Positions 1 to 64,000 of a DNA stretch of 64,000 nt are shown one piece after another; the stretch's first letter is position 1, and each line of letters begins with the position of its first letter. The position numbers were made by a program, and so were the translations under genes. The stretch covers positions 1 through 64,000 of the forward strand of contig CAMFGY010000028.1 in the NCBI GenBank assembly GCA_945952065.1, in the 5' to 3' direction. This DNA is from an uncultured Burkholderiales bacterium (GTDB taxonomy: Bacteria > Pseudomonadota > Gammaproteobacteria > Burkholderiales > Burkholderiaceae_C). The notes beneath the pieces are model-generated. The model ran no database searches. It saw only the letters and a program-made list of their open reading frames with translations, and had not been told where the DNA came from.

Positions 1-202
1 GCTCGACGCGATTAGTGAAGGGATGCGGCTACTGTCCTGGTCGCCTTTCACCTGCCGAAAGGCGGAACTGGGGAATGGCCGCTCGCGAGAGTTGATCGTG
101 CCGTTTGGCAGCGCAGGCTATGTTGTGCTGTTCGAAATTATCGGCAACGACGTGGTCGTGGGTGCTGTTAGACACCAGCGCGAAGAAGACTACCGTCACT
201 GA
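1..202 (+). CDS. RelE/ParE-family toxin, C-terminal part (cut by window edge)
   Basis: The frame that begins at base 2 is open from the window edge to a TGA at 200-202 and gives about 66 residues. The stretch RELIVPFGSAGYVVLFEI followed by VVGAVRHQREEDY is the typical C-terminal strand and helix of RelE/ParE toxins, which in characterised members cleave mRNA or inhibit gyrase. The N-terminus and any antitoxin gene lie outside the window. The family is recognised from the motif only, and whether the full gene is intact cannot be seen. Confidence 0.7.
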   Translation, partial: LDAISEGMRLLSWSPFTCRKAELGNGRSRELIVPFGSAGYVVLFEIIGNDVVVGAVRHQREEDYRH

Positions 203-239
203 AATCAGTCCCTCATGCGATATGGCTGGGCTTGCCTCC

Positions 240-500
240 GCGGCACACGTGCGCCCGGGGCTCGAGTCGCCAGAATTCGCCGTCGGCCACATCAACATGT
301 ACGTCTGCAATGGCGCTGTGATTGCGCCGCAGTTTGGCGATTCGAAGGCCGATGCTAACTGCAAGACTGTACTGCGCGAGCCGCTTCCTGGCCGACAGGT
401 GGTTCAACTGAACATCGATGCTATCGCTGCAGGCGGAGGAGACATTCACTGCACAACACAACAGCAGCCAAGCAGATGGTCCGCCTGGGGCCTCCGCTAG
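240..500 (+). pseudogene. agmatine deiminase C-terminal remnant
   Basis: From about base 273 the frame encodes GHINMYVCNGAVIAPQFGD, then the segment FPGRxVVxLDxDAIAAGGGxIHC-like, ending in HCTTQQQP. This is the C-terminal end of agmatine deiminase (peptidyl-arginine deiminase family), including the catalytic cysteine in the GGG-x-IHC motif. Only about 70 of the usual 350 or so residues are present, and no start or N-terminal domain precedes them. The fragment follows the toxin gene in another frame. It is almost certainly a non-functional leftover of a rearrangement. Confidence 0.7.
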
Positions 501-582
501 AGTCACCACTTTAGAAGGCTCGTCCCACGATGAAAAGGGGTACACTTACCATCGCTGTTTGAGCGAACGCTATCATCCCCCG

Positions 583-1338
583 ATGCCAGTCAGCTATGCA
601 AGAAGCCTCACCGCCGCGGAAAGGACCAGCCGCGGCGACAGGCATCTTGGTCTTGCACTTGCGTTTATTGCAGGTGCAACGAACGCGGGAGCGTTTTTAG
701 CCGTAGGTCTGTACACATCCCACATGACTGGCCTGGTGTCCTCCATTGCGGACCATGCAGCGCTAGGGCAAATAGCCTTCGCAACTTCAGCGGCCAGCGC
801 CGTTGCGTCTTTCCTCGTTGGCGCGATGACGTCTGCAGTCATGATCAGTTTTGCTCGTCGCCGCCGCATGCGAAGCTTGTATGCGCTGCCGCTACTCTTG
901 GAGGCGATGCTGCTGTTGCTGTTCGGCCTGATGGGAGCCACCTTGGCGACGATGCGCGGTTTTTTTGTCCCGGTGACGGTGATGTTGTTGTGCTTCATGA
1001 TGGGCCTGCAGAATGCCGTCATTACAAAAATCTCGGGATCAGTGGTGCGAACGACTCATTTAACGGGCGTCATCACTGACCTCGGAATTGAGTTGGGCCG
1101 GCTGATCTATTGGAATCGAAGCGACAGGCGCTCTCAGCGCCATGTTGTTGCTGACCGCCACCGCTTGCGTGTGCTTGCTTCGCTGTGTGGATCGTTCTTG
1201 TTTGGGGGCATCGGGGGAGCCTTGGGCTTCAAACACGCGGGCTACAGCACCACCATCCCGCTGGCTGCATTGCTCATCGCCTTGTCCATCGTGCCGGTGT
1301 TTGACGACATCAACAGCGGTTCTCGAAGCACGGAGTAG
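583..1338 (+). CDS. YoaK/DUF1275-family membrane protein
   Basis: The 251-residue product has the DUF1275 (YoaK) pattern. A GATNAGAFLAVGLYTSHMTGLVSSIAD segment lies near the N-terminus, MGLQNAVITKISGSVVRTTHLTG in the middle, and six to seven hydrophobic segments span the chain. The family consists of inner-membrane proteins of unknown transport role. I chose the ATG at 583 because the family begins shortly before the GDRHLGLALAFIAG segment; an upstream start at 418 would add 55 residues that overlap the agmatine deiminase remnant. No clear operon partner is visible. Function cannot be assigned beyond the family. Confidence 0.8.
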   Translation: MPVSYARSLTAAERTSRGDRHLGLALAFIAGATNAGAFLAVGLYTSHMTGLVSSIADHAALGQIAFATSAASAVASFLVGAMTSAVMISFARRRRMRSLYALPLLLEAMLLLLFGLMGATLATMRGFFVPVTVMLLCFMMGLQNAVITKISGSVVRTTHLTGVITDLGIELGRLIYWNRSDRRSQRHVVADRHRLRVLASLCGSFLFGGIGGALGFKHAGYSTTIPLAALLIALSIVPVFDDINSGSRSTE

Positions 1339-1396
1339 GCGCGCAAAAGGGCTCCTCAAGAACGCGAACCTAAGCTTGCAGGCTCAGATGGAGCCC

Positions 1397-1852
1397 TTAC
1401 TCCTCGGGCAACAAGGTATTCTGATCATGAATTAATTTCCAGCCGCCCTGTTCTTGACTGAACACCAGACTCAACAGGTAGTGCAATCTGTACTCGACGC
1501 CAGCTTCATTCTTGTCGACGTACTTGACTTTGAGAACGGCGACACCGGTGTGGGCGTTGGATGACGCGCTTAACAATTGATAAGACCAAGACCAATCTGG
1601 ATCCGCCAACCAAGCTTGGCTGGCCTTTTTGAAGTCGGAACTTGTTTTCGTAAAGCGCCCATTCGGAAGGACGAAAGTTAAAGTGCCTTGCGCTGTCAGC
1701 GTCGATTCAAAAGCGGCCCAGTCTCTTTTCTGAATGGCGCCAAGGTGCGTGGCCAAAGCAGCTTCAAAGCTCGTAGTGTTTGCAACTGCAAGCGCCTGCC
1801 ACGCCAACAACAGCGCCAAAGTGCCAACCCGCAAGACAACAGCACAGTTCAT
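1397..1852 (-). CDS. secreted SnoaL-like/DUF4440-type protein
   Basis: The 151-residue product begins with a signal peptide (MNCAVVLRVGTLALLLAWQALAVA). A compact domain follows with the segments AALATHLGAIQKRDWAAFESTL, TFVLPNGRF, VLKVKYVDKNEAGVEYRLHYLLSLVF and GGWKLIHDQNT, the layout of NTF2-like SnoaL/DUF4440 proteins. Such small cone-shaped domains often bind ligands, but no substrate can be inferred here. The ATG at 1852 was chosen because it starts the signal peptide; the longer frame to 1909 adds unrelated residues. It lies just downstream of a chemoreceptor fragment on the same strand. Confidence 0.6.
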   Translation of the reverse strand: MNCAVVLRVGTLALLLAWQALAVANTTSFEAALATHLGAIQKRDWAAFESTLTAQGTLTFVLPNGRFTKTSSDFKKASQAWLADPDWSWSYQLLSASSNAHTGVAVLKVKYVDKNEAGVEYRLHYLLSLVFSQEQGGWKLIHDQNTLLPEE

Positions 1853-1926
1853 TGGAGTCTCGGTGTTTTGGTGTGGGGAAGATATCGAACCGAAGAGGAG
1901 GCATCGCACAAGAACGGATCTGGCCG

Positions 1927-2811
1927 CTACGGCAGCTGAAACCGGGCAACGGCAGCGACCAGTTGTTCCGCTTGGTTCCGAAGACTCTCTGCAGCCGCCG
2001 CACTCTGTTCGACCAATGCGGCGTTTTGCTGGGTGGCTTGGTCCATTTGACTGATCGAAGTGCCTACGACGCTCACGCCTTTGGCTTGCTCGGCGCTTGC
2101 TTCGGTAATGCTGGACACAATGTCAGCGACGCGTCGAATCGACTCCACCACATCTTGCATGGTGTGTCCGGCGCGGTCCACCAACTCGGTGCCGTGCGCA
2201 ACCCGCTCGACACTGGCGCCAATCAGGGACTTGATTTCTTTGGCCGCCTCGGCACTGCGCTGCGCCAAACTGCGCACCTCTGAAGCCACGACTGCGAATC
2301 CTCGACCTTGCTCGCCCGCTCTTGCAGCTTCTACAGCGGCGTTCAACGCAAGAATGTTGGTCTGAAAGGCGATGCCATCAATCACGCCGATGATGTCCGC
2401 GATTCGACTTGAGCTCTGATTGATGTCCCGCATGGTGCTGACGACCTGCATGACGACCTCACCCCCGGTCGTTGCTGTGATCGAGGCCGTGCTGGCCAAA
2501 GAATTCGCCTCGACCGCATTGTCAGCGTTTTGTCTAACAGTTTGGCTCAACTGCTCGGTCGCACTGGAGGTCTGCTGAAGGTTGCTGGCAGTGGTTTCAG
2601 TACGGCTCGACAGATCGATATTGCCCGCAGCCACTTCGGTGCTCGCTGTCCGAATGCCGTCTGCAGCCTTGCGCATCTGCAGAATGACTTGCGCCAGACT
2701 GCTTTGCATGCCACGCATTCGGTGCAGCAATTGACCTTGCGTTGCACGAGGACTACTTCCAGGCGTAACGTCGAACTCAGATTTCCGGTCATAAGTGGTC
2801 GCCGGGGACAT
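1927..2811 (-). CDS. methyl-accepting chemotaxis protein lacking sensor and HAMP domains
   Basis: The 294-residue product is an almost pure chemoreceptor signalling domain. The hairpin tip is clear ([20 protein letters not shown], then [20 protein letters not shown]), with flanking coiled coil and a C-terminal ARFQLP end. No transmembrane segment, periplasmic domain or complete HAMP precedes it, and an in-frame stop lies at 2857-2859 just before the ATG at 2811. Usual receptors of this class have 500-570 residues. It is probably a 5'-truncated gene, though a soluble receptor cannot be excluded. A full-length relative is at 33616-35199. Confidence 0.75.
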
Positions 2812-3134
2812 ACCTCTATCGGATCGTCGAACGAGGCTCGCTGCTGATGACGTTCTTCAGCCTGTTACGGGAAATAGCCGAATCCGCCACTGTGTGACAC
2901 GTGCTTTGACGTCCCTCGCGTCTTGAACTCCATCAATATTGATGATTCGGCTTGGCAAGCTCACTTCTAGACTCCGCGCAACTTCACGCAGCCCGGCTTT
3001 TCGGCTTTGTATTGACTTGCCTCGGCGACTTGGCCCAGTGAACTTCTTCAATAGACGTGCCCCCACACTTTTACTCGCGTTGTGCGCGATCTGCACTTTT
3101 GACCGCAACCGATCTATTCGACATCGAGGCCTCT
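2812..3134. other. intergenic stretch without recognised gene
   Basis: This 323-base spacer separates two divergent genes. It should contain the start regions of both the chemoreceptor fragment and the PEP-CTERM gene. Translation of the minus strand shows no HAMP or transmembrane remnant of the receptor, so the missing 5' part is not simply frameshifted here. Confidence 0.5.
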
Positions 3135-4082
3135 ATGCGCAAATTTTGCACCCACTCGGTCCCCCGGTTGCTAGCCCCGGTGATACTCCTAGCCCACATC
3201 AGCGCCAGTGCGGCAGTGCCCGAAAGTGGCAGCGTCAACCAGATCCTTCGTTCACCGGGCTTCGCTGATGGCAGCACAGAGCTCTTGCGCTTTGCGGGGT
3301 CCAAGGCCTCCAACCCAAATCTCGCCCCCATCCAGTTGTCCAACGGCATTTCACTCAAATCCAGCGTCAGCGTGGATGAACCGAACGCCCAGTTGCGCGC
3401 CTACCTCGACTATAGCCTTCCGACACCCATACCAAGCGCTCCCTATCTCCAGGCCTTTGGCTCTTTGGGTGCTTATTCGGTGTTTCATGGCCCGTCTGCC
3501 TCATCCACTGAGGCTGTGCCCATCACTTTCGAACTGAGCTTTCATGGCAAGATTTCCAGTATTCTCCCCGGCAACGCTAGCCTCAATCTAGCCGGGGGTG
3601 TGTCTCTTGATATCAGAAATTCGCTCGATGGCGACACTCTGGAACGCGATACCGTCGTGCTGTCCTTTCTGCAGACCTCAGGTCAAGTCCAGGTCCTCCA
3701 AACCACAGACCAAGAACTAAACAACGGCCCGGTAAATCACAGCTTTGCCGGGGCTCATGTGAACCCTCTCAGCACTTCGCCGGGCAACATCCTTGGCATC
3801 GTTAGCCTGACTACCCTCGTCAAGCCTGGCCAATGGATCATTCTCCAAAACGGCCTCTTGTCCGCTGCTAGTGTTTCCAGTCAATCTGGCGGCACTATCG
3901 ATGCCCTCAACACCGCTTCGGCCAAGGTCTACGTGCCCAGTGGCTATTCCTTTGATACGACTGCTGAGTCTTTGTTTTCGCATGCGGTCGTTGCCGTCCC
4001 TGAGCCACAGAGTTATTTGCTTTTCGGAATTGGCTTTGGCCTTCTTGCCTTCTATCGCCGACGCATAGCCGCCTCACATTAG
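3135..4082 (+). CDS. PEP-CTERM sorting-domain protein, unknown function
   Basis: The 315-residue product starts with a signal peptide (MRKFCTHSVPRLLAPVILLAHISASA). It ends with VAVPEPQSYLLFGIGFGLLAFYRRR, the PEP-CTERM signal of exosortase substrates: a PEP motif, a hydrophobic segment and an arginine cluster. The region between is rich in Ser, Gly and Asn with beta-strand character and matches no family I recognise. Such proteins are exported, processed by exosortase and linked to surface polysaccharide. I took the ATG at 3135 because it opens the signal peptide. A second PEP-CTERM gene follows at 4296. Confidence 0.75.
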   Translation: MRKFCTHSVPRLLAPVILLAHISASAAVPESGSVNQILRSPGFADGSTELLRFAGSKASNPNLAPIQLSNGISLKSSVSVDEPNAQLRAYLDYSLPTPIPSAPYLQAFGSLGAYSVFHGPSASSTEAVPITFELSFHGKISSILPGNASLNLAGGVSLDIRNSLDGDTLERDTVVLSFLQTSGQVQVLQTTDQELNNGPVNHSFAGAHVNPLSTSPGNILGIVSLTTLVKPGQWIILQNGLLSAASVSSQSGGTIDALNTASAKVYVPSGYSFDTTAESLFSHAVVAVPEPQSYLLFGIGFGLLAFYRRRIAASH

Positions 4083-4295
4083 TAGACTAGGACTGCAAGG
4101 GGTGGGTCAGTATTGCGTGATCGCGATGGGCCTATTCCATGCAATCGCCAATACGCTGCGGGCTCGCGTGTGAACGAGGTTGGCGACATGCGGGACGGGC
4201 TCGATTTGCACACAAAACACGGGTCACCCCCAATTTGCCATGAACCACCTAGGGCCGCTATCCTGCGCAAGTGCATTACATCAGGAGTCGTCAAG

Positions 4296-4895
4296 ATGAA
4301 CCGCTATTTGTCATTGTGCGCCCTCGTACTGGCGGCCGGCATATCGTCCGTAGCCCAGGCTTCGTTGGTGGGGCAAGCCCTAACCATCGATGTCTCTGCG
4401 GGCAGCACGCATGTCAGCACCTATCACACGATCTTTCAGAACGATGGTTGGGGTTATGTTGGTGGCTCCCTGGCAGCGTTTGACGGCGTCAATGGTGGCT
4501 TGGTCGAACAGGCCGGCAATGGCTTGTTTTTCCTGCAAGTATTGACCGACCGCTACACCCGCAGCGTGACCAACTGGCGGATCAGCCTCGACTTCACCGG
4601 ATTGAGTGGTGAAGCCTTCTCACAGTTTGATGTTTTTCGTGACGACTTCAGCTACGCGGACGCGGTGGTCAGTCATTCGGCCAATCGTTTGGACATCGAG
4701 GTAAACGGCAGTTTTGGCAGTTTCACTAATGCCTATTTCGGCTTCAGATACGCGACACAGCCCGTCGCAGAACAGCCACTTGGCACGGTACCCGAGCCCG
4801 GGGGGACCAGCCTCGCCCTGATAGCACTGGGTGGGCTTGCTGTGGTCGGTGGCAGCCGGCGGTTTCAGCGAGCGGCGCGCCAGTTGAGCCTCTGA
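4296..4895 (+). CDS. second PEP-CTERM protein, unknown function
   Basis: The 199-residue product has a signal peptide (MNRYLSLCALVLAAGISSVAQA) and a C-terminal sorting signal (GTVPEPGGTSLALIALGGLAVVGGSRR). A good AGGAG ribosome site at 4283-4287 fixes the ATG at 4296. The middle part is a beta-rich domain with no cysteines and no family I recognise. It follows another PEP-CTERM gene after 213 bases but is not obviously its paralogue. Export and exosortase processing are inferred from the terminal signal; the role is unknown. Confidence 0.75.
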   Translation: MNRYLSLCALVLAAGISSVAQASLVGQALTIDVSAGSTHVSTYHTIFQNDGWGYVGGSLAAFDGVNGGLVEQAGNGLFFLQVLTDRYTRSVTNWRISLDFTGLSGEAFSQFDVFRDDFSYADAVVSHSANRLDIEVNGSFGSFTNAYFGFRYATQPVAEQPLGTVPEPGGTSLALIALGGLAVVGGSRRFQRAARQLSL

Positions 4896-5091
4896 GCATC
4901 CCTGCCGCCCAGCCTTTGCCGCTCCCCAGCACACCCGCTGAAGACCCGCGACAGAGACCCAGACAGACCAATTGCCAGCAGTACCCATGCAAATGGTCGG
5001 CGACCGTACCGTCGATTGCGGGTGATCGCCCTGACTGTTGGCGATCATTGAAAACTGACCCACGGGGGATGCGGACAAAAACTTGGACTGG

Positions 5092-5636
5092 TTAAGCAGC
5101 GAGCCCCAGGCACCGCCGATACTCGACGGGACTGCGGAAGCCTAGTGAACTCTTGATCCGGACCTCGTTGTACCAGCGAATGTAGGCATCCAGCGCTGCG
5201 ACGAACTCCTCGATGCTTGTCGAAAGCCAGTCGCGGGCGAAGAACATCTCGGTCTTGAGCCGACCAAAGAAGCCCTCGCACGCCGCGTTGTCCGGCGAAC
5301 AGCCCTTGCGTGACATCGAGCGGACCAGCTTGGCGTTAGCAATTCGAGTCAGCCAACCTGGCCACCGATAGTGACCACCCCGATCGGAATGCACTACGGG
5401 CCGCTCGCCACTAGCGGTGACTTTGTCGATGGCCGCGTCCAGCATCGTGTTGACCAGCTCACGACCATGCCATCGAAGCAATCGATCATGGGCGAGAGAT
5501 ACACCTTGCCAGCCGGGATATGGAACTCCGTGATGTCAGTGAGCCACTTCTCGTTCGGCGAACCGGCGCTGAAATCTCGGTTCAGCACGTTGTCGGGTGC
5601 AGGACTAATCTCGCCCATGTAGGAGCCGTAACGACG
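5092..5636 (-). mobile_element. IS3-family transposase (orfB) remnant, frameshifted
   Basis: Two overlapping frames together encode the C-terminal half of an IS3-type integrase-like transposase. Bases 5636 down to about 5454 give RRYGSYMGEISPAP and KWLTDITEFHIPAGKVYLSP with the first catalytic Asp region. From about 5457 to 5092 the frame changes and gives ELVNTMLDAAI, VHSDRGGHYR (second Asp) and the GFFGRLKTEMF catalytic Glu region. Relative to intact relatives about eight codons (an IGTSPDA-like segment) are missing at the junction, so a small deletion caused the shift. The N-terminal half and orfA are absent. Confidence 0.8.
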
Positions 5637-5688
5637 AGGCTTGCTCGTCGCGGCGAACGCAACCCTCAGGCGCGTCATGTAGGAGCCG
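5616..5688 (+). repeat. 13-bp direct repeat pair in IS remnant
   Basis: The sequence CATGTAGGAGCCG occurs at 5616-5628 and again at 5676-5688, 60 bases apart. The left copy lies at the end of recognisable transposase sequence and the right copy outside it. The pair may mark an internal rearrangement of the element. Confidence 0.5.
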
Positions 5689-6005
5689 CAGGCAGCGAAA
5701 CCCCATGAGCGCAGTCCTGCCCGCTTCGTCTGCCAGCCTGGCCGCCGACCTTGAGGCCTGCTACCCCGACATCGTGCGCCAGTAGACCGGCAGCACTGGC
5801 TGCCCCGACCGTGCGCGCGAGCTGGCGCACGACACATCGGGGATTTCCCGGGCCGTCCAGAGAAGCGCTGTAGTGACGCGTTTGCAATGAAGAGTAGTTC
5901 CCATGCGTGGCAGCTCCTGGTGCAGTTTTGCTCTTGTTCATCAAGTTCACCACTTCCGGCGGACGGCGCTAGCCCCACAGGTCAGGCGCGCAGCGGCGCG
6001 CCAAG

Positions 6006-6170
6006 ATGGTCGAGATCGCGCAGGTGCGACGGCGCTTTGGCTATCGCAGCATCCATGACCTGCTGCGCCCGCAGTTTCCGGGCGTGAACCACAAGCGTAT
6101 CTATCGGCTTTACAGCCAGGCGCAGTTAGCGGTTCGCAAGTGCAAGAAGCAGCGGCGGCGCACACTTTGA
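6006..6170 (+). pseudogene. IS3-family orfB N-terminal remnant, opposite orientation
   Basis: The 54-residue frame reads VEIAQVRRRFGYRSIHDLLR, then PQFPGVNHKRIYRLYSQ and AVRKCKKQRRR. This is the helix-turn-helix (HTH_21-like) segment found near the N-terminus of IS3-family OrfB transposases. It points away from the other remnant at 5092-5636, so at least two elements or an inversion contributed. The preceding 300 bases have no recognisable transposase frame. It cannot be functional. Confidence 0.7.
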
Positions 6171-6219
6171 TAGCATGCATCTGATTGCAAGGGCGAGGGC
6201 TCCTGAGTAGGATCCATGC

Positions 6220-6327
6220 ATGGAAAATGCATCGTTTCTGACAAACCCATTCTGGTGGGTGGGGGCCTTAGCAATAGCTGCCATATGGTGGTTTGGGAGC
6301 TATCTCCGTGACCATCAGGACGACTGA
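6220..6327 (+). CDS. possible small single-pass membrane protein
   Basis: The 35-residue frame starts with an ATG seven bases after an AGGA and encodes a hydrophobic segment (FWWVGALAIAAIWWFGSYL) followed by a charged tail (RDHQDD). The composition fits a small bitopic membrane protein. No family is recognised. The surroundings are accessory debris, so a chance frame is quite possible. Confidence 0.3.
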   Translation: MENASFLTNPFWWVGALAIAAIWWFGSYLRDHQDD

Positions 6328-6747
6328 GTAAGTGATATACCAGGGTTCAGCACTGCTTGCGCCAAGCACTGGCGTCAGCGTGCACCTCGGCCGAGCCTGG
6401 ATTTTCACTGGCGGCCTGTTCATCCTGCGCTCAGTCCGCTCGCATTTTGCGGCGCATCTGACGCGGGGATTCAGCAATGGCACCGATCCTTCAATCACTT
6501 GAGCGGCTTGGAGAGCGGCACCCACCAACTCTCGCCGGCGCCCGTTTCGATCGTCATGGTGCTCGAACACCACAGGGTTCCCTGTCACGATAGGGCAGGC
6601 CCTGTTCGATGCTTCTGAACACTGGGCGAGGTCCGCTTCCCCCTTCCGCTCAGCCATGTCGAATGATGTCGGCTTGCCTTTTCCGGCGCGCACGCTCCGC
6701 TCGATCAAGGCGCCGATACTCTTGTCGAATTCCCCGAATGGCACCGG
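6328..6747. other. stretch without recognised gene
   Basis: Open frames exist on both strands, but none shows a family motif, a convincing ribosome site or a signal peptide. The minus-strand frame at 6650-7036 is discussed with the tandem repeat because it is the alternative C-terminal frame of the gene at 6748-7206. Confidence 0.4.
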
Positions 6748-7206
6748 TCAGGGGCGCGAAAAAGAGCTGCACGCTATACCCAATGAAAGGGCCCAAAGAA
6801 GCCGGCCACGTTTTGTTATCAAACATCGTTTGGGGTGCCGCCCGATCTTGAACCAGCGGGGCATCCGGCACCGGCAATGATTCGTCCACCGCGTTCGTAA
6901 ACACGCCAGCGAGCGGAGCAGAATCCAGGCGACTTGGCTTTTTGAGCATGCAAACATGTTTGGCGCCAGTGCGACTGACCCGGAGCCAAGGGCCAAGGGC
7001 CAAGGGCCAAGGGTGAGTTTCAAACAGTGCTGGCACAAGTCGACCCCAACGCGGGCATCGTCGCCAAAGATCGAGGCATCGACAGCCCTCAGCGAGACGC
7101 TGACAGATTCACGGAATTCCTCATCCTCAGAATCGGTCAGGCGGCCGCAACGATCACATCGAATCTGCTTGACGAAAAACTCTGGGCGTACATCAAAGAG
7201 TTGCAT
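6748..7206 (-). CDS. small CxxC...CxxC protein with 7-bp repeat in the coding region
   Basis: The ATG at 7206 follows a GGAG ribosome site by six bases. Residues 14-18 read CDRCG and a second pair, CQHC, appears near residue 58, so a zinc-binding fold is likely. Between them the segment EFRESVSVSLRAVDASIFGDD resembles small conserved proteins of unknown function that usually end soon after LGPWLRV. Here, right after TLGPW, four copies of a 7-bp unit throw the frame into a low-complexity, unrelated tail of about 80 residues. The domain recognition is from memory of the family pattern and is moderate. Confidence 0.5.
   Translation of the reverse strand: MQLFDVRPEFFVKQIRCDRCGRLTDSEDEEFRESVSVSLRAVDASIFGDDARVGVDLCQHCLKLTLGPWPLALGSGSVALAPNMFACSKSQVAWILLRSLACLRTRWTNHCRCRMPRWFKIGRHPKRCLITKRGRLLWALSLGIACSSFSRP
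6985..7012. repeat. (GCCAAGG)x4 tandem repeat
   Basis: Four perfect copies of GCCAAGG lie inside the minus-strand gene at 6748-7206, just after the codons for TLGPW. Because the unit is not a multiple of three, the copy number decides which C-terminus is read. Two or five copies would restore GPWLRVS and read on to the stop at 6650. Confidence 0.9.
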
Positions 7207-7700
7207 CAGGGCTCCAAAATGGTGTGGGGCGCAGCCAAGTCTTTGTAGGCCTGGCCTGCGGGGGAGGCTTGTGCACGTCGATGCGTGCAGCATTCTGCTC
7301 GCTCACATGACTCGGGCAAAAACTCTTCCGACTGAGTCAAAGGTTCAACCTTTCAGGACTTCGAGCCACCTCAAACATGAAGCGGTTCAATTGCTTCACT
7401 TCTTCCTTTGGCGTGTTCGGCCTGTCATTGTTCAGGAATGCTCCACATGCGCAACTGTTTGAGCCCTGGGGTAAATCGAGGCGCTGCAAGTGAATGGACG
7501 GACAGCCTTTTCCGAAGGCTACAAGCACGGAAGCCCACGACGAGGTGTAAGCAGCGATTGCCTTTCCCATTCAACAATAAGCTCTACGCAGCCGTTCTCG
7601 TCCCGAATACCTTCCTTGCACGGCGCAAACAGCCGACTTTTGTGGGCAGAACGGAACTCTCCACTATGAAACAATCATCTCTCTATGTGATGATTGCTGC
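7207..7700. other. stretch without recognised gene
   Basis: This segment upstream of the CxxC gene and of chrB holds no frame with recognisable family motifs. It should contain the divergent promoters of both genes. A minus-strand frame at 7337-7570 has no identifiable domain. Confidence 0.4.
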
Positions 7701-8651
7701 ATGAAGACAAACTGGTTGGCACTTACAGCAGCGCTTCCGACCACCCCAAGCGGGCTGCGGGTGCGCGTCTGGCGTGCGCTCAAGGCCACGGGCGCCGGAA
7801 CCCTGCGTGAAGGGGTTTACCTCCTGCCCGAGCACGCAACCAGTGCCAAGACACTATGGGAGTTGGAGCGAACGATTGCGGAAGCCGGCGCCGAGGCGCA
7901 CATGCTAGTGCTGCAAGCGCGAGACGAGACGCAGGAGCAGTCGTTTCGTGCGCTATTTGACCGTGCGGAACTCTTCGCGGATTTCCTGCAATCAGTCAAG
8001 GTAGCCCAGACTGCGATCCGGCGGTCAACAGGAGCCGAACTGAACAAAATGCTCAGGGCGCTGGAGATCCAGCTGCAGACGCTCCAGGCCAGCGATTTCT
8101 TCCCGGGCAGGGGCAGCCAAAAGGCCGCGGATGCGCTAGCCGCCCTGCGCCGGAAGATCCACCTTCACCTGTCCCCTGGTGAACCGGCGAGCACCGACCT
8201 TGCGATCCTGGCGCGGTAAGTCGCGGAGTACCAGGGTCGTGCCTGGGCCACTCGCAAGCGCCCGTGGGTGGATCGTCTCGGCACCGCGTGGTTGATCCAG
8301 CGCTTCATCGACAAGCGCCCTAGATTTATTTGGCTGGCCGTTCCGCAGAAGTGCCCCAAGTCGGCGCTGGGCTATGACTTCGATGGCGCGACCTTCACGC
8401 ACGGTGGCGAGAAAGTGACCTTTGAGGTGGTGGCCGAGAGCTTCGGACTGATCCAGGACCCGGCGCTCCAGCGCCTTGCCTCGCTGGTTCACTACATCGA
8501 CATCGGCGGGATCCCGGTCGACGAAGCCCCGGGCTTCGAGCTGCTGGTTCGCGGACTCCAGGCTCGCCATGCAGACGACGAGCTGTTGGCCGCAGCCATG
8601 CCGGCGTTCGATGCCTACTACGCCGCCTTGCAGGTGCCCCATGAGCTCTGA
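7701..8651 (+). pseudogene. chrB: chromate-resistance protein ChrB, split by an in-frame stop
   Basis: Bases 7701-8219 encode an N-terminal ChrB-like region of 172 residues (WLALTAALPTTPSGLRVRVW, GVYLLPE). A TAA at 8217-8219 follows, and the same frame continues with EYQGRAWATRKRPWVDRLGT, the start of the ChrB C-terminal domain, to a TGA at 8649-8651. The frame is unchanged on both sides, so a single nonsense substitution rather than an indel is the simplest cause. The joined length of 316 residues equals normal ChrB. ChrB is a chromate-responsive regulator of chrA. Two separate half-proteins by reinitiation are possible but unproven. Confidence 0.8.
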
Positions 8652-10017
8652 GACCCCCTTCACACCGAGTCCTGCTCCCGTGCCAGGGCCCACACGCGCC
8701 GATGCCTTCGGCTTCTGGCTGAAGCTGGGTCTCATCAGCTTCGGCGGCCCGGCCGGGCAAATCGCGATCATGCACGAGGAGCTGGTGGAGCGGCGACGCT
8801 GGATCTCCGAGAACCGGTTCCTGCATGCGCTGAACTACTGCATGGTGCTGCCCGGTCCTGAGGCGCAGCAGCTCGCCACCTACATCGGCTGGCTGATGCA
8901 TCGAACCTGGGGTGGCATGGTCGCTGGCGGGCTGTTCGTGCTGCCGTCGCTGTTCATCCTCATCGTGCTGTCGTGGATCTACCTCGCCTTCGGGCAGGTG
9001 CCGGTAATCGCCGGCTTCTTTTACGGCATCAAGCCGGCAGTGACGGCGCTGGTCGTGCATGCGGCCTGGCGCGTGGGGTCAAGGGCACTCAAGAACGCAT
9101 GGCTTTGGTCCATTGCCGTGGGCTCGTTCGTGGCCCTCTTTGCGCTGGATCTGCCGTTCCCGGTGATCGTGTTCATCGCTGGTTTGATCGGCTACTTCGG
9201 AGGCAGGTTCGCGCCCGACAAGTTCAAGATCGGCGGTGGACACGGTTCGGCCCTCAAGGGCTATGGGCCCGCCGTGATCGACGACCACACGCCGGCGCCA
9301 CCCCACGCTCGCTTCACCTGGGGCCGCTTCCGGACCGTGCTCATGGTGTGCCTGGCACTGTGGGCCGTCGCGCTGGGCGCACTGACGGCCCTGGTCGGAT
9401 GGAACGGCGTGCTCACGCAGATGGGCTGGTTCTTCACCAAGGCGGCGCCGATGACCTTCGGCGGCGCCTACGCCGTGCTGCCTTACGTCTATCAGGGCGC
9501 CGTTGACCATTTCCAGTGGCTGACCGCACCGCAGATGATCGACGGCCTGGCGCTTGGCGAGACGACACCGGGGCCACTGATCATGGTCGTGGCCTTCGTC
9601 GGTTTTGTCGGCGGCTGGACCAAGGCCCTCTTCGGCGCAGAATCGCTATTCCTCGCCGGTGCTGTCGCGGCCGCGGTGGTGACCTTCTTCACCTTCCTGC
9701 CGTCGTTCCTGTTCATCTTCCTGGGCGGGCCGTTCATCGAGTCCACGCACGGCAAGCTGAAGTTCACCGCGCCGCTCACCGGCATCACCGCCGCGGTCGT
9801 CGGCGTCATCGTGAACCTGGCCGTGTTCTTCGGCTATCACGTGCTGTGGCCGCAAGGCTTCCGCATGCGCTTCGAATGGGCGGCAGCCGTCATCGGGGTG
9901 GGCGCCGCCGTCGCGCTGTTCCGCTTCAAGCTCGGTGTGATCCAGGTGGTACTGGGCGCGGGCGTCGCGGGGCTGTTGCTTCAATTGGGCTTCGCTGCGT
10001 TGGCGTCCAACACTTGA
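8641..10017 (+). CDS. chrA: chromate efflux transporter ChrA
   Basis: The 458-residue membrane protein has two homologous halves, each starting with the CHR-family pattern: FWLKLGLISFGGPAGQIAIM near residue 27 and FFTKAAPMTFGGAYAVLPYV in the second half. Conserved LPGPEAQQLATYIGW and LGETTPGPLIMV segments follow. ChrA expels chromate from the cytoplasm using the proton-motive force. The ATG at 8641 overlaps the last 11 bases of chrB, indicating translational coupling in one operon. Nothing in chrA itself looks damaged, so efflux may persist although the regulator gene is interrupted. Confidence 0.9.
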   Translation: MSSETPFTPSPAPVPGPTRADAFGFWLKLGLISFGGPAGQIAIMHEELVERRRWISENRFLHALNYCMVLPGPEAQQLATYIGWLMHRTWGGMVAGGLFVLPSLFILIVLSWIYLAFGQVPVIAGFFYGIKPAVTALVVHAAWRVGSRALKNAWLWSIAVGSFVALFALDLPFPVIVFIAGLIGYFGGRFAPDKFKIGGGHGSALKGYGPAVIDDHTPAPPHARFTWGRFRTVLMVCLALWAVALGALTALVGWNGVLTQMGWFFTKAAPMTFGGAYAVLPYVYQGAVDHFQWLTAPQMIDGLALGETTPGPLIMVVAFVGFVGGWTKALFGAESLFLAGAVAAAVVTFFTFLPSFLFIFLGGPFIESTHGKLKFTAPLTGITAAVVGVIVNLAVFFGYHVLWPQGFRMRFEWAAAVIGVGAAVALFRFKLGVIQVVLGAGVAGLLLQLGFAALASNT

Positions 10018-10636
10018 AAGTACTTCTGATTGACACGCGGATCCTGATCAGTGGTTTAGTCGAATGCGTGCGCGTTGGCCCTCTTCGTACCTCGGCGCAT
10101 GATTCAACTTTCAACATCGCGCCTGATATTGGGCCAATTGAGCCCACATTGGGTCACCATAGCCCGCCCGTGGGCTAGCAGGACTTCGTGCTGGGTCGGA
10201 TTGGCCCTTGATGGGTCAGACCAACCCAATCACATCAATGAGCAAACCAGGCCGCTAACTCCCCATTCCGGCGAACCGTGTCAAGCACACACAGGGTGCA
10301 AAAACGGAAACGGAAAACAGTTCGTAGACTGAGGACAGCCACAACCCTCATGAACAATGGTCAAAACTCAAAACGTACAGACTGAAAGTGGACTGAGAGA
10401 ATTTTACGTGGCGCTATGCGAAGCTCACAGGACCGAGGCCGGCAATCATGGAAAGACGCGGTTCAACGTGGATTGGCCAGCCAAGCCTCCATGTCGGAAT
10501 TGATGCGCGCGACCAAGGCCTTGTCGTTCACCAAGCGCATCCCTGTTGAACTGACTTTCCGGGGATCGGTCGCTCTGGATGTGCGATGTTTTAAGCACCT
10601 GACTTCGCTGCAACAAGAGGGTCAAGTCGGCTTCCA
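10018..10636. other. intergenic stretch without recognised gene
   Basis: About 620 bases between chrA and the Fur-like remnant carry only short frames with no family motifs. The base composition is less GC-rich than the neighbouring genes. It lies at the border between the chromate genes and the decayed end of the nor locus, so it may contain a rearrangement scar. Confidence 0.45.
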
Positions 10637-10759
10637 TCAACGGGCACGGCATCCAGGCTTGGAACACAAGCCGTAAAGCGCCAGTGCGTGCTCGTGCAAT
10701 AGAAAGCCGCGTTCTTTGGCGACCTCCATTTGGCGCTGCTCAATGGCTTCGTCATAGAA
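10637..10759 (-). pseudogene. Fur-family regulator C-terminal remnant
   Basis: The last 40 residues of this frame read FYDEAIEQRQMEVAKERGF, then LLHEHALALYGLCSKPGC. This is the C-terminal end of Fur-family metalloregulators, where a helix with ExxxxRQ precedes the HxLxLYGxC strand. The DNA-binding domain is missing; upstream the frame runs directly into a TonB receptor plug. It is a fused leftover, not a working regulator. Confidence 0.65.
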
Positions 10760-11098
10760 CACCTCGACCTGCGCGATGTCCCAGAAACTGCCCGCGCCAT
10801 CGGGTGTGGCGCCATAGGTGCGTGCCACACCGTCCACGTAGTTGGACATCCGCGGGTTGGCACCGGTCACGGCGCCGCCACCCCCGGTGGCCACACCGTT
10901 GCCGTCGAGCCCGCGGATGGTCGGAAGGAACCCGTCCGACTGCTGGGCGGTGTTGGGCAGGCGCGCCACGGCTTCCAGCGCCGATTGCAGGCCGATGGTG
11001 TCGCGCGACGAAAGCACCGACACGCTCTGCGTTGCCTGCTGGCGGCTCTGGGACTGTTTGGTCCCGGTCACGACCACCGCCTGCAATTCGCTGACGGA
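10760..11098 (-). pseudogene. TonB-dependent receptor plug-domain remnant
   Basis: The frame encodes SELQAVVVTGTKQSQSRQQA and SALEAVARLPNTAQQSDGF, then PTIRGLDGNG and SNYVDGVARTYGATPDGAGSF, ending in WDIAQVEVF. This is the plug domain of an outer-membrane TonB-dependent receptor from the TonB-box region to the QVEVF strand. The signal peptide and the whole beta barrel are gone. Its right end abuts truncated norD and its left end continues in frame into a Fur C-terminus, so two deletion joints bracket about 340 bases. Confidence 0.75.
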
Positions 11099-11740
11099 CT
11101 TTGCGCCAGCGCTTGCAACCACAGCCACACCGGGGCCAGCTGGTGAGCCTCGGCGTCCACCGCAGCGCAGGCCTCGGAAGCCGCCAGAAGGGCGTCGCTC
11201 ATGAGCAAAGCTTGCAAGCGCATTTCGGCTGCCTGCGCTTGTGGTGAGCGAATGGCCTTGGCCTGCTCGCGACGTTGCGCCAAGTGAGCGTCGCGCAGGC
11301 GTTGCCAGCGCGGCATCAGTCCCGGGCAGCGCAGCTGCGCCCGTTCGCAGGCCGTCCGGTTGGCACCGCTCCATGAGCCCTGCGCATCAGCTTCGAAGCA
11401 AGCGGCCAAGGCCGCCAGCCAAAGATAGAGGTCCTGATTCAAGGCTGGGTCTACAAACAAAGCGATACGCGGCGGTAGGGCCAGGGTTTCACCATCGAGG
11501 CGAGGCAGGGCGGCGCGGGAGCCACTACCGGCCAAGCGTTGCAGCCAGTGACGGGGACCGCCGATGCGCATATCGGTCGCGGCCACAATGCGCACGGCAG
11601 GGCTCCCTCCTGCAGCACGGTAGAGCAAACAAACCGATGGCTTGGCGCATGGCGTCCAAGTCCACGGCCGCGTTCTTGTAGCTGCGGTCGGCCGCGCCAG
11701 TGATGAAACGATGCCACCGTTCCCCAATCCACTCTTCCAT
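11098..11740 (-). pseudogene. norD: NorD, frameshifted and truncated
   Basis: The ATG at 11740 starts MEEWIGERWHRFITGAAD, the typical NorD N-terminus, 17 bases after the polyferredoxin gene. At 11626-11633 a direct 4-bp duplication (CAAACAAA on the plus strand) shifts the frame after RQAIGL. The sequence then continues in another frame with YRAAGGSPAVRIVAAT and WLWLQALAQS to about 11098, where homology ends. Only about 210 of roughly 600 residues remain, without the C-terminal von Willebrand domain. NorD works with the NorQ ATPase in activating nitric oxide reductase, so this copy should be inactive. Confidence 0.8.
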
Positions 11741-11757
11741 GGCCTGTGCTTTCGGTT

Positions 11758-12741
11758 TTAGGTTTTGTTCTGTTGTGACTGTTTGAGTGTTTCTCGCAGC
11801 GCATCGACGCCGATGGTCCACTCCAGTTGCGGGTTGGGCAGCTGCGCTTGGCCCTGCTGAGACTCGGCGCATTGGTCCACGCAGCGACCGCATTGAACGC
11901 AGGAAAACATCAGTCGCTTGATTTGTCTCGGCCGCAGTCGCATCGGACATACCCGGTCACAGGCGCTGCCTGCGGGCGCGCGCTCGGTGCTGCAACTGCG
12001 GCAATCGCTGGCCCTTTCGCGCTTGAAGGTCACGACCATGGCCCGCGGATTGGCCATCCAGGCCAAACTCTGGAACAGACCGACTGCACAGCCAAAGCGG
12101 CAAAACAAATGGCGCGCCAGCGTCAGCTCCAGGGTGAAGACCAGGCCGCCGATGATGATGAAGCGGCTTTGATTGCCGGTGAGCGTGCCCTGCAAGAGCC
12201 CTGACCAAATGGTGGCCGGCGGCAGCAAATAGGTGAGCAAGGTGATCGACCAGAGAAGGCCGAATCCAGCGCAAGCCAGGAAATACACCGGCCACCAATG
12301 TGGCTGCGCAGGCTGCGTCGGACGCAAGCTGGGTTGGGCGTCCCAAAGGCTGAATTTGCCGCAGGCCTTGTGCAGCACCGCGTTCAGCCCTTCCACCAAA
12401 GAAAAGTGCGGGCACAGCCAGCCGCAATAGAGACGACCCCAACGCCAGGCGATGCCCAAGAACACGGCCACCACGGCCAGCCCCGGCAAAATGCCTCGCA
12501 CAATCAGCGTGAGGGCCGCTTGCTGGGCCGAGACTTCGCCCTGCTGCAAGGCTGTGATGCCCAAACTCCAGCGCATGCCCAAAAACCAGAGCTGGGTTTC
12601 GTTCAAATCGAAACGAAGCAGGTTGAGTGCTGGCGCCAGCAGGAAGAGGGCAAAGAACCCGGCTTGTGTGAGGCGTCGGCGCCTTTGCAGCAGCTGGTGA
12701 TGGCGGGTCGCAGAGGCTTTGGCGGCGTCGGGGTCAGGCAT
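11758..12741 (-). CDS. membrane polyferredoxin (NapH/CcoG-like) of the nor cluster
   Basis: The 327-residue product has several membrane helices and four cysteine-rich motifs: CGWLCPHFSL, CRFGCAVGLF, a CRSC...CDRVCPM pair and CVQCGRCVDQC. This is the layout of NapH/CcoG/NosR-type 4Fe-4S membrane proteins. In many betaproteobacterial nor clusters a gene of this kind stands between norQ and norD. A role in electron supply or metal reduction for NorBC assembly is inference. The ATG at 12741 overlaps the norQ stop by eight bases, indicating coupling. Confidence 0.75.
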   Translation of the reverse strand: MPDPDAAKASATRHHQLLQRRRRLTQAGFFALFLLAPALNLLRFDLNETQLWFLGMRWSLGITALQQGEVSAQQAALTLIVRGILPGLAVVAVFLGIAWRWGRLYCGWLCPHFSLVEGLNAVLHKACGKFSLWDAQPSLRPTQPAQPHWWPVYFLACAGFGLLWSITLLTYLLPPATIWSGLLQGTLTGNQSRFIIIGGLVFTLELTLARHLFCRFGCAVGLFQSLAWMANPRAMVVTFKRERASDCRSCSTERAPAGSACDRVCPMRLRPRQIKRLMFSCVQCGRCVDQCAESQQGQAQLPNPQLEWTIGVDALRETLKQSQQNKT

Positions 12742-13543
12742 CGCCAAGCATGGCGCGCAACACCTCATGCAGGGCGGCACTGGTTTCGGCATCATCGGTC
12801 AAGGCGTCGATGATGGCTGCCCGGCAGGCGGGCAGCAGGGCCAGTCCCGCGACATGCAGACGCGCAGCCATCACCAGCAAACGAGTGCTGGCGGTTTCTT
12901 CCAGGTCTTGCTCTGTCAAGCGGCGCAACGCTTGGGCCAAACTCACCAGACGTGCAGCGACGGCCGCAGAGCAGCCGCTCTCGGTTGTGATGATGGCCTG
13001 CTCGATGGCCGGTGCCGGGTAGTTCAAGCTCAGGGCCACAAAGCGTTGACGGGTGCTGGGCTTGAGCCCTTTGAGCAGGTTTTGGTAGCCAGGGTTGTAG
13101 CTGATCACCAGCATGAAGCCCGGCGCCGCTTGTAGCAGCTCGCCGCTGCGCTCGACCGGCAGTTGCCGGCGGTCATCGGCCAGCGGGTGCAGGACCACGG
13201 TGGTGTCTTTGCGGGCCTCGACCACCTCGTCCAAGTAGCAGATCGCGCCTTCGCGCACCGCGCGAGTCAAGGGGCCATCGACCCAACGCGTGTCTCCGCC
13301 TTGAATGAGATGCCGCCCCACCAAGTCCGCGGCGCTGAGGTCATCATGGCAGCTGACCGTGATCAAGGGCCGGCCCAGACGGGAAGCCATATGCTCGACT
13401 AGGCGCGTCTTGCCGCAGCCGGTGGGGCCCTTGATCAACAGCGGCAGCCGGCTGGCGTGGGCGTGCTCGAACAAGCGGCACTCCTCGCCTTGTGGGGCGT
13501 AAAAGGGCAGCTCTTGCAACTGCCTGGCACTGAGCATCTCCAT
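12734..13543 (-). CDS. norQ: NorQ, AAA+ ATPase for nitric oxide reductase activation
   Basis: The 269-residue product carries a Walker A motif (GPTGCGKTRLVEHMASRLGR), a Walker B region (GAICYLDEVVEARKDTTVVL) and the MoxR-family segments SCHDDLSAADLVGRHL and GFMLVISYNPGYQNLLKGLK. NorQ/CbbQ-type AAA+ proteins pair with a VWA protein, here NorD, to activate NorBC, probably at the non-haem iron insertion step. The ATG at 13543 is two bases from the norB stop. NorQ looks intact although its partner norD is destroyed. Confidence 0.9.
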   Translation of the reverse strand: MEMLSARQLQELPFYAPQGEECRLFEHAHASRLPLLIKGPTGCGKTRLVEHMASRLGRPLITVSCHDDLSAADLVGRHLIQGGDTRWVDGPLTRAVREGAICYLDEVVEARKDTTVVLHPLADDRRQLPVERSGELLQAAPGFMLVISYNPGYQNLLKGLKPSTRQRFVALSLNYPAPAIEQAIITTESGCSAAVAARLVSLAQALRRLTEQDLEETASTRLLVMAARLHVAGLALLPACRAAIIDALTDDAETSAALHEVLRAMLGDA

Positions 13544-13545
13544 AC

Positions 13546-14976
<1,431 letters not shown>

Positions 14977-15402
14977 TCAGCCTTCCACGTTTGGAGGCCA
15001 CTTTTCGGTGTCGACGCCATTGGTCCACTTGAGGAACTCGACCATGTCATCGAGTTGCTGCTCATTCAGGTGGAAGTTCGGCATTTGTCGACGTCCCGGT
15101 GTGCCTGTGGGCTGCGACTTGATCCAGGCCTTGATGAACTCAGGGCCGCGGCGGGTGTAGACATTGCCCAGCTCGGGCGCGAAATAGGCGCCTTCGCCCA
15201 GCAAGGTGTGGCAGCCAATGCAGTTGTTGGTTTCCCAAATGTGCTTGCCGCGAACCACGGCCGGCGTGATTGCCGCTGATTTGGATCGTTCGGGAATACT
15301 TTGCTCAGTGTCAAAGATCAGCGCCGCGAACAGCAGCACGAAAAAGACCGTGCCGCCGTAGAAAATATTGCGCGCCATCTGGCTGGTAAAGCCTCGGCTC
15401 AT
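14977..15402 (-). CDS. norC: nitric oxide reductase cytochrome c subunit NorC
   Basis: The 141-residue protein has an N-terminal membrane anchor (ARNIFYGGTVFFVLLFAALIFDT) and one c-type heme motif, CIGCH, within WETNNCIGCHTLLGEGAYFAPELGN. The C-terminal segment LDDMVEFLKWTNGVDTEKWPPN is characteristic of NorC. It passes electrons from periplasmic carriers to NorB. The ATG at 15402 is chosen from family length. A CRP/FNR-type box lies about 60 bases upstream, giving norCBQ its own promoter although it follows the nos operon on the same strand. Confidence 0.95.
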   Translation of the reverse strand: MSRGFTSQMARNIFYGGTVFFVLLFAALIFDTEQSIPERSKSAAITPAVVRGKHIWETNNCIGCHTLLGEGAYFAPELGNVYTRRGPEFIKAWIKSQPTGTPGRRQMPNFHLNEQQLDDMVEFLKWTNGVDTEKWPPNVEG

Positions 15403-15462
15403 GATGGTCCTCGACGTCTGTTGTGGATGCCGCAAGACTAGGCACTCAGGCCGCGCCGTTCC

Positions 15463-15476
15463 TTGAACCGGAACAA
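15463..15476 (-). promoter_or_regulatory. candidate FNR/DNR box upstream of norC
   Basis: TTGAA-N4-AACAA has one mismatch in each half to the FNR/DNR consensus TTGAT-N4-ATCAA and lies inside a longer inverted repeat (CCTTG...CAAGG). Its centre is about 67 bases from the norC start, a usual distance for an activating site. Confidence 0.55.
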
Positions 15477-15505
15477 GGAAAACGCAAGGGTGGCTGTTTC
15501 GATGC

Positions 15506-16135
15506 TCAGTGGTGCCGGTGCGATCGTGTGTCCAGCTTTTGCAGCATGGCGGCATTGATATCTGTCGCACGCAGCAGTCGGCCGCCGCGTTCCCGGGCGA
15601 ACTGCTGCGCTGCATCTGCAGTTGCGAATGCAGGGAAGTTGCCTGCCCGCATCGGTCCTCCCGCATCGGAACCGTGGACATAGTGGGCGACGTCTGCGGC
15701 GAGCCAGGCACCCGTGCTGGCATCTGTGACGTAGCGAGCGGTGATCTGAGCGGCCGTGCGCCCCCTTGTGTATCGAGGCACGTCCAGCAAGTAGATGAAG
15801 AGCGACAAGGGCGAATCAAAGAACTGCGTGTCGCCGTTCTCGAAGATAACTTGGGCAGCCCATTCGCGTGAGCGAGCAGGGTACATGCCACAAACCGGAC
15901 AACGCGCATCATCAGGAACGGGTCTTGGCATGTGCAATCCCAGCCCGGACCCCGGGTCGTAGGGCGTGGGCGGAGCGACCAGGCAGACGTCGGCGCCTAC
16001 CTCTACATACGGGGGTGGTGCGTTCCCTGGTAGCAGGTTCAGGCTCCCGGCCATCGCGAGCGCAACAAAAGCTGTCCAGGCCAGTCGGCTCAATCGTCCA
16101 AGCCGTCCATACAGCGGGGTTGAAACTGGCAGCAT
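15506..16135 (-). CDS. second NosL-family copper chaperone-like protein
   Basis: The 209-residue product has an N-terminal hydrophobic anchor (LSRLAWTAFVALAMAGSLNLL) and the NosL-type motif RCPVCGMYPARSREWAAQVIF. The segments GDTQFFDSPLSLFIYLLD and AGNFPAFATADAAQQFARERGG follow, all typical of NosL-family proteins. The CxxCGM pair is a likely Cu(I) site. The ATG at 16135 begins the anchor, 11 bases after nosL. Two NosL-like genes in tandem suggest separate roles, for instance one membrane-anchored and one lipoprotein form. Confidence 0.8.
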   Translation of the reverse strand: MLPVSTPLYGRLGRLSRLAWTAFVALAMAGSLNLLPGNAPPPYVEVGADVCLVAPPTPYDPGSGLGLHMPRPVPDDARCPVCGMYPARSREWAAQVIFENGDTQFFDSPLSLFIYLLDVPRYTRGRTAAQITARYVTDASTGAWLAADVAHYVHGSDAGGPMRAGNFPAFATADAAQQFARERGGRLLRATDINAAMLQKLDTRSHRHH

Positions 16136-16146
16136 GTGTTGCCCTA

Positions 16147-16674
16147 CTACATCTTGCTGTCGTGCAGCGCGCCGCCACTCAGATCCACCATGTCCCGTTT
16201 GATCTCGTGATAGCGCAACAGCTTGCCACCCCATTTTTCGCGGAAGACTTGGGCGTCCGATTCCGCCGAAAACGTCGCGATCGTGGGGCCCATGGACCCA
16301 TGCCGTTTGCTTCCCAAGACAAACAGCGCCCCCTTGGCTTCTATCCAGTGGCCTTTCGGCTGCTCCCAGTCGGCGCGACCCATGTCCTGGACATAGACGG
16401 CGCGAATCGCCTTGATTTGTTCCGGAGCCAAAAGGGTATTGAAAAGCTCCACGGTGTCGCAGAAAAAGGTCGGATCGGCTTGGCCTGCGTAGTGAATCTG
16501 GGCTTTAGGGCCTGGATAGTCAGCCAACAGCATGCCATCCAAGTCGCAGGTGGTGCGCGCATCGATCTCGACGGGGGGCAGGGGCTTGCTTTCTTGCGGG
16601 GCGCAGGCGGTCAACAAACTCAGGCAGAGGGTGCTGCTCAACAGCAAGAAGTATTTCGGTCTAAGGGTACTCAT
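16147..16674 (-). CDS. nosL: NosL copper-binding lipoprotein
   Basis: The 175-residue product starts with a lipoprotein signal (YFLLLSSTLCLSLLTAC). NosL-family features follow: RTTCDLDGMLLADYPGPKAQIHY, FFCDTVELFNTLL, YVQDMGRADWEQP and GHWIEAKGALFVLG. NosL binds Cu(I) and helps load the copper sites of N2O reductase. The first motif is CDLDGM rather than a CxxCGM pair, leaving one cysteine and one methionine there. Its ATG overlaps the nosY stop (ATGA), showing coupling. Confidence 0.9.
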   Translation of the reverse strand: MSTLRPKYFLLLSSTLCLSLLTACAPQESKPLPPVEIDARTTCDLDGMLLADYPGPKAQIHYAGQADPTFFCDTVELFNTLLAPEQIKAIRAVYVQDMGRADWEQPKGHWIEAKGALFVLGSKRHGSMGPTIATFSAESDAQVFREKWGGKLLRYHEIKRDMVDLSGGALHDSKM

Positions 16675-17483
16675 TTGAAACTCCAACGGGCCAGGCCCAA
16701 GGGGACGACGATCCACGCAGCCATGACAAGAGCCATCAGCTTCGAATTGGCCAAAGCTTCAGGCACGATGCTGGCAAGGCCATAAAGCCTGCGCATATCG
16801 TCGAGTGAAAACACGTTGAGGATGCGAAACACATCGGCAGGGTTCAAGAGCAAGAGATAGGCCAGGGCATCGCCTCCAAACTCGCCGCCGCTTGCGACCA
16901 AGGCGCCGAGCAGCAACAGGTCGAACACTAAAACGAAGAAGAACCACAGTGCGATGGCCAATCCTGAGGCACGCGTGCGCTCGCGGCTCAACACCGACAG
17001 CAGCACCGCCAGGCTGAGGAAAGAAAGTCCGAGCAACGTGCTGCTGATCATGAAGCCGAGGTAGTGGTACAAGCCCGCCCAGCCGAACTGCTTGAAAAGC
17101 AACAGTGCCACCAAGGCAAATCCACCCAGGGTGGACAAAGTCAATGCAGCTGCCAAACCCAGGTATTTCCCCAGCAGCAGTTCAAATTTGGTGATCGGCA
17201 AGGCCATCAGCAAATCCAACGAACCTCGCTCGCGTTCGCCGACGATAGCGTCAAAGCCTAGCAGCAGAGCGATCAGCGGGATCAGGTAGATGACTAGACT
17301 GACCAGGCTGGCAATGATGAACTCAATAGAACGAGGACCGACTTGGCCGCTGCTTGCGCCGCCGAAGTAGGTGATTACCAGTGAGAATGCAGTGAACACA
17401 AGTGCTACAGCCAGCACCCATCGGTTGCGAATACGGTCTCGAAACTCTTTTTGGGCCAAGGTGAAAACCAAACTCAGTTCCAT
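16671..17483 (-). CDS. nosY: NosY, ABC transporter permease for N2O reductase maturation
   Basis: The 270-residue protein has six hydrophobic segments and the ABC-2 permease pattern (TLAQKEFRDRIRNRWVLAVAL, then GFDAIVGERERGSLDLLMALP). In NosDFY complexes NosY forms the membrane channel that couples ATP hydrolysis by NosF to NosD and to sulfur or copper delivery for the CuZ site. The ATG at 17483 is two bases after the nosF stop; a TTG six bases earlier is less likely. Confidence 0.9.
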   Translation of the reverse strand: MELSLVFTLAQKEFRDRIRNRWVLAVALVFTAFSLVITYFGGASSGQVGPRSIEFIIASLVSLVIYLIPLIALLLGFDAIVGERERGSLDLLMALPITKFELLLGKYLGLAAALTLSTLGGFALVALLLFKQFGWAGLYHYLGFMISSTLLGLSFLSLAVLLSVLSRERTRASGLAIALWFFFVLVFDLLLLGALVASGGEFGGDALAYLLLLNPADVFRILNVFSLDDMRRLYGLASIVPEALANSKLMALVMAAWIVVPLGLARWSFK

Positions 17484-17485
17484 GA

Positions 17486-18496
17486 TCAACGCGCTCCCGT
17501 AGCAGCAAGTGCCATGTCGTTTCCAACCGGCCGCATGCCGAAGAAAACGTCTTCCAGCGAGCTTTCATGCAAGCTCAGATCCAGCAGGCGTGAACCCATG
17601 CTCGCTGCCACGCCCAGTACTGCCATCTTGGCCTCGCGCGGGCAAGTCAGGCTGAGTCCTTGGGGCGTGCTGAGACAGCGTATCTCGGAGAAGCCCAGTT
17701 GGCTCAAGGCTTGTCGCGTCCACACAGCATCGATCTCGTTCAGCCCAAGCTCAATGCGCAATGGCGCCCGGGTCTGCTCTCGCAACGCTTGCACGGTGCC
17801 AAGCGCTTGGATCCGACCATTGGCCATGATGGCAAGGCGATCCACGCGTTCTTGCAACTCAGCCAAGATATGCGAAGTGATCAACACCGTCACACCCTGC
17901 TCCTTCATGTCGTGCAAGACGGTGTAAAAGTCGCGAATTGCTTGCGGGTCAAGGCCGTTGGTGGGCTCATCCAGAAACAGGACACGAGGTTCACCCAAGA
18001 GAGCTTGAGCAAAACCCAGACGTTGTCGCATGCCCTTGGAGAACTCGCGCAGGGGGCGGGCTCCCACATCTGCCAGACCCACGCGTGCGAGCACGGGTGC
18101 GCATTGGCGTGGATCAGCGCCCTTGAGCTTGGCGAAGAAGCGCAAGGTTTCGAGTCCGCTCAGGTTGTCGTACAGCACCACGTTCTCAGGCAAATAGCCC
18201 AAGCGCCGGCGGACTTCGCGGAAGTCGCGGCCGTGCACGGATGCGCCATCGATCAGGACCTCTCCACTGCTCAGAGGAGTCAGACCCAGCATCATTTTGA
18301 ACAAAGTGCTTTTGCCCGCGCCGTTGTGGCCGATCAGGCCGAAGATCTCGCCGCTTTGAACCTGCAGATCTACTCCATCGACGGCACGGACGGCGCCGTA
18401 GTGTTTGCTGGCGTCACGCACCTCGATCGTGTGTGTTACGCCGGCGGATCCAAGGCTGGGCCTATTGGCCGGGGAAGTGTTTGTCACGCCATTCAT
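17486..18496 (-). CDS. nosF: NosF, ABC transporter ATPase
   Basis: The 336-residue product has Walker A (GHNGAGKSTLFKMML), an ABC signature (LREFSKGMRQRLGFAQALL) and Walker B (VLFLDEPTNGLDPQA). Its N-terminal EVRDASKHYGAVRAVDGV matches NosF. It is the cytoplasmic ATPase of the NosDFY transporter. The ATG at 18496 overlaps the nosD stop by about 35 bases; the first 20 or so residues before EVRDASKHYG are not conserved, so a later start is possible. Confidence 0.9.
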   Translation of the reverse strand: MNGVTNTSPANRPSLGSAGVTHTIEVRDASKHYGAVRAVDGVDLQVQSGEIFGLIGHNGAGKSTLFKMMLGLTPLSSGEVLIDGASVHGRDFREVRRRLGYLPENVVLYDNLSGLETLRFFAKLKGADPRQCAPVLARVGLADVGARPLREFSKGMRQRLGFAQALLGEPRVLFLDEPTNGLDPQAIRDFYTVLHDMKEQGVTVLITSHILAELQERVDRLAIMANGRIQALGTVQALREQTRAPLRIELGLNEIDAVWTRQALSQLGFSEIRCLSTPQGLSLTCPREAKMAVLGVAASMGSRLLDLSLHESSLEDVFFGMRPVGNDMALAATGAR

Positions 18497-19760
18497 TCCA
18501 TTGTTGATGTGTCGGCCGCATCCGCGGCTTGGGATCGACCACGCTGGGCACGCGCAGGATCGGGAACTGCTGTCCAACAAGCCGCAAGGCCTGAACGGCT
18601 GGGCTGGCCAACAAGAGCTTCACGGCGGGATGACGCCAGCTCAAACGGTCCACCATATCGTTGGCTTCGTAAGGCACGTCGCCGACGCCGTTCCCGTCGC
18701 GATCCCAGCCCAGGTAGTTGCCCCAATGGTTGCCTGCGCACAGGCCGATGGGCACCGGCTCACCGCGTTGCTTCGGGTGGGGGCAGCCCCACACCTCATC
18801 GCGTGCGCCGACGTAGCGTACCTGCTCACGGTTGGCGATGAAGTCGTTTCTTTGCACCGCATTGCGCGTCGAGCCGGCAGACAGATGCACGCCCACTTGG
18901 TTGTCAACCACGAGATTGCCCACCAAAGTGGCGTACTCGACGTCATAGATGAAGAAGCCACGGTTATTGCCCGCAATGATGTTGTCTTCAATGACTGAAT
19001 CCTGCAGCGTGCGAAGCATGATGCCGTGGTCGCTGTTCCCCCAGGTGCGGTTTCCACGCACGACTTGGTCGCGTACTTCCATGAGCGCCAAGCCACCGCG
19101 GTTGTAGTAGCTGTCGTTGTCCTCCCATAGGTTGTAGTAGGAGTTCATGTAGTGGCTGCCATATCGGCTGTGGTGGAGCTTGTTGCCCTTGAACACAGCA
19201 TGGTGGCTCACATCGACGTACAGCGCATCCCGCACGAAGCTGATGTTGTTGTTGATGATGCGGGCACCCGTCGTGTTGTAGAGCTGAATGCCATTGCCGC
19301 GTTGCGAGCTGTTGTATTCGCGTTTGCCAGTGATCAAATTGGATTCAATCCGCACGTCATTGGCTTTCTCGATCCACAAGCCGAACAGGTTGTAGCTCAA
19401 GTCACAGTTGTGGACCACCGCGCGGTGAGCGCCTGGACGCAGATAGATGCCCGCGTTCTGGTCTTTCAAACTGTCGCCGGAGTCTCGGACGATCAGCCCT
19501 TCGAGGGTCACATCGGGCGATGTGACCCGCAGCGTGTCGCCTTTCAAAGCGCCACTCAGGGTCGGACGCCGAATGCCGCGCAGGGTCAGTGCTTTGTCAA
19601 TCAGAAAATTGCCGACGTAGTGCCCGCGCTCCAACTCGATCGTGTCACTCGGGCTAGCTCGGTCAATGGCTGTCTGTAAGGACTCACCGGCGTTGACACG
19701 CCAGGTAACGGCCTGAGCATTGACGGTGGCGCAGAGCAACAGAAGCGAACAAATGAGCAT
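18462..19760 (-). CDS. nosD: NosD, periplasmic beta-helix maturation protein
   Basis: The 432-residue product begins with a signal peptide (MLICSLLLLCATVNAQA). Repeated beta-helix (CASH-type) strands follow, such as NCDLSYNLFGLWIEKANDVRI, NNNISFVRDALYVDVSHHA and GNRTWGNSDHGIML, with the conserved GSHYMNSYYNLWEDN segment. NosD is the periplasmic partner of NosFY in building the copper-sulfide site of NosZ. The ATG at 19760 lies two bases after the nosR stop and opens the signal peptide. Confidence 0.92.
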   Translation of the reverse strand: MLICSLLLLCATVNAQAVTWRVNAGESLQTAIDRASPSDTIELERGHYVGNFLIDKALTLRGIRRPTLSGALKGDTLRVTSPDVTLEGLIVRDSGDSLKDQNAGIYLRPGAHRAVVHNCDLSYNLFGLWIEKANDVRIESNLITGKREYNSSQRGNGIQLYNTTGARIINNNISFVRDALYVDVSHHAVFKGNKLHHSRYGSHYMNSYYNLWEDNDSYYNRGGLALMEVRDQVVRGNRTWGNSDHGIMLRTLQDSVIEDNIIAGNNRGFFIYDVEYATLVGNLVVDNQVGVHLSAGSTRNAVQRNDFIANREQVRYVGARDEVWGCPHPKQRGEPVPIGLCAGNHWGNYLGWDRDGNGVGDVPYEANDMVDRLSWRHPAVKLLLASPAVQALRLVGQQFPILRVPSVVDPKPRMRPTHQQWNEWRDKHFPGQ

Positions 19761-19762
19761 CC

Positions 19763-22384
19763 TCACAACAACAGCCCCAGAGATTTCAGGCTGAGAAACA
19801 AGGCCGCACCGATCAGCAAGTTCTTGAAGCCCACATAGCTGAGCATGTCCATGACACTGGCGTAGCGATAGTTGGCGCGCCACCATGGCCCGTCCTTCAC
19901 ATATCGTTTGCCGCTGAGGCGGATCAAAACTTCATAGAGGCTCCAACCAAACCACCAGCCGATGATGGCGCTTTGGGACAGTTGTCCGCTTCCCGCCAAG
20001 ATCCAAGCCAGCGTGGCCGCCAGTGCCAAAGAGAAGCCGGCGATCTGCACCGCCTTTTGAGTCTTCCAGCCGTCCTGGCTCCAGGGCCAGAGGTGGTCGA
20101 ACACTTCCTCCCAGATCCATTTCAAGCCCGTGGCGTCGGTCTTGTGGCGGGGGGCCACGGGGTCAGTGGGCATTCTTGGATCCGGTCCTTGAGCGACCTT
20201 CTCGCTCATCGCGATGGGTTGAATGGGGATGAAATAGCCGTCGCGACCAATCGGGGTGATCAGGAGCCCGTCGCGCTCGCGGCGCTTGCGTTCCTTCGCC
20301 AGAGGCGGGCAGCCCTTGGTGTCGGTGTACAAAATCATGCAGTCCAGGCAGTGCAGGCACTCGCGGTGATCGATGCGGCCAGCTGCATCAATCGCCAGCG
20401 AGCCACAGCCGACCGCGCATGCCTTGCAGCTATTGCAGTCCTGTTTGCGCTTCAGCCCGAACCAACGGAAGGTACTGGGCATGGCCAAAGCGGCGCCCAA
20501 GGGGCAGATGTACTTGCAGTAGGGCCGCTCGATGAACAGCGAAAGTCCCAGCAGCGTGGCGACAAAAAGGCCGTAAGGCCAAGCCCGATTGGTGATACCG
20601 ACGAGAAAAGTGGTCTTGAAGGGCTCGACTTCGGCCAGCTTCTCGGCCAGGCCCATCGAGAACATCGAGATCGTTAGCAGCCCGAAAAAGATAGCGTACT
20701 TCAGCCATTTCAGGCGATGGTGCCACGAGTTCGGCAGGTGACCTTGGAAGCGCTTCAGTCCGATCTTGCTGCCCAGCTTGTACATGGCTTCTGACAAAGA
20801 GCCGAAAGGGCACATCCAACCGCAGAATAGACCTCGACCGAACAGGAAGACAGTGAGGATGATGAAGATCCAGAACACAAAGATGAAGGGGTCAGACAAG
20901 AACAGCGACCACGTCCACTGGAACAACAAGGCATGGAACCAGGTCAGTACCTGAGTGATCGATGGCTGCGCCATCGCGCCGAAGCCGACAAAGGAGATGC
21001 TCAGTGCCCAGGCGGTGTATTTGAAGACATTGACCGGCCACTTGTTCTTGTGCGTAGACAGGCGAGTCAGTTTTTCACGCAGGGCATAGACCACGCTGAC
21101 CGTGATGAGCAGAGCGATGAAGAGGGCGATTTCGACGGCGCGGGTCTTCCAGACTCGCACCCACGGTGCGTCTGCCTCGTCAACCTTGGGCCGCCCGCCC
21201 TCCAGCAACTCCGCGGCCATCCAGTACTTGCTGTCGAAATTGGCGAAGCTGCGCGTGCCTGTCGCCCGGTCGACCCGATTCCCTAGAAAGGCCAGTTGCC
21301 AAGGGTAGCTGGCAGAGAATGCTTTGGAACGAATGATGAAAATCGCCGACTCATTGAATTCCGGTGCACCTGCGGCTTGCAAGCCGTAGAGGTTTAAATA
21401 GTCCAGATCTCGAAAGGTGAAGGAGTCCGCACCTTGTTTGACCTGGATCCGGTCATAGATACCGCCACGCACAAAGCCCGAGCCTTTGAAGGACTCGACG
21501 CCTGCCGTCCGAATGATGAAAAAGGCCCTTTCGTCCTCTTTCAGTCGCGAGCGAAGATTCAACCAGTTGGCCTCTCCCAGCAGACTGGTTCCCAGTGCCG
21601 GATGGTTCAGATCGCCAAACCAGAGTTCGATGAAAGGCACAGCGCTGCGTTCGAGACCAACCTGTTCAGGCAGAACCCGCAAGCGCTGAACGGCGCCGAT
21701 CTTGACGAGTTGAGCCCAGTCGAAACGGCGTTCGGCCTGAGCGAAACGAGCTGCCTCGCGCACGGTTGGCGCCAGAATCCCGACTTGTTTGGCAATGGCC
21801 TGGCCCGAAGCCATCAAAACCTGGTTCTGTGCGATGACCGTTACCGTGGCGCCGGAAATGGCGTCGACCCCCAGGACATTTTCGTCGGGTCGGCGTTGTC
21901 CCACCTCGATGTTGTCCGCCACTGACTTGCCGAGGTACTGGCTGTTGAACTTAAGCAGTGCCGACTCTGGAATACCTAGCAGCAAAATGGGCTCTGAGTG
22001 CTTCAGCACTTTGATGCCAACAAAGCGCCCTTGCAGGTCCATGCCGATGAGTGTGACGACAGGTTTGCCAGAGTAGGCCGGGGTGTCAGTGATGTCGGTG
22101 GACAACATGACATAACCCAGCAGTTTGTCGGACTCGCCCAGAGCCTTGACGTAGGGCGGGGAGCCCAAGCGCTCAGAGAAACCGAGGGCCCCGGGGAAAA
22201 CGTCCTTGCAAGGCAGCAAGGCACACATGTTCTTGGTCGTGTTCAGCTCCGCAGGCAACTCGGCCTCATAGGCTCCGTTACTTGCTTGTGCGGAATTCGC
22301 CCCGAACACCAGCACCAGAAAAAATGCGGCCAGGTGGAGGAGGGTCCTCAAACTGGCCGCCAAAGTTTGGCATTGCAATCTCAT
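19763..22384 (-). CDS. nosR: NosR, FMN- and iron-sulfur-containing regulator and electron donor
   Basis: The 873-residue membrane protein has a signal peptide and an N-terminal periplasmic FMN-binding domain (DAISGATVTVIAQNQVLM gives the Thr attachment region). A central helical part follows, with the cysteine motifs CGWMCPFGSLSEAM and CKYICPLGAALAM. Ferredoxin-like clusters come next (CNSCKACAVGC, CLHCLDCM), then a C-terminal membrane tail. NosR is needed for nosZ expression and for N2O reduction in vivo, probably passing quinol electrons to NosZ. It lies about 100 bases after nosZ, behind three stem-loops. Confidence 0.95.
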   Translation of the reverse strand: MRLQCQTLAASLRTLLHLAAFFLVLVFGANSAQASNGAYEAELPAELNTTKNMCALLPCKDVFPGALGFSERLGSPPYVKALGESDKLLGYVMLSTDITDTPAYSGKPVVTLIGMDLQGRFVGIKVLKHSEPILLLGIPESALLKFNSQYLGKSVADNIEVGQRRPDENVLGVDAISGATVTVIAQNQVLMASGQAIAKQVGILAPTVREAARFAQAERRFDWAQLVKIGAVQRLRVLPEQVGLERSAVPFIELWFGDLNHPALGTSLLGEANWLNLRSRLKEDERAFFIIRTAGVESFKGSGFVRGGIYDRIQVKQGADSFTFRDLDYLNLYGLQAAGAPEFNESAIFIIRSKAFSASYPWQLAFLGNRVDRATGTRSFANFDSKYWMAAELLEGGRPKVDEADAPWVRVWKTRAVEIALFIALLITVSVVYALREKLTRLSTHKNKWPVNVFKYTAWALSISFVGFGAMAQPSITQVLTWFHALLFQWTWSLFLSDPFIFVFWIFIILTVFLFGRGLFCGWMCPFGSLSEAMYKLGSKIGLKRFQGHLPNSWHHRLKWLKYAIFFGLLTISMFSMGLAEKLAEVEPFKTTFLVGITNRAWPYGLFVATLLGLSLFIERPYCKYICPLGAALAMPSTFRWFGLKRKQDCNSCKACAVGCGSLAIDAAGRIDHRECLHCLDCMILYTDTKGCPPLAKERKRRERDGLLITPIGRDGYFIPIQPIAMSEKVAQGPDPRMPTDPVAPRHKTDATGLKWIWEEVFDHLWPWSQDGWKTQKAVQIAGFSLALAATLAWILAGSGQLSQSAIIGWWFGWSLYEVLIRLSGKRYVKDGPWWRANYRYASVMDMLSYVGFKNLLIGAALFLSLKSLGLLL

Positions 22385-22400
22385 TTATCTTCCCTTGTCG

Positions 22401-22490
22401 CCGGAGGGCGCTGTTGGCGCCCTCCGGGAGGTGAGCGGGGCTCGAGTCCGCTCACCTCTTGAGGCCCTGTTTCGGGCCCTGTCTCAAGCT
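22401..22490 (-). other. three stem-loops between nosZ and nosR
   Basis: A perfect 11-bp stem pairs 22401-22411 with 22417-22427 (loop TGTTG). A second perfect 11-bp stem pairs 22428-22438 with 22448-22458. A weaker one pairs CTTGAG with CTCAAG around 22457-22487. None has a clear U-tract. They sit directly downstream of nosZ on its transcript, where they could terminate part of the transcripts or protect the nosZ mRNA 3' end. Confidence 0.7.
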
Positions 22491-24415
22491 TCCACAATCA
22501 TGCGGGTGCGCATCTCCAGGTGCAGGGCATGGCAGAAGTGAGTGCAATAGCACCAGAAGACGCCCGGCTTGTCGGCAATAAAGCTGACCGAGGCGGTTTC
22601 TAGTGGGTTGACGATGAAGTTGACGTTGTACTTCGGGATGGCGAAGCCGTGAGTCAAGTCTTCGATCTTGTCCAGATTGGTCAGAATCAGAGTGACTTCA
22701 TCCCCTTTCTTCAGCTTGAACTCACGCAGGCTGAAGGCGGGCGCTTGGGACGTGATCTTGACCGTGACTTTTTTGCCATTGCGGAACACGCCGGTTTCTT
22801 TGGGGTCTTTGATTGCCAAGGGGAAATCATCCAGCGCGTACACCTGCTTGGGTTTGAGCAAATCGCGCTTAAAGATGATGAAGTCATGGGGCTCGCCGCG
22901 CACCGGATGGTCGGCAAGCAGGACCATCTTTTCGCCCGAGATGTCAATCAACTGTTCGTTCTCCGGGTGCAGCGGGCCAACTGGCAGGAAACGGTCTTTG
23001 GAGAACTTGCAACCGACGGCCAAGATCTTGCCATCCGCAGCCCGAGTTTCGGATTGGCTGGCATTCAGGTGGCCCGGCTGGTACTGGACATCAAGGCGGT
23101 CCACGACGTACTTGGCGCTCTTGTCGCCCGCATGGAACTTGATGGCGGCCTCGACGTTCCACTTCACCACTTGACTGTCCAAGAACAGGGTGGTGTAGGC
23201 GTTGCCGCGTCCGTCGAAGGCGGTGTGCAAGGGGCCGAGGCCGAGTTCTACCTCAGCGACGATGGCTTTGTCAGGGGACTCCAGCTTGCCCTCAAAGTAC
23301 TCCAGCACCTTGGCCAGTTCAATCACAGTACCCGTGGGTGAGAGCTTTCCGGCGCAAATGAAATACTTGGCATCTGGGCTGGCGTTGACGCCGTGCGGAT
23401 TCTTGGGAACCGAAACGTAGGCGGTCAGCGCCGTCTTGGCATCCTTGTTGGACTCGCGCGTGCCGTCTACAACCGGCACCTTGGAGTCACCGTAGGTCTT
23501 GAACTTGCCGGCCTTGACGGCCTCTTCGATGCGGGCAATGTTGAAGAACAGGCAGGCGTCGCGCTCGGCGGACATCATGTCCTCGTAGTGCACGCCCATC
23601 TCGGTGTTGTACTGGTTGGTGGCGGCCAGCTTGCCGTCATAGGAGGTGGCGGTCAGGTCGCAGTTGCCGTCGATCAGCACTTGCCAGCGCACTTCCATGC
23701 TCTCGGCGTCCACGCAGGTGAACAGCGAGTGGTACTTCGTGCCGTCTTCGGTGCCCACCGTATTGGGCAGCGGGATCGAGAACTCGGCGCCGCAGAAGAC
23801 GCGGGTGGTGTAGTTGATCTTGGGATCGACCGGGTCGGCCTTGTCCGGGAAGATGCCGTGGAAGCCCTGCACATTGGGCAACTCGGTGATCTTGTCGCAG
23901 ACGAAGTAGTCCAGGCGGATGCGGGCGATGCGGCTGTTGATCTTGTCGTTGATCCAGGCGTAGCGGCCGTCGTAGTTGCCGTCTTTGTAGGACGCATGGG
24001 TGTGGTGGGTGTCGGCAACGGTGTACTTCAGGCTGCCATCTGCCTTGGTGCCCATGACCTTCTTGGATTCGTTGGTGATCCCCCAGCCGACCAGGGCATC
24101 CGGCACAAAGCAAGGGATGCGTGTGATCTCGCGGCCCGAGGGCAAGCCCAGCACCCGCATATCGCCAGTGTGTCCGCCGCTCCAAAGACCGTAGTAAGTG
24201 TCCAGTTCACCGGGTTTCAGATGGACGGCTCCACCGCCGCCACCGTGGGCGACTGCAGCACTGGAGGCTGCCGGCCCGGCCGCACCGGTGGCAGCCTTGT
24301 CTGTACAGGCAATGGCGCCGATGCTCAGCCCGGCGAGAGCCGCGCTGTTCATGAAGCGCCGGCGGGCCATCACGCCCAGTTCTTCGCCTTCATTCTTCTT
24401 GTCAACGTCTTTCAT
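22484..24415 (-). CDS. nosZ: nitrous oxide reductase NosZ (clade I)
   Basis: The 643-residue product has a twin-arginine signal (ARRRFMNSAALAGLSIGAIA). A propeller domain carries the CuZ histidines (DTHHTHASYKDGNYDGRY and others) and a C-terminal cupredoxin domain carries the CuA motif within GVFWCYCTHFCHALHLEM. It reduces N2O to N2 in the periplasm, and the Tat signal places it in clade I. The ATG at 24415 is preceded by AGAGGAAG. It is followed by nosR-nosD-nosF-nosY-nosL and preceded by a small DUF2946-like gene. Confidence 0.96.
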   Translation of the reverse strand: MKDVDKKNEGEELGVMARRRFMNSAALAGLSIGAIACTDKAATGAAGPAASSAAVAHGGGGGAVHLKPGELDTYYGLWSGGHTGDMRVLGLPSGREITRIPCFVPDALVGWGITNESKKVMGTKADGSLKYTVADTHHTHASYKDGNYDGRYAWINDKINSRIARIRLDYFVCDKITELPNVQGFHGIFPDKADPVDPKINYTTRVFCGAEFSIPLPNTVGTEDGTKYHSLFTCVDAESMEVRWQVLIDGNCDLTATSYDGKLAATNQYNTEMGVHYEDMMSAERDACLFFNIARIEEAVKAGKFKTYGDSKVPVVDGTRESNKDAKTALTAYVSVPKNPHGVNASPDAKYFICAGKLSPTGTVIELAKVLEYFEGKLESPDKAIVAEVELGLGPLHTAFDGRGNAYTTLFLDSQVVKWNVEAAIKFHAGDKSAKYVVDRLDVQYQPGHLNASQSETRAADGKILAVGCKFSKDRFLPVGPLHPENEQLIDISGEKMVLLADHPVRGEPHDFIIFKRDLLKPKQVYALDDFPLAIKDPKETGVFRNGKKVTVKITSQAPAFSLREFKLKKGDEVTLILTNLDKIEDLTHGFAIPKYNVNFIVNPLETASVSFIADKPGVFWCYCTHFCHALHLEMRTRMIVEA

Positions 24416-24442
24416 GGTCTTCCTCTTCAAGTGGGGATAGGT

Positions 24443-24808
24443 TCAGGTTGGGGGGCCGCGCGCAGGCGGTGGAAGTTCAGCAATGCGATGAGGGGCCGCG
24501 TCACGACTGGGCTGTCGCGCACGTTCGGCCCAAGGGGCGGGCGCAGCCAGTGCAGGCTCGCTAGAGGGGAGAGGGCCACTGAGCAGGCAGTTGGGGCACT
24601 CAAGGCTGTGGCCTGACTTGCTACCTGCTCCGTCGGAGTCCGTGCTTGCGTCGTTCGCCTTGACCAGTTTGGCTTGGCCATCGGCCGTGCACACCCACGC
24701 CAGTGACCCTGTATGAAGCAAAGGGGCCGCCGTGGCGAAGCCAAGTGCAAGCAGCATGCAGCCCAACACCCAGGCTCGCAAGCGGCGATGGGATGGATAG
24801 TTAGGCAT
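24443..24808 (-). CDS. DUF2946-like small secreted protein before nosZ
   Basis: The 121-residue product begins with a hydrophobic export or anchor segment (RLRAWVLGCMLLALGFATAAPLL). A short domain follows with AWVCTADGQAKLV, a CPNC pair in HSLECPNCLLSG, and a proline-rich tail ending in ARGPPT. This is the pattern of DUF2946 proteins, which often sit beside copper and heme uptake genes. The ATG at 24808 begins the segment PNYPSHRRLR. It lies directly upstream of nosZ on the same strand and 64 bases downstream of an FNR-type box, so it is likely the first gene of the nos operon. Metal binding is inferred only. Confidence 0.6.
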   Translation of the reverse strand: MPNYPSHRRLRAWVLGCMLLALGFATAAPLLHTGSLAWVCTADGQAKLVKANDASTDSDGAGSKSGHSLECPNCLLSGPLPSSEPALAAPAPWAERARQPSRDAAPHRIAELPPPARGPPT

Positions 24809-24871
24809 GAGCGAGGGAATGAGCGGGCAAGAAAAGTGACTGGACTCTAGGCTGGAGCGACCGTGCACTCC

Positions 24872-24885
24872 TTGAAGCAAATCAA
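24872..24885. promoter_or_regulatory. strong candidate FNR/DNR box between nos operon and cytochrome gene
   Basis: TTGAA-N4-ATCAA differs from the FNR/DNR consensus at one position. It lies 64 bases upstream of the leftward nos operon and about 110 bases upstream of the rightward cytochrome gene, so it could serve both divergent units. Confidence 0.7.
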
Positions 24886-24994
24886 GAAAAGCAGATAAGT
24901 GGCGCTACCCGGCAAATTCTGTTCTGCAGCACTTTCCTGAGGGCGGCGGTCTTCCTAGAATCCGCGCAAATAAACCCTTGAGAAGTTGCTAACC

Positions 24995-25417
24995 ATGAAT
25001 TCCATGCACTTGATTCGTCAATCCGTCGCCGTCGCTTTGCCCGTCTTGGCCACGTTGTTCCTGGTGGGCTGCGGCAATAAAGAAGAGGCCGCAAGCCCCG
25101 CTACAACACCCGCTGCCTCGACGGTTGCAACGGCGGCCGCTCCCACCAGCGCCGCGCCCGAGAACGTGTTGGGCAAGTCCACGTATGGCAAGACTTGTGC
25201 AATGTGTCATGCAGCCGGCGTGGCTGGTGCGCCCAAGCCTGGGGATAAGGCGGACTGGGGCCCCCGCATTGCTCAGGGCAATGAGACTTTGTACAAGCAC
25301 GCGCTGGAGGGCTTCACAGGGGCGAAAGGCATGATGCCAGCCCGAGGAGGCGGAGCCTCTTTGAGCGACGAAGAAGTCAAAGCGGCTGTGGATCACATGG
25401 TGGCTCTGTCCAAGTGA
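24995..25417 (+). CDS. c-type cytochrome lipoprotein (c5-like)
   Basis: The 140-residue product has a lipoprotein signal ending in FLVGC and a flexible Ala/Thr/Pro-rich linker. One heme motif follows, CAMCH, in YGKTCAMCHAAGVAGAPKPGD, with the axial methionine probably in GMMPARGG. This is the cytochrome c5-like layout. Placed divergently from nosZ and before nosX, it may feed electrons to N2O reductase. The ATG at 24995 precedes the signal; a second in-frame ATG lies three codons later. Confidence 0.85.
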   Translation: MNSMHLIRQSVAVALPVLATLFLVGCGNKEEAASPATTPAASTVATAAAPTSAAPENVLGKSTYGKTCAMCHAAGVAGAPKPGDKADWGPRIAQGNETLYKHALEGFTGAKGMMPARGGGASLSDEEVKAAVDHMVALSK

Positions 25418-25426
25418 GGTTTGGGA

Positions 25427-26476
25427 ATGCGTGACAGCCAGCCCAACATCAGTCGCCTTGCCTCGCGCCGCCAGATGCTGCGGATGCTGCCCGCCTTGAC
25501 TGTCTTAGCGGCTGTTCCTCCTTCGGCCCTGGCCTCGAATCCGACCCACCGAGCGTCGCGCCAGTTGCTGGGCACACGCGTGGACCTGATTGCGCATGGC
25601 CGCAGCGCTGCCATGCTTCAGGAGGCCGCCGACAGCGCTTTTGATGAAATGGCAAGGCTCAGTGCCATGATGAGCCGCTATGAGCCAGACAGCCCCATCA
25701 GCCAGCTCAATCAGAGGGCTGGGACCGGAACCCGCGTATCCATGCCACCGGAGGCCCTGGCCGTGCTGCAAGCTGGACAATCTCTGCACCGAGCGACCGG
25801 CGGTCTCTTCGATATGAGCATTGGCTCGATGAAGAGCTGGCGGTTTGAGCCTGGGGCGGAGCGGCGGATTCCTTCTTTCGAGCAGTTGCTTATTGAGCAG
25901 CGAGGCGTGAACGGCGCTGCGCTGGTGGTGAACGCGCCACAGCGCTGGGCCGAGCTTCCGCATACCGGCATGGCGCTGGATTTAGGCGGGGTCGCCAAGC
26001 TTCCAATTCTGGAAGCGGGGATGAAGCGACTACAGGCGTGGGGCATCCGAGATGCGTTGATCAACGGTGGTGGTGACGTGCTTTACCTGGGTTCCAACCA
26101 GGGAGCAGCTTGGCGTGTAGGTCTGCGCGATGCTCGGCGACCGGATCGGCTGCTGGGTGTCTTGCCCCTGCAAGGGCAAGGTGTTTTGGCGGCGAGCGGC
26201 GACTACGAGCGTTTTTTTCTCGCGTCCGGGCAGAAGCAGCATCACATACTTGACCCTCGCACCGGGCATCCAGCAAGAGCGGCATCCGGCGCGAGTTTTT
26301 GGGCCCGCGATGTTGAGACTTTGAATGGGCTGGGTACAGCTTTCATGATTGCGGGCCGGGAGTATGCCCGCGACTGGAGTGGCCGGCATCCGGATCTCCA
26401 GGCCTTGCTGTTTGAGTCTGACGGAAAGCTGTGGGCGACGTCGAGCTTTCGCACCGCTTTTCAAGGTTTGATTTGA
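25427..26476 (+). CDS. nosX: NosX/ApbE, FAD:protein FMN transferase
   Basis: The 349-residue product has a twin-arginine-like signal (SRRQMLRMLPALTVLAAVPPSALA) and the ApbE family landmarks RQLLGTRVDLIA, ALDLGGVAKLPILEAG, INGGGDVLYLG and HHILDPRTGHPA. ApbE enzymes attach FMN to a threonine, and here NosR is the likely acceptor. The ATG at 25427 follows a GAGG by about nine bases. It starts nine bases after the cytochrome gene, forming an operon with it. The GVAKLPILEAG segment deviates from the usual GxxKGYAxD at Lys-Gly, which may or may not matter. Confidence 0.88.
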   Translation: MRDSQPNISRLASRRQMLRMLPALTVLAAVPPSALASNPTHRASRQLLGTRVDLIAHGRSAAMLQEAADSAFDEMARLSAMMSRYEPDSPISQLNQRAGTGTRVSMPPEALAVLQAGQSLHRATGGLFDMSIGSMKSWRFEPGAERRIPSFEQLLIEQRGVNGAALVVNAPQRWAELPHTGMALDLGGVAKLPILEAGMKRLQAWGIRDALINGGGDVLYLGSNQGAAWRVGLRDARRPDRLLGVLPLQGQGVLAASGDYERFFLASGQKQHHILDPRTGHPARAASGASFWARDVETLNGLGTAFMIAGREYARDWSGRHPDLQALLFESDGKLWATSSFRTAFQGLI

Positions 26477-26528
26477 TGGGCTTTTCGAAATGCAGGCATG
26501 GTCAAGGACTGAATGGATGCCCAGAGTC

Positions 26529-26550
26529 ACGCCTTGAGATGACAAGGCGT
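26529..26550 (+). terminator. possible stem-loop terminator after nosX
   Basis: ACGCCTTG at 26529-26536 pairs perfectly with CAAGGCGT at 26543-26550 around a six-base loop. It lies 53 bases after the nosX stop. No U-tract follows, so termination is uncertain. Confidence 0.35.
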
Positions 26551-26675
26551 ATGGGGTGCCGCAGACTTGATGCAGCGCAAACTTACTTGCATCGCAGGAC
26601 ATTTGGTGCGAATGCCGGATCCGTGGCAAGGATCCGTGCAGTGATGGCGTTACTGCGCGGCTAGGCTTCTTCATC

Positions 26676-27050
26676 ATGTCGAGGACTCTGCGTCAAACAA
26701 CAGGATGGCTCGCTGCCCTGGCGATTCTATGGGCGGCCATGGTGCCGTTCCTGACGCATGCGTGGGCTGCTGGGAGCGGTAGCTCCTGGGTTGAGGTGTG
26801 CGGAACGCAAGGGTCAAAATGGGTCAAGGTTGAGGCGCAAGACGGCGACGATCAGCCCTCCTGGTTGCAGATGCTGGCGCACTGTGACCACTACTTGAAC
26901 CAGCTCCCATCGCTCAGTACGTGGCCGGTGAGCGCCTGGTCACTGGAGCCTCAAGGCTTGCGCGCTGGGTCCACTGGGTTTCGGTCGTGGCAGGCTGCGT
27001 CTTTTGCCTGGACCGTAGCGCAGCCCCGAGCTCCCCCACTCAAGGCCTGA
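26676..27050 (+). CDS. DUF2946-like protein before the copper receptor genes
   Basis: The 124-residue product starts with a hydrophobic export segment (WLAALAILWAAMVPFLTHAWA). SWVEVCGTQGSKWVKV and MLAHCDHYLNQLP follow, then a tail ending in QPRAPPLKA. The VCxxxGxK and HCxxC-like region plus the proline tail match DUF2946, although the second cysteine of the usual HCPYC is replaced (HCDHY). The neighbours are the nosX gene and the PEP-CTERM/copper-receptor genes. A role in copper handling is inferred from context. Confidence 0.55.
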   Translation: MSRTLRQTTGWLAALAILWAAMVPFLTHAWAAGSGSSWVEVCGTQGSKWVKVEAQDGDDQPSWLQMLAHCDHYLNQLPSLSTWPVSAWSLEPQGLRAGSTGFRSWQAASFAWTVAQPRAPPLKA

Positions 27051-27281
27051 TCCCCTTCGCGCGGTCAAAACTGGCCCGTGCGGCGAAGGCGCAATGCCCA
27101 GTTCGCGGCATTGATGCACTCAAACCAAGACTGTCAAAGCCTGTTGCATTTGCTTCCGGCTGGGCCGCCGCATGGGCTGTTCAGGGCGAGTGCATGGGCT
27201 GTCGAGCGCGCCATTTGGCGAAGTGCTCCGCTTTCAGTCACTCAAATTTCGATTCAACCACTCACTCCACAGGAGAACACC

Positions 27282-28016
27282 ATGAAAAAACTAGTTTTGA
27301 AGCAGATCGCTATTGCCAGCACCTTGTTGCTCGCTCTGGGTTCGGCTCAGGCGCATGAAGTCAACTACAACGTCGTCACGACATGGCTTGAACCCATGAC
27401 GCAGCCGAATAACAGCATCTTTGAAGGCAGCTTCACTTACAACGAGCACACCCATGCGGTCAGTGGCTTGCGCGGCCGCTTGAGTGAATCGATGACCTCG
27501 CTGGACGCCAACAACACGATGGCTTGGGTGGACTTGAGTCATCAACTGGCATCCTGGTATGACGCGTCGCTGGGAGGCACATTTGCCGCGGTGTTCAAGA
27601 ACGCCACGACCGCGACCTTTTGGGGGGGTGGGTGGACGCCGCAGGAAGGTATCAATGTCGGCAGCGTCTACGCAGGCTTCCCGGTCAAGGCGCAGAACGC
27701 TGGCAATGCCTATGCGTTGATCTTTGTACCCGACGCCCCAACGGCCGCTTTGACGCAAGCCCAGCTTGATCAACTGGCCTACGCCGACTGCGTGCCAACC
27801 GCGCCAGGTGGGATGAGCCAAGGAGGGGGCATGATGGGCTCCGTCTGCATGACTGGCCTCAGCGCTGCGGTGTACGGACAAGCGGGCACGATGAATGGCA
27901 CGCCGCTTTCGCAGACCATTGCCGCGGCAGTGCCGGAACCGAGCAGCTATGCCTTGCTGTTAGCAGGCTTGGGTTGCGTGGCGGGAGTGGCCCGTCGTCG
28001 CGGGCGTCAGGCTTGA
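27282..28016 (+). CDS. PEP-CTERM protein with Met/Cys domain beside the copper receptor
   Basis: The 244-residue product has a signal peptide (LVLKQIAIASTLLLALGSAQA) followed by HEVNYN. A domain of about 185 residues comes next and ends in LAYADC, a Gly/Met-rich stretch (GGMSQGGGMMG) and SVCMTG. A PEP-CTERM signal closes it (AVPEPSSYALLLAGLG with RRRGR). The ribosome site AGGAG at 27271-27275 fixes the ATG. The same domain forms the C-terminus of the large lipoprotein at 30357-33362. The paired cysteines around a Met-rich loop and the adjoining NosA/OprC-type receptor suggest copper binding; this is inference, and no known family was recognised. Confidence 0.7.
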   Translation: MKKLVLKQIAIASTLLLALGSAQAHEVNYNVVTTWLEPMTQPNNSIFEGSFTYNEHTHAVSGLRGRLSESMTSLDANNTMAWVDLSHQLASWYDASLGGTFAAVFKNATTATFWGGGWTPQEGINVGSVYAGFPVKAQNAGNAYALIFVPDAPTAALTQAQLDQLAYADCVPTAPGGMSQGGGMMGSVCMTGLSAAVYGQAGTMNGTPLSQTIAAAVPEPSSYALLLAGLGCVAGVARRRGRQA

Positions 28017-28020
28017 GTCA

Positions 28021-30366
28021 ATGGCTTCACTCGCTTTCTTGAAGTGGCGAGCGCTGCGAAGGGGGGCTGGCCGCCCTTTGCAGTTGACCGTACTGGTGTT
28101 CGGCCTCCTTGGGGTGCCGCATTCCTACGCACGGCCCGCAGGGGGCGCGGTAGAGGCGCCGATGCCGGCCACCTCAGCGGCCTCAGCGGCCTCTGCCCCG
28201 CCAATCCTGGTGAAGCCGTACCCTGCGTCGGTCGAGAAACCCCAGACGCTGCCGCGCTCAGTCACTCACGCCTCATCGGCACGCCATGACGAGCCTTTTC
28301 AGTCTCACCTCAGTCGTCATCAGTTGGCGCGAGCGCGTGCCAGCGGTGGAGACACAGCGCGTCTGTTGCAAGACATTCCGGGGGTCAGTCTGTATGGCGC
28401 GGGCGGAGTTTCAAGTCTTCCAGTGATTCAAGGTCTCGCTGATGATCGTCTGCGAACGCAGGTGGATGGCATGGACTTGGTGGCAGCTTGCCCCAATCAC
28501 ATGAATCCCGCCTTGTCCTATATAGACCCGAGCAACGTCGGCAGTGTCAAGGTTTATGCCGGTATCAGCCCGGTCAGTTCAGGAGGGGACAGCATTGGCG
28601 GATCGATCCAAATCGAAGCCGCGGCCCCCGAGTTTGCCGCAGAAGGCGCACCGGCGTTGCGCAAAGGCACGCTGTCCAGCTTTTACCGAAGCAGTGGCTT
28701 GTCGCGTGGCGCCAATGCCTCGGCCACCCTGGCTACGCATGCGTGGAACATGGCCTTCACCGACGCAAGATCCCAGCAGTCGAATTACCGGGCTGCGGCG
28801 GGTTTCAAACCAGTCGCTGCCGGTTCGGAAGCCGGACGTTTGATTCCCGCAGACGAGGTGGGTTCTTCGGCGTATCGAACCAGCAACCAAGAGTTGCGGC
28901 TGGCGTGGCGGCAAGATCAACACTTGGTGCAGTTGAGCTTTGCGCGGCAAAAGGTGGGCTTTGAAGGGTTCCCCAATCAGCGCATGGACATGACTGACAA
29001 CCGCAGCACCCAGTCCAATCTGCGCTACACCGGCCAGTTCGATTGGGGGCAGTTGAAAGCTCGGTTGTGGCAGCAAGAGGTTAAGCACGCCATGGATATG
29101 GGGCCTGATCGGTACTTCTACGGCTTTGGGATGCCAATGCTGACGGAGGCTACGACCCGTGGCATGCAATTGCAGACTGAAGTCGATGTGAACGACCTGC
29201 ACATGCTGCGCATGGGAGTCGAACGTCAGACCTATGTCCTCTACGACTGGTGGCCCCCTGTGGGAGGCTCCATGGGCCCGAATGCGTTCTGGAACGTCGA
29301 TAACGGCCAGCGCATCCGAGATGGGGCCTATGCGGAATGGCAGGCGGACTGGAGTCCGCAATGGTCGATGTTGAGCGGTGCGAGAGTCGATCGAATCGTC
29401 ACGGATGCCGACAAAGTGCAAGGCTATGACAACGGCTTGGGTGCGATTTGGGGGAAGGATGCCGCTGACTTCAACGCCAGTTCGCGCCATCGAAAAGATG
29501 AGCTGCTCGACCTTGCGATGACGCTGCGCTATCAGCCTCACCTCTCCGCAGGCTATGAGCTGGGTGTGGCTCGCAAGGCGCATGCCCCCAATCTTTACCA
29601 GCGTTATGCATGGTCTACACAGCCTATGGCGGCATTGATGAACAACTTCATGGGGGACGGCAACGGCTATATCGGCAACCTCTCCTTGCGTCCTGAAGTG
29701 GCTCGAAAGCTGGCGCTCACAGGCGCCTGGCAGGACGGTGAGGACGGCACCTGGCAATTGAAAGTCACGCTTCATGCCTCGCACGTTGACGACTTCATCG
29801 ACGCGAAACGGTGTGATTTCGGGCAGTGCAGTTCAGCCAACGTCTCCGCGGTCGAGAGCTTTGTGCTGTTGCAGTACACCAACGTACCCGCCCGGCTTTA
29901 CGGCATGGACCTGTCCGGCCGCAAGCGTTTGCTGATGAGCGAAACAGCGGGAGAGTTGAACGGTTGGTTTGTCTTGAGTCATGTGCGTGGGCGCAATCTG
30001 GCCAGTGGTGATGACCTCTACAACATCATGCCGGACAACATTCGACTGGCCTTGGAGCACAAGGTCGGTGGGTTCACGGCTTCGCTTGAACTCTTGGCCG
30101 TGGCCGCAAAACGGCGGGTCTCAAAGGTACGCAATGAAATAACGACCCCTGGCTACGGCTTGGCTCACTTGCGGGCGAGTTACGAATGGCGCCACGCGCG
30201 GCTCGACCTGGGTCTGGAAAACGTGTTCAACCGTCTCTACTTTCCGCCACTTGGCGGCGCGTATCTGGGGCAAGGCCGGTCCATGACATCGGCCGGCATT
30301 CCTTGGGGCACGGCTGTGCCGGGTCCCGGTCGATCGATCAATATTTCACTCAGCTTATGGTTGTGA
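28021..30366 (+). CDS. TonB-dependent copper receptor, NosA/OprC-type
   Basis: The 781-residue product has an export signal and an N-terminal extension. A plug follows (GGDTARLLQDIPGVSLYGAGG, LPVIQGLADDRLRTQVDGMD) with the diagnostic segment ACPNHMNPALSYIDP, then a beta barrel ending in RSINISLSLWL. The CxxHM segment is the feature I associate with NosA/OprC copper receptors, in which Cys, His and Met ligands bind copper at the outer face. Copper import would supply NosZ. The ATG at 28021 lies four bases after the PEP-CTERM gene, and the stop overlaps the next gene, so the three genes form one operon. Confidence 0.85.
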   Translation: MASLAFLKWRALRRGAGRPLQLTVLVFGLLGVPHSYARPAGGAVEAPMPATSAASAASAPPILVKPYPASVEKPQTLPRSVTHASSARHDEPFQSHLSRHQLARARASGGDTARLLQDIPGVSLYGAGGVSSLPVIQGLADDRLRTQVDGMDLVAACPNHMNPALSYIDPSNVGSVKVYAGISPVSSGGDSIGGSIQIEAAAPEFAAEGAPALRKGTLSSFYRSSGLSRGANASATLATHAWNMAFTDARSQQSNYRAAAGFKPVAAGSEAGRLIPADEVGSSAYRTSNQELRLAWRQDQHLVQLSFARQKVGFEGFPNQRMDMTDNRSTQSNLRYTGQFDWGQLKARLWQQEVKHAMDMGPDRYFYGFGMPMLTEATTRGMQLQTEVDVNDLHMLRMGVERQTYVLYDWWPPVGGSMGPNAFWNVDNGQRIRDGAYAEWQADWSPQWSMLSGARVDRIVTDADKVQGYDNGLGAIWGKDAADFNASSRHRKDELLDLAMTLRYQPHLSAGYELGVARKAHAPNLYQRYAWSTQPMAALMNNFMGDGNGYIGNLSLRPEVARKLALTGAWQDGEDGTWQLKVTLHASHVDDFIDAKRCDFGQCSSANVSAVESFVLLQYTNVPARLYGMDLSGRKRLLMSETAGELNGWFVLSHVRGRNLASGDDLYNIMPDNIRLALEHKVGGFTASLELLAVAAKRRVSKVRNEITTPGYGLAHLRASYEWRHARLDLGLENVFNRLYFPPLGGAYLGQGRSMTSAGIPWGTAVPGPGRSINISLSLWL

Positions 30367-33362
30367 TCACCGCTCAAGCGTTGCGGCGCTATGGTTTGTA
30401 CCTTTCACTTGTTTCGGCCGGGCTCGTGCAAACGGCCTGTGGCGGCGCCGCCGGTTCGGAGGGGGCGCGTGTCCAAGACGAAGCGCAACGGATCGTTTTT
30501 GGCGAAGCCCCGGCGCTAGAGGTGACCGCGAGGGCTTCCGTTCGAGCCACAGCAAGTTCCGCCTTGCCTCCGGTCTACAGCAGCCTGACGCCGGAGGTGT
30601 GCCAGGTCGAGCCCGACAGCGGCCAGGTCACAGGTCTGAGCCAGGGCGAATGCACGATTGCTGCCGATCAGCGCGGGAATGACGCTTACGCGCCGGCAGC
30701 TCAAGCGACTCAGCGCGTGGTCGTGGCGGGCCGGCGTCAAAGCCTCACTGTGGACCTGCCCAAGGCTGTTGAGGTGAACGAGACGGTTCGGATTCAAGCC
30801 CTAGCGAGTTCAGGGCTGCGCCCGCGTTACACAAGCCTTTCACCTGAGTTTTGCAGCGTGGAGGCCGACTCGGGCGAGATCAAGGGAATGGCTGTAGGTA
30901 CATGTCGGGTGCTCGCGCACCAAGAGGGTGATGTGCTGTGGGCGGCTGCGCCGCAGGTCTCGGGGGAATTGAGCGTGAGTCCCAGGGCTCAGGTGCTGGA
31001 GCTTCAGCGTTTGGAAGGACAGCAAGTCGGCGGCAGGGTCAGCGTAAGTGCACGGGCCAGCTCTGAACTGCCTGTGAGCATTCGCAGTTTGACCCCTACC
31101 GTGTGCAGCCTTTCCCCCGGCAGTTCTGTGGCGATCGCTTTGGCCGTCGGCACCTGCACGATCGAGCTCTCTCAGCCAGGCGATTTTCGGTGGGCGCCTG
31201 CCGCAACCTTGACACAGTCCTTCACCATTGGAAAAGGCGAGCAACGCATCAGTTTTGCTGGCGTTGCACCGAGCTTGGTGGCGGGCGGGAGCGCCCTGCT
31301 TCACGCCCAAGCCAGCTCGGCATTGCCCGTGAGCTTTAGTTCGCTCTCGCCGGGCGTCTGCAGCATCAGCGCCGCTGGGCAGGTGTCTGCTTTGCAATCA
31401 GGCCAATGCTTGATTGCCGCCCAGCAAGCGGGAAACATCCACTGGCTCGCCGCTGCACAGGCCACATTGAACTTCCCCATTCAAGGAAAAGGGCAGAGCA
31501 TCGCATTCGCGCCCGTTGCTTCTCTTGTCGCCGGTGAGTCCGCTGGGCTGAAGGCAAACGCAAGCTCCGGTCTGGCGGTGACGTACAGCAGTTTGTCGAG
31601 CTCAGTCTGCAGGGTGGATGGTGTCAGCGGGTGGGTGACAGGACTTATACCCGGTGTTTGCGAGATTGCAGCCGATCAACGCGGCAACGGGGAGTGGGGG
31701 GCGGCGCAACAGGTCAAGCTGTCACTTCAGATCGCGCCAAAGCCCAACCAGCAAGCCAAGCAGACACTGCAATTCGCATCGGCTCCGACCCTGTCGCTTG
31801 GCGCCACAGCAGTTCTTGGTGCGAGCGCCAGTTCGGGCTTGGCGGTGGTGTTCAGCAGCCTCAGTCCCGGGATCTGCAGCGTGCAGTCGACGTCAGGCGT
31901 GGTGAGCGCTCTAGCGACAGGAAGCTGTGTCATCGCTGCCAATCAATCGGGCAATAGCAAATGGTTGCCAGCGTCTCAAGTCACGCAGGAGCTGTGGGTG
32001 CAGGGAAAGGCGCAAAGCGTCGTGTTCTCGGCGGCGCCCTCGCTGTACGTTGGCAGCACGGGCTTTGTTCGCGCTGCTGCGAGTTCCGGCTTGTCGGTGA
32101 TGTACGGCAGCTTGACGGGCGCAGTTTGTAGCGTCGATGCCAACAGCGGGCAAGTGCAAGGCCTGACCCCCGGAAGTTGCAGTGTTTCCGCTACCCAGAG
32201 CGGCAATGCCACCTGGGCAGCCGCAACTGCCGCGACTCAGGTGCTGCTGGTCGGGCCGAATCCGCGGCAGACCCTGAGCTTTAGCCCCGCGCCTGCACTG
32301 ACGTTGGGCGGTTCGGCGACCGTGCGAGCTACGGCCAGTTCCGGACTTGCTGTGAGTTACAGCAGCCTCAGTCCTGGTGTTTGCAACGTTCAGGCCGCAT
32401 CGGGATTCGTGACCAGCAGCGCGCTGGGGGATTGTGTGATCGCGGCCAATCAGGCTGGCAATGGAAATATCAATCCTGCGCCGCAGGTGCAGCTGACCTT
32501 GCCGGTCAACCTCCCTGCAGGCGTGTCGGTACCCGGCATTCCCCAAAGCGTGTCGGCCACCCTGGGCGGCAATATCGGGACCGTGCTCGTTTCCATCGGT
32601 GCGATCGAAAGCGGAGGCATGCCCATTACCCAATACTCAGTTACCTCAAGTCCGCCCGGAATTCAAGTCAAGGCGACCGCAGCACCCATCACGGTGACCT
32701 GCCCGACCAGCTGTGCGGGCTACGCTTTTTCCGTGTCTGCCAACAATGCGGCCGGACAGGGGCGCATCTCGGCCGCGGTGCCTGTGCTGACAACCTTTGA
32801 TGTCACCACGACGTTTTACGAGCCAGATACACAGCCCAGGAACTCGATCTTTGTAGGCTCGTTTACCTTGAACTCCACGACCGGTGCGATCTCGAACTTG
32901 GCCGGGAGGCTGACCGAGTCGATGACGGGCAATGCACTGGGCTCTGCGCCCTTCTTTGACATGACGCAGGTGCCCTTGTCCTATCAACTTCAGTCCTGGC
33001 GCGATACCGGTTTGGGGGGAAGCTTCGCAGCCAGCTTTGCCAAGAACAGTACGAGCACCTTTTCCACTATGGCCGGCGGCGACGGATGGTCGCCGAGGGC
33101 TGGCGTGGATGTGGGGGGCGTTTACGCCGGCTTCCCATCGGCCTATGCCAGCTCAGTCAAGAATTCTTCAATCCTGATCTTTGTTCCAGACAACCCTTTC
33201 GCTGAACTCACGGCCGCGCAGCTCGCCAAACTGGCTTACGCCGACTGCGCCCCTGGCGGCATGATGGGAGCGGTCTGTATGACCGGCACAAACGTCAGTG
33301 GCTATGGTTCGACGGGCACGATGAGCGGCTACCCCCTCTCGCAACGCCTCGTGAAGCGATGA
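30357..33362 (+). CDS. large Ig-repeat lipoprotein with the same Met/Cys domain
   Basis: The 1001-residue product has a hydrophobic signal with a loose lipobox (GLVQTAC). Residues 44-720 hold eight Ig-like repeats of about 84 residues, each with a SSGLxVxYSSLSPxVC core, a second cysteine about 20 residues later in xGxCxIAA, and a GN..W motif. A fibronectin-III-like segment follows (about 720-813). The C-terminal domain from about 814 (TTTFYEPDTQPRNSIFVGSF to LAYADCAPGGMMGAVCMTG) matches the PEP-CTERM protein at 27282 but lacks the sorting signal. The ATG at 30357 overlaps the receptor gene by 10 bases. It looks like a long surface stalk presenting the shared domain. Confidence 0.75.
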   Translation: MVVITAQALRRYGLYLSLVSAGLVQTACGGAAGSEGARVQDEAQRIVFGEAPALEVTARASVRATASSALPPVYSSLTPEVCQVEPDSGQVTGLSQGECTIAADQRGNDAYAPAAQATQRVVVAGRRQSLTVDLPKAVEVNETVRIQALASSGLRPRYTSLSPEFCSVEADSGEIKGMAVGTCRVLAHQEGDVLWAAAPQVSGELSVSPRAQVLELQRLEGQQVGGRVSVSARASSELPVSIRSLTPTVCSLSPGSSVAIALAVGTCTIELSQPGDFRWAPAATLTQSFTIGKGEQRISFAGVAPSLVAGGSALLHAQASSALPVSFSSLSPGVCSISAAGQVSALQSGQCLIAAQQAGNIHWLAAAQATLNFPIQGKGQSIAFAPVASLVAGESAGLKANASSGLAVTYSSLSSSVCRVDGVSGWVTGLIPGVCEIAADQRGNGEWGAAQQVKLSLQIAPKPNQQAKQTLQFASAPTLSLGATAVLGASASSGLAVVFSSLSPGICSVQSTSGVVSALATGSCVIAANQSGNSKWLPASQVTQELWVQGKAQSVVFSAAPSLYVGSTGFVRAAASSGLSVMYGSLTGAVCSVDANSGQVQGLTPGSCSVSATQSGNATWAAATAATQVLLVGPNPRQTLSFSPAPALTLGGSATVRATASSGLAVSYSSLSPGVCNVQAASGFVTSSALGDCVIAANQAGNGNINPAPQVQLTLPVNLPAGVSVPGIPQSVSATLGGNIGTVLVSIGAIESGGMPITQYSVTSSPPGIQVKATAAPITVTCPTSCAGYAFSVSANNAAGQGRISAAVPVLTTFDVTTTFYEPDTQPRNSIFVGSFTLNSTTGAISNLAGRLTESMTGNALGSAPFFDMTQVPLSYQLQSWRDTGLGGSFAASFAKNSTSTFSTMAGGDGWSPRAGVDVGGVYAGFPSAYASSVKNSSILIFVPDNPFAELTAAQLAKLAYADCAPGGMMGAVCMTGTNVSGYGSTGTMSGYPLSQRLVKR
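30486..32505 (+). repeat. eight tandem Ig-like coding repeats of about 252 bp
   Basis: Eight consecutive units of roughly 84 codons start with Q-[SR]-[IVL]-x-F-like strands. Each contains two conserved cysteines, probably a disulfide pair. The copies are diverged, with the last five most alike. Confidence 0.85.
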
Positions 33363-33377
33363 AAGGCGAAGCACCGA

Positions 33378-33403
33378 AGCGCCGTCTCGCGCGAGGCGGC
33401 GCT
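33378..33403 (+). terminator. stem-loop terminator after the copper-receptor operon
   Basis: A stem of about 12 bp (AGCGCCGTCTCG pairing with CGAGGCGGCGCT, one wobble) begins 16 bases after the lipoprotein stop. A short AT-rich stretch follows but no long U-tract. Its position fits a terminator for the operon. Confidence 0.55.
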
Positions 33404-33615
33404 GCAATTTCGATGCAGTTGCGCGGTGGCTGCTCAGTGTTTTGATGCGTTCTTGAACCAGTTCAAGAAAACGCCTTGCTTCTGAGTTGACCGCAGGCTG
33501 CATCGCTCGGCATCATCGACCCCACCCAATCCACGCGCCTTGGCTATGTCCTGAGTGTGCCCTGTCGGGCACTTTTGATGCGTGTTGGCTGTCGTTTGCA
33601 AAAGGGGGATGGCTG

Positions 33616-35199
33616 ATGAAGATATCGCACCTGTCTCTTCGAACGCTGCTCGTCACGGGCTTTGGCATCCTCATAGGCGTGTTGTGCCTTTCAACCGGAC
33701 TGTCGGCGTTGCGGCTGAACGGCATTGGTACTCTGAGCGAGGGCTTGATTCACCAGGACTGGGAAAAGGCCGAGGCCGCGAATTTTTTGAACACCAGGAC
33801 ACGCGCCAACGCACTTCGCACCATGGAGCTGCTGATCACCACAGACCGTGCCGACCGGGAACGAATTCACGCGGAGATTGCCAGCAATAAAGCAGCGATT
33901 GACGGGTCTTTGGAGAAGCTGGAGAAACTGGTCTCACGGCCAGAAGGCCGGGCCATGCTGGCGCAAGTGGTCGAGAGGCGTCGTGCATTTTTGGCCTCAT
34001 TCGGGCGCGTTGGAGCCCTGATCGAACAAGGCCAGCGAGATACGGCGATTCAAGTCATGACTCAAGAGACGCTGCCAGCGATCGCGGCTTTGCAACAGCC
34101 GGTCGAGGCGCTGGCCCAGCTTCAACGTCGTATCGTCGAAGAGAAGGGTGCTTTCATTGAAGCGAGCATCTCATCAACGGTGTTGGCAATCGGCTCACTG
34201 GGCGTGGTGGGCGGCGTGGTGGCACTTTTGGCTGCGGGGCTTGTCATTCGTGCCATTTCGGAGCCGATGCGGCGGGCAGTGGATCTGGCGCAAGCGGTAG
34301 CGTCAGGAGACCTGCGAGGCCCGATAGAAGTGGGTGGCGACAATGAATTTGGTCGTTTGCTGAAGGCCCTGGGTCAAATGAGTGGCAGCCTCAGAGGCAT
34401 CGTGGGCGAGGTCGTCCAGGGAAGCGAGGCGATTTCTGCCGCGTCTTCGCAAATTGCAGCAGGAAACCTTGACTTGTCCCAGCGCACTGAGGAGCAGGCG
34501 GCAGCATTGCAAGAGACAGCCGCCTCCTTGCAGGAAATGGCGGGAACAGTCAAAGAGAATTTCGAGTCGGGTCGCCATGCCAACGCCCTCGCTACCGCGG
34601 CAGCTGAGGTCGCTGCGAGAGGCGGATCCGTGGTTGGCCGCGTCGTCGACACCATGGAGGCCATCGCGGCTTCTTCGCGGCGGATTGCAGACATCATCAG
34701 TGTGATCGACGGCATTGCGTTTCAGACCAACATCCTTGCTTTGAATGCGGCTGTCGAGGCCGCCCGCGCGGGCGAGCAAGGGCGAGGGTTCGCCGTGGTC
34801 GCGGGGGAGGTTCGGAGTTTGGCTGGACGGGCCGCTGTGGCCGCCAAGGAGATCAAGGCTTTGATCGATGATTCGGTCCACAAAGTCGATGATGGGTGTG
34901 CGCTTGTCGAGCAAGCTGGCAGCACCATGGACGAAATCGTAGTTTGTGTGAGGCGAGTTGCCGATCTGATGAAAGAAGTCACCTTGGCCAGCGAGGACCA
35001 AGCGAAGGGCATTGATCAAATCAATCAAGCGGTGGGTCAAATGGATCACGTCACCCAAGGCAATGCCGCATTGGTCGAAGAAGCCGCGTCCTCGGCTGAA
35101 TCTTTGGCGGCGCAGGCCCAAAACCTCCATCAATTGGTCGGGGTGTTTCGCATCAACGCCGAAAGCGCCGCTGCCAGTGAAAAAGGTGCGCGCCTGTGA
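33616..35199 (+). CDS. methyl-accepting chemotaxis protein
   Basis: The 527-residue receptor has a first membrane helix ([20 protein letters not shown]) and a periplasmic four-helix ligand domain with an MLITT-type segment. A second helix (about 185-210), a HAMP linker and a full signalling domain follow, with the conserved [20 protein letters not shown] tip. The ATG at 33616 follows AAAGGGGG. Its stop overlaps the start of a bacteriohemerythrin gene (ATGA), so the two are made together, suggesting a receptor for oxygen, NO or redox state. No Trp/Glu-Phe C-terminal CheR-docking pentapeptide is seen. Confidence 0.9.
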
Positions 35200-35606
35200 G
35201 CTACTTTGCCTGGGCCAAAGACATGGTGATTGATGGTGGCCCCATTGATAAGGATCACCAGCACTTGGTGGATTTGGTCAATGAGTTGCACAGTGCTACC
35301 AGCCTCGGACAAGGCAAAGAGGTGGTCGGCGAAATCCTTGATCGCTTGTTGACCTATACGTCGGAACATTTGACCCGTGAAGAACAACTCATGCGTCTAG
35401 CGGGCTTTCCTGATTTGTTGCGACATCAGCAGGGGCATGCGCGTTTCATTGCGCAGTTGCGGGCATTGAAGTGCCGCTATGACGAGGGAAGTCTCGCTGT
35501 CGCAGCGCAACTCTCGTCCGTTCTGCGCGACTGGCTTTCCCTTCACATACGTCGGTCTGACAAGGAAATGAAGGGGTACCTTCAGAAGCAGGACTCCCGT
35601 GGCTAG
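35196..35606 (+). CDS. bacteriohemerythrin
   Basis: The 136-residue protein carries the full set of di-iron ligands of a hemerythrin domain: His21, His58, Glu62, His77, His81, His117 and Asp122. They lie in the motifs DKDHQH, EHLTREE, HQQGH and HIRRSD. It reversibly binds O2 and can bind NO. The start overlaps the stop of the upstream chemoreceptor gene, so it may deliver O2 or sense it for aerotaxis, and it precedes an NO-response block. The ligand assignment is read directly; the role is inferred. Confidence 0.92.
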
Positions 35607-35624
35607 CTTGCTTCACGAAAAAGC

Positions 35625-35698
35625 CATAAGTTGCATTTCAAATATTGCTTTATGAGGAGTGGCGGCCCATAATAGTTGCGTCAAATATGCAACTTATG
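35625..35698 (+). promoter_or_regulatory. candidate NsrR operator with 12-bp inverted repeat
   Basis: AAGTTGCATTT-C-AAATATTGCTT at 35628-35650 resembles the NsrR consensus AAGATGCATTT-N-AAATGCATCTT, strongly in the left half. In addition CATAAGTTGCAT (35625-35636) is the exact inverted copy of ATGCAACTTATG (35687-35698), enclosing the likely promoter of the DUF2249/nnrS operon. The regulator gene nsrR lies 1.6 kb downstream in the same operon. Confidence 0.6.
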
Positions 35699-35707
35699 GA
35701 GTGCTCC

Positions 35708-36007
35708 ATGTTCTCAACCTCCGCTGTGGCTGACACGGCGCGCAAGCCGGTGATCGATGTTCGTCTGATTGCCCCCCAGCAACGCCACTCACTGATCTTT
35801 CATCGTTTCGAGGGGCTATCGACTGGCGAATGGTTCGAACTTCATAGCGATCATGAGCCATTGCCGCTGAAGCAGCAGTTCCAGTCCTTGTGGCCGAACC
35901 AGTTCGACTGGGAGGTGCTGGAGGCTGGGCCTGTGCAATGGCGCGTTCGAATCACTCGGCGCGTGGATGGCAAGGCTTGTTGTGGGTGCTGTGGCGGTGG
36001 GGCCTGA
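35708..36007 (+). CDS. DUF2249 protein
   Basis: The 99-residue product has the DUF2249 pattern: VIDVRLIAPQQRHSLIFHRF, GEWFELHSDHEPLPLKQQF, then FDWEVLEAGPVQWRVRITR and a cysteine-rich end KACCGCCGGG. The family is common in denitrification and NO-stress operons but its biochemistry is unsettled. The ATG at 35708 is chosen because a GGAG lies six bases before it; two earlier ATGs at 35687 and 35696 lack one. It precedes nnrS by 23 bases. Confidence 0.8.
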   Translation: MFSTSAVADTARKPVIDVRLIAPQQRHSLIFHRFEGLSTGEWFELHSDHEPLPLKQQFQSLWPNQFDWEVLEAGPVQWRVRITRRVDGKACCGCCGGGA

Positions 36008-36030
36008 GCAATCGTCGGGAGTTTGAGTCC

Positions 36031-37248
36031 ATGAGCACGGTGTTTGTGCAACTGCAAGAGCCGCCTCGGCGTCGGAGTCCCAAGGGCTTCGCGCTTTGGG
36101 ACTTGGGCTTCCGGCCTTTTTACTTATTGGCAGCCTGGCTTGCCTTGCTGTCGGTTCCCCTATGGGCCGTGCAGTTCGTCGGCTTGTTGTCGCAGACTGG
36201 GTTGAGAGGATCCTTGTGGCACGCTCATGAAATGGTGTTTGGCTACGCGATGGCCATCGTCATCGGCTTTTTGTTCACGGCGGGGCGAAATTGGTCGGGT
36301 CAACCGACGCCGACAGGTCGACCATTGATGCTGCTTGCTGCGCTTTGGCTGCTGGCACGTTTGCTGGTGCTGAGCCCATGGGTCTGGGCTTCGATGCTGG
36401 TCAATTTTTCCGTGCCTTGCCTGGCGGCTTGGGGCTTATGGCGCGCTTTGCATGCAGGCGTCAACCGGCGCAATTACTTCTTTGTCCTGCTCTTGGTGAT
36501 GATGGGTTTGGCCAGTGCGGTCTTGCACTTTGGGGCGATCCAGCATGGCCTTCAATTGCCTTGGGTAGGTCCCGCGATTCGTGGGTTTGGGCTTCCTCTC
36601 GCCTTGGACGTCTTGCTGTTCATGATCGCGGTCATGGCGGGGCGCGTGGTTCCGATGTTTTCCAACAATGGAGTTCCTGGCATGAATGCCAGGCGTGATC
36701 CGCGTCTTGAGCGCATCTCGCTGGTGACGGTTGTTTTTTTGTTGGCCTGCGATGCCTTCGGCCTGGACGGGACGCTATTGCTGTTCCCTGTGCTGCTGGC
36801 TTTGTTGGCGCACGGTCTGCGCTTCTGGCTTTGGCAGCCGTGGCGCAGCCTGAAGAATCCGCTCGTCTGGGTGCTGCATGCCGCTTACGGCTGGCTGCTC
36901 GTGCACTTGATGCTGCGCGCGGCAGCAACGATGAACTGGGTTCCGGTCAGCGCGGCAACACATGCTTTGACAGTAGGCGTGATTGGCATGATGACACTGG
37001 GCATGATCACCCGTACGGCGCTTGGGCACACCGGCCGGCCTCTGAAGGCTGGCGTTGTTGAAACTGCCTCTTACCTGGCCTTGTTCGCAGCGGGCTTGAT
37101 TCGGGTCTTTCTCCCCTTGGTGTTGCCGCCAGCGTTGTACTGGTCGGTCGGCATCTCTTCGGCATTCTGGGCGCTGGCATTTGCACTTTATCTGTGGCGC
37201 TACAGCCCGATTCTGTTGCGCGCCCGGGTCGATGGATTGCCAGGCTGA
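36031..37248 (+). CDS. nnrS: NnrS-family membrane protein
   Basis: The 405-residue protein has about twelve membrane helices and NnrS hallmarks: ALWDLGFRPFYLLAAWLALL, LWHAHEMVFGYAMAIVIGFLFTA, AGRVVPMFSNNGVPG and THALTVGVIGMMTLGMITRTALGHTGRP. NnrS is a heme- and copper-containing protein that protects cells during NO stress. The ATG at 36031 is preceded by GGGAG. It lies in an operon with a DUF2249 gene and nsrR. Confidence 0.9.
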   Translation: MSTVFVQLQEPPRRRSPKGFALWDLGFRPFYLLAAWLALLSVPLWAVQFVGLLSQTGLRGSLWHAHEMVFGYAMAIVIGFLFTAGRNWSGQPTPTGRPLMLLAALWLLARLLVLSPWVWASMLVNFSVPCLAAWGLWRALHAGVNRRNYFFVLLLVMMGLASAVLHFGAIQHGLQLPWVGPAIRGFGLPLALDVLLFMIAVMAGRVVPMFSNNGVPGMNARRDPRLERISLVTVVFLLACDAFGLDGTLLLFPVLLALLAHGLRFWLWQPWRSLKNPLVWVLHAAYGWLLVHLMLRAAATMNWVPVSAATHALTVGVIGMMTLGMITRTALGHTGRPLKAGVVETASYLALFAAGLIRVFLPLVLPPALYWSVGISSAFWALAFALYLWRYSPILLRARVDGLPG

Positions 37249-37284
37249 TCCGAACTGCCAACCACTCTTGAAAGAAGGCCATCC

Positions 37285-37782
37285 ATGCGCTTAACCACCA
37301 TGACCGACTACGCGCTACGTTTGTTGATCTTTCTTGGGCAGCATCCCGATCGTCTCTGCACCAACTCTGAAGTCGCGCAAGCCTACGGAATTTCTGAAGC
37401 GCACCTGACCAAAATCACCCACCAGTTGGGTCAGGGCGGCTGGATTGCGACCGTGCGCGGCAAGGGTGGCGGCATGCGTTTGGCCCTCGCTCCGGCAGAC
37501 ATCATGCTTGGAGAGTTGGTTCGGGCTGTAGAGCCGGACTTTTATTTGGTGGAATGCCTGGGCAATGGCACCGCCTGTAATCTGACGGGCAATTGCAGAC
37601 TGACAGGCATCTTCAACGAGGCCTTGGCTGCGTTCTTGGAGCAACTTGATCGCTACAGTCTCGCAGACCTGTTGCTAAAGCAGAAGTCAGGTCGGGGGCA
37701 TCGTTCCATTGCCATTCAGGTCGCACCGGTGTTGGAAGAGGCTGGCGCTGCGATTGACCGACGTTCGAGAAGCGTCAAGTGA
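37285..37782 (+). CDS. nsrR: NsrR, Rrf2-family NO-sensing repressor
   Basis: The 165-residue product has an N-terminal winged helix (MRLTTMTDYALRLLIFLGQ, GISEAHLTKITHQL, GKGGGMRLA) and three cysteines, Cys91, Cys98 and Cys104, in the spacing that holds the NsrR iron-sulfur cluster. The cluster is destroyed by NO, which releases target genes. It is encoded between nnrS and ccoG, and a matching operator candidate lies before the operon, so autoregulation is likely. Confidence 0.92.
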   Translation: MRLTTMTDYALRLLIFLGQHPDRLCTNSEVAQAYGISEAHLTKITHQLGQGGWIATVRGKGGGMRLALAPADIMLGELVRAVEPDFYLVECLGNGTACNLTGNCRLTGIFNEALAAFLEQLDRYSLADLLLKQKSGRGHRSIAIQVAPVLEEAGAAIDRRSRSVK

Positions 37783-39224
37783 ACTTGCACGATCCAGCCG
37801 CTGCGGACACTTGCGTTGCCGCCACGGGCGGGCAGCGAGTCATCCCCCTGTACGTCGCCGAGACCAAGGTCTACCCTCGCTCGGTCAAAGGGCGATTCAC
37901 CAACTGGCGTTGGCTGATGGTGTTCGTGACGCAATTGTTCTTCTATGGCGCGCCCTGGCTCCAATGGCATGGTCGGCAGGCCTTGCTTTTTGATCTGGAG
38001 GCTGGGCGCTTCTACATCTTGGGCTTGCTGTTTTATCCGCAAGACTTCATCTATTTGGCGGTCCTGTTGGTTCTCAGTGCCTTGGCTCTGTTTTTCTTCA
38101 CTGCTGTGGCTGGCCGCTTATGGTGTGGCTACAGTTGCCCCCAGACGGTCTATACCGAGATGTTCATGTGGATTGAACGTCATACCGAGGGGGACCGTCA
38201 GGCTCGCATGCGGCTTGACCTATCGCCTTGGAATGCAGATAAATTGCTCCGCAAGTTCGGCAAGCATGGCGCTTGGATCGCACTGGCATTGTTGACGGGC
38301 TTTAGCTTTGTGGGCTACTTTGTCCCAGTTCGGCAGTTGAGCCACCAAGTCATCTCACTGCAGATCGAAGCCTGGCCCGCTTTTTGGGTTTTGTTTTACG
38401 CCGGTGCGACCTACGGCAACGCCGGCTTCTTGCGCGAGCAAATGTGCAAGTACATCTGCCCATACGCTCGATTTCAGAGTGCTTTGATCGATGCTGATTC
38501 TTTGATCATCAGCTATGACAGCGTGCGAGGCGAGCCGCGTGGGGCGCGATCGCGCAAGACTGCCAGTGGGCAACTCGGCCAAAGCGCAGATTGCGTGGAC
38601 TGCACATTGTGTGTGCAGGTATGCCCGACCGGCATTGATATCCGTAACGGACTGCAGAATGAGTGCATCGGCTGTGCGGCCTGCATTGATGTCTGTGACC
38701 AGGTGATGGACAAAGTCGGGGCTCCTCGCGGTTTGATTCGCTACGTTACGGAGAACGGGATCAAGAACCGCTGGAGCCGTGCGCAAATGCTGTCACGGGT
38801 CATGAGACCGCGAGTGCTTTTGTATGGGACCATCCTGGTGCTGTTGAGCTTGAGCTTCCTGATCAGCCTGCAGCAGCGCAGTGACTTGCTCATGGATGTG
38901 GTCAAGGACCGCGGCGTGATGACACGTCAAGTCGGAGAGGGTTGGACTGAGAACGTCTACCGATTGCAGTTGATCAATCGCACGGAGCGCCGTTTGCGCA
39001 TACGCCTCCATGCGGAGGGGCTGTCGGGTCTGGAGTTGAGCAATGGGGCGCACCTTGACATAAGCCTGGCTCCGGCAGCCATCGAAGCGTTACCTGTTCA
39101 ACTGCGCTTGCCGCCCCGGCCTGGCATGAATTCGGGCACTCACCCGGTGTACTTCATCGCCGAAGACCTGGATCATGCCGGGGCGACTTTCCGGACCAAG
39201 GCAGTGTTCTATCTGCCGCGTTGA
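37779..39224 (+). CDS. ccoG: CcoG/RdxA-type iron-sulfur membrane protein
   Basis: The 481-residue product has CcoG features. A VYPRSVKGRFTNWRW N-terminus precedes the first membrane helices. Cysteine motifs CGYSCPQTVYTEMFMWIE and CKYICPYARFQSALID follow, then ferredoxin clusters (CVDCTLCVQVCPTGIDIRNG, CIGCAACIDVCD) and a C-terminal IgG-like FixG domain. CcoG reduces Cu(II) to Cu(I) for cbb3 oxidase assembly. The GTG at 37779 overlaps the nsrR stop (GTGA). Its place in an NO-response operon rather than beside ccoNOQP is notable. Confidence 0.9.
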   Translation: MNLHDPAAADTCVAATGGQRVIPLYVAETKVYPRSVKGRFTNWRWLMVFVTQLFFYGAPWLQWHGRQALLFDLEAGRFYILGLLFYPQDFIYLAVLLVLSALALFFFTAVAGRLWCGYSCPQTVYTEMFMWIERHTEGDRQARMRLDLSPWNADKLLRKFGKHGAWIALALLTGFSFVGYFVPVRQLSHQVISLQIEAWPAFWVLFYAGATYGNAGFLREQMCKYICPYARFQSALIDADSLIISYDSVRGEPRGARSRKTASGQLGQSADCVDCTLCVQVCPTGIDIRNGLQNECIGCAACIDVCDQVMDKVGAPRGLIRYVTENGIKNRWSRAQMLSRVMRPRVLLYGTILVLLSLSFLISLQQRSDLLMDVVKDRGVMTRQVGEGWTENVYRLQLINRTERRLRIRLHAEGLSGLELSNGAHLDISLAPAAIEALPVQLRLPPRPGMNSGTHPVYFIAEDLDHAGATFRTKAVFYLPR

Positions 39225-39243
39225 CTTCAGTTGCTGGATTCAG

Positions 39244-40440
39244 ATGTCGCCGCACCGGCCCTTCTTTTTCGCAGGCGGATGGTTGTGGCTGTGCAGTGCC
39301 ATTTGGTGGTTTTTGCTTCGCTGGGGTCACTTTCCGCAAGGTAGGCTGCTTTCAAGCGTTGCCATGCACGGTTTGCTGATGAGCCTAGGCTTCATGCCGA
39401 TCTTCATGATTGGCTTTGCTTTGACCAGTCTTCCGCGTTGGCTAGACCAGCCTCAGATTGAGGCCCGAAGTCTGCGATGGGCGGCGGTTTCGATGTCGCT
39501 GGCGTGGCTGGGCGCGCTCGTGGCCGATGTCCAGGGTTGGCGCGAGATGGCCGGGCTTGCAATCGCCGTGTCGGGCGGGACTTTGTCTTTGCTAGCGGGC
39601 TCTCTTCTGATCCGCTGTCGTTGGCCTGGCGCCCGGAGCTCTTTTCATGCCCGCGGCATTTCTATCGGCTTGGTTTGGATCGGCCTTTGTCAGTTGGGCG
39701 CCGCTCAGGCTTTGCGTACGCAGCAGATGGACTGGCTTCAGACGGTTCAGTTCCTGGGATTGGAGCTCGGGGTGGGTGGCGTGTTTGTCCTGGCTTTGCA
39801 ACGCCTGACGCCTTTTGTTCATGAGCAAGCATGGCCTCGCCCGGGCCTATTGGGCGGCTTGTTGTTGTGCCTTCTGCTGCGCTGTGCCCTGTATTCGGCC
39901 GAGCGGTGGGCTTGGTCAGTCCCGCCTTTCTTGCACGCGCTTGCCGTGTTCCTGTTGCTTGCCATCGCCGTTGGGGTGTGGCGTGATGCGCGAGACCCTG
40001 CACTGGCTGTGGCACGACGTGCGCCGTTGGTGGCGCAGTTCTATCTTGGCTATCTCTGGCTGAGCTTGTGCATGGGCTTGGAGGCAGTGGCGCAGTGGCT
40101 CCTGGCCCTGGGATCGATCGAGCTGGCTCAGGGGTGGCGCATGGCGTCTTTGCATGCGTTGACTTTGGGATTCATGGGGACGATTCTGTTGGCCATGGTC
40201 AGTCGAGTCACGGCGCTCAAATGGGGCCGCAGCCTGGCCGTTGATCGCGGGCTTGTTGTCATGCAAGCCCTGCTTCAGCTCACGACGCTTGCCCGCATAC
40301 TCGCATCGCTTCCGCTGGAAGCCCTGGCGGTGGGTTTTCGAGAGGGATCTCTGCGTATTGCGGCGCTGAGCTTCGCATCTGTCGCACTGGCTTGGCTCTC
40401 GCGGTATGGGCCTTGGCTTTTCGCAGCAAAAGGGAGGTGA
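39244..40440 (+). CDS. NnrS-like membrane protein (second copy)
   Basis: The 398-residue protein has about twelve hydrophobic segments and weak NnrS-family signals: HRPFFFAGGWLWLCSAIWW, MHGLLMSLGFMPIFMIGFALTSLPRWL, LHALTLGFMGTILLAMVSRVTALKWGR. It resembles NnrS more distantly than the gene at 36031. It probably belongs to the same NO-protective membrane heme/copper superfamily. The ATG at 39244 lies 19 bases after ccoG. Confidence 0.75.
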   Translation: MSPHRPFFFAGGWLWLCSAIWWFLLRWGHFPQGRLLSSVAMHGLLMSLGFMPIFMIGFALTSLPRWLDQPQIEARSLRWAAVSMSLAWLGALVADVQGWREMAGLAIAVSGGTLSLLAGSLLIRCRWPGARSSFHARGISIGLVWIGLCQLGAAQALRTQQMDWLQTVQFLGLELGVGGVFVLALQRLTPFVHEQAWPRPGLLGGLLLCLLLRCALYSAERWAWSVPPFLHALAVFLLLAIAVGVWRDARDPALAVARRAPLVAQFYLGYLWLSLCMGLEAVAQWLLALGSIELAQGWRMASLHALTLGFMGTILLAMVSRVTALKWGRSLAVDRGLVVMQALLQLTTLARILASLPLEALAVGFREGSLRIAALSFASVALAWLSRYGPWLFAAKGR

Positions 40441-40447
40441 AAGCAAA

Positions 40448-40786
40448 ATGAATGAAGACGAAATGGTGCACCTGCGCGAACAACTGCTTCAGTCTTTGCG
40501 TCAGGTAGCTGACCCGGAGATTGGAGAGAACATTGTCGACCTGGGCTTGATCGAGTACTTGCGACTGAGCCCGCAGCTGGCCTCGCTTGGCCTCGTGCCC
40601 ACCAGTGCGACTTGTCCGATGGCCGATCAAATCATGGAGGAAGCCGGTTGCGCGCTGGAGAACTTGCTGCCTTCGGATTGGCGGGTTGAGGTGGACATGG
40701 ACTGGGACCTCATCTGGACGCCTGAACGTATGGCACCGGCGCTTCGAACTCGGCTGGGTTGGGCCTCGGGAGGTGAGACACAGTGA
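40448..40786 (+). CDS. MIP18/DUF59-type iron-sulfur assembly factor
   Basis: The 112-residue product has the DUF59 core LLQSLRQVADPEIGENIVDLGLIEYLRL and the motif TSATCPMADQIMEEAG. That motif carries the single conserved cysteine of SufT/MIP18-like proteins, which help deliver iron-sulfur clusters. AGGTG precedes the ATG at 40448. In this operon it could serve repair of NO-damaged clusters, which is inference. Confidence 0.85.
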   Translation: MNEDEMVHLREQLLQSLRQVADPEIGENIVDLGLIEYLRLSPQLASLGLVPTSATCPMADQIMEEAGCALENLLPSDWRVEVDMDWDLIWTPERMAPALRTRLGWASGGETQ

Positions 40787-41883
40787 GTCCGAGAATTCCC
40801 TCCGCCTTTTGGCGCTACGGGGTCATGGTTTGCGCTTTGCTGGCCGTCTCGAATTTGCTGGCCGGACTGTTGGGCGGCTTGCAGCGCCTGGGCAGCATTG
40901 GCACCGACTCCGGCGCTGCCGTCGTGGCTGCCCGGGTTTTGGCGGAGCATGGCGCGTTCATGATGGCCGGCTTCTTCGCCACCTTGATCAGCTTAGAACG
41001 GGCTGTGGCTTTGCGGCGCGGCCTATGGGTGCCCCTGTGCTCGGGGGGCGCGGGACTGTTGGCCGTGGCGGGCTTTTGGGACTGGGCGACCTGGGCTTGG
41101 GTGCTGTCAGCCTTGGGTTTGTTCAGCCTGTACTTGTGGGCTGCGCGTTACCGTTCGGTTTCCTTGCCGCTGGCCGTAGAGGCCAGTGCCTCGGTCGCGC
41201 TGCTGTGGGCGGCTTTGTCACTGATGTTTGGCGCCGCAGCTCAAGCGCGCTGGGGTTGGAGTCTTTTTTTGGTGCTGACGATTGTGGGAGAACGCCGCGA
41301 GTTGATGCGGCTGAGGCCCTTGCCTCGTTGGGCCGAACTCTTGTTCCTCTGGGCATGGGGCCTGTTGGCCCTGGTGGCTGTGTTGATGGGGCCGATGCCG
41401 GGGTTCGCATCTCGGCTGGGCTGGGCCGTCCTGGGTCTGCTGGCCTTGTGGTTGCTGCGATTTGATGTGGCTCGACTGCAGTGGCGCATGCCAGGCTGGG
41501 CAGGTCATACGGCCCTCTGTTTGCTGATGGGCTATGTCTGGCTATTGCTGGCGGCCCTGGCCGGACTCGCGGGTCAGGGGCAGCTGGGGGGTGTGGCCTG
41601 GCATTTGCTCTGGCTGGGCTTTGTCATGGCCATGGTGTTTGGTCATGCGCCCTTGATGTTGCCTGCCCTGGTGGGGGCACGGCCGCGTCACAGCAGGTGG
41701 GCTTTGTTGCCTTTGGTGCTGATGGGCTTCAGTCTTTTACTTCGTAGTCTGGCATGGCTTCGAGGTGAAACCACCTGGCTCGCTTGGGCGGGTCTGGGGC
41801 ATGGACTGGCCTTGCTTTGGTTTGGCCTGACCATGGCGTGGTTGGTGCGGCACCCACAGCAGCCAAAGGCCAATCGCAGTTAG
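40783..41883 (+). CDS. polytopic membrane protein of the NO-response block
   Basis: The 366-residue product is almost entirely hydrophobic with about eleven to twelve segments. Two histidine-containing helix motifs stand out, LAEHGAFMMAGFFATLISLERAVALRR and MVFGHAPLMLPALVGARPRH. They resemble NnrS-type helices but the overall match is too weak to name the family. The GTG at 40783 overlaps the stop of the upstream gene. A heme or copper membrane protein is plausible. Confidence 0.65.
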   Translation: MSPRIPSAFWRYGVMVCALLAVSNLLAGLLGGLQRLGSIGTDSGAAVVAARVLAEHGAFMMAGFFATLISLERAVALRRGLWVPLCSGGAGLLAVAGFWDWATWAWVLSALGLFSLYLWAARYRSVSLPLAVEASASVALLWAALSLMFGAAAQARWGWSLFLVLTIVGERRELMRLRPLPRWAELLFLWAWGLLALVAVLMGPMPGFASRLGWAVLGLLALWLLRFDVARLQWRMPGWAGHTALCLLMGYVWLLLAALAGLAGQGQLGGVAWHLLWLGFVMAMVFGHAPLMLPALVGARPRHSRWALLPLVLMGFSLLLRSLAWLRGETTWLAWAGLGHGLALLWFGLTMAWLVRHPQQPKANRS

Positions 41884-42017
41884 AGGCTGTAGCGTTTGTG
41901 TTTGACCAGGGCGATTCGGTGATGGCCTTGCATGCAGCGCCCAGACTATTCGCTCTGCCGCGTGCGCACTGAGCGCTCCAAGCGACAACGCTGGTGTCCC
42001 ATGCCCGGAGCGCTGGC

Positions 42018-42827
42018 CTACAGCGTCGGGCGGCGACTGGCCAATGCGGACAGGCCCTCAAGGTTGAGAAAGCGTATTTCTCGGTGCTGCATGAGCAGCA
42101 AGCCTTGTTCCTGAAAAGTGCGCAAGGTTCGCGACAAGGTTTCGGGCGTGACGCACAGTTGGGCCGCCAAATCCCGCTTGAGTTGTTGCAGGGTCAGGCA
42201 GTCGTCGAAGCCATTGAGGCGCAGTTCGGCCAGCAACCATTCGGCCAGACGGGCGGGGAAGTCCTGCGTCGCCAAGGCTTGACGTGAGGCCATGGCTTCG
42301 CACGCGTTGCGGCTGAGACTGTCCAACAAGGCACCGAGTAAGGCCGGTCGACTCCGACACAGCGCCAGGGTGGCTTGTGCTGGAAATTCTTGTGCGAGCA
42401 CGGGCGTCAATGCCAAGGCGGTTTCCGGAAAGCTCGCCTTGGGCCAAGCGGTGGCCAGATCAATCCATTGCCCTGCATGAAGCGCCCGGCTCTGCCGCCA
42501 GACGCCCTTGGCATCGTGCGAGCCCATGCTGAGTTTGCCTTGCACCAAAAGCCACAGGCTCCCTTGGTGGTTGATCGTGCCATCACGCAACAGGCAACTG
42601 CGCTGCCGAATTCGATGCATGCGGCCCAACGCCGCCAAGGCGGACAAGGCTTCCAAGTCGTTGGCCAAAGAGGGCCAGGCTTCTTGCAAGGCTTGCTGCA
42701 GCAGCCGTGATGACTCAGGCAATTTAAGGACGGTGCGTTTCGGTCGCTTGAGCTGCTGCTCAGGTAGGGCGTGAACCAGATTTCGGTCAGGCGTCGCGCG
42801 ATGGGTCGCTTGAAGGTGGGCATTCAT
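42018..42827 (-). CDS. CRP/FNR-family regulator, DNR-like
   Basis: The 269-residue product has a cyclic-nucleotide-binding-type beta domain (about 60-150). A C-terminal helix-turn-helix follows (LTLQQLKRDLAAQLCVTPETLSRTLRTF) whose recognition helix ETLSR matches the ExxSR pattern that reads TTGAT-type half sites. The four-cysteine N-terminal set of FNR is absent, so it fits the DNR/NNR class, which responds to NO through heme. GAGGAG precedes the ATG at 42827. It is the likely reader of the FNR-type boxes in this window. Confidence 0.8.
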   Translation of the reverse strand: MNAHLQATHRATPDRNLVHALPEQQLKRPKRTVLKLPESSRLLQQALQEAWPSLANDLEALSALAALGRMHRIRQRSCLLRDGTINHQGSLWLLVQGKLSMGSHDAKGVWRQSRALHAGQWIDLATAWPKASFPETALALTPVLAQEFPAQATLALCRSRPALLGALLDSLSRNACEAMASRQALATQDFPARLAEWLLAELRLNGFDDCLTLQQLKRDLAAQLCVTPETLSRTLRTFQEQGLLLMQHREIRFLNLEGLSALASRRPTL

Positions 42828-42922
42828 GGGGTGTCTCCTCGGGCTGCGGCGAAGCCGCAGGGGCTCGGCTGTAAGCCTGAGCGCATCGGGTGCTAGTCGA
42901 ACACCGGCAGCGCGCGAATACC

Positions 42923-42936
42923 TTGAACTGAGCCAA
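42923..42936 (-). promoter_or_regulatory. weak FNR/DNR-type box before the regulator gene
   Basis: TTGAA-N4-GCCAA keeps TTGA and CAA at the right spacing. It lies about 96 bases upstream of the DNR-like gene, between it and nrdG, and could allow autoregulation. Two or three mismatches make it the weakest box in the series. Confidence 0.35.
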
Positions 42937-42947
42937 GAAAACGCGCA

Positions 42948-43676
42948 TCAGTCCCGTCGCAGGATCAATTCGGGCATCTGCCATCTCAGTGCATCCAGCA
43001 AAGAGGGGCTTGGGTAGTCGAGCCCGACGGGCGGCAAAGGGTTGGCGCATCCCTCAGGGCGGGCGATCTGTAGAGCCCAATGCTGAACGCCCGCCGCCCT
43101 GAGTTGGCGAGCCATTGTGAGCAGGGCCGATTCATCATGCAGTTGAGGGTGGATCGTGCTGCGGCATTCAAAGGCAATGCCGGACTCCAGCAGCAGGGCC
43201 AAACTGGCTTTGACAGCTGCACCTGCTCGCGCTGCAGCGGCGGTCGGCAGGCCTGTAATTCGACCCATGAGGCGAGCGTCGTCAAGTGTGGACTTGATAT
43301 CCAGGCCCACCCAGTCCAAGACGGGCAACAATGCTGGAAGGCGGTGAGGCAGCATGCCGGCCGTATGCAGGCCGACCTTGAAGCCCAGGGCGCGTACCGC
43401 GATCAAGGCTTCGGGAAGGGCGGGGTCCAGCGTCGCCTCGCCGCCGCTGAAGACCACGGCGTCGAGCAGACCTTTGCGACGATGCAGCCAATCCAGCAAA
43501 TCAGGCCACTGAATGCCTGAGCTGACACGCCGCTGCATCTCCGGGTTATGGCAATAGCTGCAGCGCCAGGGGCAGCCGGGAATGAAAACAACCGCCGACA
43601 GGTAGCCGGGGTAGTCCACTGAACTGAAGCGAGTCAAGCCCGCGACAGCCAATTCAGGCCCGGCTGACTTGGACAT
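42948..43676 (-). CDS. nrdG: NrdG, anaerobic ribonucleotide reductase activating enzyme
   Basis: The 242-residue product is a radical SAM protein with the motif CPWRCSYCHNP near residue 35 and the GGE-type segment VVFSGGEATLDPAL. It begins LTRFSSVDYPGYLSAVVFIPG, typical of anaerobic NrdG in this group. It creates the glycyl radical on NrdD with S-adenosylmethionine. It directly follows the short ORF holding the glycyl-radical site, without a gap. Confidence 0.9.
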   Translation of the reverse strand: MSKSAGPELAVAGLTRFSSVDYPGYLSAVVFIPGCPWRCSYCHNPEMQRRVSSGIQWPDLLDWLHRRKGLLDAVVFSGGEATLDPALPEALIAVRALGFKVGLHTAGMLPHRLPALLPVLDWVGLDIKSTLDDARLMGRITGLPTAAAARAGAAVKASLALLLESGIAFECRSTIHPQLHDESALLTMARQLRAAGVQHWALQIARPEGCANPLPPVGLDYPSPSLLDALRWQMPELILRRD

Positions 43677-43883
43677 TCAGGTCGAAGTGAGAGTGACTGA
43701 ACATCCGCCTTCTCGGAAATGCAGGCGTTCTTGGAACTCACCTTGCTTGCCCGTGTTGAAGGAGGCGACGGGACGGTGATAGCCCATCACGCGTGTCCAG
43801 ACCTCACAGCGTTGGCGTTCCTCTTCGCGCAAGACCGGCGGATTCGCGGAAGTTTTCTGGGGGGATTGAAGTGTGCTTTGCAT
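43677..43883 (-). CDS. separate glycyl-radical domain of anaerobic ribonucleotide reductase
   Basis: The 68-residue product contains RCEVWTRVMGYHRPVASFN, then TGKQGEFQERLHF. This corresponds to the extreme C-terminus of class III NrdD (RVxGY... FNxGKQxE), where the radical glycine sits. The main NrdD chain upstream ends without this motif. The two frames are 37 bases apart and out of register, and this ORF has its own ATG at 43883. Either the enzyme works as two polypeptides or an old frameshift split it. I favour a functional split because the short ORF has a clean start and is followed by an intact nrdG. Confidence 0.75.
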   Translation of the reverse strand: MQSTLQSPQKTSANPPVLREEERQRCEVWTRVMGYHRPVASFNTGKQGEFQERLHFREGGCSVTLTST

Positions 43884-43920
43884 GGTGGTGGCTTTCTCTT
43901 TGCGTGGGTGGATTGGTCAA

Positions 43921-45969
43921 TCAGTGGGTTGGAATCAGGGCCTGAGATGTCGCCGTGTCAGTTCGTTGCTTGCGCGCCAAGGCTTCGGCATCACAAAGGG
44001 GGCAATACTCATGTTTGCCGCTGAGATAGCCATGCTGAGGACAAATCGAAAAGGTCGGCGTGACCGTGATGTAGGGGAGCCGGAACTTCGAGAGCGAGCG
44101 CCGTACCAATTCGCGACAGGCGGCAGCACTGCTCAGCGCTTCGTTCATGTACAGGTGCAGCACGGTGCCTCCGGTGTATTTGCGCTGCAAAGTGTCCTGG
44201 CGCTCCAGTGCTTCAAAGGGGTCGTCGGTAAAGCCCACTGGTAACTGCGAGCTGTTGGTGTAGTAAGGATGTGCAGGGGTGCCCGCTTGCAAGATGCCGG
44301 GAAACCGCTTTTTGTCTTCTTTTGCAAAGCGGTAGGTGGTGCCCTCTGCGGGAGTGGCTTCCAAGTTGTAGAGGTGGCCGGTCTGTTCTTGGAATTCGAC
44401 CATGCGGGCACGTACATGGTCGAGCAGACGCAGCGCAAGGGCATGACCGGCAGGCGTGGTGATGTCTTCCACGTCAGCGGTGAAGTTGCGGATCATTTCA
44501 TTGATGCCATTGACGCCCAAGGTCGAGAAGTGATTTCGCAAAGTGCCCAAGTAGCGCTTGGTGTAGGGGAACAAGCCCTCATCGATCAGTCTTTGAATCA
44601 CCTTGCGCTTGATTTCCAGACTGTCGCGCCCCAGCTCCAACAAGTGATCAAGCTGCGCCATCAGGCCTGCTTCATCGCCTGCATGACGATGCCCCAGTCG
44701 TGCACAGTTGATCGTGACGACCCCCAAAGAGCCCGTTTGTTCTGCTGATCCAAACAGACCGTTGCCTCGTTTGAGCAACTCACGCAAATCGAGCTGCAGG
44801 CGGCAGCACATGGAGCGCACCATATTGGGCTGCAGCTCAGAATTCAGGAAATTCTGAAAGTAAGGCAGCCCATAGCGTGCCGTCATTTCGAACAAGGCCT
44901 CGGCATTGGCGCTGTGCCAGTCAAAATCTTGAGTGATGTTGTAGGTCGGAATTGGAAAAGTGAAGGCGCGCCCCTTGGCGTCGCCGGCCATCATTACTTC
45001 GATGTAAGCACGGTTGATCAGATCCATTTCCGCTTGCAGATCGCCGTAGCAAAAAGGCATTTCGGCGCCTGCGATTTGTGGTACTTGCTCGCGCAAATCT
45101 TCGGGGCAGGTCCAGTCAAAGGTCAGGTTGGTGAATGGAGTTTGAGTGCCCCAACGTGATGGCACGTTCAAGTTGTAGATCAGCTCTTGCATGCACTGCC
45201 GAATCTGGGGGTAGGTGAGGCGGTCCTTTCTGACATAGGGCGCCAAGTAAGTGTCAAAGCTGCTGAAAGCCTGAGCCCCGGCCCATTCGTTTTGAAGGGT
45301 GCCGAGGAAATTGACGATCTGACCAACGGCGCTGCTGAGGTGCTGGGGCGGGCCGGACTCGACTTTGCCCGCCACACCATTCAGGCCCTCGTTCAGCAGC
45401 GTCCTGAGGGACCAGCCTGCGCAGTAGCCACTCAGCATGTCCAGATCGTGGATGTGCAGGTCGGCCGCGCGATGCGCTCGGCCAATCTCGGGCGGGTAGA
45501 CTTGATCCAGCCAGTAGTTCGCCACAACCTTGCCAGAGACATTGAGGATCAATCCACCCAAACTCCAGCCTTGGTTGGCGTTGGCCTTGATACGCCAGTC
45601 CCGCTGTTGCAGGTACTCATCCATGGTGTCCTGCACATCGACCAAGGTCTGACGAGCGTCGCGCAGCTTGGCGTGCTGCTCTCGATACACCACATAGGCG
45701 CGCCAGGTTTTGCGCAGCCCGCTTTCGAACAAAGCGGATTCCACCGCGTCCTGGATTTGCTCAACGCTGAGTAAGACCTTGCTGGCGGTAGTTTGCGCGG
45801 CTTGGGCCGCGCACATGGCCCACAGCTTGGGCAGGACTGTTTGCTCGCACAGTCGCGCTGCGCTCGTTGGATTCAGTTCTTCGCTTGCGCCTCCCGCAGC
45901 CGCTATGGCCCTGGAAATCTTGCTTGCATCGAAGGCCACGAGGCGGCCGCATCGCTTGCTGATTTGCAT
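43921..45969 (-). CDS. nrdD: NrdD, anaerobic ribonucleoside-triphosphate reductase, main chain
   Basis: The 682-residue product starts with an ATP-cone domain (MQISKRCGRLVAFDASKISRAI). A ten-strand barrel follows with NrdD segments such as HIHDLDMLSGYCAGWSLRTLL, NLTFDWTCPEDL, TFPIPTYNITQDF and GVVTINCARLGH. It ends in a zinc site (CPQHGYL...CPLCDAEALARKQ). The usual C-terminal RVxGY radical motif is missing and is found on the next ORF. The enzyme makes deoxynucleotides without oxygen. The ATG at 45969 follows GGAG by six bases; a GTG at 45981 is the alternative. Confidence 0.9.
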   Translation of the reverse strand: MQISKRCGRLVAFDASKISRAIAAAGGASEELNPTSAARLCEQTVLPKLWAMCAAQAAQTTASKVLLSVEQIQDAVESALFESGLRKTWRAYVVYREQHAKLRDARQTLVDVQDTMDEYLQQRDWRIKANANQGWSLGGLILNVSGKVVANYWLDQVYPPEIGRAHRAADLHIHDLDMLSGYCAGWSLRTLLNEGLNGVAGKVESGPPQHLSSAVGQIVNFLGTLQNEWAGAQAFSSFDTYLAPYVRKDRLTYPQIRQCMQELIYNLNVPSRWGTQTPFTNLTFDWTCPEDLREQVPQIAGAEMPFCYGDLQAEMDLINRAYIEVMMAGDAKGRAFTFPIPTYNITQDFDWHSANAEALFEMTARYGLPYFQNFLNSELQPNMVRSMCCRLQLDLRELLKRGNGLFGSAEQTGSLGVVTINCARLGHRHAGDEAGLMAQLDHLLELGRDSLEIKRKVIQRLIDEGLFPYTKRYLGTLRNHFSTLGVNGINEMIRNFTADVEDITTPAGHALALRLLDHVRARMVEFQEQTGHLYNLEATPAEGTTYRFAKEDKKRFPGILQAGTPAHPYYTNSSQLPVGFTDDPFEALERQDTLQRKYTGGTVLHLYMNEALSSAAACRELVRRSLSKFRLPYITVTPTFSICPQHGYLSGKHEYCPLCDAEALARKQRTDTATSQALIPTH

Positions 45970-45980
45970 TCGTAACTCCA

Positions 45981-46021
45981 CATCTAGTGTGGGTTGGGAG
46001 ATTAGGCTCTACCTATAGTGT
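45981..46021 (-). promoter_or_regulatory. two NrdR-like boxes upstream of nrdD
   Basis: On the minus strand ACACTAGATGTGG and ACACTATAGGTAG both begin with ACACTA. Their shared TAGTGT cores (plus strand 45985-45990 and 46016-46021) are exactly 31 bases apart, the spacing known for paired NrdR boxes. Confidence 0.55.
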
Positions 46022-46135
46022 TTGCAAGCGCTGATCCGGGGTGTTTCTACAGAGTTTGCGCTATCGCAAAGGCAGGCGTTGGGCCCCTGGGCGGAACGAT
46101 GCGCACATCGAGACTTGTGCGGAAAAAGGCGTTTG

Positions 46136-47284
46136 CTATGTCATGGCAACCCAATGATTGTCTAAGGCCATGGCTTGAGGCCAGGGCAGCAAGACGGCGG
46201 GCGCCGAGGGATGCCATCGCACCAAACCAAACGCTGTCGCAGCCAAGACACCTCCTGCTTGATCCGCGCCGGGCCATTGCGCGAGTGCGTAGGTCTCTTT
46301 CAGTTCGATGACGGTGCTCAGCTTGTCAGGTAGACCCGGGTGCCAGACCTGAGCGACGCCTGCCTTATTGCTTGACAAGGCAAAGCCCCCTCGATAGGCG
46401 GGAACAATGTCTCCCGAATAGCCAAAGCCATCGTTGTTGCGGGCCGGTAGGTGCAAGGCGTCACCATCGAGCACGGCCTGAATCGGCGCCGAGGCTCGCA
46501 AAGCGGGGTGCGCATGCTCGGCGTGCATCGCCACACCGAGAAAGACATCGCCCTGGCTCGAAGGCTGGCTCCAAGCCAAATGCCGCAGGCTCAGCTGAGG
46601 ATCTGGCAACTTCCAGCGGCGCAGCAACTGGCCGTTTTTTCCGTCCAGGCGGGCCAATGAGGCATCCATGCGATCCAAGTCATACTTTTTGTCGTCTAGG
46701 GTTCGCAAGATCCCACCATTTGCAATCATCAAATGGCCGTCCTTGTCGATCAGCAACTGATGCGGTTCAACGCCGGCACTGCTCCATTCGTCGAGCTTTC
46801 GAAGGCTGGTCGGGTCCCGCACTCCGATGCGCCCCTGCCCACTTTGATAGTCAATTTCGGTGGTGTAGACGCAGTCGCTTCCGACGGCGATATGCCCGCT
46901 GAGTCGCACATGTCGAGATTCAGATGGGATGTCAATCTGTTTCACCACTTGGCCTGCGCCATCACAGCGGAGCAACCAGGCGCCCGGCCTCAGACCGTTG
47001 ACCAGAAGGCCTCTGCCGGTTTCTGCTACCAAACCGTGTGGGCGACCTGGCAAGGCAAGCGCGTAGCGGACGGTCAAGGTCTTGGCAACCCAGTCAGCGG
47101 CCAATACGCCCGCATAGTAGGGATCTTGAGCGTTTGGTCCTCGCCAAGCTGCGCCGATCAGGCTTGAGGCTTGCGGCGGGTCCAAAGCCAGCGAGGCAAA
47201 AGCGAGATGCGGCATCGTCGCGCAAACGCCGACGGCTCCAAATGACTGGATGCAACGGCGACGGCCTGGATGGGGCGGGTTCAT
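46136..47284 (-). CDS. DUF1513 protein, exported, Fur-associated
   Basis: The 382-residue product has a twin-arginine-like start (GRRRCIQSFGAVGVCATMPHLAFA) and propeller-type repeats with the DUF1513 patterns RPHGLVAETGRGLLVNGLRP, GVEPHQLLIDKDGHLMIANGG and GLVRWHP. The family occurs with periplasmic iron-uptake proteins such as EfeO/FTR1 partners. A Fur-like site lies about 35 bases upstream, supporting an iron link. The ATG at 47284 opens the signal region. Confidence 0.75.
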   Translation of the reverse strand: MNPPHPGRRRCIQSFGAVGVCATMPHLAFASLALDPPQASSLIGAAWRGPNAQDPYYAGVLAADWVAKTLTVRYALALPGRPHGLVAETGRGLLVNGLRPGAWLLRCDGAGQVVKQIDIPSESRHVRLSGHIAVGSDCVYTTEIDYQSGQGRIGVRDPTSLRKLDEWSSAGVEPHQLLIDKDGHLMIANGGILRTLDDKKYDLDRMDASLARLDGKNGQLLRRWKLPDPQLSLRHLAWSQPSSQGDVFLGVAMHAEHAHPALRASAPIQAVLDGDALHLPARNNDGFGYSGDIVPAYRGGFALSSNKAGVAQVWHPGLPDKLSTVIELKETYALAQWPGADQAGGVLAATAFGLVRWHPSAPAVLLPWPQAMALDNHWVAMT

Positions 47285-47316
47285 GGGGAAAAGTCTTTCG
47301 AGCAAATATTGATCTG

Positions 47317-47336
47317 CAAATCGTAATGAGAATGAC
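47317..47336 (-). promoter_or_regulatory. candidate Fur box before DUF1513 gene
   Basis: The AATGAG-AATGAC core (plus strand, within 47317-47336) resembles NAT(A/T)AT-type Fur hexamer repeats. It lies about 35-50 bases upstream of the DUF1513 start. Confidence 0.45.
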
Positions 47337-47513
47337 TTGTATTAACGTTGATTCAACGCAAGCGGAACTCTCGCTTGTCAAATGGTTTTGAATTTGAGGC
47401 CGGGGACGAAGCTATCCTGCCTGCCACGCAGGTCGTTCCCAGGGCGCCCTGTGTCGGGAATTTTCAGAAGAACAGTTATCAATGTTCTCAACGACTCAGT
47501 AAGGTGGGGCGCT

Positions 47514-47603
47514 ATGAACAAGCCATCACAATGGACCAAATTAGGTTCTCAACCCAGTTGTTGCTCGGGGGCAAGCGGCCATTGGTGCATGCATGCTGAG
47601 TGA
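47514..47603 (+). CDS. possible 29-residue Cys/His-rich peptide
   Basis: An ATG at 47514 preceded by AAGGTGGGG starts a 29-codon frame whose second half is SCCSGASGHWCMHAE. Three cysteines, two histidines and a methionine within 14 residues suggest metal binding. It lies between two iron-regulated genes. No family is recognised and the frame may be accidental. Confidence 0.3.
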   Translation: MNKPSQWTKLGSQPSCCSGASGHWCMHAE

Positions 47604-47681
47604 TCTTCGCAAAACGCGGTCGGGCAGTCTCATCCACCAAGGCGGGCCAGTCACAATGGCTTTGACAGCCTATGACTGAAT

Positions 47682-48602
47682 TCAGCCACGAGCTTTGATG
47701 GCGCCAGGGCTACAGCCGAAGCGCCGTTTAAAGGCAGTCGCGAAGTTGGCGGGGCTTCCATAACCAGCGTTGGCGGCGGCTTCCCCCACACTCCACCCTT
47801 CGCGTTCAAGCAGCTGTCGTGCGACGTCTAGGCGCCGTCCGCGCCTGTATTCGAACAAACCTTCGCCGGCGAAGGCTTTGAACGCACGTTGCAAGCTGCT
47901 CGCGCTCATGCCGATGCCGCGTGCAATTTCGGCCAGTGAGCATTGATCCAACTCACCCTTGTCCAGTTGGCCCTGCAACTCGCGCAGGCGGCGGTGATGG
48001 CGCAAGCTCAGGCTGTCCGAGAGTAGAGGTGATCCAGCTAACGCGGCCATAGCTTCGGCCACGATCTCCAGGGCTCGAGCCTCTTGGTACAAGCGATCCA
48101 GCATGCCGCTCTTGGCGGGGGCATGCACGATTTGGTGGGCCAGGTTGAGCGCGCGCGCTGATGGGCGCCAGTTCAGGCGCGCCAAGTGCTGGGTCTGAAA
48201 GGCTTGCAGTCGTTCGTGGGTGTGCGCATCGTCGGGGCCGAGCTGCTCCAGCCATTCGGGCTGCAAGGTCAGCAAGAGCTTGTGTTCTTCACGCCCTCGA
48301 TGCGCATGGCGCCTGTATGCATCGGGTTCGGCCACGGAGACCAACATGCCTTCGGTCGGACGTCCTTGTTGGGGACCCAATTGAAAGGCTTGGTGCCCCA
48401 GACAAAAGTCTGACTGGCCGCCCACGACCAGACCGATCTTCAGACCCGGCATCACGGTGCCGAGGGTTTCCCGATCGTCAAGGTCTTGCACGCGCATGCG
48501 TTGCAGCACGAAACCGGGGCTGAGCTCTCGCATGTCCACGAGTCCAGCAACGCGCGGCCCCGTCCTGGGCTGCAGCGAAGGCTTTTGCTCTTGGCTTTGC
48601 AT
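47682..48602 (-). CDS. AraC-family regulator, PchR-like
   Basis: The product has a C-terminal pair of helix-turn-helix motifs (CSLAEIARGIGMSASSLQRAFKAF, then WSVGEAAANAGYGSPANFATAFKRRFGCSPG) and an N-terminal ligand domain with a GLKIGLVVGGQSDFCLG segment. This fits PchR/AlcR-type regulators that respond to siderophores. The ATG at 48602 gives 306 residues; an ATG at 48653 adds 17 more. It is divergent from the TonB receptor gene with a Fur box between them. Confidence 0.8.
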   Translation of the reverse strand: MQSQEQKPSLQPRTGPRVAGLVDMRELSPGFVLQRMRVQDLDDRETLGTVMPGLKIGLVVGGQSDFCLGHQAFQLGPQQGRPTEGMLVSVAEPDAYRRHAHRGREEHKLLLTLQPEWLEQLGPDDAHTHERLQAFQTQHLARLNWRPSARALNLAHQIVHAPAKSGMLDRLYQEARALEIVAEAMAALAGSPLLSDSLSLRHHRRLRELQGQLDKGELDQCSLAEIARGIGMSASSLQRAFKAFAGEGLFEYRRGRRLDVARQLLEREGWSVGEAAANAGYGSPANFATAFKRRFGCSPGAIKARG

Positions 48603-48675
48603 GCTTGACTGTGTTGCAAAGCTAATCGACCGGCGCGCAAAGGAATGTGGCATACGGAATGGAGATAATTGTTCT

Positions 48676-48694
48676 TGAGAATCATTATCATTTA
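48676..48694 (+). promoter_or_regulatory. strong Fur box before siderophore receptor operon
   Basis: TGAGAATCATTATCATTTA has the GATAATNATTATC-like core of the Fur consensus with few mismatches. It ends ten bases before the receptor ATG and lies in the divergent region shared with the AraC-type gene. Confidence 0.75.
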
Positions 48695-48704
48695 CAAATC
48701 AACC

Positions 48705-50717
48705 ATGTCCGCAAAAGCGCCTGCTCTGTTTCTTTTCCGTTCCAGCCCCTTGGCCCTGCTATTGCTTTCAGGTCTTGCCCAGGCGCAGGCCGAAGCGGCC
48801 AAGCTGCCCGATGTGGTGGTGACCGGCTCGGCCATCGAGAAACGCCTGGAAGATGCACCGGCCAGTGTGGCCGTCGTCACGCGTGCTGATCTGGAGCGCC
48901 GCCCGGTGCAAGAGCTGGCCGAGGTGCTGGGGACGGTGCCGGGCGTGACCTTGACGCGCAATGGCAATGGTGTGCCAGGTGTGCAAATCCGGGGCCTGGG
49001 CAGCGCCTACACTTTGATCTTGGTGGATGGCCGCCGCGTGAATTCCAGCTCTGCGGTATTTCGCGGCAATGATTACGACTTGGGCTGGGTACCGGCCGAA
49101 GAGGTCGAACGCATTGAAGTGGTGCGTGGCCCAATGTCCTCGCTGTATGGCTCTGATGCCATCGGCGGCGTCGTCAACATCATCACGCGCAAAGTTGGCA
49201 CGCGTTGGCGTGGCAGCGCAAGACTGGATGCCACCCATCAAGAAAACCGTTTGGCCGGAGACAGCCAGATCGCCAGCTTCTCGGTTTCGGGCCCCTTGAT
49301 TGCAGAGCAGTTGGGGCTCAAGGTGTATGGCGGGGCGGACAAACGCGAGGCCGATGAGCCGACCTTGAACCCCCCGGCCAGCAATGGCACTCGTCAAGAT
49401 GCATTGCCCGGCCTGAAGAACCGCTACCTCAGCGCTCAATTGGCCTGGACGCCCAGCGAGCAACATGGATTCACGCTGGACCTGGACAGCAGCCACCGCG
49501 ACCACGGCGGCTTCGAGTTGGCGCGTGAGGCCTTGTCCTTGCGGCATCAGGGACGCTTCGTCTTTGGCCGCAGCGAGTTGCGCTTTTATGGTGACCAGAC
49601 CAAAAACTTTACCGGCACCGTCACGGGCCAAATCAATCCGAACAAGTCGACGGTCCAAGTGCTGGACGGCAAGTTGAGCCTGCCCTTGGAGTGGCTGGAC
49701 CAACACCTCAGCCTGGGTGCAGAGTTGCGCAGGGAAGAGCTGTGGGACCCCACCAACCTGAAAGGTGCGCCCGGCAGTGCAGCACGCAGCAGCCCCACCA
49801 CCGCCGTGCGCCAGAAGGCTGTGTTCATCGAGGACGAGATCAAACTCTTGCCCGAGCTCGTGCTGACTCTGGGGGACCGTTATGACGACCACGAAAACTT
49901 CGGCGGCCATCACAGCCCGCGGGTCTACGGTGTGTGGCATCCGGCCAAGGCCTGGACTCTGCGTGCCGGCTGGGCGCGCGCTTTTCGGGCGCCCACCTTG
50001 CTGATCAACAGCCCGGAATGGGGGTCGCCATCTTGTGGCAGTGCTACCGTCGGCTGCTACATCACCGGCAGCCGGGACTTGAAGCCAGAAACCAGCACCA
50101 GCAAGGAACTCGGCGCGGCATACGACGGCGGCCATTGGCATCTTGGTTTCACGGTCTTCGACACTCAGCTGAAGAATATGTTGGACATTGCCAATCGCAC
50201 ATCCAACAAGGCCTTGGCCCCCAGCTATGCCAACTTTGTGGGCTTTCTGCCTGACGGTCGACCGATGTTCCGCTATCAGAACATTGCCAGCGTCAAGAGC
50301 CGCGGTGCGGAGTTGAGCAGTCGTTGGGCGCTCAATGCCTCGCTGAACCTGCGCGCCAACTACACCTACACCGACGCCAAGAACACCAGTGGCGCCATTG
50401 AACTGCCGCTGACTTATCGATCCAAGCATGTCGCCAATCTGGGGGTCGATTGGCAGGCCACGCCATCGCTGGGCCTCAGTTTGTCCGGCAGGTACAACGG
50501 TGCCCAGTACATCAGCGTGCCGGCCAATGGGCAAAACATGGTGCAGGCGCCGGCCTATTCGGTGTTCGATGCCAGCGTCGCTTGGTCCTGGAGTCCGGCG
50601 CTGACCTTGCGTGGCGGCTTGTTGAACCTGGTCAACAAGACGGTGGATCGCGAGAGCAGCAATGAATTCAACGAGGACGGGCGCCGCTTGTTCCTGTCGG
50701 TCAGCGCGCGCTTTTGA
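48705..50717 (+). CDS. TonB-dependent siderophore receptor
   Basis: The 670-residue product has a signal peptide ending in GLAQAQA and a TonB box region (LPDVVVTGSAIEKRLEDAPA). The plug contains VPGVQIRGLGSAYTLILVDGRR, EEVERIEVVRGPMSSLYGSDAIGGVVNII follows, and a barrel ends in RRLFLSVSARF. The features fit a catecholate-type (FepA/IroN/BfrA-like) ferric siderophore receptor. The presence of an esterase gene next door supports an ester-linked siderophore. The stop overlaps the next gene (TGATG). Confidence 0.9.
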   Translation: MSAKAPALFLFRSSPLALLLLSGLAQAQAEAAKLPDVVVTGSAIEKRLEDAPASVAVVTRADLERRPVQELAEVLGTVPGVTLTRNGNGVPGVQIRGLGSAYTLILVDGRRVNSSSAVFRGNDYDLGWVPAEEVERIEVVRGPMSSLYGSDAIGGVVNIITRKVGTRWRGSARLDATHQENRLAGDSQIASFSVSGPLIAEQLGLKVYGGADKREADEPTLNPPASNGTRQDALPGLKNRYLSAQLAWTPSEQHGFTLDLDSSHRDHGGFELAREALSLRHQGRFVFGRSELRFYGDQTKNFTGTVTGQINPNKSTVQVLDGKLSLPLEWLDQHLSLGAELRREELWDPTNLKGAPGSAARSSPTTAVRQKAVFIEDEIKLLPELVLTLGDRYDDHENFGGHHSPRVYGVWHPAKAWTLRAGWARAFRAPTLLINSPEWGSPSCGSATVGCYITGSRDLKPETSTSKELGAAYDGGHWHLGFTVFDTQLKNMLDIANRTSNKALAPSYANFVGFLPDGRPMFRYQNIASVKSRGAELSSRWALNASLNLRANYTYTDAKNTSGAIELPLTYRSKHVANLGVDWQATPSLGLSLSGRYNGAQYISVPANGQNMVQAPAYSVFDASVAWSWSPALTLRGGLLNLVNKTVDRESSNEFNEDGRRLFLSVSARF

Positions 50718-52300
50718 TGATGAAGTCGCTGTTGAGCTTGTTGCTGAGCCTGTCGGCCTTGCCCCTGCAAGCTCAGGTACTGCAAGTCCCCGCCGAGGCT
50801 GGCGACTACATCGTTGCCAGCCTGCAGGTCCCCGCGGCGGCTGTGCTGGAATTGCGCAGCCCCGCAGGCCGGCTCTTGCGCCGTCAAACCGCGCCCGCAG
50901 GAGAGTCCGATTTCCGTTTTGTGGCGGAGCAGGCGGGTACCTATCGCGCCAGCCTGCAGCACCCGCAAGCGAAAGGCATTTTCACCCTGCTCGAACAGCG
51001 CACGCTGGCCGAGCAGCAGCCAGAAGCGGCAGCGACGGAAGCGCCTTTGGCGAGCCCAAAACTGCAAGCCTTGGCGCGTGAGTTCGGCGCGGGAACCCCG
51101 GCCTTCTGGGCGGCAGTGCAGACGCTGGGCACACCGCTGGTGGAGCCCCTGCTGGACAATCCGCAAGGCTGGCGCGTGAGTTTCTTGTGGCGAGGACAAG
51201 CCTCCACCCGCAGCGTTCGCCTGTTCTGGCCGGTGCGCCAAGGTGACCAGGAGCGATTTGCACGCGTGGCCGGAACCGACATCTGGCACTACAGCTTGCG
51301 ACTGCCTTCGGGCACCCGGCTGGCCTACCAGCTCGCGCCGGATGTGCCACAGTTGAAAGGGGCCGGCCGGCAAGCGCAACGCCGTGCGATCTTGGCTCGG
51401 GTCCAGGCCGATCCGCTGAACGCGCGGCGTTGGTCGGCCGGCACCCCGGCACTCCCTGGCTTTGACAATCTGCTGGGTGAGCACTCCATGTTGGAGCTTC
51501 CCGGCGCCCCGGCTGAGCCCTGGCTGGAACCAAACCCCCAGGTGGCGCGAGGCAGCTTGGAACATCTGCGCTACAAAAGCCCGATGTTGGGCAACGAGCG
51601 CCGGCTCACCGTCTACCGCCCCGCTGCAGCGGGTGCCGGGCCGCTGCCGCTGCTGCTGCTCTTCGATGAGGATTCCTACCTGAGTCGAGTCCCCACACCC
51701 ACCATCCTGGACAACTTGATTGCGGCAGGCCGAATTCCGCCGCTGATGGCGGTGCTGGTGGGCAACCCGACGCGCGACTCACGGGCTGAAGAGCTGCCGT
51801 GCAATCCACGCTTTGCAGACATGGTGGCCGGCGAGTTGCTGCCGTGGCTGTCGGCCCGCTACCCCATCACCTCCGACCCGGCGAGGACGGTGGTGGCGGG
51901 GTCCAGCTATGGCGGTTTGGCCTCGGCTTGGCTGGGTTTGCGCCATCCGCAGCGCTTTGGGCGGGTGCTGAGTTTGTCGGGCTCCTTTTGGTGGGCGCCC
52001 GCGCGGCCGCCGGGCTTTGGGGTCGGCGGCTTGGATGATGTGGCCGAAGGGGAATGGCTGACACGCCAGTTTGCGACGGCACCGCGCAGCGAGGTGGTGT
52101 TTTATCTGGCACCGGGCCTTCTTGAGCGCAGCGCACCCTCCGATGGCCCCGGCATTCTGGAGACCAATCGCCATTTGCGTGATGTCTTGCAAGCGCGCGG
52201 TCAACGAGTCATCTACCGCGAATTCGGGGGTGGGCACGACTATGTGAACTGGCGCAGTGAGCTGGCCGAAGGCTTGATCGACTTGCTGGGGCATCCATGA
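50717..52300 (+). CDS. periplasmic enterochelin-esterase-like siderophore hydrolase
   Basis: The 527-residue product has a signal peptide (SLLSLLLSLSALPLQAQ), a Fes-type N-terminal beta domain (SFLWRGQASTRSVRLFWPV) and a C-terminal esterase domain. That domain has RRLTVYRPAAA, the nucleophile motif GSSYGG and the catalytic-histidine segment GGGHDYVNWR. It would hydrolyse a tri-ester siderophore to release iron. The signal peptide places it in the periplasm, as in IroE/PfeE rather than cytoplasmic Fes. The ATG overlaps the receptor stop. Confidence 0.85.
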   Translation: MMKSLLSLLLSLSALPLQAQVLQVPAEAGDYIVASLQVPAAAVLELRSPAGRLLRRQTAPAGESDFRFVAEQAGTYRASLQHPQAKGIFTLLEQRTLAEQQPEAAATEAPLASPKLQALAREFGAGTPAFWAAVQTLGTPLVEPLLDNPQGWRVSFLWRGQASTRSVRLFWPVRQGDQERFARVAGTDIWHYSLRLPSGTRLAYQLAPDVPQLKGAGRQAQRRAILARVQADPLNARRWSAGTPALPGFDNLLGEHSMLELPGAPAEPWLEPNPQVARGSLEHLRYKSPMLGNERRLTVYRPAAAGAGPLPLLLLFDEDSYLSRVPTPTILDNLIAAGRIPPLMAVLVGNPTRDSRAEELPCNPRFADMVAGELLPWLSARYPITSDPARTVVAGSSYGGLASAWLGLRHPQRFGRVLSLSGSFWWAPARPPGFGVGGLDDVAEGEWLTRQFATAPRSEVVFYLAPGLLERSAPSDGPGILETNRHLRDVLQARGQRVIYREFGGGHDYVNWRSELAEGLIDLLGHP

Positions 52301-53103
52301 CTCGCATGCAATATCACCCCTTGAAAGCCCGTTTGCTGCATGTCTTGCAGGTAGAGGCCTTGTCCCCGCGCTTGCGCCGTATTACTTTGAGCGGACCGGA
52401 GTTGGATGGTTTTCTGAGCCCTATGCCGGATGACCATGTGAAGCTGCTGTTTCCCCACGAGGGAGTGGTCTTGCCGGTGCTACCGAGTTTCGGCAGCACC
52501 GGGGCCAGCTTTCCTGCCGGGACCCTGCGGCCGGTGGCGCGAGATTACACGCCGCGCCACCATGACCCGGAGCGCAGGACGCTCACACTGGACTTTGTTC
52601 TGCATGGAGATGGGCCGGCTTCCCAGTGGGCTGCAAATGCAAAACCAGGTGACGCCATCGGCGTGGCCGGGCCGCGTGCTTCTCGGCTCATCGACCGGCA
52701 AGCCTTCAAGCATTGGTTGCTGCTGGGCGATGAAACGGCCTTACCTGCTTTGGCACGGTGGTTGACCTGGATTCCGCCTCAGGCGCGGGTGACGGTATGC
52801 GTGGAAGTTGCGAGTTTGGAAGATCGCATCGCCCTGCCGGCCCACGCAGGCGCGGACTTGGTCTGGGTGTTGCGGCGGCCATCGAGTCAGGGATGTGCGC
52901 TCTTGGCCGCGCTCCAAGAGCTGCCACGGCATGCGTCGAGTGCTGGGAGCGTCGAGTCGCCCTATGCCTGGATCGCCTGTGAATCCACCCAGATGCGAGG
53001 CCTGCGCCAGCACCTGTTGAATGAGCGCGCTTGGCCGCGCAAGCAACTGTATGCCGCCGGCTACTGGAAGCGCGGCGATTCGGACCATGACAATGAACAT
53101 TGA
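52297..53103 (+). CDS. siderophore-interacting ferric reductase (ViuB/SIP family)
   Basis: The 268-residue product has the SIP pattern: LSPRLRRITLSGPEL, PDDHVKLLFPHEG, the flavin motif ARDYTPRHHD, ASQWAANAKPGDAIGVAGPR and LLLGDETALPALARWL. It ends in KRGDSDHDNEH after the typical AAGYWKRG. These enzymes reduce ferric siderophores in the cytoplasm with NAD(P)H. It overlaps the esterase stop (ATGA) and the next gene start, so it belongs to one operon. Confidence 0.9.
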   Translation: MTRMQYHPLKARLLHVLQVEALSPRLRRITLSGPELDGFLSPMPDDHVKLLFPHEGVVLPVLPSFGSTGASFPAGTLRPVARDYTPRHHDPERRTLTLDFVLHGDGPASQWAANAKPGDAIGVAGPRASRLIDRQAFKHWLLLGDETALPALARWLTWIPPQARVTVCVEVASLEDRIALPAHAGADLVWVLRRPSSQGCALLAALQELPRHASSAGSVESPYAWIACESTQMRGLRQHLLNERAWPRKQLYAAGYWKRGDSDHDNEH

Positions 53104-54199
53104 ACTCTCTCGCCGCCAATTGCTGCTGGCGACGCTGATGGCGCCGGCCTGTGTCCGCGCTCAAACCGTGACAGACCTTGCCGGGCGAAGCGTGGACTTG
53201 CCCAAGAGGGTCGAGCGCATCGTGCTGGGTGAGGGGCGCCAGCTCTACACGCTCGCGCTGCTGGAAGATCCGCCGCTGGCCCGAGTGGTCGGCTGGCAAG
53301 GCGATATGGCCTCGTTTGACCCGCAAACCTACCAGCAGTACCGCGCCCGTTCTCCTCAGATCGACGGGATCGCCAAGATTGGCGCGACCAGCGAGGCCAG
53401 CGTCAGTCCGGAGAGGGTCTTGTCTTTGCGCCCGGACCTCGCTATCTTCAGCATCAGCGGCCATGGCCCCGGTCGGCGCAACCCCTTGGTGGAGCAGCTC
53501 CAGAAGATTGGCGTGCCGGTGCTCTTCATTGACTTCAGAGAGCATCCGCTGCGCAACACCATTCCCAGCCTGCGTTTGCTGGGCCAGGCCCTGGGCCGCG
53601 AGGCGCGCGCCGAGAAGTTCATCGCTTTTTACGAGGCCCAGACCCGACGTGTCACCGAACTCACCCGTGACCTACCCTGGGCGCAGCGTCCGCGAGTGCT
53701 GTTGGATGCACGAGCGGGTGATGTGGCGGGTGTTTTGACCGCAGGAAAAGGCAGCTTTGGTGAACTGATAGAAATGGCCGGAGGACGCAATGCCGGCGCA
53801 GGCCTGATCCTCACACCCTTGGGCGAGGCCAGCTTGGAGGCGGTGATGGCTTCCAAGCCGGAGGTCTATATCGCCAGCGGCTATCAACATCCGACCGCGA
53901 GCGCGGCGGGTTTGCGCATGGGGGCTCAGGTGAGCGAAGCATTGGCGCGTGAAAGCCTCTTGCAAGTGGTGCGGCGTCGCCCTGAAATCGCCAGCTTGCC
54001 CGCCGTGCGCAGCGGACATGTCCATGGGGTTTGGCACCACTTCTACAACACGCCGTATCACGTCGTCATGCTGCAGGCCATGGCGACGTGGCTGCATCCA
54101 CAGCGCATGGCGGGTGTCGATCCGCGAGTCACTTGGCAGCAAATGCACCAAGAGTTTCTCGGGATGCCGCCGACCGGGCAATACTGGGTTTCCGCATGA
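53087..54199 (+). CDS. iron-siderophore ABC transporter substrate-binding protein
   Basis: The 370-residue product has a twin-arginine signal (ELSRRQLLLATLMAPACVRAQ) and a FecB/BtuF-type fold: VTDLAGRSVDLPKRVERIVLGEGR, SVSPERVLSLRPDLAIFS, RPRVLLDARAG and GGRNAGAGLI. It binds the ferric siderophore or released ferric chelate in the periplasm. The ATG at 53087 overlaps the SIP gene; an ATG two codons later is equally possible. A Tat signal on such a protein is unusual and may indicate cofactor-bound folding. Confidence 0.85.
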   Translation: MTMNIELSRRQLLLATLMAPACVRAQTVTDLAGRSVDLPKRVERIVLGEGRQLYTLALLEDPPLARVVGWQGDMASFDPQTYQQYRARSPQIDGIAKIGATSEASVSPERVLSLRPDLAIFSISGHGPGRRNPLVEQLQKIGVPVLFIDFREHPLRNTIPSLRLLGQALGREARAEKFIAFYEAQTRRVTELTRDLPWAQRPRVLLDARAGDVAGVLTAGKGSFGELIEMAGGRNAGAGLILTPLGEASLEAVMASKPEVYIASGYQHPTASAAGLRMGAQVSEALARESLLQVVRRRPEIASLPAVRSGHVHGVWHHFYNTPYHVVMLQAMATWLHPQRMAGVDPRVTWQQMHQEFLGMPPTGQYWVSA

Positions 54200-55218
54200 G
54201 AGTCGCCTATGCTGGTCTCTTGAAACGCCACTGGGGCGTCTTGGGTCTGATGACGCTGGCGATTGTCGTCAGTGGCGCATGGGACTTCACCACCGGGCCC
54301 GCTGGACTGAGTCTGTCGCGCTTGTTGGAACTGCTGCTCGCCCCGTGGAGCAGCAATGCGCCCTTGGATGCGGATCGCGTCATCGTTTGGGACATCCGAT
54401 TGCCACAAGCCTTGATGGCCGTCGTGGTGGGTGCCGCCCTGGGCTTGGCGGGCGCGGAGATGCAGACCGTGTTGGACAACCCTTTGGCGAGTCCGTTCAC
54501 GCTGGGCTTGTCAGAAGCAGCCGCTTTTGGTGCCGCGCTGGCCTTGGTGCTTGGCGCCGCCAGCGCCTGGACGGTCGCGGCCTCGGCCTTTGCCTTCGCC
54601 TGTTTGGCGGCCTTGCTGCTGGACCAAGTGGCCACACGCTTGGCGATGCCTGCAGGCAGCGTTGTCTTGTTCGGCATCGCCTTGGTGTTCAGCTTCAACG
54701 CGCTGTTATGGCTGCTGCAGTTCATTGCTTCGCCTGAAACCTTGCAGGCCATCGTGTTTTGGATCATGGGCAGCCTGGTGCGGGCGGACTGGCCCAAGCT
54801 GGCTGGGCTGAGCCTTGTGTTGGCCCTGTGCTTGCCTCTGGCGCTGCGAGACGCCTGGAAATTGACCGCCTTTCGCCTGGGCGAAGAACGAGCCGCCAGT
54901 TTGGGCATTGACGTGGTGCGTTTGCGCCGCAGGAGTCTGCTACGCGTGGCATTGCTGGCCGGTACAGCGGTGTCGTGCGTCGGCACGATAGGGTTCATTG
55001 GTTTGGTGGCGCCCCATATCGCTCGCCGTCTTTGCGGAGACGACCACCGCTTTTACCTGCCGATCAGCGCAATGACAGGAGCCTTGGTCTTGTCGGTGGC
55101 AGCCCTCGCGGCCAAGCAGATCCTGCCCGGTGCCGCCTTGCCGGTGGGTGTGGTCACGGCCTTGGTCGGCGTGCCATTCTTTTTGGCGATTGTGCTGCGG
55201 CGTGGAGCTTTGACATGA
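54196..55218 (+). CDS. FecCD-family iron-siderophore permease
   Basis: The 340-residue product has about ten helices with FecCD landmarks: VIVWDIRLPQALMAVVVGAALGLAGAEMQ, NPLASPFTLGLSEAAAFGA, and GTIGFIGLVAPHIARRLCGDDHR. It forms the inner-membrane channel, presumably as a homodimer because only one permease gene is present. It overlaps both neighbours by ATGA. Confidence 0.92.
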   Translation: MRVAYAGLLKRHWGVLGLMTLAIVVSGAWDFTTGPAGLSLSRLLELLLAPWSSNAPLDADRVIVWDIRLPQALMAVVVGAALGLAGAEMQTVLDNPLASPFTLGLSEAAAFGAALALVLGAASAWTVAASAFAFACLAALLLDQVATRLAMPAGSVVLFGIALVFSFNALLWLLQFIASPETLQAIVFWIMGSLVRADWPKLAGLSLVLALCLPLALRDAWKLTAFRLGEERAASLGIDVVRLRRRSLLRVALLAGTAVSCVGTIGFIGLVAPHIARRLCGDDHRFYLPISAMTGALVLSVAALAAKQILPGAALPVGVVTALVGVPFFLAIVLRRGALT

Positions 55219-56009
55219 GCCTGGATGTGCAAGGCCTCAGCGCGGGCTATGCGGGTCGCCGTGTCTTGGACGCTATCAGCTTGCCCTCGATCGCCGACGG
55301 CTGTCTGTGCGCCTTGCTCGGCCCCAATGGCAGCGGCAAGTCCACCCTTTTGAAGACCTTGGCCGGCTTGTTGCCCTATCAGGGGCAGATCCATTTGGAC
55401 GGGCTAGAGTTGACTGCGATGCCTCGCGCCGAGCGCCTATCGCGCCTGGCGTATCTGCCGCAGTCGCTTCCGCGTGTTGCGCATTTACGGGTGATTGAAG
55501 CGGTGTTGGCCGCGCTGAGGGTCGGCGGGCGCCGTCACCCGGATGACCTGGCGCTTGCCGAAGCGGTGCTGCAAAAACTGGGCTGCGAGGTGCTTGCTCT
55601 GCGTCAACTGGATACGCTGTCGGGCGGCCAGCGACAGTTGGTCGGCTTGGCCCAAGCCTTGGTACGCGAGCCGCGAGTGCTGCTTCTGGACGAGCCCTTG
55701 TCGGCGCTGGACCTACGGCATCAGTTGCGCACGATGGAGTTGTTGGCCGCCTTGGCGCAAGAGCGAAAGATGGCCGTGCTGATCGTCTTGCACGACCTTC
55801 AAGTCGCGCTGCGGCATTGCAATGCTGCGGTGTTGCTGCAAGCCGGTCGAGTTGTGGCGGCCGGTACACCGGCGCAAGCAATTTCTCCAGACAATTTGGC
55901 TCATGTGTATGGCGTACTCGCCCGAGTGGAGGTCTGCTCTCAAGGCCTCAGTCAAGTGATCGTGGACAAGGCGCTGCGCGACTCCAACGATCCCGTTCAG
56001 AACATCTAG
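55215..56009 (+). CDS. iron-siderophore ABC transporter ATPase
   Basis: The 264-residue product has Walker A (GPNGSGKSTLLKTLAGLL), a Q-loop (LAYLPQSL), a signature (LSGGQRQLVGLAQALVRE), Walker B (VLLLDEPLSALD) and an H-loop (VLHDLQVALRH). It energises the FecCD-type permease. It is the last gene of the Fur-controlled operon that begins at 48705. Confidence 0.92.
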   Translation: MSLDVQGLSAGYAGRRVLDAISLPSIADGCLCALLGPNGSGKSTLLKTLAGLLPYQGQIHLDGLELTAMPRAERLSRLAYLPQSLPRVAHLRVIEAVLAALRVGGRRHPDDLALAEAVLQKLGCEVLALRQLDTLSGGQRQLVGLAQALVREPRVLLLDEPLSALDLRHQLRTMELLAALAQERKMAVLIVLHDLQVALRHCNAAVLLQAGRVVAAGTPAQAISPDNLAHVYGVLARVEVCSQGLSQVIVDKALRDSNDPVQNI

Positions 56010-56043
56010 GGGCGCACACCTTGTTGACTGCATTGAACGCCCA

Positions 56044-56057
56044 TTGATTTTTGGCAA
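56044..56057 (+). promoter_or_regulatory. candidate FNR/DNR box before DGC-domain gene
   Basis: TTGAT-N4-GGCAA has a perfect left half and CAA in the right half. It lies 36 bases before the ATG at 56093, so transcription would begin close to the start codon. Confidence 0.45.
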
Positions 56058-56092
56058 CTGATCGAAGCGCTGTCTTCTGCATGATTGAAGGC

Positions 56093-56482
56093 ATGAATAA
56101 GCACGCGAATCTCCAGCCATTGATCTATAGCTGTTCGGGCTGTTCGGATGCTGCCCAAATGGCCAACCATCTGGCGATCCGGCTGGACCGCGCTGGCTTG
56201 GCTGAGATGTCCTGCATTGCAGGGGTTGGCGGTGGTGTTCGCAGTCTGGTTCGGAAGGCCCATGACGCGCAAGCATCCGGCCGCGCAATCATTGCCTTGG
56301 ACGGCTGCGTCTTGGCCTGTTGTCAGGCTTGTCTTGCGCAACAGGCGCTACAGCCAAGCCGTCATGTGATGCTGCAGCAGCTCGGAGTGCGCAAACACTA
56401 TGGGCAGTCGTTTGATCCCCAACAGGCGGATCGCTTGTTTGAAACGCTTTCGGCTGAATTGCGAGATGCGCTGGCGACTTGA
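56093..56482 (+). CDS. DGC-domain putative zinc-binding protein
   Basis: The 129-residue product shows the DGC family pattern: PLIYSCSGCSDAAQMANHLAIRL, AEMSCIAGVGGGV and the name motif DGCVLACCQACL. Conserved cysteines suggest zinc or cluster binding. The family often occurs in anaerobic and denitrification loci and lacks a settled function. Starts at 56081 and 56093 are both possible; neither has a good ribosome site. Confidence 0.8.
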   Translation: MNKHANLQPLIYSCSGCSDAAQMANHLAIRLDRAGLAEMSCIAGVGGGVRSLVRKAHDAQASGRAIIALDGCVLACCQACLAQQALQPSRHVMLQQLGVRKHYGQSFDPQQADRLFETLSAELRDALAT

Positions 56483-56515
56483 GTGCTTTGAAAGTGAGGC
56501 CGCTGAGCCAATGGC

Positions 56516-58138
56516 TTAACTCCGCATTGAAAGTCGCTTCACTGCCGCAACAAACCTCTGCAGAGTAGGCGAAAGGACGCCAGGTGCGAGGCGCAGGTCC
56601 AGCAACTGGAAGCGCCCCCGATCCGCGTGCGCCAAGGCCAAGGCGCGAACCAGTTCACCGACGGTCTCCACGCGATAGCCGACGCCCCCCATGCCCCCAG
56701 CCATCGCGGCGAAGTCCCATTCACCGCGATCATGGAAGCGGCTGTTGGGTTGAAACATTCTTAGCATTTCCCAACTGGCATTGTTGAAAACCAAGACTAC
56801 GGGATCGCAACCCAAGGCACGTGCGTTGCCCAGTTCCCAACCCGTCATTTGGAATGCGCCGTCTCCGACCAGAATCAGTGGGCGCCGTCCTGTCGAAACT
56901 TGAAGCCCCAAGCCGGCGGGAACGCCGTAGCCCATGGTGGCGTAGTAGCCGGGCGCCAAGAAGTCGGTTGGGAGCAAGTCCAAGGCTGTGAACAAACAGT
57001 CGCCCACGTCACAAGCCACGGGCATTGGGCCATGGACCATCATCAATTGATTGACTGCGGCTGCGATCGCCGAGGGATCGAGCGGTTGTTCAGGCGCCGG
57101 CACGTCAGGCAATGGTCTTGGTGAGGCAGTCTCCCTGAGCTGAGGGGGCTTAGCGACGCGAGCAAGCATCGCATCGACCAGCGCATCAATGGGAACATCG
57201 GTGTAGAGGTGGTGTCCCATTTCGACCCGGCCTTGCCAAACTCGGATGGCGTGACGAAAGTCGATTCTTTGGGCCGAGACGGCAAAGTTGCTGTCACTGA
57301 CCACTGCGCCCATCAGCAGCAAACCGTCAGAGTTCTCGACTTGCTCGCTCAAACTCGGTTCACCCGCCAGTCCTAAATAGGTCCCCAGGGTGGCGCCGTG
57401 ACAATGCGCAAAGAGTCCCCGGCCCATCAAAGTGGTGGCGACGGGCAGAGTTAGACGTCGAGCCAACTCCGCCACCTTGTCTTCGATGCCATAACGTCTG
57501 ATTTCAACGCCGATGAGCATGAAAGGTCTGCGGGCTTGACTGAGCCGCTCCAGCAACTCATCGGCGCAGGCGGCGACTCGCTCCCGGTCGATGATCTGTT
57601 CCGGGCTTGGTTCCGAAAGGTCACAGGCTTGCAGCGGCATATCGCGAGGTATTTCCAGATAGACCGGCCCAGAGCGACGCAAGGCCTGGTCAAGGACACG
57701 GGCGATCAGCGCGGGCGCCGTTCGAACATCATCCAACCGGGCTCGGTCCACCGTGACCTCTTCCAGTAAGCGCCACTGAGAGTCAAGGCTCTTGACCTGG
57801 TGATGGAGCAACAGGCCACTACTGGCCTCGTGTGCGGCCGGGGCGCCCGATAGCATGACCAAAGGTACTCGCTCAGCATAGGCCGCAGCCATCGGGTTGA
57901 TCATGTTCAAAGCGCCCGCTCCATAAGTGACAGCGGCCACCCCCAAGCCGCCTCTCGCTCTGGCTGCTGCATCGGCAGCGAAGCCCAAACCTGGCTCGTG
58001 CGACAAGGTGTACAAAGGCAAGATGTTTGCGTCTTCTATGGCCCCAAAAAGGGGCAGCGCAAAATCACCTGGAATGCCAAAAATCTCCGTGGCCCCACGA
58101 GCTTTCAGGGCGTGAAGCAAGGCTTGAGTGAGATTCAA
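56516..58138 (-). CDS. ThDP-dependent indolepyruvate/phenylpyruvate decarboxylase-like enzyme
   Basis: The 540-residue product is a thiamine-diphosphate enzyme. The catalytic Glu is in LSHEPGLGFAADAAARARGG, a YGAGALNMINPMAAAYAERVPLV segment follows, and the ThDP motif GDGAFQMTGWELGNARALG ends in NNASW. The family includes indole-3-pyruvate decarboxylase (IpdC) and phenylpyruvate decarboxylase. Substrate cannot be decided from sequence alone; auxin-type or aromatic aldehyde production is possible. Its start overlaps the ubiT stop (ATGA), so it is translated with ubiUVT. Confidence 0.8.
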   Translation of the reverse strand: MNLTQALLHALKARGATEIFGIPGDFALPLFGAIEDANILPLYTLSHEPGLGFAADAAARARGGLGVAAVTYGAGALNMINPMAAAYAERVPLVMLSGAPAAHEASSGLLLHHQVKSLDSQWRLLEEVTVDRARLDDVRTAPALIARVLDQALRRSGPVYLEIPRDMPLQACDLSEPSPEQIIDRERVAACADELLERLSQARRPFMLIGVEIRRYGIEDKVAELARRLTLPVATTLMGRGLFAHCHGATLGTYLGLAGEPSLSEQVENSDGLLLMGAVVSDSNFAVSAQRIDFRHAIRVWQGRVEMGHHLYTDVPIDALVDAMLARVAKPPQLRETASPRPLPDVPAPEQPLDPSAIAAAVNQLMMVHGPMPVACDVGDCLFTALDLLPTDFLAPGYYATMGYGVPAGLGLQVSTGRRPLILVGDGAFQMTGWELGNARALGCDPVVLVFNNASWEMLRMFQPNSRFHDRGEWDFAAMAGGMGGVGYRVETVGELVRALALAHADRGRFQLLDLRLAPGVLSPTLQRFVAAVKRLSMRS

Positions 58139-58608
58139 CGTTCGCTCCTTGTGAAACTGACTTCTGGAAGCAAGGGGCCAAGCGCATCAAGGGTGTTTTT
58201 CAGGATCAGGCCGTACTCGGTATCGCCCTCCATCACCAGGGCGCGCTCGAAGAACAACTGGTCTGCATCATCTTGGCCTCGAAGCAGGCGCCAGAGGCCG
58301 TCGGTGCGAGCGCGCAAATGCAAGGCGGCTTTGGGGGCTCGGCCGATCACGGCCTCAAACCCATTCACGCCCAGGCGCAAACGCAGGCGAAGGCCAACAT
58401 CTGCAAATTCCAACTCGACGACACGCCCTTGCAGCGCCTCGCGTTGGGCGGGGTCCAACCGCGGCCAAAGCAGGTGGTCCAGCGCCCGTGCTGCGCACCA
58501 GGACGGGGGTTCGGTGGGGAGCTGACGCAACAACTCGCGCACACGACCGCGCATGGCTGTCAACAAAAGGAATGGGGGTACCGCCGAAGCAACTCGTGGT
58601 TCAAGCAT
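58135..58608 (-). CDS. ubiT: UbiT, SCP2-domain ubiquinone biosynthesis accessory factor
   Basis: The 157-residue product has the SCP2-like pattern QREALQGRVVELEFADVGLRLRLRLGVNGF, then LHLRARTDGLWRLLRGQDDADQLFFERALVMEGDTEYGL with a final lipid-binding segment. UbiT acts with UbiU and UbiV in oxygen-independent ubiquinone synthesis and probably carries the lipid intermediate. The ATG at 58608 overlaps the ubiV stop. Confidence 0.88.
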   Translation of the reverse strand: MLEPRVASAVPPFLLLTAMRGRVRELLRQLPTEPPSWCAARALDHLLWPRLDPAQREALQGRVVELEFADVGLRLRLRLGVNGFEAVIGRAPKAALHLRARTDGLWRLLRGQDDADQLFFERALVMEGDTEYGLILKNTLDALGPLLPEVSFTRSER

Positions 58609-59548
58609 GGCAAATCTCCTGCATGCCCGGCTGGCGTCTGGCAAAGCCGTCGACCAGACTGCCTGGCAAGGACAGTTGGTGCAGCACTTCAAGCGCAGGC
58701 CCCAGCGCATGGCCTTGATTGAGCACGGCATCGAAGAGGTCCAACACCTCGGCAAAACCCCGACTGCACGGCGAGAGGCGCAACCAGTCCACACCAGCGG
58801 CCCGAAGTTGTGGCGCCTGGGCAATCAGGCAATGCAGATCAGCCGATTGGGTACTGATGCCGTTCAAGGCAAGGAAGGGTTGACCTTCGCTGCTGCTCAG
58901 CAGCAGACCATCCGCGTCCTCACGGCATCGAAAATCACATTGATCCTTGCTGAGTCGATGGTGGCGCGCCGTGAAGCAGCGCGCTGAGAAGGCCAAGGGC
59001 ATGCGACCAAAACCAAACACTTCAGTCGTGACCCGGCGTTCGGCTCCAGGGGGGTTGATCCGAGCCACTGCATCTAGCGCCAACTCCAGCGGCGCGACCC
59101 AGGTACTGACATCGTCCCCCTCGCGCAGGGCCTCACACAAGGCACCAGCGCTGTACAGATTGAGGTGCGGGCCAAGGACAAGGCCTTGGCGATTCGTCCG
59201 CGTTTGTTCGCTCCAGGCCTGCACGGCACTGATATCCCCGGCCTCGATGCTGAACTCGGTCTGCTCGGCGATACGTCGCACACCTCGCAGCTCTGCCTCG
59301 CTCATTACCAAAGGCAAAGTGGCCAATCGAACCTGTTTGCCGCAGGCCAGCAAGTCACGCCCGAGGTCCATCCAATCCGCGAGGCTGAACTCGTTGCGGC
59401 GCGAGCAGCAAACTTCCCCCAGGACCAGGCAATCTGCAGGACCATCTGCCAGTTCCGCGTAGAAGGCCAACATTTGCTTTCGGGGCCACCAGTACTGAAG
59501 TGGGCCCACAGTCAGCCCGATGCGGCCCAGCGTTGAAATCTCACTCAT
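58601..59548 (-). CDS. ubiV: UbiV, U32-family oxygen-independent hydroxylase subunit
   Basis: The 315-residue product is a peptidase U32-family protein with LTVGPLQYWWPRKQMLAFYA, LGEVCCSRRNEFSL and a cysteine cluster RCFTARHHRLSKDQCDFRC that holds a 4Fe-4S centre. It pairs with UbiU to hydroxylate ubiquinone precursors without O2, using prephenate as oxygen donor in characterised systems. The ATG at 59548 lies 15 bases after the ubiU stop. Confidence 0.92.
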   Translation of the reverse strand: MSEISTLGRIGLTVGPLQYWWPRKQMLAFYAELADGPADCLVLGEVCCSRRNEFSLADWMDLGRDLLACGKQVRLATLPLVMSEAELRGVRRIAEQTEFSIEAGDISAVQAWSEQTRTNRQGLVLGPHLNLYSAGALCEALREGDDVSTWVAPLELALDAVARINPPGAERRVTTEVFGFGRMPLAFSARCFTARHHRLSKDQCDFRCREDADGLLLSSSEGQPFLALNGISTQSADLHCLIAQAPQLRAAGVDWLRLSPCSRGFAEVLDLFDAVLNQGHALGPALEVLHQLSLPGSLVDGFARRQPGMQEICHA

Positions 59549-59563
59549 CTTTGTGGCCCTCAC

Positions 59564-60577
59564 TTACCGCCAAGGGCGATCAAAGGCACCAAGGGTGCTT
59601 TGTTGCCCTTCCGACCACCGGCCCAATTCGCTTTGCCAGGCCGGCTGCACACTGAACCGACTGCCGCGGGCCAAGCTGTCCAGAGCTTCACGCCATACAC
59701 GGGTGACGCCCGCCACATAGCTGGGGCTGCGCTGCCGCCCTTCAATCTTGATGGCCTTGACGCCACTCGCTGCCAGCTGAGGCAGCAAAGCCAGCGTGTT
59801 CAAGCTGGTCGGATCTTCCAGTGCATAGTCGGGGAGCTCGCTCTCACCGACCTTGAAGCGGCCCTTGCACAAGGTGGGGTAGCCCCTCGATTCTTGAGGA
59901 CCGTATCGGTCGATCAATACTCCCGCAAGACGCGCCTCGACGCCGTCCGAGCGCTCCTCCCATTGAACCGCGCTGGGTGGAGAGCAAACGCCGGCCGTAT
60001 TGGGAGATTGGCCCGTGGCGTAAGAGGAGAGGGCGCAGCGCCCTTCCACCATCACACACAAGCTCCCAAAGCCGAAAACTTCAATTTCCACTGAAGTGTT
60101 CCGGATCACATGTTGGACTTGTTGCAGGGTCAGGACGCGCGGCAGCACCGCGCGTTGTATGCCATAGCGTTGTCGGTAGTACTCAATGGCGGAATAGCTG
60201 GTGGCAGAAGCCTGAACTGACAAATGCAAGCGCATTTCGGGGTGATGGGCGTGTGCATAGGCCAGTACCCCGCTGTCGGCGACGATCAAGGCATCCGCAC
60301 CTAAAGCGGCTGCCGCGTCGACCGCTTGATGCCAAGGGGCCTCATCCCGTGCGTCGGCATAGGTATTGAGTGCCATTAGCACCTGCCGCCCCCTCGCGTG
60401 GGCATACGCCACGCCCTCTCGAACCTGCGTGTTGTCAAAGTTGAGCCCCGCGAAATTGCGGGCGTTGGTCGCATTCTTCAGGCCTAAGTAGACGGCATCA
60501 GCGCCCGCATCAATGGCCAAAATCAGGGCTCGCAACGAGCCAGCTGGCGCGACCAGTTTTGGAATGTTTGTCGTCAT
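59564..60577 (-). CDS. ubiU: UbiU, U32-family oxygen-independent hydroxylase subunit
   Basis: The 337-residue product has the U32 pattern: LVAPAGSLRALILAIDAGADAVYLGLKNATNARNF, VQASATSYSAIEYYR and EVFGFGSLCVMVEGRCALSSY. Four cysteines for a 4Fe-4S cluster are visible (SLC, GRC, GVC and TLC). It is the first gene of ubiUVT-decarboxylase and is preceded by an FNR-type box. Ubiquinone made this way supports nitrate and NO respiration. Confidence 0.92.
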   Translation of the reverse strand: MTTNIPKLVAPAGSLRALILAIDAGADAVYLGLKNATNARNFAGLNFDNTQVREGVAYAHARGRQVLMALNTYADARDEAPWHQAVDAAAALGADALIVADSGVLAYAHAHHPEMRLHLSVQASATSYSAIEYYRQRYGIQRAVLPRVLTLQQVQHVIRNTSVEIEVFGFGSLCVMVEGRCALSSYATGQSPNTAGVCSPPSAVQWEERSDGVEARLAGVLIDRYGPQESRGYPTLCKGRFKVGESELPDYALEDPTSLNTLALLPQLAASGVKAIKIEGRQRSPSYVAGVTRVWREALDSLARGSRFSVQPAWQSELGRWSEGQQSTLGAFDRPWR

Positions 60578-60887
60578 GAGAAATAAGAAAGTTCGGTCCT
60601 CAAGGCCCCAGAGCCTGAGGGACAGGTGAATCTAAGGCGTCCGTAAGAGATCGCGCTTGTTGTTCGACAAACCTTTGACTTGAGGCCGATCAATTCGCCG
60701 ATCCATGGGTTTGCTTGATTGAATGCCCTTGGTTCAGCGAGACAATCACTCGGCGTCAGCCCTCTTCGCCGGAGCTTCACCCCTTGCAAGATTGCTTTTT
60801 TCACCCATCCATCGCCCCCAGCGTTGAAGGGTTACCTGAAATGTCGAGTTCAGGCCCGCGTGGGCCAAGCGCCGCTTGTATCGCTTC
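60578..60887. other. divergent promoter region between ubiU and narX
   Basis: This 310-base spacer holds the FNR-type box at 60681-60694 and the starts of two divergent transcripts. No gene is recognised inside it. Confidence 0.6.
60681..60694. promoter_or_regulatory. strong candidate FNR/DNR box before ubiU
   Basis: TTGAG-N4-ATCAA has a single mismatch to the consensus. It lies about 110 bases upstream of ubiU and about 200 bases upstream of narX. Confidence 0.65.
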
Positions 60888-62804
60888 ATGAGCGCTAGCT
60901 TTTCTCGTCCACGAGGGTCTCTTGGCGCCAAGCTCAATCTGATTGGAGCCTGCATCCTACTGTTGGCTCTGATCTGTATCGGACTGACGCTTGCCATCAG
61001 TTGGCGGCTCAACGGTGGAGCCGCAGCTGTCAACGAAGCTGGACGCATGCGCATGCTGACTTGGCGATTGGCGCAATCATTGAATGGTCAAGATCACGCT
61101 TCGCTCGATGGGCAGCTGGCGCAGTTTGAAAACAGCCTTCGGCTCATGAAGTACGGCGACCCGAATCGTCCGCTGGTCCTGCCCAAGGACGCTGAGACGC
61201 TAGCAGCGCTTGATGCCGTCCAAGTCGAGTGGAAGCAAATGCGACGGGCCTGGGCCCATCCTCCCGCATTGACCCCTGCGCAAGTGGCTGAGCAGGCCAA
61301 TGCGTTTGTGGGACATCTAGATCTATTCGTTTTTTCGATTGAGTCCCAGTTGGCTCGATGGACAACGATCCTGACCGGCCTGCAAATAGCCATGATGGGA
61401 TTGGCTTTGGCCGCTGCGGGGGCCTTGCTTCGGACGGGCTATCTTTTGATTCTGCGCCCCTTGGCGCAACTTCAAGCGGGCTTCTCCCAAGTGGGCCAAG
61501 GGCATCTAGAAGTTCGATTGAAAGTGGGCTCTCGTGATGAGTTTGGTTCGCTGTCAGAGGACTTCAACCATATGGTTTCGACCCTTCAAGGGCTGTACCA
61601 AAACTTGGAGCTTCAGGTCGAGCAGAAAACAAAAGACTTGGCCTTGCAGAACAATCGGCTGACCGCTCTCTATCGGGCAGCATACTGGGTCACGAAGGCC
61701 GAAGACCTTGCTTCCTTGGCGGATGGATTTGCATCGCAGTTAAGGGCGGTCGTGCAGGCTGATGCAGCGGTTGTGCGGTGGTCAGACGAGGAAAACCGGT
61801 GCTACGTGCTGTTGGCCTCCGAGGGCTTGCCGCCTTCGGTTCTGGCACATGAGCAGTGCGTTCAAGCGTCGGCCCATTTATACGGGCGGCCGCACGCAGA
61901 GGTTCAGAACCAGGTGCTTCTTTTAGACCCGAGCCTAGTTTCGGAAGAGGGGCAAGGCACGTTGAGGTTGAGGGCTTTTGTGCGGGAAGGCTTCAGGGTG
62001 ATAGTCAATGTGCCGATCCGGTTGCATGAACGGGTACTGGGAGAGTGCAGCCTGTTCTTTCGGCAGGACCGTACGCTGAGGGCGGATGAGCGTTCTCTAC
62101 TCGATACGCTCGCCAGTCACTTGGCGGGCGCTATGGAAAGTTTGCGAGCAGCGGCGATGGAACGCGAGACTGCAGTTTCTGAAGAGCGCGGCCTGCTCGC
62201 AAGGGAACTGCACGACTCGATTGCGCAAAGCTTGTCCTTCCTAAAAATTCAGGTCAGCCTCTTGTGCCAGGCTCAAGAAAGGCAGGACTTGGTCGCCACA
62301 AAGAAGGTCATGGCGGAGTTGGATGCTGGCTTGCAGGAGAGCCTCGCCGACGTGCGGGCCTTGTTGTTGCACTTCCGAACTCGCACGAATGCCGAGAGCA
62401 TCGTGCCCGCCATTCAGACCACGCTACGAAAATTCGAGCACCAAACTGGGGTACCGACAGAACTTAGCGTCTACGGGCAGGGCCTGCCGCTCGCCGCGGA
62501 TGAGCAAGTGCAGCTGCTTCACGTGGTGCAAGAGGCACTTACCAATGTGCGCAAACATGCGCGGGCCAGCAAGGTATGGGTGACTGTGCAGCAGCAGCCT
62601 CACTGGCAAGTCGAGGTCAGGGATGATGGCTGCGGATTTGCAGAACAGGGTTCCGATTTGACCGAAACCCATGTCGGTTTGCGCATCATGCAGGAGAGGG
62701 CCGCACGCATTGGCGGACATGTTGAAGTGTTCTCGGAGTCCGGGCGAGGATGCCGTGTAGTCTTCGTCCTGGCTTCAAGAACGAATGGACCTGGCAAACA
62801 ATGA
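60888..62804 (+). CDS. narX: NarX-like nitrate/nitrite sensor histidine kinase
   Basis: The 638-residue product has two membrane helices around a periplasmic sensor whose start NEAGRMRMLTWRLAQSL is the NarX-type P-box. A HAMP linker and a GAF-like central module (about 260-430) follow. The HisKA_3 motif is ARELHDSIAQSLSFLK, and the ATPase has NVRKHARAS, DDGCGF and GLRIMQERA. It senses nitrate and nitrite and phosphorylates NarL. Its stop overlaps the narL start. Confidence 0.92.
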   Translation: MSASFSRPRGSLGAKLNLIGACILLLALICIGLTLAISWRLNGGAAAVNEAGRMRMLTWRLAQSLNGQDHASLDGQLAQFENSLRLMKYGDPNRPLVLPKDAETLAALDAVQVEWKQMRRAWAHPPALTPAQVAEQANAFVGHLDLFVFSIESQLARWTTILTGLQIAMMGLALAAAGALLRTGYLLILRPLAQLQAGFSQVGQGHLEVRLKVGSRDEFGSLSEDFNHMVSTLQGLYQNLELQVEQKTKDLALQNNRLTALYRAAYWVTKAEDLASLADGFASQLRAVVQADAAVVRWSDEENRCYVLLASEGLPPSVLAHEQCVQASAHLYGRPHAEVQNQVLLLDPSLVSEEGQGTLRLRAFVREGFRVIVNVPIRLHERVLGECSLFFRQDRTLRADERSLLDTLASHLAGAMESLRAAAMERETAVSEERGLLARELHDSIAQSLSFLKIQVSLLCQAQERQDLVATKKVMAELDAGLQESLADVRALLLHFRTRTNAESIVPAIQTTLRKFEHQTGVPTELSVYGQGLPLAADEQVQLLHVVQEALTNVRKHARASKVWVTVQQQPHWQVEVRDDGCGFAEQGSDLTETHVGLRIMQERAARIGGHVEVFSESGRGCRVVFVLASRTNGPGKQ

Positions 62805-63499
62805 AGGACGAAGGCGTGGTGTTTGAAGAGAGACGAATCCGTGTTTTGGTGGTGGATGACCACGACTTGTATCGCCGTGGACTGATCGCGCTTTTGGATG
62901 GAGATGGGCAATTCGAGGTGGTGGCTCAAGCCGGCGACGCCGCTGAGGCGCAACGTCATGCAGCGGAGTTTCGTCCCGACGTTATTTTGCTAGATCATCA
63001 TCTACCTGGCGTGCGCGGAGCTGAAGCGGTGGCGGGTTTGCTCGAGCACGCGCCGGACGCGCGGATCTTGATGTTGACGGTCAGCGAAGAAGAGGAGGAC
63101 ATGGCGCAGGCGCTGCGCCAAGGGGCTTGTGGCTATCTGCTCAAAACCTTGGACAGCGATCTTCTGATACTGGCGCTGCAGCGCGTTGCTCAGGGTGCAG
63201 CGGTGGTGAGCGATGAGATGACGGGCAAGTTGGTCAGCGCCTATCAGAGCCTGAGCCGGCAGGCACCGACACCGGTAATTGGCGCAGCGGCCTTTGAGCC
63301 CGATGCGCCGTTGACCGTCTCGCCGCGCGAGCGAGAGATCCTGGCTCAGATTGCCAAAGGCGCGAGCAACAAGGAAATTGCCCGAGCCTTGGGGATTGCC
63401 GAGACGACCGTGAAGATCCATGTCCAGCACATTCTGCGCAAACTAGGCCTGAATTCCCGCGTGCAAGTAGCGATCTTTGCCAGTCAGCGCGGCTTCTGA
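62801..63499 (+). CDS. narL: NarL-like response regulator
   Basis: The 232-residue product has a receiver domain (VLVVDDHDLYRRGL, phospho-acceptor Asp65 in VILLDHHLPG, GACGYLLKT) and a LuxR-type helix-turn-helix (LTVSPREREILAQIAKGASNKEIARALGIAETTVKIHVQHILRK, read in pieces). It would control nitrate- and nitrite-responsive genes. No nitrate reductase genes are present in this window. Confidence 0.92.
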   Translation: MKDEGVVFEERRIRVLVVDDHDLYRRGLIALLDGDGQFEVVAQAGDAAEAQRHAAEFRPDVILLDHHLPGVRGAEAVAGLLEHAPDARILMLTVSEEEEDMAQALRQGACGYLLKTLDSDLLILALQRVAQGAAVVSDEMTGKLVSAYQSLSRQAPTPVIGAAAFEPDAPLTVSPREREILAQIAKGASNKEIARALGIAETTVKIHVQHILRKLGLNSRVQVAIFASQRGF

Positions 63500-63604
63500 G
63501 CCGGGCTAAATTTGAACTGATCTCTCGGAGCGGCCCCGTCAAACGATCAGATGCGCCATGAACGTCATCCGCTTGGGTTCGTCAAGCGGACCGATCGGCA
63601 TCCG

Positions 63605-64000
63605 TCAAGCCAGCCAGCCCAAGGGGTGATGGGCGCGCGCAACGCCCACCATGTATCCTAGAATCAGGACGGCCGCCAGCAGGGCGGCTGCGCGGTGGCC
63701 CAGCGTCCGCCCACGCTTGATCGCAAGACTGCCCAGCACGATGTAGAGCAAAAGCAGGCTCAACTTGCTGGCGAGCCAGAGATCGCGGGCCGGATTCAAC
63801 CCCAGCAAAGCCCAAAGGCTGAGCCCGGCGCTGAGCAACATGACGTCGATGCAAACGCTGAGGTAGCGCACCGGTGCTCTCAAGGGCCATACAGCTCCCC
63901 CTAGCGCAGCCAAGCCTCGCGCGGCAAAAAGGGAGACACTGCAGACAAGCAAAGTGATGTGAGTCAGCTTAATTTCGGCGTAATTTGTCTGCAAGAAGGC
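63605..64000 (-). CDS. SirB2-family membrane protein (start at or beyond window edge)
   Basis: At least 129 residues are encoded, with four hydrophobic segments and the SirB family features KLTHITLLVCSVSLFAARGL, RAPVRYLSVCIDVMLLSAGLSLW, WLASKLSLLLLYIVLGSLAIKRG and HHPLGW. The role of SirB2 is unsettled. A TTG at 63994 could be the start, but the frame is open to the edge, so an ATG just outside is likely. Confidence 0.75.
   Translation of the reverse strand, partial: AFLQTNYAEIKLTHITLLVCSVSLFAARGLAALGGAVWPLRAPVRYLSVCIDVMLLSAGLSLWALLGLNPARDLWLASKLSLLLLYIVLGSLAIKRGRTLGHRAAALLAAVLILGYMVGVARAHHPLGWLA

Follow-up and report, generated by a model that had tools for sequence, protein, structure and literature searches.

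Gene content and organization of the locus

The window (the whole 64,000-nucleotide stretch analysed) contained an ApbE/nosX gene (25421-26476; profile match E 3.5e-59), followed by four forward-strand genes: a DUF2946 (CruR/CutF-family) upstream ORF (26676..27050; PF11162, E 3.2e-10, and family motifs, with the family role as given in the available part of PMC9426467); the PEP-CTERM form of a new domain (27282..28016); an OprC-like TonB-dependent receptor (28021..30366); and a lipoprotein ending in the same domain (30357..33362). A gap of 4 bases separated the PEP-CTERM ORF from the receptor gene, and the receptor and lipoprotein genes overlapped by 10 bases. The first-pass annotation of this DNA had given the last three genes the same coordinates and coupling and had placed them after nosX and a DUF2946 gene; both points were correct.

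The translated PEP-CTERM protein comprised a signal peptide, the domain (27363-27926) and an exosortase sorting tail (PF07589, E 9e-8). Two exosortase matches were found in the host genome, both away from this locus; thus, both features of an exosortase substrate, the sorting tail and a genome-encoded exosortase, were present. Translation and conservation marked a C-(Met-rich insert)-GMMGxxCM segment at 27789..27851 (forward strand).

The lipoprotein carried the domain at its C-terminus (32793..33353, forward strand), together with eight Big-like repeats (PF22359, E 9.5e-17) and a weak fn3-like segment that fell short of the Pfam cut-off. Relatives carried one to three stalk repeats by the same motif count. 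Within the domain, the sulphur cluster with the strongest conservation was C964-APGGMMGAV-C974-M975, at 33246..33281 on the forward strand. The lipobox of the window protein, LVQTAC, has a Gln at position -3, and the lipoprotein is likely, though not certain, to be lipidated; by eye, the lipoboxes of two relatives (L009 and L010) were canonical (SLTAC and LTGC).

The shared domain and its pairing with one receptor clade

Aligned with the C-terminus of the lipoprotein, the PEP-CTERM protein was identical at 102 of 195 positions (52%; 184 bits, E 3e-57), far beyond chance, as the first-pass annotation had claimed in describing one domain on two different anchors. The profile search proposed at that stage yielded no convincing family in Pfam, NCBIfam, or PDB: among 14 domain members, Pfam gave three weak single matches, none of the 14 matched an NCBIfam model at E 0.5, and the PDB profile search returned no match at E ≤10. 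Viral contigs likewise contained no relatives of the domain. In total, the domain was detected in 19 genomes from two phyla. A weak order-level match in one further genome (G275, L019; E 7e-4) was dropped because, on inspection, its reading frame looked flagellin-like.

Among the 25 alignment columns that were identical in at least 25 of 27 copies, six were Cys or Met, compared with 8 of the 168 well-filled columns (p 1.4e-4). The two conserved Cys stand 10 residues apart and, in an exported protein, could be joined as a disulphide. It is conceivable, if unlikely, that the domain binds no copper itself and docks on the receptor to present a copper chelate, a peptide chalkophore or a cuproprotein, with the Cys pair as a loop-closing disulphide. 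The Cys pair was lost jointly in two divergent copies (from sister genomes, perhaps one event), and chelated copper is what CrtA, a further TonB-dependent transporter (TBDT) encoded in operons headed by DUF2946, brings into the cell according to the available text of PMC12914433. However, the first Cys was replaced by Met in both Cys-less copies, which is odd for a disulphide and fits a ligand. Moreover, GMMG and CM were conserved along with the Cys, and four copies (three PEP-CTERM, one lipoprotein) carried Met-containing inserts between the two Cys.

In all 19 genomes the receptor gene had at least one domain gene next to it on the same strand, the nearest copy being no more than 120 bases away or overlapping in our own ORF calls. 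The PEP-CTERM form was upstream of the receptor in 10 of 10 genomes and the lipoprotein form downstream in 14 of 14. Within a family sample of 299 genomes, 33 contained the receptor and eight the domain, and all eight were among the 33 (hypergeometric p 1e-8). The domain-associated receptors formed one clade (support 99/99) against four domain-less outgroup rows, and a wider receptor tree agreed except for one outlier.

PEP-CTERM and Ig-repeat architectures are characteristic of proteins found at the cell surface or in the matrix. On that general knowledge the two proteins could be ordinary adhesin or biofilm surface proteins lying in copper operons by chance. This reading is very improbable, since the domain genes adjoin receptors of a single clade in all 19 genomes, which span two phyla, and do so across at least three anchor swaps.

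Receptor ligands, copper-gene neighbours and nosZ

The receptor contained plug and barrel domains (PF07715, PF00593), and OprC was its best PDB match. The first-pass annotation had read an ACPNHMNP copper-ligand segment in it; CPNHM (28489..28503, forward strand; C157, M161) is present and aligned to ACPNRM of OprC, giving the OprC-type CxxxM segment. A candidate HxM ligand pair, HAM (29086..29094, forward strand; H356, M358), was invariant; it lay outside the OprC alignment obtained and was equated with OprC H323/M325 by motif and not by alignment. All four residues were conserved in 18 of 18 and 23 of 23 receptors, counts that omit the two ORFs of a split receptor (L105), a ligand-less paralogue (L013) and an outlier (L106). 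The TonB-copper model TIGR01778 scored 104 bits against a cut-off of 472; because this is far below the cut-off, the receptor is called OprC-like and was not filed as OprC. Its top NCBIfam score was to a hemin-receptor subfamily (140 bits, cut-off 317) and its C-terminal barrel resembled PhuR, yet a heme receptor with a hemophore-like partner is highly implausible given that hemin and copper scores were both far under cut-off, that OprC was the best PDB relative, that the four OprC-type ligands were invariant, and that the neighbours were copper genes.

DUF2946 genes were upstream in 10 of 19 domain loci, PCuAC was nearby in four, and MbnP plus MbnH were just upstream of the receptor in eight (seven of 18 genomes, with matches above curated cut-offs, and Ideonella dechloratans). 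Some loci lay on short contigs, and DUF2946 was not found in nine, MbnPH in 11 and PCuAC in 15 of the 19. The DUF2946 model also missed a copy annotated in the record of one locus (L107), and an apparent absence of DUF2946 may therefore reflect an overlooked gene or a short contig. The window DUF2946 ORF kept the C-terminal RAPP and the upstream position, while CXXC, present in 11 of the 12 listed copies, was replaced by HCDHY. In one genome (G779), a Crp-like gene sits between MbnP/MbnH and the receptor and domain genes.

Domain-less receptors carried the same ligands, and some had DUF2946 and PCuAC genes nearby; one with a nearby DUF2946 gene was also found on an Azospirillum plasmid. The copper context therefore belongs to the wider receptor family, in which the domain is dispensable. 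The MbnPH pair occurred in only two of 25 receptor-only genomes, unlinked in both; it was linked in five of eight domain genomes vs. none of the 25 (p 2e-4). MbnPH was present in eight of nine genomes without a detected PEP-CTERM form vs. none of 10 with it (p 1e-4, for 19 non-independent genomes, two PEP-CTERM genomes being incomplete at 78% and 64% and Ideonella represented by a plasmid only). Well-supported branches of the receptor tree forced at least three exchanges between the MbnPH and PEP-CTERM states. Newly seen here are the fixed order, PEP-CTERM upstream and lipoprotein downstream, and the presence of MbnPH solely where the PEP-CTERM form was not found. Altogether, these data support a real, previously undescribed domain that is part of a copper locus, with OprC-type ligands in the receptor and DUF2946, MbnPH and PCuAC as neighbours.

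The domain had been proposed to supply copper for NosZ and to co-occur with nos or copper genes. Co-occurrence held for copper genes (DUF2946 in 10 and MbnPH in eight of the 19 loci) and not for nosZ, which was full length in six of the 18 domain genomes searched and not enriched within the family (two of eight vs. 42 of 220 sampled genomes; p 0.65, also against 40 of 212, which assumes that all eight domain genomes are in the 220-genome sample). Short matches in G1306, G781, and G1307, which extended over no more than the final fifth of the NosZ profile, were excluded. A system existing specifically to supply N2O reductase would fit the window itself, where the locus adjoins nosX and nosZ and a second DUF2946 ORF precedes nosZ. 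However, among five genomes with a readable distance nosZ was next to the domain solely in the window (in G642, the two were on different contigs), and OprC/NosA also occurs in non-denitrifiers (PLoS Biol, PMC8610252, available part). There is accordingly very little probability in NosZ-specific supply, and as a general function of the domain it is already unlikely. Of the earlier interpretation, the real domain without a family match, its two anchors and the copper locus stood; the dedication to NosZ did not.

A proposed copper-capture partner compared with known systems

The position of the domain beside the receptor and the replacement of MbnPH by its secreted form suggest that it is probably a copper-catching receptor partner and not an accessory dedicated to N2O reductase. 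Since the upstream slot held either MbnPH or the PEP-CTERM copy and never both (19 genomes), the PEP-CTERM copy probably takes over the job of MbnP. We favour, with some confidence, an exported copper-capture domain that is the dedicated partner of one OprC-like receptor clade and acts as follows. The lipoprotein form would use an Ig-like stalk to keep the domain at the outer membrane, and the PEP-CTERM form would be exported and processed by exosortase, which would leave it free or loosely bound. A conserved sulphur cluster of Met856, Cys964-x4-MM-x3-CM975, and Met989 (lipoprotein numbering) would take up copper, probably as Cu(I), and hand it to the CxxxM/HxM site of the receptor for TonB-driven import. 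Copper shortage would raise expression by way of the DUF2946 ORF. The upstream slot is filled, in relatives, by MbnP (an NCBIfam copper-binding family) and its partner enzyme MbnH, or by a PEP-CTERM copy. A bolder and more tentative proposal, to which we give somewhat less than even weight, is a new protein chalkophore family: a sulphur-rich domain in secreted PEP-CTERM and Ig-stalked forms that feeds an OprC-like receptor and has repeatedly been exchanged with MbnP/MbnH in an operon slot.

Little is known about the ways in which Gram-negative bacteria gather scarce copper at their surface. The present reading gives a testable function to proteins that now carry a hypothetical label, such as WP_151124326.1 of Ideonella dechloratans, and the exchange with MbnP/MbnH offers a genetic handle on the role of MbnP outside methanobactin operons, namely whether the domain can replace it.

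The window receptor resembles OprC/NosA in its aligned CxxxM segment, conserved HxM and best PDB match, and differs in its low TIGR01778 score; the accounts of OprC, in the parts available, do not mention a dedicated surface partner. CrtA-type copper TBDTs differ in that their logo, as given in the available text, lacks conserved Cys and Met (PMC12914433), unlike the invariant Cys157 and Met ligands here. CruR operons are likewise headed by DUF2946 and have been described with OprC-type TBDTs, PCuAC and MbnPH-like genes; the available part of that account names no protein like the new domain, and the window DUF2946 lacks CXXC (PMC9426467).

As with MbnP/MbnH (and MopE/CorA), genes for exported, copper-associated partners lie next to a TonB receptor gene and occupy the same upstream slot, and in methanobactin operons too the TBDT often neighbours MbnP/MbnH (PMC3621798, available part). 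A sequence relation of the domain to MbnP was ruled out (no TIGR04052 match; hhalign probability 0.2%), and the PEP-CTERM form occurs without an accompanying MbnH. ZepA, too, is exported, has a PEP-CTERM tail and assists metal uptake, and TBDT genes occur near some zepA genes; by description, it differs in its zinc/Zur context and His ligands, and the available part of the report describes neither a lipoprotein form nor pairing with one OprC-like receptor (PMC10957091).

In TbpB-TbpA and HpuA-HpuB, a surface partner captures cargo for its TonB receptor (PMC7857515, available part); here, the likeness seen is the gene pairing alone. The new domain differs from TbpB and HpuA in having no known-family match, in its proposed metal-ion cargo and in being made also as a PEP-CTERM protein. 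If the proposal is true, a dedicated surface partner of an OprC-like receptor would be the copper counterpart of TbpB or HpuA.

Domain homology and distribution

The first-pass annotation had described a PEP-CTERM protein (27282-28016), a NosA/OprC-type receptor and a lipoprotein (30357-33362). ORF coordinates, which placed the OprC-like TonB-dependent receptor at 28021-30366, confirmed these positions, the 4-base gap and the 10-base overlap. As described, nosX was followed by a DUF2946 gene; the nosX product was an ApbE protein. The two outer proteins were homologous, as had been proposed (BLASTP, 102/195 identities, E 3e-57); the first ended in a PEP-CTERM tail and the second contained Big-like repeats. 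The lipoprotein stalk (30357-32500) was expanded to 8 such repeats; the relatives in which they were counted had 1-3. The profile search proposed for the shared Met/Cys-rich domain gave no convincing Pfam or NCBIfam match and none in the PDB: 14 domain members had 0 NCBIfam matches at E 0.5 and three weak single Pfam matches (best E 0.063), and the PDB profile search returned nothing at E 10 or below.

Among whole genomes the domain was rare. It was found in 8/299 genomes of the family sample, 4/369 of the class sample and 1/398 of the phylum sample (the window genome itself), and 6/300 genomes matched in the order sample; all four counts include the window genome, and some genomes may be common to several samples. 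One order-sample match (G275) was rejected as spurious and dropped. A genome-contig scan revealed five domain loci, one in a Desulfuromonadales MAG and one in Lautropia dentalis. A further two, L011 and L012, matched G369:C72 and G498:C167 and were counted once. Ideonella dechloratans was the sole match among 72,556 plasmid records. In total, 19 distinct genomes carried 28 domain copies, Ideonella included.

Columns identical in at least 25 of 27 copies included Met856, Cys964, Met970, Cys974, Met975 and Met989 (lipoprotein numbering); position 969 was Met in 23 copies and Leu in four. The domain core was C-x4-MM-x3-CM. Inserts with Met separated the Cys pair in both L049 copies and in the PEP-CTERM copies of the window and of L009; the two divergent paralogues of the sister genomes G369 and G498 had Met at the first Cys and were missing the second. 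This Cys/Met pattern suits Cu(I) binding without proving it. Surface display is predicted for both forms: one has the PEP-CTERM tail, in a genome that encodes two exosortases, and the other a lipobox plus stalk.

Pairing with one receptor clade

In 19/19 genomes a domain gene neighboured, on the same strand, a homologue of the window receptor, called with a profile built from window relatives. At E 1e-60 or better, the receptor occurred in 33/299 genomes of the family sample, among them all eight domain genomes (p 1e-8), and the domain was absent from the receptor neighbourhoods of the 25 receptor-only genomes. The 19 domain-associated receptors formed one clade (support 99/99) on a tree rooted on four domain-less receptors. 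A larger tree set the domain-associated receptors apart from 23 domain-less ones, with one domain-less outlier (locus L106) at the midpoint root. Of 41 plasmid records with a receptor relative at E 1e-50, only the Ideonella record contained the domain (receptor 54% identical); the other 19 records among the matches listed were 38-41% identical. An Azospirillum record had a DUF2946 gene followed by the receptor, and no domain gene was annotated beside it.

The best PDB match of the receptor profile was OprC (E 3e-29), and the copper-ligand segment claimed for the receptor held, CPNHM aligning with OprC ACPNRM. PMC8610252 gives C143, M147, H323 and M325 as the principal copper-site residues of OprC. 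Window receptor residues C157, M161, H356 and M358 were kept in every receptor counted, whether domain-associated (18/18) or domain-less (23/23), counts that left out a second receptor paralogue of Lautropia dentalis (L013:751-3324). In this paralogue all four candidate OprC-type ligands were lost together. Residue 360 (window 29098-29100), two residues past the HxM pair, was Met in 16/18 domain-associated and Phe in 23/23 domain-less receptors; the difference may be an adaptation to the partner domain, or just a clade marker.

Co-occurrence with copper genes extended to other genomes. MbnP (TIGR04052) and its partner enzyme MbnH (TIGR04039), both above cut-offs, were just upstream of receptor and domain in 7/18 genomes and also in Ideonella, whose record names the MbnH-profile match MbnM; in G779 a Crp-like gene lay between this pair (MbnPH) and the receptor and domain. 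DUF2946 was upstream in 10/19 loci and PCuAC in 4/19. With our own profiles, DUF2946 was near 8/25 and PCuAC near 7/25 domain-less receptors. Copper is therefore a feature shared across the wider family of receptors, one clade of which has the domain as an accessory.

According to PMC9426467, CruR, a DUF2946 member, is a copper-responsive upstream ORF, and OprC-type TBDTs, PCuAC and MbnPH-like genes occur in its operons. The window DUF2946 protein kept the C-terminal RAPP arrest motif, and the 231-base gap after it agrees with the long gaps that the same paper reports in CruR operons. It had HCDHY in place of CXXC, which was kept in 11/12 DUF2946 proteins listed. A search of 26300-27300 for sigma-70-like promoters gave none.

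Anchor forms and the upstream slot

The 27 copies comprised 14 with a PEP-CTERM-like tail (CTERM form; five tails non-canonical, in G369, G498 and G642) and 13 of lipoprotein type, Ideonella adding a fourteenth lipoprotein. The domain tree, many inner branches of which were weak, needed four form changes, three forced by well-supported branches, indicating that the anchor was swapped repeatedly. Upstream of the receptor lay the CTERM form in 10/10 genomes and MbnP-MbnH in 8/8; the lipoprotein form was downstream in 14/14.

MbnPH was present in 8/9 genomes where the lipoprotein form alone was found and in 0/10 with the CTERM form (p 1e-4), G369 and G498 being 78% and 64% complete, such that the pair could escape detection there. 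G029 had an MbnH-like match below cut-off, elsewhere in the genome. Whole-genome searches found no second domain copy in the Desulfuromonadales MAG (L010) or Lautropia dentalis (L013); for Ideonella this search covered the plasmid. On the receptor tree the MbnPH and CTERM-form states each needed four changes, three of them forced. The simplest reading is that the CTERM form and MbnPH share one role in the position upstream of the receptor, and this slot exchange is the new and testable point.

A separate PEP-CTERM protein was conserved just upstream of a domain copy in two genomes (L049:12455-13387 and the first half of L009:8918-10696); in L009 it was in frame with the domain, forming one ORF. 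Two small Cys-rich ORFs flanked the receptor-domain pair of the Desulfuromonadales MAG (L010:5404-5988 and 10588-11073). Both had a hydrophobic N-terminus, proline-rich ends and no Pfam match, and could be CruR-like upstream ORFs from another family.

nosZ and known systems

The proposal that the domain serves NosZ was not borne out: full-length nosZ was found in 6/18 domain genomes (the window genome, G142, G218, G642, G737 and Lautropia), without enrichment in the family (2/8 domain genomes vs 42/220 sampled genomes, p 0.65). The search covered the 18 domain genomes other than Ideonella, G1308 and G1309 repeating G369 and G498. Three further genomes had short partial matches only. The distance from nosZ to the domain was hundreds of kilobases or more in G142, G218, G737 and Lautropia, and in G642 the two were on different contigs.

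Besides the window copy (22484-24430, minus strand), the window genome encoded a second full-length nosZ (C2:299187-300917). A second DUF2946 protein (24443-24880, minus strand; PF11162, E 5.6e-7) contained CPNC and had ARGPP at its C-terminus. It ended just upstream of the window nosZ, which suggests that nosZ itself is under CruR-like copper control. A DUF2946-like ORF preceded nosZ in 3/20 sampled loci; the second nosZ of the window genome was among the 17 without.

MbnH turns a Trp of MbnP into kynurenine. For CorA and MopE, a kynurenine site is reported in the literature. Consistent with the earlier statement that no such family was described, the open-licence literature matches listed on MbnP/MbnH, OprC, DUF2946/CruR, PEP-CTERM/exosortase and surface lipoproteins contained no description of the domain. 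The domain, undescribed in the literature searched, is real and copper-linked, and together with its receptor it represents a variant of the known scheme of a surface partner plus a TonB receptor.
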